NCBI GenBank assembly: GCA_030156395.1 | Contig: JASGMP010000006.1 | Location: 1 to 40,337 of the forward strand | Reading direction: 5' to 3' | Source: Fidelibacterota bacterium | GTDB lineage: Bacteria > Fidelibacterota > Fidelibacteria > Fidelibacterales > Fidelibacteraceae | DNA: 40,337 nt | Shown here: positions 1 to 40,337 of the stretch, one piece after another | Numbering within the stretch: the first letter of the stretch is position 1 | Layout of the letters: each line of letters opens with the position of its first letter | Program-made: the position numbers and the translations under genes | The notes under the pieces: generated by a model | The model's input: only the letters and a program-made list of their open reading frames with translations | Databases searched by the model: none | What the model was told of the DNA's origin: nothing

Positions 1-1226
<1,226 letters not shown>

Positions 1227-1255
1227 ATTCGATTTAATGCCGTACCGGAAATGCC

Positions 1256-1993
1256 ATGATACTCCGATTTTTCACTTTTTTACGATCTCTGTGGTCTGTT
1301 GCCAATCTGCTTGTGTCAACCCTCATTTGCAGTCTGGCATCCCTGATAATTGTCCCTTTTCCCTTTAAGCATCTCGTTTTTAATAAAATTGTTCGGTTTT
1401 GGGCCCGGTGGAATCTTCTGGCGGCAGGCATCCGGGTGGAAATTCACGGCATTGAGAATGTCCGTGAATCCTCCTATGTGATTGTCAGTAACCATGAAAG
1501 TGCTCTGGATATTTTTGTCATCTTTGCCAAAATCCCCCTCAATTTCCGGATGGTCTCCAAAAATGGCTTGCTGAAATTACCCTTGGTGGGATTCGTAATG
1601 AAAAAACTCCTTTTCCCGTTTGTGGATCGCTCCAAAAGTGATGAAGCCATTGAGTCCATGAATTCTACCTTTGAAAAACTTCGACAACACAATCTTTCAA
1701 TCTGTGTGTTTCCAGAGGGAACCCGTTTTGGGGGTAAAAAAATTCTCCCTTTCAAAAAGGGGGCTTTTGTACTGGCACTGGAACATCAACTTCCCATCCT
1801 GCCGGTCATTCTCCGGGGTGGAGGGGATGTGACACCGGTCGGATCCCTGTGGGTGCAACAGGGCAAGGTTCTCATGGATATTTTACCCCCATTGGAAACA
1901 CGGGATCTCACAGTTGAAGACCGGGATAAACTTTTGCAGCACACAGAAACACTTTTTAAAGATTTTTTAAGAAAGCACAATTATTGGCCGTGA
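1256..1993 (+). CDS. plsC: 1-acyl-sn-glycerol-3-phosphate acyltransferase
   Basis: LPLAT-family membrane acyltransferase that converts lysophosphatidic acid to phosphatidic acid in phospholipid synthesis. The 245-residue protein has a hydrophobic N-terminus (about residues 8-36), the catalytic NHx4D box (NHESALD, His80 and Asp85) and the substrate-binding FPEGTR motif at 152-157, all at the usual spacing. Length is typical for the family. Its TGA stop overlaps the GTG start of the next gene (GTGA at 1990-1993), so the two are probably co-translated. The specific lysophosphatidate substrate is assigned from the family. Other acyl-acceptor LPLATs are possible. Confidence 0.9.
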   Translation: MILRFFTFLRSLWSVANLLVSTLICSLASLIIVPFPFKHLVFNKIVRFWARWNLLAAGIRVEIHGIENVRESSYVIVSNHESALDIFVIFAKIPLNFRMVSKNGLLKLPLVGFVMKKLLFPFVDRSKSDEAIESMNSTFEKLRQHNLSICVFPEGTRFGGKKILPFKKGAFVLALEHQLPILPVILRGGGDVTPVGSLWVQQGKVLMDILPPLETRDLTVEDRDKLLQHTETLFKDFLRKHNYWP

Positions 1994-3225
1994 AAATTGA
2001 ATTGTATTCACAGTTATTTGAACCGGACCGGGTGTATATTCCTGAGCAAAGACTTCAAAAGCTTTGGGTGACATCCTTGTGGAAACAAAAACTGGAAACC
2101 CTTGACGGTGACTTGATCCAGGTGGTGAGTCCCGGAACCTGGAATCGCCATGAAGGTCCGGATTTCAGGGATGCCCTGCTTTTTATTGGAGACAAGATCC
2201 GGGAGGGAGATATTGAAATCCATTACCAAAACGGGGACTGGTATCATCATGGTCATCACCGGGATCCTGCCTACGACCGGGTCGTGCTCCATGTGATTTT
2301 TTCCCGCATCGATCACTCGCGGATTGTGGTAAACAGCCGAAAAAAACAGATTCCGGTATGTTTGGCTAACTATGAAGCGATGGACGATACGCCTTTTGAA
2401 GCGGTCTGCCAACCCGCCTGGGAAAACCTGGAAGATTTTTTTCAGATTCTGAAATCATCCGGAATGAAACGCTTGAACCTGAAAGTAGATTATATCCGCC
2501 GTCGACTTGCCCGTTTTGGTTTGGACCTGCTTTGCTGGTGGGGACTCTTTCAATCCTCCGGATTAAAGGCCAATCGTTCTGCGTTTAACCGGCTCTTTTT
2601 ATCCTTTCCCTGGGAGGATTATTTTTCAGGAAATATGAAAGGGGATGACATCATTCCTTTGCTGAAATACCTGGGAGGATTCCACGACGGGCAGCTCCCG
2701 GATGAAAAATATGCAGATCTGAAGGTCCCTCGGGATCTCCGGTGGGTCCGCATGGGTGTGCGACCTGCCTTGTATCCCGAGCACCGGCTGGCATGGCTGG
2801 GAGCCTTTATGAGAAAATTGCACCATAAATCCATCTATGCCTATTGCCTGGAACAAATTCAGATAGAAGGATTTTCAAAACGTTTCTGGCAGCGGTTTTT
2901 CCGGTCCGGATGTTCGGATTGCCGGGAACCGGGAGAAACTCTCTCCGTTGAACTTGCCATGAATGCCCTTGTCCCGGTCTTGCTGGCATCTATGGATAAC
3001 ACGGATGACTGCAGGCGGGAAGCTATCCTGAACGGAATTGAATCCATCTCTATTGATGAATACCGGCTCTCCCGGCGCTTCTATAACCGGCACGGTGTGG
3101 ATAAAAAAAATCCATTACGGAGAAAATGGGTAAATCAGCAGGGAATTCTGTATATTTACGAACGTTTTTGTTCACAGGAACTGGCCGATCTGTGTCCCCT
3201 GTGCAATTCCAGGGAGGATAGATGA
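1990..3225 (+). CDS. DUF2851 family protein, function unknown
   Basis: A 411-residue protein if translation starts at the GTG (1990) embedded in the plsC stop. An in-frame TTG at 1984 is the alternative. The N-terminal 110 residues carry the DUF2851 signature: SPGTWNRHEGPDF, then GDIEIH, then DWYHHGHHRDPAYDRVVLHV. The C-terminus holds cysteine pairs (GCSDC, then CSQELADLCPLC), possibly a metal site. No signal peptide or membrane segment is seen. No function is established that I know of. The conserved PD...ExH spacing loosely resembles a PD-(D/E)xK nuclease core (see findings). It sits between plsC and the cytidylyltransferase, overlapping both by 4 bases. Confidence 0.85.
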   Translation: MKIELYSQLFEPDRVYIPEQRLQKLWVTSLWKQKLETLDGDLIQVVSPGTWNRHEGPDFRDALLFIGDKIREGDIEIHYQNGDWYHHGHHRDPAYDRVVLHVIFSRIDHSRIVVNSRKKQIPVCLANYEAMDDTPFEAVCQPAWENLEDFFQILKSSGMKRLNLKVDYIRRRLARFGLDLLCWWGLFQSSGLKANRSAFNRLFLSFPWEDYFSGNMKGDDIIPLLKYLGGFHDGQLPDEKYADLKVPRDLRWVRMGVRPALYPEHRLAWLGAFMRKLHHKSIYAYCLEQIQIEGFSKRFWQRFFRSGCSDCREPGETLSVELAMNALVPVLLASMDNTDDCRREAILNGIESISIDEYRLSRRFYNRHGVDKKNPLRRKWVNQQGILYIYERFCSQELADLCPLCNSREDR

Positions 3226-3692
3226 TTCCCGAAGAACTGAAAGATATTTGGGCTAACGCCCGGAACCAGGTCCGTACCTGGCAGCAGAATGGCGAAACAG
3301 TTGTCTTTACTAATGGGTGTTTTGACATCCTTCATGTAGGGCATATCCGTTATCTGGCAGCAGCAGCAGCCCTTGGAGATCACCTGGTGATCGGACTCAA
3401 TACGGATGCGTCCGTGCGGAAACTCAAAGGTCCCGGCCGGCCGGTTCAAAACGAAAATGACCGTGCTGAAATATTATTGGCCCTATCCGCAGTGGATCTG
3501 GTGGTTCCCTTTTCACAGGAAACCCCCCTTGAGATTATCACCTGGCTGAAGCCGGATATCCTGGTGAAAGGTGGAGATTATACACCAGATACCATCGTTG
3601 GCGCCCGGGAAATTGTCAGCTGGGGTGGAAAAGTGATGACATTGCCTTATCATAAAGGGAAATCCACCAGCAGCATTCTAAAAAAAATGTAA
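3222..3692 (+). CDS. rfaE2: RfaE/HldE-type nucleotidyltransferase (stand-alone domain)
   Basis: Cytidylyltransferase-fold enzyme corresponding to the C-terminal half of HldE, which activates heptose-1-phosphate for LPS or other glycans. The 156-residue protein has the nucleotide-binding HxGH motif in NGCFDILHVGHIRYL, the RPVQNENDRAEILLAL region and the terminal KGKSTSSIL, where S/T-S is typical of the family. A strong AGGGAGG ribosome-binding site (3211-3217) lies in the preceding gene, and the start is an ATGA overlap. The kinase half is absent from this window, so it must be encoded elsewhere or a different sugar phosphate is used. CTP versus another nucleotide cannot be told from sequence alone. 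Confidence 0.88.
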   Translation: MIPEELKDIWANARNQVRTWQQNGETVVFTNGCFDILHVGHIRYLAAAAALGDHLVIGLNTDASVRKLKGPGRPVQNENDRAEILLALSAVDLVVPFSQETPLEIITWLKPDILVKGGDYTPDTIVGAREIVSWGGKVMTLPYHKGKSTSSILKKM

Positions 3693-3724
3693 GGAAAAGA
3701 ATGGAAGGTTGTTGCCCATAATCG

Positions 3725-3753
3725 TTGACTTTGTGGGTAGTTACAGGTATCTT
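3725..3753 (+). promoter_or_regulatory. Putative sigma70-type promoter of the transglycosylase-sppA-HU operon
   Basis: TTGACT (3725-3730), a 17-base spacer, then TATCTT (3748-3753) lie in the 84-bp gap after the cytidylyltransferase gene and 23 bases before the next ATG. A GAGGT ribosome-binding site follows at 3769-3773. The match is by eye. Confidence 0.5.
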
Positions 3754-3776
3754 TCTTAACTGAAATATGAGGTATT

Positions 3777-5585
3777 ATGAAGACGTATTCAAAATTGATT
3801 CTGAGTGTGTGTGTCCCGGTTCTTGTATTTGCCCACGCCTATGCAACCCATGAATCTTTGGACGAACCGATCGAAAAACCCATTGAAGCAGTGAAAAGTA
3901 TTGATTCGATCTATACTGATACAACGGTTATGGCTGAAACACTTTATGAAGCAGACCGTTTTGAAGCTCTGTTTAATGAAGCAAAAATTCACTTTGCCAA
4001 TGCCCTGATTGCCGAACATTTCGCCGATACCTTTGAAGTTCAGCTCCAGCTGAAACTGACCTTTGAAGCCCTGTCGGATATTGAAGTCTTCAACAACCTC
4101 GATCCCATCCAATATGAAGAGATGACTCATTTTACCGAACGCCTGATACATGATTTTCAGGATTTTGCACCGGAAGCAGTTTCTCTTCATGATCAGTTTT
4201 CCGTCAGTGACCTCCGGGAGTCCATGGAATATCTGGCAGAAGATATGGACATTGAAAATTTTAAAGTGATTGACGACCGGGATGGGCACATTCCTATCAT
4301 TTCCAATTCCCGGGTGGAAAGCCTGATCCGTTTCTTTCAGAACCAGGGCCGGGAAAGTTTTCAGGTCTGGCTGAACCGGATGGGTGAATATGAAGTTCTT
4401 TACAAACAAATTTTAAAGCAATACAACCTGCCGGAAGAACTGATTTACCTGAGCATGATTGAGAGCGGATTTAAACCCAATGCGTATTCCTATGCCAGGG
4501 CTGTGGGCTTGTGGCAGTTTATGTATTCTACCGGGAAAATTTATGGTTTGAAAAGAGACTATTGGGTGGATGAACGCCGGGATCCGGTGAAAGCCACCGA
4601 TGCCGCTGCGCGACATTTGAAAGATCTGTACAATGAATTCGGCGATTGGTACCTGGTATTGGCGGCATACAATGCAGGGGCGGGACGGATTCACCGGGCA
4701 ATTCAGCGGGATCAGACCCGGGATTTCTGGAAAATGTACAGTTTGCCCAAACAAACCCGGAATTATGTCCCTACTTTTCTGGCTGCAGCTATCATATCCC
4801 GGGATCCCGAGGCCTATGGCTTTACTGTTCCTCAAACAGCACCTAACTATTGGACCTATGATACCTTGTCTATTGATAAAAGTGTTGAACTGGAAAGTAT
4901 CGCCCGGGTGGCAGGAATGAAATATCAGGAATTAAAAGAATTGAATCCCGACCTGCGACGTCATTCCACGCCTAATTACACCTATACCATTCGCCTGCCA
5001 AAAGGTAAGCGGGAAACGGTTAGCAATGCTTTGGAATCCTTTAATACGGTCCACACCGTCCAGTATTCAACCCATGTGGTCCGGCGGGGGGATACCCTGA
5101 CCCGTATCAGCCGCTTGTACAATGTGCCGATCCGGGATATTATGACTGCCAACCAGCTCAGGAACAATCAGCCGATTATTATCGGTCAGCGCCTGACGAT
5201 TCCCAACCCCGGATACAGTGAAACCGTGGCCTCTTCCCAGTCCCTGCCGGATTATTCATCGAAAAATGAAAAAATAATATATACTGTCCGAAAAAATGAT
5301 ACATTGGGGCACATTGCCGAACGGTATGGAACCCGGGCTTCCAATATCCGGCACTGGAACAATCTACGCTACGGACAATATATCTATCCTGGACAAAGAC
5401 TGGTTTTATGGGTTCCCAAAAGTGATATTGCCCAGGCTGAAAATAATATGTATACCGTACAGCGGGGAGATTCACTCCATCGAATTTCCCAGAAAACGGG
5501 TGTGTCTGTAAACCGGCTGAAGCAATTAAACCCGGAGATCAACCCATCCCGTATTTACCCCGGAGATAAAATCAGACTGCGATGA
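3777..5585 (+). CDS. mltD: MltD-like membrane-associated lytic murein transglycosylase with LysM repeats
   Basis: Periplasmic peptidoglycan-cleaving enzyme. Of 602 residues, 1-23 form a signal peptide (KLILSVCVPVLVFAHAYA), 24-200 a helical family-unassigned region, and about 205-330 an SLT (lysozyme-like) domain. The catalytic glutamate is Glu229 in SMIESGF, with the supporting AVGLWQFM and LAAYNAGAGRI motifs. Three C-terminal LysM peptidoglycan-binding repeats lie at about 432-476, 501-545 and 559-602, and a degenerate LysM-like stretch at 371-408. No lipobox cysteine is seen, so unlike E. coli MltD it is probably not a lipoprotein. The stop overlaps sppA by 4 bases (ATGA), which suggests a shared envelope-maintenance transcript. 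Confidence 0.92.
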   Translation: MKTYSKLILSVCVPVLVFAHAYATHESLDEPIEKPIEAVKSIDSIYTDTTVMAETLYEADRFEALFNEAKIHFANALIAEHFADTFEVQLQLKLTFEALSDIEVFNNLDPIQYEEMTHFTERLIHDFQDFAPEAVSLHDQFSVSDLRESMEYLAEDMDIENFKVIDDRDGHIPIISNSRVESLIRFFQNQGRESFQVWLNRMGEYEVLYKQILKQYNLPEELIYLSMIESGFKPNAYSYARAVGLWQFMYSTGKIYGLKRDYWVDERRDPVKATDAAARHLKDLYNEFGDWYLVLAAYNAGAGRIHRAIQRDQTRDFWKMYSLPKQTRNYVPTFLAAAIISRDPEAYGFTVPQTAPNYWTYDTLSIDKSVELESIARVAGMKYQELKELNPDLRRHSTPNYTYTIRLPKGKRETVSNALESFNTVHTVQYSTHVVRRGDTLTRISRLYNVPIRDIMTANQLRNNQPIIIGQRLTIPNPGYSETVASSQSLPDYSSKNEKIIYTVRKNDTLGHIAERYGTRASNIRHWNNLRYGQYIYPGQRLVLWVPKSDIAQAENNMYTVQRGDSLHRISQKTGVSVNRLKQLNPEINPSRIYPGDKIRLR

Positions 5586-6448
5586 AACGAAGTGACTGGA
5601 TTATCACGGCACTGCTCTTTATTGCGGCGGTATGGATGTTCAATACCTTGGTTCGGCAAAACAGGACCGGTGTATCCCTTGCCCGGGGGAATCAGATAGG
5701 TGTTGTGAAAATCCAGGGAACCATCCTGAGTTCAGAGCCTATTCTTGAAGATCTGGAGGAAATTAGCTCCATCCGTGATCTGAAAGCCCTGATTCTCCAT
5801 ATCAACAGTCCCGGCGGCGGAACCGCCGCATCCCAGGAACTCTACTATGCCGTAAAACGCATCAAGGAAGAATACGATTATCCCGTGATCTCGGTGTTGA
5901 GTTCTTTGGGTGCCAGTGGCGGGTATTACGTAGCCCTGGCGACGGATTCCATTTATGCTTTACCCGGAACCCTTACTGGAAGTATCGGGGTCATCATGGA
6001 TTTTCCCCAATGGACGGAGGTGATGGATAAAATCGGTGTGGATATGCATGTGGTGAAAAGTGGGGAATACAAGGATACGGGCTCGCCTTTCAGGGATTTT
6101 ACGGCTGAGGACAGGCGTTATTATCAGGAACTGGTGGATGATGTGTACGACCAGTTTATATCTGCCGTGGCCGATGCCCGGTCCATGGACAAAGAAACCG
6201 TAAAAAAACTCTCTGATGGCAGGGTTTATACAGGCCGGCAGGCGTTGGAACTGGGACTCATTGACCACCTGGGTACCCTGGAGGATGGAATAGAGGATTT
6301 AACCCGGCAGTTAAACCTGAAAGAAAAGCCATCTATCATTCGACCCAAAAAAGAAAAGATTACATTTTACGATGTAGTCTTTGGGGATATAAGCCGGTGG
6401 ATCGGTTCACTGATACCGTCACCGTCACCTCAGATGATATATAAATAA
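5582..6448 (+). CDS. sppA: Signal peptide peptidase SppA, short single-domain form
   Basis: Membrane-anchored serine protease of the S49 family that degrades cleaved signal peptides. The 288-residue protein has one N-terminal transmembrane segment (about 7-23), the oxyanion-region NSPGGG at 75-80, the nucleophile Ser112 in GASGGYYVA, and the general-base Lys164 in SGEYKDTGSPFR. The Ser/Lys dyad is thus intact. It is the short form, with one catalytic domain as in Bacillus-type SppA, rather than the duplicated ~600-residue E. coli form. It starts inside the transglycosylase stop codon and is followed 13 bases later by HU. Confidence 0.93.
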   Translation: MKRSDWIITALLFIAAVWMFNTLVRQNRTGVSLARGNQIGVVKIQGTILSSEPILEDLEEISSIRDLKALILHINSPGGGTAASQELYYAVKRIKEEYDYPVISVLSSLGASGGYYVALATDSIYALPGTLTGSIGVIMDFPQWTEVMDKIGVDMHVVKSGEYKDTGSPFRDFTAEDRRYYQELVDDVYDQFISAVADARSMDKETVKKLSDGRVYTGRQALELGLIDHLGTLEDGIEDLTRQLNLKEKPSIIRPKKEKITFYDVVFGDISRWIGSLIPSPSPQMIYK

Positions 6449-6461
6449 GAGGGGTTGTATT

Positions 6462-6770
6462 ATGACAAAAGCGGATATTGTAGATATCATTTCCATGGCG
6501 ACCGGCCTGACGAAAGTCGAAACGGAAGCTGTCATTAATGGATTCCTGTCTACCGTTTCCGATGCCTTAATGGAAGGGAATCGCGTGGATTTCAGAGGAT
6601 TTGGAAGTTTTAGTGTGAAAAAACGGGCATCCAAAATCGGGCAAAATCCAGGGACCGGAGAAGCAGTTCCGGTACCGGAACGCTATGTACCTGTCTTTAA
6701 GCCCTCTAAAATGTTGAAAGAAGCTGTCGATAAAAACATGAAACATTCTCAAGATAAGGAGAACGATTAG
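6462..6770 (+). CDS. HU/IHF-family DNA-binding protein (first of two)
   Basis: Small nucleoid-associated protein of 102 residues that bends DNA as a dimer. The family pattern is clear: N-terminal helices (MTKADIVDIISMATG), the core strand VDFRGFGSFSVKKR, the DNA-binding beta arm with NPGTGEAVPVPERYVPVFKPSKML, and a short polar tail. It lies between sppA and the tiny basic gene at 6770. Its TAG stop shares one base with that gene's GTG. A second, divergent HU/IHF paralogue is encoded at 22794. HU versus IHF-subunit identity cannot be decided here. Confidence 0.94.
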   Translation: MTKADIVDIISMATGLTKVETEAVINGFLSTVSDALMEGNRVDFRGFGSFSVKKRASKIGQNPGTGEAVPVPERYVPVFKPSKMLKEAVDKNMKHSQDKEND

Positions 6771-6865
6771 TGCCTTGTGGGAAAAAACGCAAAAAAGGAA
6801 AGATCCGTAATCATAAACGGAAAAAGCGCCTCAGAAAAAATCGTCATAAAAAACGTAAAAGCTAA
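6770..6865 (+). CDS. 31-residue basic micro-protein, bS22/mS38-like (AURKAIP1/COX24 domain)
   Basis: The GTG-initiated frame encodes MPCGKKRKKGKIR followed by NHKRKKRLRKNRHKKRKS, with 19 Lys/Arg in 31 residues. An excellent AAGGAG ribosome-binding site (6756-6761) lies 8 bases before the GTG, inside the end of the HU gene, and the HU stop overlaps the start (TAGTG). The protein closely resembles the short proteins annotated in Bacteroidota as AURKAIP1/COX24-domain proteins. These are related to mitochondrial ribosomal protein mS38 and actinobacterial bS22, which sit on the small subunit and contact rRNA. Ribosomal function is inferred from that likeness. The gene is short enough to be missed by most gene finders. 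Confidence 0.85.
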   Translation: MPCGKKRKKGKIRNHKRKKRLRKNRHKKRKS

Positions 6866-6872
6866 TGAATTA

Positions 6873-6906
6873 TGCCGGATATCCGATGGGTCCCGGCACA
6901 TTTTTT
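6873..6906 (+). terminator. Likely intrinsic terminator after the HU/micro-protein genes
   Basis: TGCCGG (6873-6878) pairs with CCGGCA (6893-6898) across a 14-base loop and is followed by CA and six T residues (6901-6906). It starts 7 bases after the micro-protein stop. The stem is only 6 bp but GC-rich. Confidence 0.55.
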
Positions 6907-6930
6907 CGATTCACATGTGACGAAGATCGT

Positions 6931-6971
6931 GCAGCACTTTTTCGGATATTCAACCCAGAAGTGCTGCTTTT
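6931..6971 (+). terminator. Second hairpin with T-run, directly before xseA
   Basis: GCAGCACTT (6931-6939) is a perfect 9-bp complement of AAGTGCTGC (6959-6967), separated by a 19-base loop and followed by TTTT. It ends only about 7 bases before the xseA ATG and may act as terminator, attenuator or translation-control hairpin. A 10-bp palindrome, TCACATGTGA, lies upstream at 6911-6920. Confidence 0.5.
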
Positions 6972-6977
6972 GTATTT

Positions 6978-8165
6978 ATGGATAAAATTTACACCATATC
7001 AGACATAACCCAGTTGATTAAAGTCCGCTTGGAATCGATGGGGACCTTTACCCTGGAAGGCGAGATATCCGAGATCAAATATCATGGAAGCGGTCACATC
7101 TATTTTACCCTGAAAGATGAGGGGGCAATGCTTCCCTGTGTGATGTGGCGGACCTATACCTACTCTTTAACGTTTCGCCCCGAAGTGGGGGATCATGTGG
7201 TGGCATCCGGCCGACTGAGTGTGTATCCACCCCATGGACGCTATCAAATGTCCGTGGATAGTATGCAGCCTGCCGGTGTAGGAAATTTGTATGAACAGTT
7301 TGAAGCGCTGAAGAAACAACTGCGTAAAGAGGGACTGTTTGATGAGGACCATAAAAAGCCAATCCCTTTGTACCCCCGGAATATTGCTATCATTTCCAGC
7401 GAAACGGCTGCAGGACTTCAGGATGCCGAACGAATATTTTTACAATATGCTCCTCATGTAAACCGCTGGTTGATCCCTGCCCGTATGCAAGGGCACGGCA
7501 CAGCGGAATCTGTAATTCAGGCATTGAAAAAGGTTCTTCTCATGAAGGATGTGGATCTGGTGTTGATTATCCGGGGCGGGGGTTCCATCGAAGATTTGTG
7601 GGAATTTAACCGGGAAATATTGGCCCGTACGATCTATGATTATCCCATACCCGTCATTTCGGGAATTGGACATGAAACGGATTTTACCATTCTGGATTTT
7701 GTGGCGGATTATCGGGCTAGTACTCCCACCAATGCCGCTGAAATTGCCTGCAGGGGCTGGAAGGAAATCATTCTCTATTTGAACCAAGCTGAAACCCGCC
7801 TGACCAGTGCCGCCGAAAATATCCTGCGCCAGGCAGAAGACCGCCTGCAATATCTCTCTCATCGCTATACCACACGCCTGCCGGATGCAACCATTCACCG
7901 GTATACTGAAAAAATTGACGGACTTATTGGTCGCCTGAATCATGAAGTCAACCGGTCTTTTACTGAACTTAGCCACCATTGGGAACATTTGGATACAACC
8001 CTTCAGCTGACACACCCCAGAGAAGTTATGAAAAAAGGGTATGCCGTGATCAAAGGTCCGAACGGTAAAGCATATACATCGAAAAATGACGCCCATCCCG
8101 GAGACCGTTTTACTGTACTGATGCACGATGGAGATTTCCGGGGGGAAGTTCTTAATTCGGAGTGA
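6978..8165 (+). CDS. xseA: Exodeoxyribonuclease VII large subunit
   Basis: Catalytic subunit of ExoVII, which degrades single-stranded DNA bidirectionally in repair. The 395 residues comprise an N-terminal OB-fold (TLEGEISEIKYHGSGHIYFTL, about 20-105), the conserved catalytic-region block IIRGGGSIEDLWEFN, then GIGHETDFTILDFVADYRASTPTNAAE, and a helical C-terminus. Alignment of the N-terminus with other XseA proteins supports ATG 6978. No Shine-Dalgarno sequence is visible there, because the preceding bases are a hairpin and T-run. Its stop lies 2 bases before the small-subunit start. Confidence 0.95.
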   Translation: MDKIYTISDITQLIKVRLESMGTFTLEGEISEIKYHGSGHIYFTLKDEGAMLPCVMWRTYTYSLTFRPEVGDHVVASGRLSVYPPHGRYQMSVDSMQPAGVGNLYEQFEALKKQLRKEGLFDEDHKKPIPLYPRNIAIISSETAAGLQDAERIFLQYAPHVNRWLIPARMQGHGTAESVIQALKKVLLMKDVDLVLIIRGGGSIEDLWEFNREILARTIYDYPIPVISGIGHETDFTILDFVADYRASTPTNAAEIACRGWKEIILYLNQAETRLTSAAENILRQAEDRLQYLSHRYTTRLPDATIHRYTEKIDGLIGRLNHEVNRSFTELSHHWEHLDTTLQLTHPREVMKKGYAVIKGPNGKAYTSKNDAHPGDRFTVLMHDGDFRGEVLNSE

Positions 8166-8167
8166 CT

Positions 8168-8389
8168 ATGACAGAAAAAAATGAAAGTTTTGAAGCATCT
8201 CTGGCCAAATTGGAAGCAATTCTCAAACGCCTTGAAACAGAGGATGTCCCTCTGGAAGAGATGCTTGCTCTCTACGAGGAAGGGGTAGCCCTGAGCAAAA
8301 CCTGCCGGAAAGTCCTGGAAGATGCCCGAAAAAAATTGCAGGTGATATCGGAAAACTTGAGCGAAGAAAAGGAAACGGCCTTTGAATAA
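8168..8389 (+). CDS. xseB: Exodeoxyribonuclease VII small subunit
   Basis: The 73-residue helical partner of XseA. The pattern SFEASLAKLEAILKRLE, then EDVPLEEMLALYEEGVAL and CRKVLEDARKKLQ, is diagnostic for XseB. I choose ATG 8168 because a GGAG ribosome-binding site (8159-8162) precedes it by 5 bases. The in-frame GTG at 8162 overlaps that site. The gene overlaps nadK by 8 bases. Placement immediately after xseA keeps the stoichiometric partners on one mRNA. Confidence 0.94.
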   Translation: MTEKNESFEASLAKLEAILKRLETEDVPLEEMLALYEEGVALSKTCRKVLEDARKKLQVISENLSEEKETAFE

Positions 8390-9254
8390 GTTTTCACGGA
8401 TCGGGATATTGGCCAACAGCCGGAAAATTCGGGACATTAGTCCTATCTTGAAAGAATTTTGTGCCTATCTCGAGTCAAAACGGGTTGATTTTACCCTGGA
8501 TGAGGAGATTGTTCAAAAGATCCCTGCTCTCTCTTCTTGTAGATATTCACCTTTGGAAAAACTTTTGGAAGAGTCTCAGGCCATGATCACCCTGGGTGGA
8601 GACGGAACCATCCTGAATGCAGCCCGGCGTATCGGTCCGCGTGAAATACCCATCCTGGGTTTCCACATGGGTGAACTGGGTTTCCTGGCTGAACTCTCCC
8701 GTCATGATTACCGGGAGAAAATGGATAAAATCCTCCAGGGGGAACTGCTGTTGGATGACCGGATGGTGCTGAATGGCGAAATCCGTAACGGCAAAGGGTG
8801 TACCTGTGAGTATGCACTCAACGATATGGTCTTGTTTAAAGGACTTTCACCCCGAATGATGACGGTTAAAGTTGAAATTGATGAAGATTTTATGAACAGC
8901 TATCTGGCGGATGGACTGATTATTTCCACCCCCACAGGATCTACAGCTTATTCACTTTCCAGTAGTGGTCCAATCCTCACACCCGACGTCCCCGCCATCA
9001 TCATTAATCCCATCTGTCCCCACACTCTAAGCCAAAGACCCATGGTGATTGATGCTGGACGGATAATCCGGATTACCTTTGAGGAAGTACCCCAAGGGGC
9101 CTATCTGACCGCCGATGGCCAACATGTGGAACGCCTGAGTAAAAACGGTGAAATCATTATTCGTAAAGCAAACCATAAGGTCAGGCTTATCCGGTGCTCG
9201 GATTACAGCTATTTCGATGTATTGCGACAAAAGCTAAACTGGGGGAAACGATGA
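8382..9254 (+). CDS. nadK: NAD kinase
   Basis: Phosphorylates NAD to NADP in the cytoplasm. The 290-residue protein shows the GGDGT nucleotide-binding motif (Gly72-Thr76, catalytic Asp74), a GFHMGELGFLAEL block, and the second conserved region DGLIISTPTGSTAYSLSSSGP followed by NPICPHTLSQRP. Initiation appears to be at a TTG (8382) with an AAGGAA ribosome-binding site a few bases upstream, all inside the 3' end of xseB. No ATG fits the N-terminal strand KFSRIGILANS better. Its stop overlaps folB by 4 bases. Confidence 0.94.
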   Translation: MNKFSRIGILANSRKIRDISPILKEFCAYLESKRVDFTLDEEIVQKIPALSSCRYSPLEKLLEESQAMITLGGDGTILNAARRIGPREIPILGFHMGELGFLAELSRHDYREKMDKILQGELLLDDRMVLNGEIRNGKGCTCEYALNDMVLFKGLSPRMMTVKVEIDEDFMNSYLADGLIISTPTGSTAYSLSSSGPILTPDVPAIIINPICPHTLSQRPMVIDAGRIIRITFEEVPQGAYLTADGQHVERLSKNGEIIIRKANHKVRLIRCSDYSYFDVLRQKLNWGKR

Positions 9255-9607
9255 ATGACATTATCCGTCTGAAAAATATGGTTTTTTATGGATTTCATGG
9301 TGTTGAAGCCCACGAAAAAGAGTGGGGGGGACGTTTTGAAGTGGATTTGGAATTGTTTTGTGATTTGAATAATGCTATTGAAACAGATAAACTTAACGAT
9401 ACCGTGAATTATGAATCCATTTATCTTTTGATTCATAATCTGGTAACGTCCAGAAAGTACTACCTGATTGAAGCCCTTGCCGGTGAGATGTGCAAATCCA
9501 TTAAAGAGAAATATCCCAAAGTGCTGAAAGTAACAGCCCGGGTTCGTAAACCCAATGTGCCGATCAAAGGCGTTTTAGATACAGTAGAAGTTGAAATCAC
9601 ACGATGA
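9251..9607 (+). CDS. folB: Dihydroneopterin aldolase
   Basis: Folate-pathway enzyme that cleaves dihydroneopterin to 6-hydroxymethyl-dihydropterin and glycolaldehyde. The start is the ATG at 9251 in an ATGA junction with nadK, preceded by GGGGGA, giving 118 residues, the usual size. Motifs include VFYGFHGVEAHEKEWGG, the NDTVNYESIY block, LIEALAGEM with the active-site glutamate region, and the C-terminal VRKPNVPIKGVLDTVEVEI. The next enzyme of the pathway, folK, starts within its stop codon. Confidence 0.94.
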   Translation: MNDIIRLKNMVFYGFHGVEAHEKEWGGRFEVDLELFCDLNNAIETDKLNDTVNYESIYLLIHNLVTSRKYYLIEALAGEMCKSIKEKYPKVLKVTARVRKPNVPIKGVLDTVEVEITR

Positions 9608-10104
9608 ATGTTCCAGATAGCCAGGTTTATCTTGGTTTTGGTGGAAATGTAGGCGATGTGCAAAAAACCATTCAACGAGCCCTCAAGGCGCTCACCTCCC
9701 GGGATGAAATCTCTTTGATTCAGGTCAGTTCTTTTTACCGAACTGAACCGTTATACGATACAAACCAGCCTGATTTTATCAATGCCGTTGCCCATTTTGC
9801 CGTCCGTTTATCTCCCCAGGCACTTTTACAGATTATCCACCAGACCGAAAAAGCATTCGGACGAATTCGGAATTCAAAACGACGCTACGCACCTCGCACC
9901 CTGGATATAGATATTTTATTTTGGGGTGATAAAACCATCTGCCGGAAAAATCTGGTTGTTCCCCATCGGGAATTTGCATCTCGAAAATTTGTATTAGAGC
10001 CTATGAGGGAAATTGCCTTAAATTATATGGTTCCTGGGACGGGAAAAACGATTCAGGACTTTTTAAACGAGTGTCCTGATCAATCACGCGTGGAGAAAAT
10101 TTGA
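9604..10104 (+). CDS. folK: 2-amino-4-hydroxy-6-hydroxymethyldihydropteridine pyrophosphokinase
   Basis: Transfers pyrophosphate from ATP to the pterin made by FolB. The 166-residue protein has the N-terminal VYLGFGGNVGD, the SSFYRTEPLYDTNQPDFINAV block, and the signature RYAPRTLDIDIL carrying the Mg-binding aspartates. It then continues with VVPHREFASRKFVLEPM. It overlaps folB by 4 bases and directly abuts the deoxynucleoside kinase gene with no intervening base, so folB-folK form a coupled folate pair. Dihydropteroate synthase (folP) is not in the window. Confidence 0.95.
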   Translation: MNVPDSQVYLGFGGNVGDVQKTIQRALKALTSRDEISLIQVSSFYRTEPLYDTNQPDFINAVAHFAVRLSPQALLQIIHQTEKAFGRIRNSKRRYAPRTLDIDILFWGDKTICRKNLVVPHREFASRKFVLEPMREIALNYMVPGTGKTIQDFLNECPDQSRVEKI

Positions 10105-10752
10105 ATGCAGAGACCTGCCTATTATATTGCGATTGAAGGTGTTATTGGAGTAGGAAAAACCAGCCTGGCCAAAATCCTGGCACAGCGCTTGAATGCTCGC
10201 CTGGTGCTGGAGAAATTTGAAGACAATCCTTTTCTCAGCGACTTTTATAAAGACAGGGACCGGTATGCTTTTCAGACGCAGATTTTTTTTCTTTTAAGCA
10301 GGTATCGTCAGCAGATGGAGCTTTTTCAAACGGAGCTTTTCCATAAAAACCTGGTGACAGATTATCTGTTCATCAAGGATAAGCTCTTTGCCTATCTAAA
10401 TCTGAATGAAAAGGAACTCATGCTGTATGATCAGATGCTGAATCTCCTGATCCGGCAGATTCCCAAACCGGATCTGGTTATCTATCTCCAGGCGGATACG
10501 GAACGCCTGATGCAAAATATTACCAAGCGGGGACGAGATTTTGAAAAGAATATGGATGAAGAGTACATTGAAGCCCTGAATCAGATGTATAATCAGTTTT
10601 TTTTCAGATACAATGAAACTCCCTTGCTGATTATCAATACAACAGATATAGACTTCGTCCATAATGAGGACGATTTGGCGGAGATTTTGAAAACCATTCA
10701 AACACCACCGGCAGGTACCAAGTTATACCGGCCGGTAAGGGAATTTTCATGA
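10105..10752 (+). CDS. Deoxynucleoside kinase family protein
   Basis: P-loop kinase of the dNK/dGK family that phosphorylates deoxynucleosides in salvage. Of 215 residues, 12-20 (GVIGVGKTS) are the Walker A loop. LEKFEDNPFLSDFYKD is the conserved substrate-side Glu region, and LVTDYLFIKDKLFA replaces the usual D/ER-S motif. PDLVIYLQADTERLMQNITKRGRDFE carries the LID arginines. The substrate base preference cannot be read from the sequence. The ATG follows the folK stop immediately, an arrangement I associate with FCB-group genomes. The stop overlaps the small membrane gene by 4 bases. Confidence 0.88.
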   Translation: MQRPAYYIAIEGVIGVGKTSLAKILAQRLNARLVLEKFEDNPFLSDFYKDRDRYAFQTQIFFLLSRYRQQMELFQTELFHKNLVTDYLFIKDKLFAYLNLNEKELMLYDQMLNLLIRQIPKPDLVIYLQADTERLMQNITKRGRDFEKNMDEEYIEALNQMYNQFFFRYNETPLLIINTTDIDFVHNEDDLAEILKTIQTPPAGTKLYRPVREFS

Positions 10753-10955
10753 CACGCTTTCTTGGATATATGATTGCCATCTATGTCATGGTGATTGTCT
10801 ACAGGCGCTGGATCCGACCTGAACTGATTCGATGGCTGGAAAAACATCAGAAAAATCCTCCCATCCAGAACCAAAAACCGGAGCAGAATCCCTACCGGGA
10901 TGATATTCCCAAAGAGGATATTGTGGATGTGGATTATCAGGAAGAGGATAATTAA
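10749..10955 (+). CDS. Small single-pass membrane protein, unknown function
   Basis: A 68-residue protein with one N-terminal transmembrane helix (about 4-20, FLGYMIAIYVMVIVYRR), then a basic patch and a polar, Pro/Gln/Asn-rich tail ending in acidic residues (EDIVDVDYQEEDN). By layout it resembles the short DUF4834-type membrane proteins of Bacteroidota, but I cannot make a firm family match. It begins in an ATGA overlap with the deoxynucleoside kinase and is the last gene of the xseA-nadK-fol run. The coupling supports that it is a real gene. Confidence 0.7.
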   Translation: MTRFLGYMIAIYVMVIVYRRWIRPELIRWLEKHQKNPPIQNQKPEQNPYRDDIPKEDIVDVDYQEEDN

Positions 10956-10971
10956 TCCAACAAAATATTCC

Positions 10972-10990
10972 TATAATTGTTGTGACAATT
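10972..10990 (+). promoter_or_regulatory. Consensus -10 box overlapped by an interrupted palindrome (operator candidate)
   Basis: TATAAT at 10972-10977 overlaps AATTGT-tgtg-ACAATT (10975-10990), a perfect 6+6 inverted repeat. There is no good -35 hexamer at standard spacing. It lies about 105 bases before the ferritin-like gene, so a repressor or activator site is plausible. Confidence 0.4.
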
Positions 10991-11019
10991 CGTCTGCAAA
11001 ACAACTTTTTTAAATTGAA

Positions 11020-11048
11020 TTGATTCTCTTTTAGTGATTCGTTACATT
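11020..11048 (+). promoter_or_regulatory. Alternative sigma70-like promoter for the Dps-like gene
   Basis: TTGATT (11020-11025), a 17-base spacer and TACATT (11043-11048), each 4 of 6 to consensus, lie 46 bases before the start codon. This may be used instead of, or with, the TATAAT at 10972. Confidence 0.35.
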
Positions 11049-11094
11049 CTACATGGATTTTAAACAATTAAAAATAAACAGTTAGGAGGTTATG

Positions 11095-11610
11095 ATGGGT
11101 GAAAAAGGCGTTGGTATTCTGGGATCTTTGGATGTCAAGGATTTGATTCGTCAGTTGAATGAAGCATTGTCTGAAGAGTGGTTAGCCTATTATCAGTACT
11201 GGATTGGTGCACGTTTGATTGAAGGCCCCATGCGGACTGAAGTGGAACCGGAGCTGTTGACACATGCTGATGAAGAGCTGAGTCATGCCGTGATGGTTGT
11301 AGACCGGATTATTCAGCTGGGTGGTGATCCCGTAATTCATCCGGAAGAATGGTTCAAACTGAGCCGTTGTGCCTATGAGGCTCCCAGCGATCCATACATT
11401 GAAGCCATTCTGAAGCAAAATCTCAATGGGGAACAGTGTGCAATCAAACGATACAAGGAAATTGCGGATTATACCCATGGGAAAGATCACACAACCTGGC
11501 AGATTGCTACAAATATCCTCAATGATGAACTGGAACACGAACAGGATATTGAGGATTGGTTGAATGACCTAAAGATGTTGAAAGATGATTTGAGAAAGCT
11601 TAAGCTATAA
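11095..11610 (+). CDS. Dps-like ferritin (DPSL-type), iron storage/peroxide protection
   Basis: Four-helix ferritin-like protein of 171 residues. Iron-ligand motifs are in the right order: Glu in EALSEEWLAYYQYW, ExxH in ADEELSHAV, Glu in LNGEQCAIKRY and ExxH in NDELEHEQDI. Two cysteines (SRCAYE and GEQCAI, 23 residues apart) flank the active-site helices, a hallmark described for the DPSL subfamily rather than classic Dps or bacterioferritin. I choose ATG 11095 because the AGGAGG site (11084-11089) is 5 bases upstream. The overlapping ATG at 11092 leaves only 2. It is monocistronic, with its own promoter region and terminator. Confidence 0.85.
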   Translation: MGEKGVGILGSLDVKDLIRQLNEALSEEWLAYYQYWIGARLIEGPMRTEVEPELLTHADEELSHAVMVVDRIIQLGGDPVIHPEEWFKLSRCAYEAPSDPYIEAILKQNLNGEQCAIKRYKEIADYTHGKDHTTWQIATNILNDELEHEQDIEDWLNDLKMLKDDLRKLKL

Positions 11611-11667
11611 ATTTCATCAGTTTTTTTGATGTCGTATTTTTATACAAGGAAGCACCCGATAGAAATT

Positions 11668-11707
11668 GAAAAGCCCCGGGATATACTCACCGGGGCTTTT
11701 CTTTTCA
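11668..11707. terminator. Strong bidirectional intrinsic terminator between convergent genes
   Basis: GAAAAGCCCCGG (11668-11679) is a perfect 12-bp complement of CCGGGGCTTTTC (11690-11701) around a 10-base loop, with A and T tracts on the respective sides. It can terminate the Dps-like gene on the plus strand and the rplM-frr operon on the minus strand. Confidence 0.9.
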
Positions 11708-11759
11708 GGGGCATTTGGGGAATGGTTGATTCAAAGGATTCAGGTCTCATGTAAATTCG

Positions 11760-12323
11760 TCAAAAACGGTCTTCCAGTATTTCCTTTTCTTTCAATTCAA
11801 AAATTTCATCAATTTTAGCAATATGTTCATCTGTAATTTTCTGAATTTCATCTAGGGCGTCTGCCGCATTATCTTTGGATATCTCACTGTCCTTTTCCAT
11901 TTTTTTGATGTGGTCGTTGAATTCCCGGCGGACGTTACGGATGCTGATCCGTCCTTCTTCAGCGATCTTATTTACCACACGGGAGAGATCTTTTCGTCGT
12001 TCTTCAGACATGGGGGGGATGGGAAGGCGGATAACCTGACCGTCATTTGCCGGTGTAAGTCCCAGGGAACTGGCCAAAATCGCTTTTTCAATCACAGGAA
12101 GCATATTTTTTTCCCACGGTTGAATCACCAGGAGCCTTGCTTCGGGAACTGTAATATTGGCGACCTGGTTCAGGGGGGTGGGATTGCCGTAATATTCCAC
12201 CTTGATCCCGTCCAGCAGGGCTGTGGAAGCCCGGCCTGTCCGGATGGATGCCAGCTCGTGACGAATTACTTCAACGGATTTATCCATTTTGGCTTTGCAT
12301 TCCTTATACAATGATTCCAGCAT
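11760..12323 (-). CDS. frr: Ribosome recycling factor
   Basis: Splits post-termination ribosomes together with EF-G. The 187-residue length is standard. The N-terminal helix has IRHELASIRTGRASTALLDGIKVEYYG, followed by the PLNQVANITVPEARLLVIQPW block of domain II and the C-terminal DNAADALDEIQKITDEHIAKID helix. It is the last gene of the minus-strand operon. Its Shine-Dalgarno sequence AGGAGGT is formed by the final Gly-Gly-stop codons of pyrH, so initiation is tightly linked to pyrH termination. Confidence 0.97.
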   Translation of the reverse strand: MLESLYKECKAKMDKSVEVIRHELASIRTGRASTALLDGIKVEYYGNPTPLNQVANITVPEARLLVIQPWEKNMLPVIEKAILASSLGLTPANDGQVIRLPIPPMSEERRKDLSRVVNKIAEEGRISIRNVRREFNDHIKKMEKDSEISKDNAADALDEIQKITDEHIAKIDEIFELKEKEILEDRF

Positions 12324-12325
12324 AC

Positions 12326-13039
12326 TTAACCTCCTAAAATTGTACCGATTGGTTCACCCTTGATGATTCTAAGCAAGTGTCCGGGTTCTTTAAAATTAAA
12401 GACAATAATGGGGATCTTGTTTTCACGGCACAGAGCAATGGCGCTCATATCCATAACTTTTAAATTCCGCTCAATGGCTTCTTCATAGCTGAGACTTGTA
12501 AAACGAACAGCATCTGTATGGGTAACCGGATCTTTATCATACACACCATCAACTTTAGTTCCTTTGAGGAGAGCATCTACATTCATCTCAGCAGCACGAA
12601 GGGCTGCAGCTGAATCGGTCGTGAAAAAAGGATTTCCAGTCCCCGCGGCAAAAATCAGCACCCGCCCTTTTTCCAGGTGTCGCATAGCCCTCCTTCGGAT
12701 AAAAGGCTCGGCAACCTGAGTGATACTGATCGCCGATTGAACCCGCGTTGGGATACCGGATTTCTCCAGGGCATCTTGAATGGCCAGGGCATTGATCACG
12801 GTTCCCAGCATTCCCATATAATCGCCGGTGACTCTTTCAATATCCCGGGTATTGGCACCACCTCTGAAGATATTTCCGCCACCAATCACCAGGCAGACCT
12901 CGAGGCCTTGGTCAACGATTGATTTAATCTCTCTGGCAAAATAAGAGACAACGGAGGGATCAATCCCCGTTCCGTTTTCACCGGCCAGGATCTCTCCACT
13001 CAGCTTTAATAAAATCCGTTGGTAAGGAAGGTCTGACAC
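12326..13039 (-). CDS. pyrH: UMP kinase
   Basis: Amino-acid-kinase-fold enzyme making UDP from UMP. The 237 residues include [16 protein letters not shown] at the N-terminus, [11 protein letters not shown], the [21 protein letters not shown] helix, [21 protein letters not shown], and [13 protein letters not shown]. All are conserved for bacterial hexameric PyrH. The start is a GTG at 13037-13039 with an AGGAG site 6 bases upstream. The order tsf-pyrH-frr is widely conserved. The stop is 2 bases from frr. Confidence 0.97.
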
Positions 13040-13068
13040 AACAGACTCCTTTGCTTATGGGGGATAAA

Positions 13069-13668
13069 TTAGTTGTTTTCTCCCAAAACAAACCGTGAAA
13101 AACGGGCGATCTGTATGTTTTCACCCAGTTTGCCAATGGTTTCTTTCAGGTAAGTCTCAATATTTTTTTCGGGATCTTTGAAAAAAGGCTGTTCCAAAAG
13201 AACATTTTCTTTATAGAATTTTTCTAGTTTGCCAATGACAATTTTTTCGGCGATATGTTCAGGTTTTCCCTCATGGATGACTTGTGCTTTGTAAATGGCC
13301 TTTTCCCGTTCAATGATTGCAGGGTCCACATCTTCGCGGGTGATTGCCAGGGGAGCGGAAGCGGCAATCTGCATGGCCACATCTTTAACAAAATTCTGAA
13401 AATCCGGTGTATTTGCCACAAAATCGGTTTCGCAATTGACTTCGACCAGTGTTCCCAGTTTGCTGCCCTGATGAATATAGGCATGTATCAACCCTTCATT
13501 GACAGACCGGGATGCTTTCTTTTCAGCTTTTGCAATTCCCTGGGCACGAAGGTAATCAACGGCTTTGTCCAGATCGCCGTCTGTTTTATTTAAAGCTTTT
13601 TTACAGTCCATCATTCCGGCACCGGTTTTATCCCGAAGCTCTTTTACCATCGCGGCTGTTATGGTCAT
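13069..13668 (-). CDS. tsf: Elongation factor Ts (short form)
   Basis: Guanine nucleotide exchange factor for EF-Tu. At 199 residues it is the short, Thermus/mitochondrial-like version with one core subdomain, compared with about 280 residues in E. coli. The diagnostic N-terminal MVKELRDKTGAGMMDCKKAL with its TDGD pattern and LVEVNCETDFVANTPDF contacts EF-Tu. It ends with EKNIETYLKETIGKLGENIQIARFSRF. The ATG has an AGGAG site that lies next to the rpsB stop. Confidence 0.97.
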   Translation of the reverse strand: MTITAAMVKELRDKTGAGMMDCKKALNKTDGDLDKAVDYLRAQGIAKAEKKASRSVNEGLIHAYIHQGSKLGTLVEVNCETDFVANTPDFQNFVKDVAMQIAASAPLAITREDVDPAIIEREKAIYKAQVIHEGKPEHIAEKIVIGKLEKFYKENVLLEQPFFKDPEKNIETYLKETIGKLGENIQIARFSRFVLGENN

Positions 13669-13683
13669 ATTCCTGACTCCTTT

Positions 13684-14493
13684 TTAGTCAACCTCTTCCA
13701 CGTTAGCGACAGATTCTTTTTCAATATCTGCTTCAGCTACGCCCTGAGATTTTTCTTTTGGGGCTGTTTCAATTTTTTCTTCTGTTTTTTCTTCAGTTTT
13801 CTCTTTTTTACCGCTTTTCCCTTCCAGGGCTGCATCGGCCAGGCGGCGGGTGATTAGCTGAATGGTGCGGATGGAATCATCATTGGCCGGTATGGGATAA
13901 TCAATCACCGATGGATCGGCATTGGTATCCAGTATGGCAATGATGGGGATATCCAGTTTCCGGGCTTCTGCCACGGCAATCTTTTCGTGGACTGTATCCA
14001 CAATGAAAAGCGCATCGGGGAGCTTTTTCATATCCTTGATTCCCCGGTGCAGGGACTCCAACTTCTCCTTTTCCCGCATCAGTCCCAAAATCTCTTTCTT
14101 GGTCAGATTGGTCCATGCATCATCACTTTCACTGTCCCTTTGCAACTGCATCATCCGTCGGATAGACCGCTTGATGGTTACAAAATTGGTCAGGGTCCCG
14201 CCAAGCCAGCGTTCGGTGATGTAATGATTCTTGCTTCGGATGGCTTCATCTTCAATCACAGATCTGGCCTGCTTCTTGGTCCCCACAAAAAGAATTTCTC
14301 CTCCCTGACGGGAAAGGTTACTCACAAATTCAGCCGCTTCTTCCAAGGCCTGAATGGTTTTTTTCAAATCAATAATATGAATCCCATTTTTCTCCATGAA
14401 GATATAATCTTTCATGGCGGGATTCCATTTTGAGGCCAGATGACCGAAATGGGCACCGGTTCCTAATAATGTTTCAATGGTAATTGTATTCAT
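13684..14493 (-). CDS. rpsB: 30S ribosomal protein S2 with charged C-terminal tail
   Basis: Small-subunit protein uS2. Conserved blocks include LLGTGAHFGHLASKWNP, DYIFMEKNGIHIIDLKKT, ERWLGGTLTNFVTIKRSI, and DALFIVDTVHEKIAVAEARKL with IAILDTNADPSVIDYPIPANDD. The core ends near residue 227. A tail of about 42 residues, very rich in Lys and Glu (repeated EKTEEK units), extends beyond most S2 proteins. It begins at an ATG with a GGAG site and lies 18 bases from rpsI. Confidence 0.97.
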   Translation of the reverse strand: MNTITIETLLGTGAHFGHLASKWNPAMKDYIFMEKNGIHIIDLKKTIQALEEAAEFVSNLSRQGGEILFVGTKKQARSVIEDEAIRSKNHYITERWLGGTLTNFVTIKRSIRRMMQLQRDSESDDAWTNLTKKEILGLMREKEKLESLHRGIKDMKKLPDALFIVDTVHEKIAVAEARKLDIPIIAILDTNADPSVIDYPIPANDDSIRTIQLITRRLADAALEGKSGKKEKTEEKTEEKIETAPKEKSQGVAEADIEKESVANVEEVD

Positions 14494-14511
14494 GAGATCT
14501 CCAAAAAACCG

Positions 14512-14904
14512 TTAACGTTTCGAGAACTGGAATGCACGACGGGCGCCACGCAGACCGTATTTCTTCCGTTCTACACGACGCGGGTCACGGGTCAGAAAAC
14601 CTGCAGATTTTAAGACCGGCCGTGATTCGGGATTCACTTGTGTCAATACCCTGCTCAGTCCGTGACGAATTGCGCCAGCCTGTCCAGTGGGACCTCCACC
14701 CTGAACGCTGACAATGATATCATACGCGTTCCCGAATTTGATTAACTCCAGCGGCTGTCTCACTATCATTTGGGATGTTTCACGCCCAAAATACTCTTCA
14801 AGAGGCCGTTTGTTGATGATGATTTGACCGGTACCGGGACGAATCCGTACCCGGGCGACTGCAGATTTTCGGCGGCCAACAGCAATATATTCGTTCTTAA
14901 GCAT
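14512..14904 (-). CDS. rpsI: 30S ribosomal protein S9
   Basis: uS9, which places its C-terminal tail near the P-site tRNA. The family pattern is clear: [74 protein letters not shown] ending in the invariant K-R. I prefer ATG 14904 (130 residues), but a GTG at 14910 is also in frame and sits 4 bases from an AAGGAG site (10 bases for the ATG). It overlaps rplM by 8 bases. Confidence 0.96.
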
Positions 14905-15349
14905 TGTCACTTAACTCCTTCTTTAAATTCAGGACTTCGGGCATCTGTGCCTGATGAGGATGCTCAGGTCCGCGGTATACCTTCAGCTTCTTGATTAGCT
15001 GTCGACCCAAACGGGTATGGGGAAGCATACCCCTGACGGCACGGGTAATAACTTCTTCAGGATGGCTTGAACGCAATTCCTTCAGGGACGTGTACCGGGT
15101 TCCCCCCGGATATCCCGTATGACGAAAATATTGCTTGTACAACTCTTTGTTTCCCGTTAACCGTACCTTTTCTGCATTGATGATAATCACAAAATCCCCC
15201 GTATCCATGTGGGGGGTGAAGGTCGGTTTGTGCTTGCCCCTCAATATCTGGGCAACCTCACTGGATAAGCGACCCAAAACCAGATCAGTGGCATCAATAA
15301 TAAACCACTTTCGTTCGATCTCTGACGGTTTTGCCGTATACGTTTTCAA
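14897..15349 (-). CDS. rplM: 50S ribosomal protein L13
   Basis: uL13, an early-assembly large-subunit protein of 150 residues. [62 protein letters not shown] and [13 protein letters not shown] are diagnostic. It begins with a TTG codon (bases 15347-15349) 8 bases after a perfect GGAGG site (complement of 15358-15362). No ATG alternative is available. It is the first gene of the minus-strand ribosomal operon, with a promoter expected in the divergent gap upstream. Confidence 0.96.
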
Positions 15350-15425
15350 ATCGTATTCCTCCGTTTATGTGACTCTCTTCACCCGGAGCCACCATGATTG
15401 TGCTCAAAACATTTCCGGGACTGCG

Positions 15426-15468
15426 TTTCAAGCTTGAAAATTTAATAATGGAATAAATCATTTACCAA
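15426..15468 (-). promoter_or_regulatory. Candidate rplM-operon promoter with a 14-bp perfect palindrome at the start region
   Basis: Read on the minus strand, TTGGTA (complement of 15463-15468), 17 bases and TTAAAT (complement of 15440-15445) form a weak promoter. They are followed at once by TTTCAAGCTTGAAA (15426-15439), a perfect palindrome. It would lie over the transcription start about 77 bases before rplM. The rest of the 271-bp gap (15350-15620) holds no gene that I can see, and I could not find a convincing yicC promoter in it. Confidence 0.35.
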
Positions 15469-15620
15469 CATCTTTTTCTTTTATTATTGGTGACTTCACC
15501 CGTATTTTTGAACAAATGCTCTGGCAGGTCCCGGGATAAATCATTAAAAAACAAATGAATTCCGTTTCCTGGTCCCGGAAAAATTCTTAACTTTCTCCCC
15601 CAAAAGATGGAGACCCGGAT

Positions 15621-16496
15621 ATGCTCAGTATGACTGGTTTCGGAAAAGCAGAAGGTGCCTATCACAGTATCCGGTTCACGGTGGAAATCAAATCCGTGAA
15701 CAGCCGGTATCTGGATGTCTCTACCGTAATTCCTCGAAAAGTTACATTCCTTGAAAATCCGATTCGGGACTACCTGACCAAAAAACTGGAGCGGGGCAAG
15801 GTCCTGTTTATCCTCAATCTGACTGGGGATACCGGTGAAATCAGTCATTTTCAGCTGAATGAGAAACTCCTCCAAAATCTTCTGGAACTGAAATACATCC
15901 TCAAAGAAAAATTTGACGTAGAAGGAGCACTTACCGTGACGGATATTCTTTCCCGGGAGGATGTGGTGGAACTGATGGATACAGCCGTAGAAGAGGATGC
16001 TCTGGCTGAAGCCATCCTGAAGACCACCGAAACAGCCCTGGCCCGCTTGGAAGCCATGCAAAAACAGGAAGGCGAATATCTAAAGAAGCAGTTTGAACAG
16101 GTCCTCCACAGTATGTCCCGGGAAATCGACGCGATTGATGACATCCGGCAGACGAATCTGGACCAGCATGTTTCCGCCATGAAGGAACGGGTGGAAAAAC
16201 TCATGAATCAGTATGCCCTGGATGAAGCCCGTATGTATCAGGAAATTGCCCTCCTGGCCGATAAACTGGATATCACAGAAGAGATTCAGCGTTTTAAAAG
16301 CCATGTGATCCAATTCAAAGCTTATTTGAATGAAGAGAATTCCGTTGGAAAACGATGTAATTTTCTCCTTCAGGAAATGCACCGCGAAGTGAACACTCTG
16401 GGGAATAAAGTGGCCAATGCCGATATTTCACAACGGGTGGTGGAAATTAAAAACCGGATTGAAATGATTCGCGAGCAGGTTCAGAATATTCAATGA
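15621..16496 (+). CDS. yicC: YicC/YloC family endoribonuclease
   Basis: A 291-residue protein with the YicC N-terminal signature MLSMTGFGKAEG followed by EIKSVNSRYLDVS, and the C-terminal DUF1732 block GKRCNFLLQEMHREVNTLGNK with RVVEIKNRIEMIREQVQNIQ. Family members are reported as RNA endonucleases acting on small RNAs and mRNA. The substrate here is unknown. A GGAG site lies 8 bases before the ATG. It overlaps gmk by 4 bases, and yicC-gmk-rpoZ-coaBC is a conserved order in many bacteria. Confidence 0.93.
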   Translation: MLSMTGFGKAEGAYHSIRFTVEIKSVNSRYLDVSTVIPRKVTFLENPIRDYLTKKLERGKVLFILNLTGDTGEISHFQLNEKLLQNLLELKYILKEKFDVEGALTVTDILSREDVVELMDTAVEEDALAEAILKTTETALARLEAMQKQEGEYLKKQFEQVLHSMSREIDAIDDIRQTNLDQHVSAMKERVEKLMNQYALDEARMYQEIALLADKLDITEEIQRFKSHVIQFKAYLNEENSVGKRCNFLLQEMHREVNTLGNKVANADISQRVVEIKNRIEMIREQVQNIQ

Positions 16497-17062
16497 AACA
16501 GGGCGTACTCATTCTCTTTGCCGCCCACAGCGGTGCCGGTAAAACGACCATCATCCGGCAACTTCTACAACGTCACCCGGACTGGTTTTTTTCCGTCTCG
16601 GTAACAACCCGCAAACCCCGGCCCGGTGAAGTGGATGGACAGGATTATCACTTTGTGTCAAAGGATGTTTTTCAAACCATGATCCGTGAAAAAAAACTGC
16701 TCGAATATGAAGAGGTCCACGGTGAATTTTACGGGACACCGGCTGAACCAGTCCGCAAGGCGCTGGAAAATGGAAAAGTGTGCATTTTTGATCTGGACGT
16801 CAAAGGGGTTATGAGCATTCAAAGACAATATCCGGAACAATCCCTCTCGATATTTATTGAAGTCCCGGATATGAATCTTCTTAGGGAAAGATTGATAAAC
16901 CGGAAAACCGAAACACCGGAAGAAATTGAAAAACGCCTTTCCAGAATCTCCCTGGAAACGGCGATGAAAGATGCTTTTGATGAAGTCGTTGTTAACGACC
17001 AGCTGGAAAAGGCAGTGCATAAAACGGAAACATTGATCAAACAGATAAAGGAAAGGTGTTAA
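16493..17062 (+). CDS. gmk: Guanylate kinase
   Basis: Converts GMP to GDP. The 189-residue protein has the Walker A loop HSGAGKTT (12-19), which differs from the usual GPSGxGKST at the first positions but keeps the essential GKT. Then come SVTTRKPRPGEVDGQDYHFVS (GMP-binding), LLEYEEVHGEFYGTP, and IFIEVPDMNLLRERLINRKTE with the lid region. It overlaps yicC by 4 bases (ATGA) and abuts rpoZ directly. Confidence 0.96.
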   Translation: MKQGVLILFAAHSGAGKTTIIRQLLQRHPDWFFSVSVTTRKPRPGEVDGQDYHFVSKDVFQTMIREKKLLEYEEVHGEFYGTPAEPVRKALENGKVCIFDLDVKGVMSIQRQYPEQSLSIFIEVPDMNLLRERLINRKTETPEEIEKRLSRISLETAMKDAFDEVVVNDQLEKAVHKTETLIKQIKERC

Positions 17063-17392
17063 ATGTCTAAAGGTGGATTCAAATACGAAGGGGACCGCCC
17101 CGAAGATATTTTTGAAGCAATTATTATTATGGCAAAACGGGCGCGTCAGATCAATCAACGACGGGCTGACAAATTTACTCTCCGTCCCTATCAGGTTTCT
17201 GAGGGGGAAGAAGAAGTGGAACAGGAAGCCTTGTATGATGATTTTGACTTTGACAGTCTGGAAAAACCCACAACCATGGCTATGCGTCAATATGCCAATC
17301 AAGACATTGAATATGAATACAGTGATCCTGACGAAGAGTATGACGAAATAGAAGATAATTCCATGTTTGAGATGGATGACCATCTGATTTGA
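17063..17392 (+). CDS. rpoZ: RNA polymerase omega subunit, with acidic linker and tail
   Basis: The omega-like core is visible in DIFEAIIIMAKRARQINQRR (15-34) and resumes at EKPTTMAMRQYANQDIEYE (67-85). The two blocks are separated and followed by strongly acidic stretches: of residues 46-109, 25 are Asp or Glu. At 109 residues it is longer than typical omega (about 60-90). The position between gmk and coaBC supports the call. It starts immediately after the gmk stop and its TGA shares one base with the coaBC ATG. Confidence 0.85.
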   Translation: MSKGGFKYEGDRPEDIFEAIIIMAKRARQINQRRADKFTLRPYQVSEGEEEVEQEALYDDFDFDSLEKPTTMAMRQYANQDIEYEYSDPDEEYDEIEDNSMFEMDDHLI

Positions 17393-18591
17393 TGGACGCT
17401 CTGAGAGGAAAAAAGATTCTTGTGGGAATCACGGGAGGGATCGCCGTATATAAGGCGGCATCCCTCGTTCGCAGACTCACACACGATTATGACTGTGATG
17501 TGCAGGTGGTGATGACGAAACATGCCCTGGAATTTATGACCCCTTTGACCTTTGAGACCTTTACGGACAAACCGGTGCTGACCAGCATGTGGGAATCAGG
17601 GGGAAAGGTTTCAACCCGTCATATTGACCTTGTAGCTGCTGCAGATATGCTTCTGATTGTGCCTGCCACGGCTAATATTGTGGGAAAAACCGCTTCAGGT
17701 ATAGGAGACGATCTCTTAAGTACCATGATCCTGGTAGCCGATCCTGAAAAATGCTTTTTTGCCCTGGCTATGAATACCCGCATGTATGAAAACCCGTTTT
17801 TTCAACAAAACCGAAAGGCACTCCTCGATGCGGGTTATGAAATCATTGAACCGGAAGACGGACCTCTTGCTTCCCGGACAGAAGGGGAGGGAAAGGGACG
17901 TTTGGCAGATGAAAAAACCATTCTGTCTGAAATAAACGATTATTTTTCATTCCGTGGAATGTTAAAGGGAAAAAAGGTGCTGATCAGCGGGGGACCCACA
18001 CGGGAATACCTGGATGATATCCGCTTTATCTCAAATCCTTCTACAGGCAAAATGGGAATAGCCCTGGCCCGCGCAGCTGCCATGGCCGGAGCCGAGGTGA
18101 CATTGGTCCTGGGCCCCGGCGGTGTGGAAGCTGAAGGTCCCTATACCACGATCCGGGTGATTACAGCCCGTGAAATGGCCCATGAGCTCTTATCCCGTTA
18201 TGAAAAAAACCAGATTGTAATCATGGCTGCGGCGGTGGAAGATATCCGCCCGGAAAAACTGGAGGGAAAGGTAAAAAAACAGGCCATTCCTCCGCACATC
18301 AAACTTTCAGCTACGACGGATATCCTCCGAACAATGGGAGAAAGAAAAACAGATCAGATTCTGGTGGGTTTCAGTGTGGAAATTCAGGATGAAGAGGCTG
18401 CCTCTCTCCGCAAACTGAAGGAAAAAAACCTGGATTTCATCGTGATCAATAATCCTCTGCACAAAGGCGCGGCATTCGGACATGATACCAATGCGTGTAT
18501 TATCCGGGGTAAAGATGGCCTGCGCGTTGAAATACCTTTAATGTCTAAACAGAAACTGGCAAAGAAAATTCTTTCACTGATTGCCGGATAA
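17392..18591 (+). CDS. coaBC: Bifunctional phosphopantothenoylcysteine decarboxylase / phosphopantothenate-cysteine ligase
   Basis: Two consecutive steps of coenzyme A synthesis. The 399 residues have an N-terminal FMN-binding decarboxylase domain (GITGGIAVYKAASLVRRL, catalytic His77 in STRHIDL, Asn128 in AMNTRMYENP). The C-terminal CTP-dependent ligase domain starts near 190 (VLISGGPTREYLDDIRFISNPSTGKMG, then AAAVEDIRP). At the usual CoaC active-site cysteine (ACG-x-GxGR) this protein has LASRTEGEGKGRL, placing Ser161 there. The ATG overlaps the rpoZ stop by one base; an in-frame TTG one codon earlier is unlikely. Confidence 0.95.
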   Translation: MDALRGKKILVGITGGIAVYKAASLVRRLTHDYDCDVQVVMTKHALEFMTPLTFETFTDKPVLTSMWESGGKVSTRHIDLVAAADMLLIVPATANIVGKTASGIGDDLLSTMILVADPEKCFFALAMNTRMYENPFFQQNRKALLDAGYEIIEPEDGPLASRTEGEGKGRLADEKTILSEINDYFSFRGMLKGKKVLISGGPTREYLDDIRFISNPSTGKMGIALARAAAMAGAEVTLVLGPGGVEAEGPYTTIRVITAREMAHELLSRYEKNQIVIMAAAVEDIRPEKLEGKVKKQAIPPHIKLSATTDILRTMGERKTDQILVGFSVEIQDEEAASLRKLKEKNLDFIVINNPLHKGAAFGHDTNACIIRGKDGLRVEIPLMSKQKLAKKILSLIAG

Positions 18592-18596
18592 CAATC

Positions 18597-19250
18597 ATGG
18601 ATCCAAAAAGTCCACAAAAAAGAATACGTTCCTACCTGACGTATGTCCGGGATGTGTTCGGACCAGAACTTTTGGTTAACAGAGAAAAGAAAATGACGGA
18701 ACTGGACCTGTATCGCCAATCCATAGAACAGTGTACAAAATGTGCTTTGTCCCAAACCCGGAAACATTTTGTATTTGGGGATGGCTCTCCGGATGCGGAC
18801 ATTTTATTTGTCGGTGAAGCTCCAGGAGCTGTGGAAGATGAAACAGGCATTCCTTTTGTGGGCCGGGCAGGTAAACTGTTGGATAAAGCCCTTCACCACA
18901 TCGGTTTGGACCGGGACAGTATTTTTATCACCAATGTATTGAAGTGCCGTCCCCCGGGGAACCGGGATCCACTCCCGGATGAAATTGCCTTATGTGAGCC
19001 CTATCTCCATCGCCAGATCGAATTGCTGCATCCCAGAGTCATTGTGGCTTTGGGACGGATTGCCGCCAGGACCCTTCTTCGGCTGCCGTCTGACACGTCT
19101 CTCACATCTATGCGGAAACAATCATTTAAATATCATGGAGTCCCCCTGTGTGTTTTTTATCATCCAGCAGCAATTTTGCGGAATGCCAATCGGGAAGAAG
19201 AGTTTTTTCGGGATTTTGAGAAATTGAAAGAAACGTATTTAAAGGATTAA
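18597..19250 (+). CDS. udg: Family 4 uracil-DNA glycosylase (iron-sulfur)
   Basis: Removes uracil from DNA in base-excision repair. The 217-residue protein carries the motifs [20 protein letters not shown] (73-92) and YHPAAILRN (188-196). The four cysteines expected for a [4Fe-4S] cluster are Cys46 and Cys49 (CTKC), Cys117 ([11 protein letters not shown]) and Cys133. The first ~35 residues form an extra charged helix compared with minimal family members. The domain could also have been annotated as an SPO1-type DNA polymerase-related protein, an older label for this family. It lies 5 bases after coaBC and one base before dnaB. Confidence 0.94.
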
Positions 19251-19251
19251 C

Positions 19252-20613
19252 ATGGCTCAGGAAAATGTGACACGTATCCCCCCCCAGTCCATTGAATCGG
19301 AAATGGCGGTGCTGGGGGCTATGATGCTGGATGACAGTGCTGCAAGCCGGGGGATTGAACTGCTTACCGAGGATGATTTTTACCGGGAATCCCACCAGCT
19401 GATTTTTCATGCCATGGCAACACTGTACAATGAAAGCAAACCCATTGATCAGCTGACGGTAACGGAGAAACTTTCCCAGCTGAAACACTTGGAAAAATGT
19501 GGCGGTGCTTATTACGTATCCAACCTGGCAGAAGCCATGCCTACGGCAGCCAATATTGATTATTATGCCTCCATTGTGAAAAATAAATCCATTCTCCGCC
19601 ACATTATATCCGTTTCTACCCGCATGGTCACAGAAGCCTACAATGAAGAAGAAGAAACAGAAACCATTCTGGATCAAGCCCAGCAGGAAATTTATAAATT
19701 GAAATCCCAATCCACCCCATCGGACTTTGTGGGAATTCACCAGATTATACATGACACCATTGACCACATTGAGAGCTTAAAAAATCATGATCAGGATGTG
19801 ATCGGACTCCACACCGGTTTTATCGGTCTGGATAAAATGACCTCCGGTTTTCAGCCGTCGGATTTGATTATTATCGCTGGCCGCCCATCCATGGGGAAAA
19901 CAGCCATCAGCCTGAGTATGATGCGCCGCATGGCAGTGGATTATAAGAAAAAAGTGGGTTTTTTCTCCCTTGAAATGTCCAACGAGCAGCTGGTATTGCG
20001 CCTTTTAAGTATGCAAAGCAATATTGACCACCAGAAACTCCGAAAAGGCCGTGTCCCCAATGAAATGTGGGGAACACTTATCGATGCGGCATCCAAGTTG
20101 CACGAATCTGAGATCTATGTGGATGATACACCCAGTTTGACAATTATGGATATCCGCAGTCGGGCCCGACGCCTAAAAATGGAAAAGGGACTCGATATCG
20201 TGTTTGTAGATTACCTTCAAATTGCACGGGGTATCACAAGCCGCTCATCTACCCGGGAACAGGAAATATCCTCCATCAGCCAGGGACTTAAAGCCATGGC
20301 CAAGGAACTCCACATCCCCGTTGTGGCGGTTGCCCAGCTGAACCGTGCCGTGGATGCCCGGTCCGGCGATCACAGACCCCACCTCTCGGATTTGCGCGAA
20401 TCCGGAGCCATTGAGCAGGATGCCGATGTGGTGATGTTCATTTACCGGGAAGAGGTCTATTCCAAAGATCCCGAACATGAAGGCAAGGCGGAACTCATCT
20501 TGTCTAAACAGCGAAATGGTCCCATTGGAAGAATTCCTCTCACCTTTGAAAAACACCTGACCCGTTTTGAAAATGCACCGGTGGGGGATTATGATATTGA
20601 TGAGGCGTTCTAA
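19252..20613 (+). CDS. dnaB: Replicative DNA helicase
   Basis: Hexameric helicase at the replication fork. Of 453 residues, the N-terminal DnaG-interacting domain starts PPQSIESEMAVLGAMMLDD. The RecA-like domain carries Walker A AGRPSMGKTAIS, FFSLEMSNEQLVLRL, Walker B region VFVDYLQI, VVAVAQLNRAVD and LSDLRESGAIEQDADVVMFIYRE with the arginine finger. Length is that of an intein-free enzyme. Its TAA shares a base with the ATG of the rel gene. Confidence 0.97.
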   Translation: MAQENVTRIPPQSIESEMAVLGAMMLDDSAASRGIELLTEDDFYRESHQLIFHAMATLYNESKPIDQLTVTEKLSQLKHLEKCGGAYYVSNLAEAMPTAANIDYYASIVKNKSILRHIISVSTRMVTEAYNEEEETETILDQAQQEIYKLKSQSTPSDFVGIHQIIHDTIDHIESLKNHDQDVIGLHTGFIGLDKMTSGFQPSDLIIIAGRPSMGKTAISLSMMRRMAVDYKKKVGFFSLEMSNEQLVLRLLSMQSNIDHQKLRKGRVPNEMWGTLIDAASKLHESEIYVDDTPSLTIMDIRSRARRLKMEKGLDIVFVDYLQIARGITSRSSTREQEISSISQGLKAMAKELHIPVVAVAQLNRAVDARSGDHRPHLSDLRESGAIEQDADVVMFIYREEVYSKDPEHEGKAELILSKQRNGPIGRIPLTFEKHLTRFENAPVGDYDIDEAF

Positions 20614-22784
20614 TGACCTGGAACCTGACAGAAGCAGATCCTAAAAATTATCCCCGGAAGTTTCTGGTTCTCCTGGATGCTGTCAGAAAGTATAATGAAA
20701 ATATTGATCACGATATTCCACTCCTCTGGAAAGCCTATCAGTTTGCCCAAAATGCCCACATGGGGCAATTCAGGCGCTCCGGGGAACCCTATTTTGAGCA
20801 TGTGTACAACACAGCCCTGATCCTGACGGATCTCTCGATGGATACCATTACATTATGTGCCGCTCTCTTGCACGATGTAGTAGAGGATACGGCTATTTCA
20901 GAGGAAATTATCGCCGAGGAATTTTCTCCCACCATCGCTTTTTTGGTGAAAGGTGTGACCAAAATCGGGGGGATCAAGTTCAACAGTGAACAGGAGCAAC
21001 AGGCTGAAAATTTCCGGAAAATGCTTTTGGGTGTGGCAGAGGATATTCGGGTGCTGATTATCAAATTTGCGGACAGGCTTCACAATATGCGCACCCTGGG
21101 TTCATTACCTGTGGTTAAGCAACGGCGCATCGCCATTGAAACCCGTGATGTCTATGCTCCTTTAGCCCATCGTTTGGGAATGTACCGCCTGAAAATGGAA
21201 ATGGAAGATCTGGCTCTGAAATATCTGGAACCCCGTATCTTTAATTTTCTGGAAAAAAAAGTCAGTGCCAAACGGGAAGAGCTGGAAGCCTACATCAATA
21301 ATTTTACCGGACTTATTGATAAAAAACTCAGGGAAAACGGCATTGAAGCCGTCATCTTCGGACGTCTGAAACATTTTTATTCCATCTACAACAAGATGAA
21401 AAAACAGAACAAACCCTTTGAGGAAATTTATGATGTCCTGGCGATCCGGGTGATTGTGAACACCGTGGCAGAATGTTATGCTTCCCTGGGGTATGTCCAT
21501 CAGTTGTTCAAGCCCATCCCCGAACGTTTTCGGGATTTTATCGCCAATGCCAAATCCAATGGATATCAGTCTATACATTCAACGGTTATCGGCCCGGGAG
21601 GTAAACTCATTGAAATTCAAATCCGGACCCATGAGATGCATAAAAAGGCGGAAGTGGGTATTGCGGCACACTGGAAATACAAAGAATCTAAAGACAGTGA
21701 TGACAGTCTGGACAAACACATACAGTGGCTTAGAGATTTAGTGGATATGCTGAAATCCGATTCAGCCAATGAGTCGGATTTTATGGAAACTCTGAAGATC
21801 GATCTTTTCAAGGATGAAATATTTGTTTTTACACCCAAGGGGGATCTGATCAGCCTTCCCAAAGGATCCACCGCCCTTGATTTTGCTTTTGCCGTTCACA
21901 CGGAAATCGGTCTGCGATGTATCGGTGCCAAGGTCAATGCCAAAATTGTTCCTCTGAACACCGAATTGAGCAGTGGCGACCAGATCGAAATCATTACTTC
22001 TGCCAACCACAGTCCAAGCTATAACTGGCTGAAATACGTCCGGACCAACAAAGCCCGTTCCCGAATTCGCAAATGGCTTCAGCGGAATGAATTTGAACAG
22101 AGCGTTAAACTGGGTGAAGAAATCCTGGAGAAGGGACTCCGGCGGCTGAAAAAAGCGGATAAAATCAAGGAGGTACGGGAACGGTACCAGGAAATGGGAT
22201 ATCAGACCCTGGATCTTTTTCACCAGGCGTTAGGGAAGGGGGATCTGACACTTCGGGATGTGGTAAACACCTTATTGGATGAATCGGAAAAACCCGGGGA
22301 CAGTGAATACACGGTAGCTAAAATTCTCCGTCCCTTTACCCGGACGACCCAAGGGGTAACCATTCAGGGACTGGACAATGTCATGGTCCAGTTCGCCAAG
22401 TGCTGTAATCCTATTCCCGGAGATGACATTGTCGGTTTTATCACCCGGGGGCGGGGTATTACGGTTCATCGCAGCAACTGTAAGAATATCCCTAAAATTG
22501 AGTCTGAACAAGATCGACTGATTGATGTCACATGGGATCTAAAAGGCGGGCGGACCTTTATAACCCGTCTTAATATTATTTGTGAAGATCGTAAAAATAT
22601 GATGTATGATATCATGGCGGTGATTCGTGAAATGAATACCAATATGTTGTCAGTAAATTTTGATGTGGAAGGTAAGCTGGCCCGTGGACAAGTAGCCATC
22701 ATGGTGGAAAATGTCCGTCATGCCGGACGGATTATTGCCAAAATCAAAAAAATACCCGGGATACTCTCGGTTGAACGTATGTAG
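20613..22784 (+). CDS. Bifunctional (p)ppGpp synthetase/hydrolase (RelA/SpoT homologue)
   Basis: Stringent-response alarmone enzyme of 723 residues. The HD hydrolase domain appears intact (GEPYFEHVYNTALIL; HDVVEDT with His87-Asp88 and Glu91-Asp92). The synthetase domain follows (FGRLKHFYSIYNKMKKQ, YDVLAIRVIV, RFRDFIANAKSNGYQSIHS), then TGS (FVFTPKGDLISLPKGSTALDFAFAVH), a CCNPIPGDDIVGFITRGRGI zinc-finger-like helix region and a C-terminal ACT domain. Both activities are predicted, so it is a Rel/SpoT-type protein rather than monofunctional RelA. It overlaps dnaB by one base, and HU follows 9 bases later. Confidence 0.95.
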   Translation: MTWNLTEADPKNYPRKFLVLLDAVRKYNENIDHDIPLLWKAYQFAQNAHMGQFRRSGEPYFEHVYNTALILTDLSMDTITLCAALLHDVVEDTAISEEIIAEEFSPTIAFLVKGVTKIGGIKFNSEQEQQAENFRKMLLGVAEDIRVLIIKFADRLHNMRTLGSLPVVKQRRIAIETRDVYAPLAHRLGMYRLKMEMEDLALKYLEPRIFNFLEKKVSAKREELEAYINNFTGLIDKKLRENGIEAVIFGRLKHFYSIYNKMKKQNKPFEEIYDVLAIRVIVNTVAECYASLGYVHQLFKPIPERFRDFIANAKSNGYQSIHSTVIGPGGKLIEIQIRTHEMHKKAEVGIAAHWKYKESKDSDDSLDKHIQWLRDLVDMLKSDSANESDFMETLKIDLFKDEIFVFTPKGDLISLPKGSTALDFAFAVHTEIGLRCIGAKVNAKIVPLNTELSSGDQIEIITSANHSPSYNWLKYVRTNKARSRIRKWLQRNEFEQSVKLGEEILEKGLRRLKKADKIKEVRERYQEMGYQTLDLFHQALGKGDLTLRDVVNTLLDESEKPGDSEYTVAKILRPFTRTTQGVTIQGLDNVMVQFAKCCNPIPGDDIVGFITRGRGITVHRSNCKNIPKIESEQDRLIDVTWDLKGGRTFITRLNIICEDRKNMMYDIMAVIREMNTNMLSVNFDVEGKLARGQVAIMVENVRHAGRIIAKIKKIPGILSVERM

Positions 22785-22793
22785 GAAGGGATT

Positions 22794-23117
22794 ATGACTG
22801 AAATCACGTACACCAAAAAAGATGTAGCCATCAAATTGCAAAACCGCCTGGATTTAAACCTCTATGTGGCAGAAGAGATGGTGGACGGACTATTTTCTGT
22901 CCTCCGGGAATTGCTGATGGAGGAAACAGCGGAGAAAGTCCGTATTGAAATCCGGAATTTTGGCGTGTTTGAGGTAAAACCCACACAAGCCAAACCTAAG
23001 GCAAGGAACCCGCGCACAAATGAAGTGGTCCATGTTCCTCCCCGGAGAAAGACCCATTTTAAACCGGGGAAAATCCTTAAAGAATACCTAAAAACACCGC
23101 TGAATAGCCATGGGTAG
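22794..23117 (+). CDS. HU/IHF-family DNA-binding protein (second, divergent)
   Basis: A 107-residue DNA-bending protein. YTKKDVAIKLQNRLDLNL forms the N-terminal helices, IRNFGVFEVKPTQAKPKARNPR the core and start of the beta arm, and VVHVPPRRKTHFKPGKILKE the conserved C-terminal part. It differs clearly from the HU-like protein at 6462, with a shorter hydrophobic pattern and a more basic arm. It may therefore be IHF-like or a specialised paralogue. The reading frame overlaps ruvX by 8 bases. Confidence 0.92.
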   Translation: MTEITYTKKDVAIKLQNRLDLNLYVAEEMVDGLFSVLRELLMEETAEKVRIEIRNFGVFEVKPTQAKPKARNPRTNEVVHVPPRRKTHFKPGKILKEYLKTPLNSHG

Positions 23118-23529
23118 AATTCTGGCTGTCGACTACGGACATAAAAGAGTGGGACTTGCCTTGTCTGATCCCCTGAATATTGTAGCAACTCCACTGGATA
23201 CCTTGCAGGTGAAAGGTGAAGATGCGGTGTTACAGTCACTTGAAAATCTTATCAAAAAATGGCAGGTAAACCAGCTCCTGATAGGCTATCCCCTGGGACT
23301 TAAAGGTGTAAAGACAAAACAAACACTGGAAGTAGAGCGTTTTGTAGAGGTCTTGAAAAAGCGTATTTCCCTTCCCGTAACCCTTTGGGATGAACGCTTT
23401 ACCAGTGCCGAAGCAAAAGATATTCTCCGTCAAAAAGGCGTCAGACCTTCTGAGAACAAGGGACTTGTTGACCAGATGTCTGCTCGGATCATTTTACAGG
23501 AATATCTTGATTACGGATTGAAACGATGA
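23110..23529 (+). CDS. ruvX: Holliday junction resolvase-like protein (YqgF)
   Basis: RNase H-fold protein of 139 residues, implicated in 16S rRNA 5'-end maturation and sometimes annotated as a putative Holliday junction resolvase. ILAVDYGHKRVGLALSDPL is the N-terminal catalytic strand with the first Asp, LLIGYPLGLKG contains the second region, and LWDERFTSAEAKDIL carries the conserved DERxTS motif, with a final acidic patch in DQMSARIILQEYL. It starts inside the HU 3' end and overlaps lnt by 4 bases. Confidence 0.95.
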   Translation: MGRILAVDYGHKRVGLALSDPLNIVATPLDTLQVKGEDAVLQSLENLIKKWQVNQLLIGYPLGLKGVKTKQTLEVERFVEVLKKRISLPVTLWDERFTSAEAKDILRQKGVRPSENKGLVDQMSARIILQEYLDYGLKR

Positions 23530-25052
23530 AAAATTCCCTGAAATATACCCTGTTGATCGTTGTTTCGGCTTTGGCCATGGCCATGACCTTTGCACCGGCC
23601 AATGCCTGGATTCTGGGGTATTTTTCCCTGATACCGCTCCTGCATGTTTTTTACAAGGACCCCCAAAAAGGCTTTGCCCGAGGCTATCTTTTCGGTTTGA
23701 TTTATTCATTGGTTCTGGTTCATTGGCTTGCCTTTAACAGCGGGGCTTCGGTGTGGCTTGTGACGCTGTCCGCTTTTTTGGCGGCTGCCTTTTTGGCTTT
23801 GAATTACGGAGTGATCGGCTGGCTGACTGTCCTGCATATCCGACGCCATGGCGGATTGGGATTATTTGTCTTTCCCATTGTGTGGACTGTTGTTGAATTT
23901 ATACGTTCATTCGGAACTCTGGGCTTCCAATGGGTCCTCGTGGCAAATGGTCAAACAGCCAATATCCCCTATATTCAAATGGCTGATCTGGGCGGACCTT
24001 TTCTCATTTCTTTTTTTCTGGTATCGGTAAATACCCTTTTGTACAGCCTTCTTATGAGAACTCCGGTTTACCGGGGAATCCGGCAAATTTCATATATCCT
24101 CCTGGGACTCTTCCTGGTTGTGCCCTATACTTACGGAATTATCCGTTTGTATCAACAGAACGAGTCAGTTAAATCCCATGTGTTCCGGCTTGTACAACCG
24201 AATTATGATTCTCATGAAAAGTGGGAAAGGCAAAGGCGGGATGAAATCTTTAAAACCCTGATATCCCTCAGCCGGTCACAGGGGGTGGATAGTGTGGATA
24301 TCATTGTTTGGCCTGAAAGCGCCACACCTGTTTATATCCGGACCCAAAAGAAGTACCGGACCATGCTGGAAAAACTCAGCCGGGAAACCGGCAGCGTTTT
24401 AATCTCCGGGGTTCCCGACTACTTTGTCCGGAACCATGAAGTCTTTGTGACCAACAGTCTGTATGTGTTTGAACCTCACCAGGGGATTACAGGAAAGTAT
24501 AATAAACAGAAATTGGTCCCTTTTGGAGAGTATATTCCCCTGTCCGATGTGTTTCCAAAACTGGCCCGCCTGAATCTGGGCCAGGGAAATTTTACAGCCG
24601 GAAAAAATGAACCCTTGCTGAAGGTGAATTCTCTGGATGTAACTCTGGCTCCTATGATCTGTTATGAATCGGTGTTTTCCCGGGATGCTTATGAAAAGGT
24701 CCGGAACGGGGGTGAATATCATATCCTGGTTACCAATGACAGTTGGTTTGGAGATTCCTGGGGACCTTATCAACATGCCGCCCAGGCAATTTTTCGTGCC
24801 ATTGAAACCCGAAGGCCAGTCATCCGTTGTGCCAATACCGGTATTTCTATGGCGATTGACCCTACAGGGCGCATCTTGAAACAACTTCCCCTCAATACCC
24901 GGGGATTCATGGATGTCCGAATGAAGGTCCCGGCTGTGCAAAGTCCCTATGTGCAGTCCGGAAACGCCTTTGCTTTTATTTTGTCCGGTGTGCTGCTGGG
25001 AATTTTACTGACGCCCCTGTGGCCGGCGAAAGGAAATCGGAATGATCCATAA
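23526..25052 (+). CDS. lnt: Apolipoprotein N-acyltransferase
   Basis: Inner-membrane enzyme adding the third acyl chain to lipoproteins, and evidence of a diderm envelope. The 508 residues have about six N-terminal transmembrane helices (through ~205), then a nitrilase-like periplasmic domain with the catalytic triad Glu264 (VWPESATP), Lys329 (KQKLVPFGEY) and Cys379 (MICYESVF). VTNDSWFGDSWGPYQHA supplies the conserved loop. A final transmembrane segment lies at about 485-500. The 3' end overlaps the next gene by 11 bases. Confidence 0.96.
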   Translation: MKNSLKYTLLIVVSALAMAMTFAPANAWILGYFSLIPLLHVFYKDPQKGFARGYLFGLIYSLVLVHWLAFNSGASVWLVTLSAFLAAAFLALNYGVIGWLTVLHIRRHGGLGLFVFPIVWTVVEFIRSFGTLGFQWVLVANGQTANIPYIQMADLGGPFLISFFLVSVNTLLYSLLMRTPVYRGIRQISYILLGLFLVVPYTYGIIRLYQQNESVKSHVFRLVQPNYDSHEKWERQRRDEIFKTLISLSRSQGVDSVDIIVWPESATPVYIRTQKKYRTMLEKLSRETGSVLISGVPDYFVRNHEVFVTNSLYVFEPHQGITGKYNKQKLVPFGEYIPLSDVFPKLARLNLGQGNFTAGKNEPLLKVNSLDVTLAPMICYESVFSRDAYEKVRNGGEYHILVTNDSWFGDSWGPYQHAAQAIFRAIETRRPVIRCANTGISMAIDPTGRILKQLPLNTRGFMDVRMKVPAVQSPYVQSGNAFAFILSGVLLGILLTPLWPAKGNRNDP

Positions 25053-25419
25053 AGGATTGTGTGCTCTGCTTTTGGGGATTTCTCTCCTTTCCGCTGCCGA
25101 AGAAAAGGAACGGGTCTATTTCCCGCCTGATACGCCATATCTGGAAAAGGTTTACCATGCATTGAATGAACAAAACTATTTGCTGGTGGAAGATTCAACA
25201 GCAGCAGACTGGAAAGGTTCTTTGGTGATGACGGATTTCTCCGATTCTATCCGCTATGAAATTCTCTTGGACAAGCCTTCTGGAGCCTCGGTGATTGCCG
25301 GTGTTTTTTATCTGAAACCTGTGGCAGGAAAAATCGTTCTAAAACAGATCCGGGATTTTTCACTGTGGTTTGCTGTAACCAACCTGATCATTCTGGGTTT
25401 GTTTTTCATCCGTTTTTAA
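25042..25419 (+). CDS. Uncharacterised small envelope protein with signal peptide and C-terminal TM
   Basis: A 125-residue protein not matched to a family. The first 18 residues (MIHKGLCALLLGISLLSA) look like a signal peptide. The middle (19-100) is soluble with mixed beta-like pattern (GSLVMTDFSDSIRYEILLDKP), and one hydrophobic segment near the end (FAVTNLIILGLFFIRF) could anchor it in the membrane. It overlaps the lnt 3' end by 11 bases with an AAAGGA site upstream, so co-expression with lnt is likely. Confidence 0.65.
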   Translation: MIHKGLCALLLGISLLSAAEEKERVYFPPDTPYLEKVYHALNEQNYLLVEDSTAADWKGSLVMTDFSDSIRYEILLDKPSGASVIAGVFYLKPVAGKIVLKQIRDFSLWFAVTNLIILGLFFIRF

Positions 25420-25437
25420 AAAAGAAATGAGGGTTCT

Positions 25438-26031
25438 GTGAAAATTTTCAAAAAGTGTCTCTTCCTTTTTTTCATGCTCATGAGTTTGGTTTATGCATCA
25501 GACAACAGAGCTATATTAAAAAGCCTGATTCTTCCCGGTTGGGGAGAACATAGTCTGGATGCATCTCGCAGAGGCCGGAGCTTCATGATTGCAGAAGCAG
25601 GGCTCTGGATCTCCTATGCCGCTTTGTACCGGTACAGGGATATACAGCATGATGATATGGTACACTATGCCAGAGCCTATTCCGGAGCCGCCGATTTTCA
25701 CGGAAGTTCCCAGTACTGGGTGGATATGGGCAGTTACCTGACCTGGGAAGAGCACCGGGAAGAAATGCTTGAAAACAGGATGCCTGATAAAATTTATGAT
25801 GAACAGTATGCCTGGAACTGGGAATCACTGGATTATGCCAATACTTTCCGGGATATCCGGATTAAGAAAGATCGGACAGACCAACAAATGACTTTTCTCA
25901 TAGGAGGTATGATATTTAATCGTCTGGTCAGTATGCTGGACGTGATTTATCTATCCCGTTCCCTGGAATCCTCTATACAGATAAGTCCTGAAGAAACGTC
26001 AATCAATTTCTCCATTTCCCTGAATCCATGA
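25438..26031 (+). CDS. DUF5683-like envelope protein, function unknown
   Basis: A 197-residue protein starting at GTG 25438 after a GAGGG site. It has a signal peptide (KKCLFLFFMLMSLVYA) followed by LKSLILPGWGEHSLD, which resembles the S-x-LPGxGQ motif of DUF5683-type proteins found in FCB genomes. A second hydrophobic stretch (FMIAEAGLWISYAALYRY) follows. The remainder is rich in Tyr, Trp, Asp and Arg, and a third hydrophobic stretch occurs near the end. Family assignment is tentative. It overlaps the EcfT-like gene by 4 bases. Confidence 0.6.
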   Translation: MKIFKKCLFLFFMLMSLVYASDNRAILKSLILPGWGEHSLDASRRGRSFMIAEAGLWISYAALYRYRDIQHDDMVHYARAYSGAADFHGSSQYWVDMGSYLTWEEHREEMLENRMPDKIYDEQYAWNWESLDYANTFRDIRIKKDRTDQQMTFLIGGMIFNRLVSMLDVIYLSRSLESSIQISPEETSINFSISLNP

Positions 26032-26678
26032 AAAATCCGGACTATCCAAAAATGTTGTTTTCTTTTCTTTTCGTAATCCTGATTATTGTTGTCTGGTTTC
26101 CAGGAATCATGTACCAGATCGGGTTCAGTCTGATTCTTATTCTCCTGATTGGGTGTGCTCCCAATCCGGCCCGGATCGGCCGCTTCCTCATCTCCATGTC
26201 TCCCTTCCTGGTGATCACGCTTGGCGTACATCTTTTTTTTCGGATCGGTGTGGAGGATTACTGGGGTGCTTTCCGGGAAAGGGAGTTGTGGTCTGTGGCA
26301 GGATATTTTACCCTTCGCAACCTGAATGTCATGGGTGTTGTGGCCCTGATCCTGAATTACAAACCTTTTCCAGATATGGAGAGTTTATCCGACATCTTGC
26401 AAAATCGTGTGCTGAAGAAGGATGGAAAACAGTATTCCTTTTCTGCCGGACTCTTTATTGGTTTGCAATATTTTCGAGTGATCCGTGATGAGTACCGGTC
26501 TCTGATCCAGGTCCACAGAATTCTGGGTATAAAAAAAGAAAAAGGCCTGCTGAAACAGGTCCGTTATTATACATCCCTGATCATCCCTTTGTTTATTGGA
26601 TCTTTTGAACGGGTGGATCAGCTATCGGTGGCTTTAACCACCCGCGGGTTTGGCAGGAGCAATGAATATGGTGCTTAG
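26028..26678 (+). CDS. EcfT/CbiQ-like ECF transporter transmembrane protein (orphan)
   Basis: A 216-residue membrane protein with four to five hydrophobic segments (about 8-26, 29-44, 54-72, 90-108 and 185-200). It ends with SFERVDQLSVALTTRGFGR, which corresponds to the conserved second coupling helix of EcfT/CbiQ proteins (E-R-x-D-x-L-x-x-A-x-x-x-RGF). Such proteins link an ATPase pair to a substrate-binding S-component in vitamin or metal uptake. No ECF ATPase or S-component gene is present here, so the partner must be elsewhere or the role has changed. It overlaps truA by 11 bases. Confidence 0.7.
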   Translation: MKNPDYPKMLFSFLFVILIIVVWFPGIMYQIGFSLILILLIGCAPNPARIGRFLISMSPFLVITLGVHLFFRIGVEDYWGAFRERELWSVAGYFTLRNLNVMGVVALILNYKPFPDMESLSDILQNRVLKKDGKQYSFSAGLFIGLQYFRVIRDEYRSLIQVHRILGIKKEKGLLKQVRYYTSLIIPLFIGSFERVDQLSVALTTRGFGRSNEYGA

Positions 26679-27444
26679 ACGTTGTGCTTTTCGAGTAGAA
26701 TATGAAGGAACCGCTTACTGCGGATTTCAGCTTCAACCGGACCAGCCAACGATTCAGGAAGCCATTGAAACAGCATTTTTTGCTCTTTATCGTATTGATA
26801 TCCGCATTGTAGGCAGTGGACGGACCGATTCAGGAGTCCACGCAGCCGGACAGGTTTTCCATGCCGATGTGCCAGAGAACATTCCATGTCATAAATTGGG
26901 AAAAGCTCTAAATAGTCATTTACCTGAAGATATACGTATCACCGGAGTATCCCCGGTGAATCGTACATTCCATGCCCGTTATGATGCTGTGTCACGACGG
27001 TATTCCTACAGAATTTTCAACGGTGTAACTGTTTTAAACCGCCGTTTGGTCTGGCAGATCTATCAACCCTTGGATGTCCCTGCCATGAATCATTGTCTTT
27101 CTTTCATAAAAGGAGAACACGATTTTACTTCCTTTTGCCTGAGCCAGACAGAAACGCACCCTAAAATTTGTGATATTCAATCTGCCGAATGGCAGGTCAG
27201 GGGGCCTGAATTACTTTTCTTTATCCAGGCGAACCGTTTTCTACATGCCATGGTCCGCTCACTTGTGGGAACCATGGTGGATGTGGGAAAAGGGCGATAC
27301 ACAGTTCATGATTTTGAAAACATTTTCAACAAAGTTACCCATGGTTCTGGGGCGGTTACAGCCCCTGCCCGGGGATTAGTGCTTGAGGAAGTCATTTATA
27401 ATCCGCAGATTACATGGCAATGGTCAGGAGTAGGACAATGTTAA
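26668..27444 (+). CDS. truA: tRNA pseudouridine(38-40) synthase
   Basis: Modifies U38-U40 in the tRNA anticodon arm. I choose ATG 26668, 8 bases after an AGGAG site. An ATG at 26662 leaves only 2 bases and an upstream TTG at 26650 is less likely. The 258-residue protein has RVEYEGTAYCGFQLQPDQPTIQ, the catalytic Asp54 in VGSGRTDSGVHA, FHARYDAVSRRYSYRI, and FLHAMVRSLVGTMVDVGKG. Length fits the family. It overlaps the EcfT-like gene upstream and the protease gene downstream. Confidence 0.95.
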   Translation: MVLRRCAFRVEYEGTAYCGFQLQPDQPTIQEAIETAFFALYRIDIRIVGSGRTDSGVHAAGQVFHADVPENIPCHKLGKALNSHLPEDIRITGVSPVNRTFHARYDAVSRRYSYRIFNGVTVLNRRLVWQIYQPLDVPAMNHCLSFIKGEHDFTSFCLSQTETHPKICDIQSAEWQVRGPELLFFIQANRFLHAMVRSLVGTMVDVGKGRYTVHDFENIFNKVTHGSGAVTAPARGLVLEEVIYNPQITWQWSGVGQC

Positions 27445-28583
27445 AAAATAAAAGGCTTGTTTGTATAGCTCTTATCCTTATAACGGTAATGTCGGCTTCA
27501 GCCCAGTTTATCGGTCCGGCTAAACCGGATAATCTGAATCAACAGGTGACCGAAAGCCGCCGGAATGCCATCACCCATGCCATTGAAAAGTGTGTACCGG
27601 CTGTGGTGGGTATCCATGTGACGGAAATCAGGGCTGTATCACTTGGATCGGCCTATAACGATCCCTTGTGGGATCTCCTGTTTCCCGGACAGTTGTATCA
27701 ACGGGAAGTGAAAAGCATGGGAAGCGGTGTTATTATTAGTCCGGATGGATATATTGTCACCAATGCCCATGTGGTGGGGAAAAACGCTGTGAAAGTCATT
27801 GTCACTCTCAGTGGCGGGACCCGCTATTCTGCGGAAGTGGTCGGGGTAGATGACCTGACGGATATTTCCCTATTAAAAATTGAAGCGGAAGATCTTCCCA
27901 CTATAGAAATTGGGGATAGTGATGATGTGATCATCGGAGAATGGGTGGTTGCGCTGGGGAATCCTTTTGGACTTTTTGATATCAGCAATCAACCGACGGC
28001 AACCATTGGTATTGTCAGTTCGAAAAATGTCAATTTCGGAGAACAGGCCGGTGGCAGGGTATATCAGGAAATGATCCAGACAGATGCCAGCATCAATTCG
28101 GGTAACAGCGGAGGAGCCCTTGTAAATGTTCACGGTGAAATGATCGGCATCAACACCTTTATCTTTACGGCGGGAAACCAGATGGGTGGATCTGTCGGGG
28201 TGGGTTTTGCCATCCCGGTTAACCGGATGAAAACCGTCATAGATGAACTGATTCGCAGCGGATATGTGGAACGTGGGTTTGAAACGGGACTCAGTGTGCA
28301 AACTCTGGACCAGTATATAGCTGCATACCTGAATTTGCCTTTTAAACAGGGTGTGATCGTAACGGATATCCAAAAAAACAGTTCAGCCCATAAAGCCGGT
28401 CTGAAAGTTGGAGATATCATCCGAAAAGTCAATAATATACCCGTGACAAATACCCGGGACATTTACCGGGTCATCAATGAAAATTACCTGAAGGCAGGCG
28501 ATGTGATCCGCCTGGAAATCTGGCGAAATCAAAAAACCATGTCCTGTGAACTGGTGCTGGAGAAACCTTCAGGCAGAAAATAA
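27438..28583 (+). CDS. HtrA/DegP-family serine protease with one PDZ domain
   Basis: Periplasmic quality-control protease. From ATG 27438 (AGGAG at 27426-27430) the protein has 381 residues: signal peptide (1-22), trypsin-like domain with intact triad His111 (TNAHVVG), Asp142 (DLTDISLL) and Ser224 (NSGNSGGALVN), then a single PDZ domain (about 280-375, with GVIVTDIQKNSSAHKAGLKVGD). One PDZ places it closer to DegS-like or HtrA proteins than to two-PDZ DegP. It overlaps truA by 7 bases. Confidence 0.93.
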   Translation: MLKNKRLVCIALILITVMSASAQFIGPAKPDNLNQQVTESRRNAITHAIEKCVPAVVGIHVTEIRAVSLGSAYNDPLWDLLFPGQLYQREVKSMGSGVIISPDGYIVTNAHVVGKNAVKVIVTLSGGTRYSAEVVGVDDLTDISLLKIEAEDLPTIEIGDSDDVIIGEWVVALGNPFGLFDISNQPTATIGIVSSKNVNFGEQAGGRVYQEMIQTDASINSGNSGGALVNVHGEMIGINTFIFTAGNQMGGSVGVGFAIPVNRMKTVIDELIRSGYVERGFETGLSVQTLDQYIAAYLNLPFKQGVIVTDIQKNSSAHKAGLKVGDIIRKVNNIPVTNTRDIYRVINENYLKAGDVIRLEIWRNQKTMSCELVLEKPSGRK

Positions 28584-28617
28584 ATCGGCAAGCGTTACCC
28601 ATAAGGTAAGGAATTGA

Positions 28618-29217
28618 ATGGAAAAAATCGGCATATTGAATTATCCCGGTGCCAGCGGTGATCATGACCTGTACTGGGCAGTCCGGAACTGTTGCGGTCA
28701 GAAAGCGGTTTTCCTCGAGAGCGGCAATTGGAGCCCCGTTGAAGTCTCGGCACTTCTCATTCCTGGGGGATTATTTGTATCCGGATATTCCGATGTGAAG
28801 GACAATCACTTGATTGCCCACGTTATCCGAAACTACAAGCCGGTTTTGGCTATTGCCGAGGGATATTATTTTATCAAAGCAAGTCAGAGACTTACTGCTG
28901 ATCTTATCCCCCAGGGAGAAAAAAAGAAAGAGACAACCGGCGGAGCCATCATTACAGATAACAGCAATTTCTGGTTTACCCGGTATGAGGAAAATGAAGT
29001 GGTCACCTGGCCAGAATCCTACAGATTCCACTCGTTTTCCCGGGATGATAGGATAAATTCCATCGTTGTTTCTAAAACAGACGAACGGGTGTTGGGAATC
29101 GGACTTAAAAAATATCCGGTAGCTGCCCTGTTATTACATCCTGAAAGAGCTGTGGATGAGGCCATCGGGGATACTTCCGGAACAAAATTATTCAATGTGT
29201 TGAGGATAGATCAATGA
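28618..29217 (+). CDS. PurQ-like class I glutamine amidotransferase lacking the catalytic cysteine
   Basis: A 199-residue protein that resembles PurQ, the glutaminase subunit of FGAM synthase: KIGILNYPGASGDHDLYWAV at the N-terminus, LLIPGG, and LLLHPERAVD near the end. In PurQ the nucleophile elbow reads GICNGFQ. Here it is AIAEGYYF, so Ala80 replaces the cysteine while His174 and Glu176 (HPE) remain. Glutaminase activity is therefore not expected. It could be a regulator, a structural subunit or a binding protein. An AAGGAA site precedes the ATG, the frame is intact, and it overlaps the DUF4321 gene by 4 bases. Confidence 0.75.
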   Translation: MEKIGILNYPGASGDHDLYWAVRNCCGQKAVFLESGNWSPVEVSALLIPGGLFVSGYSDVKDNHLIAHVIRNYKPVLAIAEGYYFIKASQRLTADLIPQGEKKKETTGGAIITDNSNFWFTRYEENEVVTWPESYRFHSFSRDDRINSIVVSKTDERVLGIGLKKYPVAALLLHPERAVDEAIGDTSGTKLFNVLRIDQ

Positions 29218-29483
29218 AACAAAAATTTTCAGTTGGAAAAGCATTGGGAATCATTTTGCTGGGTGCCATTATCGGCGGCATACTGGGTGAATTGTTCGGA
29301 ATGATCCTGCCCGAGAGTGTGGTACGGGAATTCCTTTTAAAGAAATATGCTTTTGGGTTTACAAATCCCCTGAATATTGATCTGAGTATCATCACCTTCA
29401 GTTTCTCCCTCATGTTTCGTATGAATGTGGTGAGTCTTCTGGGGATTGTATTCGGGTATTATATCCTAAAATATACACGATGA
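29214..29483 (+). CDS. DUF4321 family small membrane protein
   Basis: An 89-residue protein with two hydrophobic segments: about 10-32 ([22 protein letters not shown]) and 57-86 ([16 protein letters not shown], then [12 protein letters not shown]). The central [11 protein letters not shown] matches the DUF4321 pattern. The function of this family is unknown to me. It starts in the stop codon of the PurQ-like gene and precedes tatA by 13 bases. Confidence 0.75.
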
Positions 29484-29496
29484 AAGTGAGGTCACA

Positions 29497-29727
29497 ATGA
29501 ATTTCGGTCCATGGGAACTTATAATTATCCTGGTGATCATTCTGTTGATTTTTGGCCCGAAAAAGCTTCCAGAGCTGGCCAAAGGGCTTGGAAAGGGCCT
29601 TCGGGAATTCAAAAAAGCGGCACATGATGTCCAGGACGAACTGGAAAATGTAGGGGAAGACGAAGAAGAAAGTCAGGTGGAGAAGTCTACCGGAAAAGAC
29701 GACCATAAAACTAAGAAAAAGGGTTAA
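29497..29727 (+). CDS. tatA: Sec-independent protein translocase subunit TatA/E
   Basis: Pore-forming component for export of folded proteins. The 76-residue protein has a short N-terminal helix ([16 protein letters not shown]), the hinge [23 protein letters not shown], and an acidic-then-basic soluble tail (EDEEES, KKKG). It is TatA/E-like rather than TatB by length and the F-G-P hinge. TatC is not in this window. A GAGGT site precedes the ATG. Confidence 0.95.
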
Positions 29728-29742
29728 GAAGACCGGGGATTT

Positions 29743-31119
29743 ATGAAATATTCAACCAAGGATCACATTTCCAACCTGATTGACACGATAAACGGGACCC
29801 GCAATCCCATATTTATCACCGTGGATAAAGAATGGCTTTGGAAGCATCTTGAAGAACAGGAAGTTATTCAGGGTCCCTTATCGGGGAAAATTATTGCCAT
29901 CAAAGATAATATCAATGTTCTGGGTTTGCCAACCACATGTGCCAGCAGGATTTTAAAGACATTTTTATCGCCCTATGATGCTACGGTGATCAAAAAAATC
30001 CGGGATGCGGGAGGTATTCTTTTGGGTAAGACAAACATGGATGAATTTGCCATGGGCTCTTCCAATGAGTACTCCGCCGTTGGAGCTGTAAAAAATCCTG
30101 TGGATGAAACCCGTGTTCCCGGTGGTTCCAGCGGTGGTTCGGCGGCTGCGGTGGCGGCCGGGATCGTAGAGTATGCTCTGGGGTCGGATACAGGAGGATC
30201 GATCCGGCAACCGGCAGCGTTTACGGGTACGGTAGGACTCAAGCCCACATATGGCCGGGTTTCACGATACGGTCTGACCGCTTTTGCATCTTCCTTTGAC
30301 CAAATTGGTCCCATTACCCGGACTGTCCGGCAGTCTGCCGAACTCCTGGAAGTGATTGCCGGAAAAGATCCCCTGGATTCCACATCGGCCGACATCCCGG
30401 TGGGGAATTATGTTCGTGACCTGGATGAAGATGTGAAAGGACTAACATTGGGAATTCCCTGGCATCTGTTGGAAAAAGGGGTGGATGGGGATGTGATGGA
30501 TTCCTTTCAGGATGCAGTGAAAATACTGGAAAAAGCCGGTGTAACTTTTCGGGAGATTGAACTGAAATATGCCGATTATGCCATAGCTGTATATTACATC
30601 CTGGCTACGGCCGAAGCATCCAGCAATCTGGCCCGTTTTGACGGGATTCGGTATGGCGTAAATCAGGAAATAGACAATGGCGACCTTTTTTTTACCTATG
30701 CCGAAAACCGTTCGAAAGGATTTGGACCGGAAGTCAAACGGCGGATTATGCTGGGAACCTACGTGCTTTCTTCCGGTTATTATGAGGCTTATTATGCCCG
30801 GGGACAAAAAGTCCGTACTTTGATTGCCCGGGAATTTGACACTTTTTTGAAAAATTTGGACGGAATTATGCTCCCCACTACACCCACAACGGCATTTAAA
30901 CTGGGAGAACATGTCAATGATCCACTTAAAATGTATTTGAATGATATCTTTACCGTCTCTGTGAATATTGCCGGACTGCCGGCATTGAGTGTCCCCGTAA
31001 AGCCTGGAAAAGATGGATTGCCTGTCGGGTGCCAGTTGATCGGCAGAGCCTATGAGGAAGGAACTATTTTGCGTCTGGGTCATAGGATTGAAAAATCCCG
31101 GCATCAACTGGAACTGTAA
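29743..31119 (+). CDS. gatA: Glutamyl/aspartyl-tRNA amidotransferase subunit A
   Basis: Amidase of the GatCAB complex that converts Glu-tRNA-Gln (or Asp-tRNA-Asn) to the amidated form. The 458 residues have the Ser-Ser-Lys triad at Lys54 (AIKDNINV), Ser129 (GGSSGGSAAA) and Ser153 (SDTGGSIRQPA), spaced as in known GatA. The C-terminal half includes GFGPEVKRRIMLGTY and GIMLPTTPTTAF. GatB and GatC are not in this window. It lies 15 bases after tatA and 53 before batA. Confidence 0.93.
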   Translation: MKYSTKDHISNLIDTINGTRNPIFITVDKEWLWKHLEEQEVIQGPLSGKIIAIKDNINVLGLPTTCASRILKTFLSPYDATVIKKIRDAGGILLGKTNMDEFAMGSSNEYSAVGAVKNPVDETRVPGGSSGGSAAAVAAGIVEYALGSDTGGSIRQPAAFTGTVGLKPTYGRVSRYGLTAFASSFDQIGPITRTVRQSAELLEVIAGKDPLDSTSADIPVGNYVRDLDEDVKGLTLGIPWHLLEKGVDGDVMDSFQDAVKILEKAGVTFREIELKYADYAIAVYYILATAEASSNLARFDGIRYGVNQEIDNGDLFFTYAENRSKGFGPEVKRRIMLGTYVLSSGYYEAYYARGQKVRTLIAREFDTFLKNLDGIMLPTTPTTAFKLGEHVNDPLKMYLNDIFTVSVNIAGLPALSVPVKPGKDGLPVGCQLIGRAYEEGTILRLGHRIEKSRHQLEL

Positions 31120-31122
31120 ATC

Positions 31123-31140
31123 AATCCTCGCCTGAGGATT
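31123..31140 (+). terminator. Weak hairpin between gatA and batA
   Basis: AATCCTC (31123-31129) and GAGGATT (31134-31140) form a 7-bp stem with a 4-base loop just after the gatA stop. No T-run follows, so termination is doubtful. It could be an mRNA end stabiliser or a processing signal. Confidence 0.35.
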
Positions 31141-31172
31141 TGTAAAGTGGATTACAACGATTCAAGGATAAA

Positions 31173-32162
31173 ATGTTCAGATTTCAGAATCCGGAAATTT
31201 TCTTTTCTCTGTTGCTTTTGATACCTCTGATTATCACGGAATTCCGGTACCATTTTTCCAGGCGATTCACCCTTCGTATTGGAACCCTGTCTTCTCTTCG
31301 GAATTTTTCACCCAGGTATCCTGCTAAGCTCCTGATTCCCCTGATTTTAAAATATGTGGCCTTTATTCTGATCATTGTCGCACTGGCCCGGCCACAAAGG
31401 GGAAATGTGACCCGGGAACTGACCCAGCCCGGTATTGATATCATGATAACCCTGGATATTTCCGGCTCTATGCGGGCTGTGGATTTTCAGCCCAACAGGC
31501 TTGAAGCGGCAAAACAGGTTGCCATGGATTTTGTCCGGGGACGGGCTACAGACCGTATCGGACTGGTTGTTTTTGCCGCGGAAGCTTTTCTTCAATGTCC
31601 CCTCACGGTGGATTATGAGGTTTTAAACGGGATGATTGCAGATGTGCAAATTATTCCGGAAAATCTGGATGGAACGGCTATCGGATTGGCCATTGCCAAT
31701 GGCGTAAACCGGTTGAGGGATTCGAATGCCAAAAGTAAAGTGATTATTTTGCTCAGCGACGGGGATAACAATGCCGGAGATATCGATCCTCTGACGGCAG
31801 CAGATTTTGCCCGGGAATTTGATATTAAAATCTATACCATTGCCATGGGAATGCGTGGGCAGGTCAGGATGCCGGTGGATGATCCTCTCTTCGGTCGCCG
31901 GATGATACCAGTTCAAATTGAAGTCAATGAGGAACTTTTATCCGAAATCGCCGAAAAAACCGGTGGGACCTTCTTTCGGGCAGATTCGGAAGATAAATTA
32001 AACCGGATTTGGCGGGATATTTCCGAAATGGAAAAGACCGAGATCAAAATATCTCAATTCACCGATTGGGAAGAACTCTATAGCCGCTTTTTGATACCGG
32101 CACTGATTCTTTTTGTTCTTGGGTGGATTTTGGAGCGTGTCCTGTGGAGAGTGCGGCCATGA
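31173..32162 (+). CDS. batA: BatA: von Willebrand factor A-domain membrane protein
   Basis: First protein of the Bacteroides-type aerotolerance (Bat) locus. Of 329 residues, two N-terminal hydrophobic helices (about 10-22 and 52-71) precede a VWA domain with the metal-ion-dependent adhesion site D-x-S-x-S at 95-99 (LDISGSMRA), DRIGLVVFAAEAF and LLSDGDNNAGD. A C-terminal helix (FLIPALILFVLGWILERV) closes it. The domain faces the periplasm or cytoplasm depending on topology, which I cannot fix here. Upstream is gatA rather than the moxR/DUF58 genes usually present. It overlaps batB by 4 bases. Confidence 0.9.
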   Translation: MFRFQNPEIFFSLLLLIPLIITEFRYHFSRRFTLRIGTLSSLRNFSPRYPAKLLIPLILKYVAFILIIVALARPQRGNVTRELTQPGIDIMITLDISGSMRAVDFQPNRLEAAKQVAMDFVRGRATDRIGLVVFAAEAFLQCPLTVDYEVLNGMIADVQIIPENLDGTAIGLAIANGVNRLRDSNAKSKVIILLSDGDNNAGDIDPLTAADFAREFDIKIYTIAMGMRGQVRMPVDDPLFGRRMIPVQIEVNEELLSEIAEKTGGTFFRADSEDKLNRIWRDISEMEKTEIKISQFTDWEELYSRFLIPALILFVLGWILERVLWRVRP

Positions 32163-33178
32163 TTGAACTTATGCACCCCCATGCCTTGTGGCTGCTTTTA
32201 CTGATTCCTCTCCTGATGATTCTCCAATATGTCGAGGCGTCTCACTGGAATCGGCATAAGAAAGGCTTCTTCCATTTAAAAACCTTTCCGCGGATTATCC
32301 ATGTCAAACCGGCACGCCGGAAATTTATTCATTTTTTGGAATATACAGGGTTGTTTTTGTGTATTCTGGCGTTGTCCGGACCGGGAGTGGGGACGGAAAT
32401 CCGGGAAGTTCAACGGGAAGGTGTGGATATCCTTATTGCCCTGGATTTGAGTCAGAGCATGAGTGCTGCCGATGTAAAACCATCCCGGCTTGAACGGGCG
32501 AAACTGGAAATTGTCAAAATGTTTTCCGTGTTGAAAGGAGATCGTGTGGGATTGATAGGATTTGCCGGTGTGGCTCACCTTCAATGCCCGCTGACGCTGG
32601 ATCACCGTGCCGCCCGTATGCTTCTGGATGTGATGGATGTCAGCCTGTTGCCAGTCCAGGGTTCGGCCATTGCTGATGCGGTGACTGTTGCTACCGGTGC
32701 TTTTCCCGAAAAAGATGAAAAACATAAAGTCCTGATCCTCATCAGTGATGGAGAGGATCATGAAAAGCAAATTGAGGAAGCTGTGAATCTGGCGGAAAGC
32801 AAGGGGGTTATTATTTATACCCTTGGTGTGGGTACCCTGGAAGGTGCTCCTATCCCGGTATATAAAAACAATCAACTGGTGGATTATAAACGGGATAAAT
32901 CGGGAAAGGTGATTATCACACAGCTCAATGAGGATGCCCTCTGGCAAATGGCTCATGCCACCGGTGGGGAATATTTGAGATTGACGGACGTGGAAAATCC
33001 CCTGCTTCAGATTTACAATGAAATATCCAAACTCGAAAAAAAAGCCTATCAAACTCATGAATATGGTCATTTTAAACAATTGTATCAAATTTTCTCAGGC
33101 ATGGGATTACTTTTATTTCTTGTGAGCGGACTCATACCGGAAAATGGAAAAAGGAATGGTGCAGATACATCGATGTAA
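32159..33178 (+). CDS. batB: BatB: von Willebrand factor A-domain membrane protein
   Basis: Paralogue of BatA. I start it at ATG 32159 in an ATGA junction with batA (339 residues); a longer frame upstream is less likely. N-terminal helices (about 8-24 and 57-73) are followed by a VWA domain with DLSQS at 96-100, GDRVGLIGFAGVAHLQCPLT, and LILISDGEDHE. A C-terminal hydrophobic segment (QIFSGMGLLLFLVSGLI) closes it. The 3' end overlaps batC by 35 bases, the longest overlap in this chain. Confidence 0.9.
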   Translation: MIELMHPHALWLLLLIPLLMILQYVEASHWNRHKKGFFHLKTFPRIIHVKPARRKFIHFLEYTGLFLCILALSGPGVGTEIREVQREGVDILIALDLSQSMSAADVKPSRLERAKLEIVKMFSVLKGDRVGLIGFAGVAHLQCPLTLDHRAARMLLDVMDVSLLPVQGSAIADAVTVATGAFPEKDEKHKVLILISDGEDHEKQIEEAVNLAESKGVIIYTLGVGTLEGAPIPVYKNNQLVDYKRDKSGKVIITQLNEDALWQMAHATGGEYLRLTDVENPLLQIYNEISKLEKKAYQTHEYGHFKQLYQIFSGMGLLLFLVSGLIPENGKRNGADTSM

Positions 33179-33929
33179 ATATTTCATCGTGATACCCCTG
33201 TTCCTGGTAACGGTTCTTTGGGGTGCAGATCCGGGATTGAAGGCCTTTCATGAAGGAAAGTACGATACATCCCTGGCCTATTATCTGAAACGGCTTGAGG
33301 ATGACCCGGATAACAAGATCCTCCACTATAATGTGGGGACATCCGCCCTGAAAGCCGGACAAACAGATCTGGCAGCAGCGCATTTTGACAAAACAATGTG
33401 GCACGCGGAAGATCCAGAATTTCTGGCAAAAACCTGGTATAACCGGGGACAATTGAACACACAGAACGGGGAACTTGAAGATGCGTTAAAAGCTTTTGAG
33501 CAGGCCATTCTTTTAAATCCCGGGGATATCAACAGCAAAGTGATGTATGAACTTGTCAAGGCTCAGCTTCAGCAACAGCAGCAGGAACAGGATCAGCAAT
33601 CTGAGAATCAGGATCAGGAAAAGAAAGAAAACAAGGATCAACAACAAAAACAGAAATCTTTAGAAGAAGATAAACAGAAGGATTCACAGCAGGAGCAGGA
33701 AAAAGAAGATCAAAGTCGGCAGGACGAAAGCAGTGAAAAGCAATCTGAGCCGGAAGAATCCCAAACCCGGCAGCAGGAAGCCACGGCGGAAGAAAAAGAA
33801 GAAGAACTCACCCGTCAACAAATGGTAAATTTACTGGATGCCATGCGGGAAAAAGAAAAAGAGGCCATGAAAGAGATTCTCAGATACCGGTACCGGAAAT
33901 CTAACATTGAAAGAGAGAAAGACTGGTGA
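33144..33929 (+). CDS. batC: BatC: TPR protein with Gln/Glu/Lys-rich low-complexity region
   Basis: A 261-residue protein with an N-terminal hydrophobic signal or anchor (about 12-26), TPR repeats (about 30-135: LKAFHEGKYDTSLAYYLKRL, LHYNVGTSALKAGQTDLAA, WYNRGQLNTQNGELEDALKA), then a hydrophilic run rich in Gln, Glu, Lys and Asp (about 140-228). It ends in a charged helix (REKEKEAMKEILRYRYR). The TPR-plus-charged-linker layout matches BatC. Starts at 33156 or 33159 are alternatives, since an AAGGA site lies just before them. Its stop shares GTGA with batD. Confidence 0.85.
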   Translation: MEKGMVQIHRCKYFIVIPLFLVTVLWGADPGLKAFHEGKYDTSLAYYLKRLEDDPDNKILHYNVGTSALKAGQTDLAAAHFDKTMWHAEDPEFLAKTWYNRGQLNTQNGELEDALKAFEQAILLNPGDINSKVMYELVKAQLQQQQQEQDQQSENQDQEKKENKDQQQKQKSLEEDKQKDSQQEQEKEDQSRQDESSEKQSEPEESQTRQQEATAEEKEEELTRQQMVNLLDAMREKEKEAMKEILRYRYRKSNIEREKDW

Positions 33930-35722
33930 TCAGGGATAATGTATATCACAGACAGGTTTCATTTTATATCAGGCTTCTGACAGGATTTTTGATCTGTGTG
34001 ATGGGGGCAGGTGTTCTTTTTGCCGCTACACCCCGGGTGAGTGTCTCCGTTTCGGAAAATGACATTTCCTTGAAAGAACGGTTTCAGCTAACCTTTACTT
34101 TTGAAAACTTTTCCGGTAATCCGGATCCGGATGTATCCCGACTTAAAGATTTTTCCGTGATATCCGGTCCATCCAAATCAAACCAGTATTCCTGGATCAA
34201 CGGCCAGTCTACAAAGGTATACTCAGTAACATATACTTTGGCTCCATTAAAGACAGGTCGGCTCACAATCCCATCCTACACCTTTCAGGACAAGCGGCGG
34301 ACCTTTCAGACTGAAGCATTGACCATTCATGTCCGGGAACCTGAAGGTGTTCCGGATACCCGAGCCGATCAAACCCGTCTGAAACCATTCTATTTTGAGA
34401 TTCTTCCTTCAACTCATACACCCTATTTGGGTGAACCCTTTATCTTATCGTATAAAATATATTTTCGCGAGAATATCCGGAATTATCAGGTAGATAAAAC
34501 CATGTTTACAGGATATATTACGGATTATTTGCCGGCTCCCCGGAATCCGGTGGTGAGGACCGAAACAGTGCAGGGAGTATCCTATCAGTCGGCCATTTTA
34601 CAGCAGGTAGTCCTTACACCGGCTTTCAGTGGAAGAGATACGATTCCATCCCAGGTGATTCGTCTGGAAGTGGAAAGCCCCCACCAGGGCCGTCGATCTA
34701 TCTTTGATGATCCTTTTGGCATGGGGATCCAATTGAGAAATGTGGATGTAGTATCCCCTGAGCTGGTCCTGAATATCCGTCCACTGCCTCCAGATCCGCC
34801 GGCTTCTTTTACAGGTGCCGTGGGATCCTTTACCCTGCATGCGGCTTTTGATACGGTAGAAACTGAAGAAAATCAGGCCGTTACCTTAAAAATTGAAGTC
34901 AGAGGAAAAGGGAATTTTAAGAATTTTACCTTTCCAAAACCGGAATTTCCCGATCAGTTTATGGTTTTCGAGCCGGAAACACAGGAAAATGTCCGTCTGA
35001 CCGATAAAGGATATACCGGTAGCAAAACATGGGAATACGTGATCATTCCCAATTATCAAGGGACCTATTACTTTGAACCCGTAGAATTTTCATATTTCTC
35101 ACCCAAAGATGGAAAATACAAGAAACAAATGGTGTCGGATCTGATTTTAACGGTTACACCCAACACGCGCCTAATCCGGGAACAGCAGAAGGGACTCAAT
35201 CGCCGTGAAGTAGAACTTTTGTCGCAGGATATCCGTTTTATTCAGCTGAAAGAAGGGAAAATCATACCTGAAGCGTCCCGTCATACCATACGCGGGGTGG
35301 ACTGGATCGGCTATGGTATTTCTTTTATCATCTGTGTTCTCTGGGCTTTTTTTGCCGGAACGAAGAAATTTCTGGAAAGAAATCCAACCTATGTGAGAAA
35401 AAAAGCAGCTTATCGAACCCTGGAAGCAGCGGTTCGGGATTTACCGACGGATGCGGATGAAGTTATCAGGATGCTTCCAAAACTTTTTGCCCGGTATGTG
35501 GCAGACAAAGAAGGTCACGGCCGACAAAATCTGACCCGAAGTGATGTGATGGCATACTGCCGTGAGAAAATCCATGATGAAACGCTTTTACACCGTATTG
35601 ATGCCTGGTGGAAAGAAGTAGAATTTTTAAATTATCTGCCGTCTGAAACAGATGATGCAAAAGTACAAAAACTGAAAGAGGAGATGTTGATCTTGATTCG
35701 TCATCTGGAGAAAATGAGATGA
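33926..35722 (+). CDS. batD: BatD: large BatD/oxygen-tolerance family membrane protein
   Basis: A 598-residue protein beginning with GTG at the batC stop. It has an N-terminal helix/signal (about 16-34) and several Ig-like beta-rich stretches. Family motifs are FSVISGPSKSNQYSWING, SYTLAPL-like VTYTLAPLKTGRLTIPSYTF, and GNFKNFTFPKPEFP, in the pattern of BatD (DUF7-type oxygen-tolerance) proteins. A single C-terminal membrane helix lies near 459-479 (IGYGISFIICVLWAFFAG), followed by a cytoplasmic helical tail of about 119 residues. It overlaps batE by 4 bases. Confidence 0.87.
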   Translation: MIRDNVYHRQVSFYIRLLTGFLICVMGAGVLFAATPRVSVSVSENDISLKERFQLTFTFENFSGNPDPDVSRLKDFSVISGPSKSNQYSWINGQSTKVYSVTYTLAPLKTGRLTIPSYTFQDKRRTFQTEALTIHVREPEGVPDTRADQTRLKPFYFEILPSTHTPYLGEPFILSYKIYFRENIRNYQVDKTMFTGYITDYLPAPRNPVVRTETVQGVSYQSAILQQVVLTPAFSGRDTIPSQVIRLEVESPHQGRRSIFDDPFGMGIQLRNVDVVSPELVLNIRPLPPDPPASFTGAVGSFTLHAAFDTVETEENQAVTLKIEVRGKGNFKNFTFPKPEFPDQFMVFEPETQENVRLTDKGYTGSKTWEYVIIPNYQGTYYFEPVEFSYFSPKDGKYKKQMVSDLILTVTPNTRLIREQQKGLNRREVELLSQDIRFIQLKEGKIIPEASRHTIRGVDWIGYGISFIICVLWAFFAGTKKFLERNPTYVRKKAAYRTLEAAVRDLPTDADEVIRMLPKLFARYVADKEGHGRQNLTRSDVMAYCREKIHDETLLHRIDAWWKEVEFLNYLPSETDDAKVQKLKEEMLILIRHLEKMR

Positions 35723-36489
35723 GGCTTGATATCAAGCACCTGCTGTTACTGATGCTCATACCCCTGATCCTTTTTGCACAGGAGGAAGAACGTGAGCGTC
35801 TTTTTGTGAAAGCCAACGCTTATTATTCATCCGAGCAGTACAGCCTGGCTTTGGATCTTTATGAAGAAATTGCCGAAACGGGCCGGGTAAGTTTTGAACT
35901 CTACTACAATATGGGAAATTGTTATTACAGACTAGGTCAGACAGGACAAGCCATCCGGTATTGGGAAAAAGCGAAGCGAATCCGGCCAAGGGACTCACAG
36001 GTGAATCATAACCTGACTTTGGCCAGGCTCCAGATAACGGACAAAATGGTTCTTCCTGAAGCCTTTCTTCCCATCCAGATCTGGTGGGATCTGAGGGATA
36101 TGCTGGGAGCTTCTTTCAGTTTCCGCTTGTCCGGGTATTTTTTTATGACCGGCTTGATTCTCTTTATTCTCTCAAGGAAACTCTTTAAAAAAAAATGGCT
36201 TAAACGACTTTCAAATCCCCTGATTGTCATACTATCAATCCTGTTTATAATCACTTTATCTCTATCCTTGCATACACGCCATTATGATAAAACACACCGA
36301 TTTGGTATTCTTCTGGCAAAACAGGTTGAAGTGAAAAGTGCGCCCCGGGATGCCGCCAATACCCTGTTTATGCTCCATGAAGGATCCAAGGTGCGAATTC
36401 TGGATAAAGCCGGGAACGAATGGGTGGAGGTCTCTTATTATGATGACAAGATAGGCTGGATTAAACAAAATCAGATTGGAGATATTTGA
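35719..36489 (+). CDS. batE: BatE: TPR and SH3-like membrane protein
   Basis: A 256-residue protein: signal/anchor (1-20), TPR repeats (about 26-105, with YYNMGNCYYRLGQTGQAIRYW), and two membrane helices (about 134-152 and 167-185). A C-terminal SH3-like region (VEVKSAPRDAANTLFMLHEGSKV, then WVEVSYYDDKIGWI) follows. This layout is the BatE type and completes the five-gene set in the order A-B-C-D-E. It shares its TGA with the next gene's ATG (TGATG at 36487-36491). Confidence 0.85.
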   Translation: MRLDIKHLLLLMLIPLILFAQEEERERLFVKANAYYSSEQYSLALDLYEEIAETGRVSFELYYNMGNCYYRLGQTGQAIRYWEKAKRIRPRDSQVNHNLTLARLQITDKMVLPEAFLPIQIWWDLRDMLGASFSFRLSGYFFMTGLILFILSRKLFKKKWLKRLSNPLIVILSILFIITLSLSLHTRHYDKTHRFGILLAKQVEVKSAPRDAANTLFMLHEGSKVRILDKAGNEWVEVSYYDDKIGWIKQNQIGDI

Positions 36490-36947
36490 TGAGACGCATG
36501 ATGGTTATGCTTCTTGTTTTATTCAAAGGGGCTACTGCTCAGGTTGAACAGGATGAATGGATCGATCCTGAAACCCTGAAAGATGATCGGGTATTTTCTT
36601 ATCAGACAGTTCAGGCTTCTGATTCAACGATTATGGATTATATCCGGGATACAACAGGGTTGAATGTTGAAGATTCCATCCTGGTCCGGAGGGGCTATCG
36701 TGTTCAGATCATCTCTACACAGGATGTGGATCAGGCGGAAATTATGGCAGACAGGGCTATGGAATTTTTCAACCAGCCCGTCTACATCGTTTTTGAATCC
36801 CCGTATTACAAAGTAAGAATCGGAGATTTCCTCAGTGATATGGATGCCATGGATATTGAACGGAAGGCCCGCCAAAGCGGTTATCCCGGCGCCTGGATTG
36901 TACCCAGTGATGTTAATGTCCATAACCCAAACCGGCATTATAAATGA
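36489..36947 (+). CDS. SPOR-domain periplasmic protein
   Basis: A 152-residue protein from ATG 36489. It has a short signal sequence (MRRMMVMLLVLFKGATAQ), an acidic linker, and a C-terminal SPOR-like region (about 65-140): GYRVQIISTQDVDQAEIMADRAM, then YYKVRIGDF and ARQSGYPGAWIVPSD. SPOR domains bind denuded glycan strands of peptidoglycan, often at division sites. It is coupled to batE by a one-base overlap and to the next gene by ATGA, extending the Bat transcript into envelope functions. Confidence 0.8.
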   Translation: MRRMMVMLLVLFKGATAQVEQDEWIDPETLKDDRVFSYQTVQASDSTIMDYIRDTTGLNVEDSILVRRGYRVQIISTQDVDQAEIMADRAMEFFNQPVYIVFESPYYKVRIGDFLSDMDAMDIERKARQSGYPGAWIVPSDVNVHNPNRHYK

Positions 36948-38056
36948 GTCAGAAAATCCTCACACCGACTGCACTGATTTTCTTCTTCCTCTTGCCCTGT
37001 CATATTCTGGCTGACAGTCTCTTAGTACAAGGCGTGCATAGGATTCAAAATTATCAGTTTCCTGAAGGTCAGGCACTCTTCAGAAAAGCAGATATTCCTG
37101 AACCGGTCAGGGCTTTTTATCTTCTGAATTCCGAGTATATGAGACTGAAAATCAACGGTCATTATACGGAGGCCAATGTATTTCTTATTGAAGGGATTGA
37201 AGAAGCAAAAGATCTTTTTGATGCGGCTTTGGATAAAAGTAGTCCTGAATATGCCAAAATTCTCATGCACTATGGGGCGTTACTGGGGCTCAAATCCCAG
37301 GTATTTATGGCAGAAAGTAGATATTTACAGGGTTATTACCATGGATTGCGGGGGATCGAAAAAGTAAAAAAAGCATACGACATGGATACAACCTTAACGG
37401 ATGCTCTGCTGGCCATGGGGACTTATGAATTTTACAGTGGCATTATGGCACAACATTATTCGGTGATAGGCGCAGCTATTGATGCAGACGACGCCATCCG
37501 GCGAGGACTCGATTATTTTTGGCAGACCTGGAACCGGGGTGAACGTTCGAAAGCGGAAGCAGGTCATTTGTTGCTGTTGATTTATGTTTATGAATTACAT
37601 GATTATCCAAAGGCACTCAGGATAGGAGAAGCGCTGATAACAGAGTATCCCGGGAACCTGGAAAACCGAGCCCTTTATGCTGAAACTCTTATTCTCTCCG
37701 GTCGCTTTCATCGGGCAGATGAAATCCTGGGGGATTTTGATACATATACTTCCTGGCTGGATTCCGAGGGGAAAAGGGTATGGAATCTGAGAAAAAAATA
37801 TATTCAGGCCGTATATGCCATGGAAAAAGGGGATTTTGAAACAGCCGAATCCCTATTCCAGGAGGTCATTAAAAAATATTGTTTTGAATATCAATGGCAG
37901 AAAAACAGGTCCCTTTTAAAAATCGGGCAGATGGCTGATCTTCAGGGAAACCGAAAAAAAGCCCGGCGTTATTATCAGCAGGTCGTGGATTCCAAAGAGA
38001 CAACCCGGGCTGTTCTGGAAGCTGAAAAATATCTGAAAAAGCCCTATTCACTATGA
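36944..38056 (+). CDS. TPR-containing exported protein, function unknown
   Basis: A 370-residue protein with an N-terminal signal peptide (residues 8-23, PTALIFFFLLPCHILA; no good lipobox around the cysteine). The rest is helical, with TPR-like pairs, most clearly at about 285-355 (YAMEKGDFETAESLFQEVIKKY and KIGQMADLQGNRKKARRYYQQVV). A middle block (ALLAMGTYEFYSGIMAQ) may be family-specific. I know no function. Overlaps of 4 bases on both sides tie it to the Bat-SPOR chain. Confidence 0.75.
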   Translation: MSQKILTPTALIFFFLLPCHILADSLLVQGVHRIQNYQFPEGQALFRKADIPEPVRAFYLLNSEYMRLKINGHYTEANVFLIEGIEEAKDLFDAALDKSSPEYAKILMHYGALLGLKSQVFMAESRYLQGYYHGLRGIEKVKKAYDMDTTLTDALLAMGTYEFYSGIMAQHYSVIGAAIDADDAIRRGLDYFWQTWNRGERSKAEAGHLLLLIYVYELHDYPKALRIGEALITEYPGNLENRALYAETLILSGRFHRADEILGDFDTYTSWLDSEGKRVWNLRKKYIQAVYAMEKGDFETAESLFQEVIKKYCFEYQWQKNRSLLKIGQMADLQGNRKKARRYYQQVVDSKETTRAVLEAEKYLKKPYSL

Positions 38057-39084
38057 ATTCGATCTTTTCTTTTTCCAAATCTATCACCCTGATTCCTGTA
38101 CAAGAAAAGCATATATCTATAATCTGGAACATGCGGAAAGCCCACCCGGCATGGCAGCACATCCGGAGAGAACACATTGAAAAAGCCGTGACTGAAAAAT
38201 GGTCAGGAACTCCTGTTTCCCGGTGGTTGATAACTATTCAGGACAGGATCTATGGTGAAATAGGGTGGAAATCCTATACACCGGGAGAATACCTGTATCT
38301 GGATGTGATCGTGTACCGGAAAGAATTGTATCGTCTGGACCTGGCCAGGCATTGTATTGTTCCTTTTGTCCGTATGTTATCCCGGAATTTTCGAATCCAT
38401 ACGATCCGCTGTTCCATTTTACGACCGGATCCGATGCTGGAAAAATTCCTGGGATCCATGAATTTCAGGCAAATCTCAGTCCGTCATGTGCCGGAACGGG
38501 ATATTTTTCCCGGAGGTGTGATGGCCTCTTACGAGGTGGAATGTGATCACCTGATTCACAAATTTACCAAAGTGCCAAACATCCGATGGAAATCTCTGCA
38601 ATTAATTCCCTTTAAACTGCTGGATACTGACTCAGCGCCTCTGGATTTTTCAGAATCCCTTAAAACCTTTCCCCATGTAAAAAAACTCATCTCATTGAAA
38701 AGCAGAAAAGATCTGGTGGATTATTATAGCTCGTTACCCATCACATTGGATGTAAAAACGGTTTTATTTACCGGGGGTGGAGAGGCCAGAAAGATTGGAA
38801 CAGCCATCCTCAATGAAGAATTTCCGGACAGCATGATCTGGCATCCCCTGTATCAGACACAGGATCTTGAGGAGGATCTTTTTGCCTGTGTTCTTGATCT
38901 CCTGAGAGATAACCCTACTATCCGCTCCGGGCATGTCCATAAAGCTGAACAGCAAAAAATTTGCCTGTTGAAAACCTTCAATTTTATTCAAGATGCCCAT
39001 GATGCAGAGGGGTTTAGCTCCTGGCACCTGGAAACGGTTGCCCTTCCTGAGCGTGATTTGCTTTTGAACCGGGATCAAAAATAA
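38053..39084 (+). CDS. GNAT-like acetyltransferase-related protein, two-part
   Basis: A 343-residue soluble protein with no signal peptide. The N-terminal half (about 1-170) looks GNAT-like: ITLIPVQEKHISIIWNMRKAHPAWQ, IYGEIGWKSYTPGEYLYLDVIV, and the LDLARHCIVPFVRMLSRNF helix. The C-terminal half (about 235-330) has DVKTVLFTGGGEARKIGTAI, with repeated alternation to a helix and strand, and could be a second degenerate GNAT. No firm match to a named family is possible by eye. It is the last gene of the overlapping chain. Confidence 0.55.
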   Translation: MNSIFSFSKSITLIPVQEKHISIIWNMRKAHPAWQHIRREHIEKAVTEKWSGTPVSRWLITIQDRIYGEIGWKSYTPGEYLYLDVIVYRKELYRLDLARHCIVPFVRMLSRNFRIHTIRCSILRPDPMLEKFLGSMNFRQISVRHVPERDIFPGGVMASYEVECDHLIHKFTKVPNIRWKSLQLIPFKLLDTDSAPLDFSESLKTFPHVKKLISLKSRKDLVDYYSSLPITLDVKTVLFTGGGEARKIGTAILNEEFPDSMIWHPLYQTQDLEEDLFACVLDLLRDNPTIRSGHVHKAEQQKICLLKTFNFIQDAHDAEGFSSWHLETVALPERDLLLNRDQK

Positions 39085-39092
39085 GATATAAA
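39064..39092 (+). promoter_or_regulatory. Putative sigma70-like promoter for the histidine kinase
   Basis: TTGAAC (39064-39069), 17 bases and TATAAA (39087-39092) give a promoter starting inside the end of the GNAT-like gene. The following leader (39093-39186) is AT-rich. An AGGA (39171-39174) lies 12 bases before the kinase ATG, which is distant for a ribosome-binding site. Confidence 0.45.
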
Positions 39093-39186
39093 TTTTTAAA
39101 TTTAATATGATTATATAAATTATTGGGAATTATCAGTTCCTTCTGTGTAAATTTCCCCGAATTGTTTAACAGGAAAACACTCCCCT

Positions 39187-40337
39187 ATGATTGTACAGCT
39201 GATCTACAATGCCGCTTTATTGATTGCGTTATCTTCACTTTACGGTGTGGTTGTTCATTATCGTCGGGATGGATCCATTGGAAATAAACTGTTAACGGGA
39301 TTGTTATTTGGTGTCATATCCGTAGCCGGGATGAATCTGACGGTTCATTTTCACCCGGGCATATTCTATGACGGTCGGTCCATTGTGCTCGTCCTGGCCG
39401 GATTGTTTGGTGGAGGATATGCTTCTCTGGTGTCTGTGTTCATCGCTGCGTCATACCGGGCTCTGGTGGGTGGTGTAGGAACTGTAGCAGGAATTGCCAC
39501 AATCATCAGCAGTGCCGCTACGGGACTGATATTTCGCAGATTATGGCATAATGAGCCTTATAAAATGGGTCCATGGGCCTTACTGGGAGTGGGAGTTGTG
39601 GCTCATATCCTGATGCTGGCCTGTCAGCTTCTTTTACCTTGGGAAATGGCATTGGATACCATCGCCCACATCTGGAAACCGGTAATGGCGGTTTTTCCCA
39701 TGGCAACTCTGATGATGGGACTGTTATTGGGGAATGAAGAACGGCGTGTCGTGATGGAGAATCGTCTACGGGAGAGCAAAGCCTCACTTCATATTGCCCA
39801 GGAAATTGCCCACATGGGAAGCTGGGAATATGATTTAAAAAGGGATGAAGCCACTTGGTCGGATAATACTCCCACAGTTTTTGGCCTTTCCCCGCATTCT
39901 AAACCGGTAAAATATAAGGATTTTATGCATGCTATTAATCCTGAGGACAAACATCTGGTTCTGTCGGCGTTTGAAAACATTAAAAAGAAGAAATCCCCTG
40001 TGGAAGTGGAACTGAAGGTCGTTGATTATATGGGAAAGCTTCACTATATCCAAAATAAATTGATCCCGGTTCTGGAAAATGGTGAAGTGGTTACCATCAA
40101 GGGTGTCAGCGTAGATGTGACCGATCGCAAAACAGCAGATATTCGTCTTAAAAACAACCTGAGGGAAAAAGAGATCCTTCTGAAAGAAATTCACCACCGG
40201 GTCAAGAATAACTTGAATGTTATTATCAGCCTGTTGAATATGCAACAACGGACTATCCGGACAAAAGAAGATGCATTGAAAGCATTCGATGAAATCCGGA
40301 ACCGGATTTTTTCCATGAGCCTTGTTCATGCAAAACT
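39187..40337 (+). CDS. Sensor histidine kinase with multi-TM sensor, PAS and HisKA_2 H-box (3' truncated by window)
   Basis: The frame from ATG 39187 is open to the window end (383 residues), so the catalytic ATPase domain lies outside. Residues 1-183 contain about five to six hydrophobic helices resembling a 5TM sensor of LytS type ([25 protein letters not shown] and RALVGGVGT, then [15 protein letters not shown]). Residues 200-312 form a PAS domain ([19 protein letters not shown]; ending VSVDVTDRK). At 334-352 is [19 protein letters not shown], the HisKA_2-type phospho-acceptor box, probably His337. The ligand is unknown. No response regulator is seen in the window. Confidence 0.88.

Follow-up and report, generated by a model that had tools for sequence, protein, structure and literature searches.

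The nearest known counterpart of the protein analysed here is the PurQ subunit of the PurSLQ enzyme (T. maritima, 3d54 chain D; families TIGR01737/PRK03619). Our protein, which we call pseudo-PurQ, has in common with it the fold, the gene position before DUF4321-tatA-gatA, the PGG strand-loop and the HPER motif, and differs from it in having neither the nucleophile Cys, nor the Asn that follows, nor the GFSYGDYLRxGA, AHGEG and NPNGS segments; the purS gene is gone as well. In working enzymes the interface between glutaminase and synthetase is very large, and where the ammonia exits, Arg1263, beside the catalytic Glu, touches a loop of the synthetase (PMC3815217). Another type of FGAM synthase, mdPurL, was described in methanogens, where PurL carries ~200 extra N-terminal residues and there is no separate purS (PMC3261824). 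The same work reports Memar_1841 of Methanoculleus marisnigri, a PurQ-like protein without the triad in a genome with a complete PurQ beside mdPurL elsewhere; it is shorter by roughly 150 residues and was read by the authors as a case of decay (PMC3261824). Pseudo-PurQ is likewise a second, triad-less PurQ-like gene in a genome with a complete PurQ and an mdPurL but, unlike Memar_1841, it keeps the whole fold, the His and the Glu, and purifying selection acts on it in five genomes. Loss of the catalytic motif with retention of fold and constraint is also what characterizes pseudoenzymes acting allosterically or as scaffolds (PMC10211241), a review in which no amidotransferase or PurL example was found. 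Our literature search returned no paper containing both "PurQ" and "pseudoenzyme", none on DUF4321, none on Marinimicrobia together with purine biosynthesis, and no report of a maintained pseudo-PurQ or a co-retained pseudo-PurL. A triad-less PurQ beside mdPurL had been reported already (Memar_1841), and, going by the papers searched, the new elements here are the maintenance of pseudo-PurQ and the dead PurL retained with it.

The pseudo-PurQ gene and its product

The window, that is, the whole stretch of 40,337 nucleotides that was analysed, belongs to a genome of Neomarinimicrobiota (Marinimicrobia) whose named relatives are STD1_216 and UBA6817. The features of the gene are the following.

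28608..28612, + strand: AAGGA, Shine-Dalgarno-like, 5 bases 5' of the ATG, by direct sequence reading
28618..29217, + strand: pseudo-PurQ (P0001), 199 aa; ORF with ATG start, PurQ families matched below cut-off, fold match, orthologues G001-G004
28855..28860, + strand: codons GCC GAG of Ala80-Glu81, replacing the PurQ nucleophile Cys-Asn, from the genus orthologues and the canonical PurQ alignment
29008..29040, + strand: WP-x-S-x-RFHSFS (residues 131-141), genus-specific conserved block in place of PIAHGEG, from alignments
29137..29148, + strand: kept HPER motif, His174-Pro175-Glu176-Arg177, from alignments

The reading frame is unbroken over its 199 codons, and the intact frame given in the preliminary description of this DNA was found again, with a Shine-Dalgarno-like sequence where that description has a good ribosome-binding site. 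The resemblance to PurQ was weak but clear, and we consider it genuine though the scores lie far under the family cut-offs: 49.6 bits against NCBIfam PRK03619 (E=3.2e-13; cut-off 212) and 38.6 bits against TIGR01737 (E=7e-10; cut-off 177.8), with E=0.14 for the general Pfam GATase family. An AlphaFold2 model, obtained with 19 relatives in the alignment (pLDDT 85.5, pTM 0.88), had T. maritima PurQ (3d54_D) as its top PDB match, with E=3.0e-14 and a TM of 0.86 over the query; the predicted fold is that of class I glutaminases, with PurQ nearest. PADLOC gave no match, and a reading as a defence system was dropped on that account.

By alignment with 30 canonical PurQs, all of which have Cys-Asn at the elbow, the five genus orthologues have Ala-Glu at this place. 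In the window the codon of Ala80 is GCC (28855-28857), and of the Cys-His-Glu triad only His174 and Glu176 are present, just as had been described. That description got the loss of the Cys right and understated the extent of the change, since the majority of sites at least 90% conserved among the 30 canonical PurQs are lost too. The elbow Asn and Gln are gone together with the Cys, and three further segments (GFSYGDYLRxGA, PIAHGEG and NPNGS) are lost or deleted in 5/5 orthologues. The sites that survive are PG-x-x-x-D-x-D, PGG, HPER, the Gly that follows the elbow and a few positions towards the C-terminus, while ESGxW, YSDxKDxH and WPxSxRFHSFS appear as new invariants specific to the genus. 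Judged by its residues, pseudo-PurQ is excluded from hydrolysing glutamine by the Cys mechanism.

Ancestral position, distribution and selection

The gene order around pseudo-PurQ was compared across lineages. The names psd, pssA, purS, lnt and batA were given by sequence recognition and position, and the identity of purS, DUF4321, tatA, gatA, truA and htrA was checked against family models. The neighbours in the window are these.

27414..28583, + strand: htrA-type protease, directly upstream of pseudo-purQ (Pfam; gene-order comparison)
29214..29483, + strand: DUF4321 small membrane protein (Pfam PF14209, E=4.7e-13, 49.2 bits, cut-off 27)
29497..29727, + strand: tatA, inherited part of the purQ-DUF4321-tatA-gatA block (Pfam TatA_B_E, E=8e-23; synteny)
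29743..31119, + strand: gatA, inherited part of the same block (Pfam Amidase, E=8.7e-139; synteny)

The usual canonical order is psd-pssA-purS-purQ-DUF4321-tatA-gatA. PurQ was located in 19 genomes outside the family, and in 17 of them a Cys-bearing purQ stands directly before DUF4321. The order in the window, common to the genus, is lnt-...-truA-htrA-pseudoPurQ-DUF4321-tatA-gatA, so that the downstream block is in place and psd, pssA and purS are missing upstream. In related lineages the order is truA-htrA-psd-pssA-DUF4321-tatA-gatA, purS and purQ having been removed; within the family, pssA is followed by DUF4321 in genus g3, where purS and purQ were deleted, and DUF4321 by gatA in genus g2. 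In the g2 genomes L118, L122, L124 and L125 there is no tatA between DUF4321 and gatA, and psd-pssA-purS-purQ are gone; instead, the adjoining gene is a long one on the opposite strand. From this comparison pseudo-PurQ occupies the ancestral purQ position and its coupling to DUF4321 is inherited. In a PurQ tree the branch leading to the pseudo-PurQ clade is so long (7.6 changes per column) that it leaves the placement unsettled, and because of this branch orthology was taken from synteny, not phylogeny: by its gene position, pseudo-PurQ is orthologous to canonical purQ.

The coupling itself, proposed from the window, is borne out by the Pfam match and by an ATGA overlap between the stop of pseudo-purQ and the start of DUF4321, which was also seen in the three orthologues read (G001, G002, G004). 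The role at the membrane that had been deduced from it is unsupported and was dropped, the pairing being ancestral and found with canonical, Cys-bearing PurQ across the phylum.

Pseudo-PurQ orthologues were found in 4/5 other members of the genus (G001-G004), with 58-89% identity, all of them with Ala-Glu. The assembly of the remaining member (84% complete) has no DUF4321 either, which indicates that the locus is missing from that assembly. A profile made of the five proteins and run against 245 genomes of the phylum retrieved a Cys-less protein in this genus only, and on this result we discarded the idea that Cys-less PurQs are more widespread at the locus; a permissive search of ten members of the family for a Cys-less PurQ at the locus gave nothing convincing. 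The other small PurQs of Marinimicrobia had GICNGFQ in every one read.

The pairwise dN/dS of pseudo-PurQ was 0.097 (window-G004), 0.096 (window-G002) and 0.081 (G004-G002), which resembles the values for the same pairs, in the same order, of gatA (0.144, 0.118 and 0.079) and truA (0.133, 0.144 and 0.182). Distant pairs, mostly saturated at synonymous sites, were left out; the single estimate left among them, for G002-G001, was a dN/dS of 0.249 at a dS of 1.35. The protein therefore combines a missing catalytic motif with purifying selection on its sequence, as a pseudoenzyme does. The low dN/dS also agrees with the earlier view that this is not a decaying gene.

The FGAM synthase of the family and the second PurL

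It was also possible to locate a Cys-bearing PurQ elsewhere in the genome of the window, a point left to be checked: contig C54 carries purM, a PurL of 997 aa (TIGR01736, 513 bits) and a PurQ of 294 aa with VCNGFQ. A free PurS is absent throughout family f1, to which the genus belongs, by family-model search; the ~1000-aa PurL of the family instead matches PurS weakly at its N-terminus. The large PurQ was present in all three f1 genera, with the exception of a few incomplete genomes, and had only distant matches outside f1. Its sister family f2 (G019) retains purS, a small PurL and a Cys-bearing PurQ. Taking into account this retention and the f1-wide large PurQ, the replacement is placed near the base of family f1, which by its gene content makes FGAM with a PurS-PurL fusion adjacent to purM and a larger, Cys-bearing PurQ. 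The arrangement resembles the mdPurL type (PMC3261824) in its 997-aa PurL, PurS-like stretch and separate PurQ; pseudo-PurQ itself is no part of such an enzyme.

All six members of the genus have a second PurL-like protein of about 667 aa, which in the genome of the window (G000:C102:6887-8887; 666 aa) is encoded between uvrC and a gene of the FAH family. This pseudo-PurL lacks the SEH, ESHNHPSA...GAATG, GDPF, QDMGAAG and SESQERM motifs, and only 39 of 181 canonical-invariant positions are kept in all genus members aligned; its identity within the genus is 59-90% and its dN/dS 0.088 (window-G004). A FAH gene also follows the canonical purL of G019, whose product was the closest aligned canonical PurL (31%), and on these two grounds pseudo-PurL is most likely the former PurL, still at its original site. 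The dN of pseudo-PurQ and pseudo-PurL ran in parallel, being 0.052/0.052, 0.297/0.300 and 0.343/0.357 for the window against G004, G003 and G001; such values would fit a pair evolving together and are no proof of it. Genus g3 keeps a degenerate PurL, and pseudo-PurQ was not detected there.

The suggestion that pseudo-PurQ is a partner using ammonia from elsewhere finds no support for FGAM synthesis. The purM-PurL-PurQ cluster on C54 has its own glutaminase and the retained ancestral PurL is devoid of catalytic and ATP motifs, and ammonia-dependent FGAM synthesis with pseudo-PurQ was dropped for both reasons.

The same motifs are missing from degenerate PurLs read in nine genomes, which represent eight further families (f10 twice, f11, f12, f17, f23, f24, f25 and f28); a FAH gene follows four of these PurLs. 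One of the nine, G029, also has a PurL above the family cut-off. In a tree of the C-terminal half of PurL, seven of the eight families grouped together (99/99), and the present genus, f11 and g3 stood apart. A dead PurL is kept in at least eight families of Marinimicrobia besides that of the present genus; the dead PurLs are likely to have more than one origin, an exact number being blurred by long branches. The degenerate PurLs of L248 and L279-L286 are about 590-700 aa long and have no catalytic motifs, and several have uvrC or a recA-like gene ahead of them and a FAH gene behind. Annotation pipelines may call such genes purL, and we advise caution against purL/purQ annotations of pseudo-genes in metabolic models of Marinimicrobia.

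Explanations for the retained subunits

The explanation that we propose, to which we give a probability of about 0.5, is that a displaced FGAM synthetase survives here through its PurL and PurQ, as pseudoenzymes that are probably partners. Pseudo-PurQ would be the ancestral PurQ of the PurS/PurL/PurQ FGAM synthetase of the lineage. The PurL with a PurS-like N-terminal domain and the larger, Cys-intact PurQ beside purM would have taken over FGAM synthesis near the base of the family, and the old purS would have been lost. In the genus, the old purL and purQ would have stayed in place, losing glutamine hydrolysis and the ATP/FGAR chemistry, and purifying selection would have kept their products as pseudoenzymes. 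The two proteins would most likely still form a heteromer that makes no FGAM and that works by binding, as a scaffold or as a metabolite-responsive regulator. The parts of this proposal differ in strength. We regard as established the orthology by synteny, the missing active-site motifs, the constraint on the sequence, the existence of the replacement enzyme and the retention of pseudo-PurL along with pseudo-PurQ; continued binding between the two and a regulatory role are inferred. That pseudo-PurQ is a displaced and catalytically dead PurQ under selection is very probable; for its association with pseudo-PurL we would put the odds near even. By motif, Arg177 of pseudo-PurQ matches the interface residue Arg1263. 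Working enzymes conserve the QDMGAAG motif of PurL and the NPNGS loop of PurQ. Neither survives here, so docking of the canonical kind is not evident, and the degenerate PurL of g3, with no pseudo-PurQ detected, means that the pair is not obligatory everywhere. A more far-reaching form, tentative and in our opinion rather doubtful, is that the whole complex was displaced and PurL and PurQ exapted as a non-catalytic heteromer, the recurrence of dead PurL pointing to a hidden PurL(Q) job that is independent of FGAM and predates the displacement. Dead subunits kept after an enzyme is replaced offer a natural test for hidden non-catalytic functions of metabolic enzymes; here two subunits of one complex have lost catalysis and both are constrained, and the recurrence of dead PurL makes the question of what else PurL/PurQ does directly testable.

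Other explanations place the function in pseudo-PurQ alone or in a different partner. A new enzyme or a stand-alone ligand binder, built on His174/Glu176 with Glu81, RFHSFS and YSDxKDxH, would account for the new invariant residues of the genus, and the fold class does include diverse hydrolases, some among the lower-ranked fold matches. However, the elbow Ala is invariant with no alternative nucleophile evident there, and no family match points to another reaction, so we hold this reading to be unlikely, if still the strongest of these competitors. Pseudo-PurQ could also be a regulatory subunit of the working PurS-PurL fusion, competing with the large PurQ or modulating it; pseudoenzymes are known to work in this way, as inactive paralogues that bind an active partner and so regulate it (PMC10211241), and an active FGAM synthase is encoded in the same genome. 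The working PurL is nevertheless of a different type and has its own PurQ, genera g2 and g3 use the same enzyme without pseudo-PurQ, and most of the conserved PurQ segments have been lost, which makes such regulation improbable. The ATGA overlap kept in the genus might instead suggest a relic that persists only for the translational coupling of DUF4321. This has very little in its favour, given that a dN/dS of ~0.09 and residues invariant down to 58% identity reveal selection on the amino-acid sequence, and that in g3 DUF4321 persists without any purQ before it. As regards a sequencing error in the elbow of an active PurQ, an isolated substitution or a decaying pseudogene, nothing was found in favour; the identical Ala-Glu in five separate genomes (all the members with an assembled locus), the intact frames and a dN/dS of 0.08-0.10 in close pairs led us to drop these possibilities, whose likelihood we take as negligible.

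Some observations were made besides the displaced enzyme. In two MAGs there are extra partial PurL matches, in frames of 373 and 711 aa (G003:C17:14873-15811 and G018:C40:12-1295), possibly contamination or third copies. Six genomes (G029, G045, G060, G032, G040 and G038) have no free PurS, and their PurQ-like match, 30-35% identical to the large PurQ, lies in frames of 417-453 aa; in G029 a PurL frame of 778 aa is close by. These are possibly another replacement of FGAM synthase. Losses of the Cys were also seen in Bacillus sp. HF117_J1_D (L033), Siminovitchia terrae LMG 29736 (L034) and Bacillus norwichensis Sa1BUA2 (L035). Their PurQ has the elbow GIGNGFQ, with Gly for the nucleophile Cys, and AHKKG for AHGEG; it is the only PurQ found in each genome and is encoded in the pur operon beside PurL. 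These three are an independent Cys loss in an enzyme apparently still in use, which may make FGAM on free ammonia. The PurQ of a Robertmurraya MAG (L037, 4789-5472), also the only one found there, has the elbow GVGNGFQ and FPGSDDVD for FPGSNCDVD, and may be either a MAG artefact or another Cys loss.
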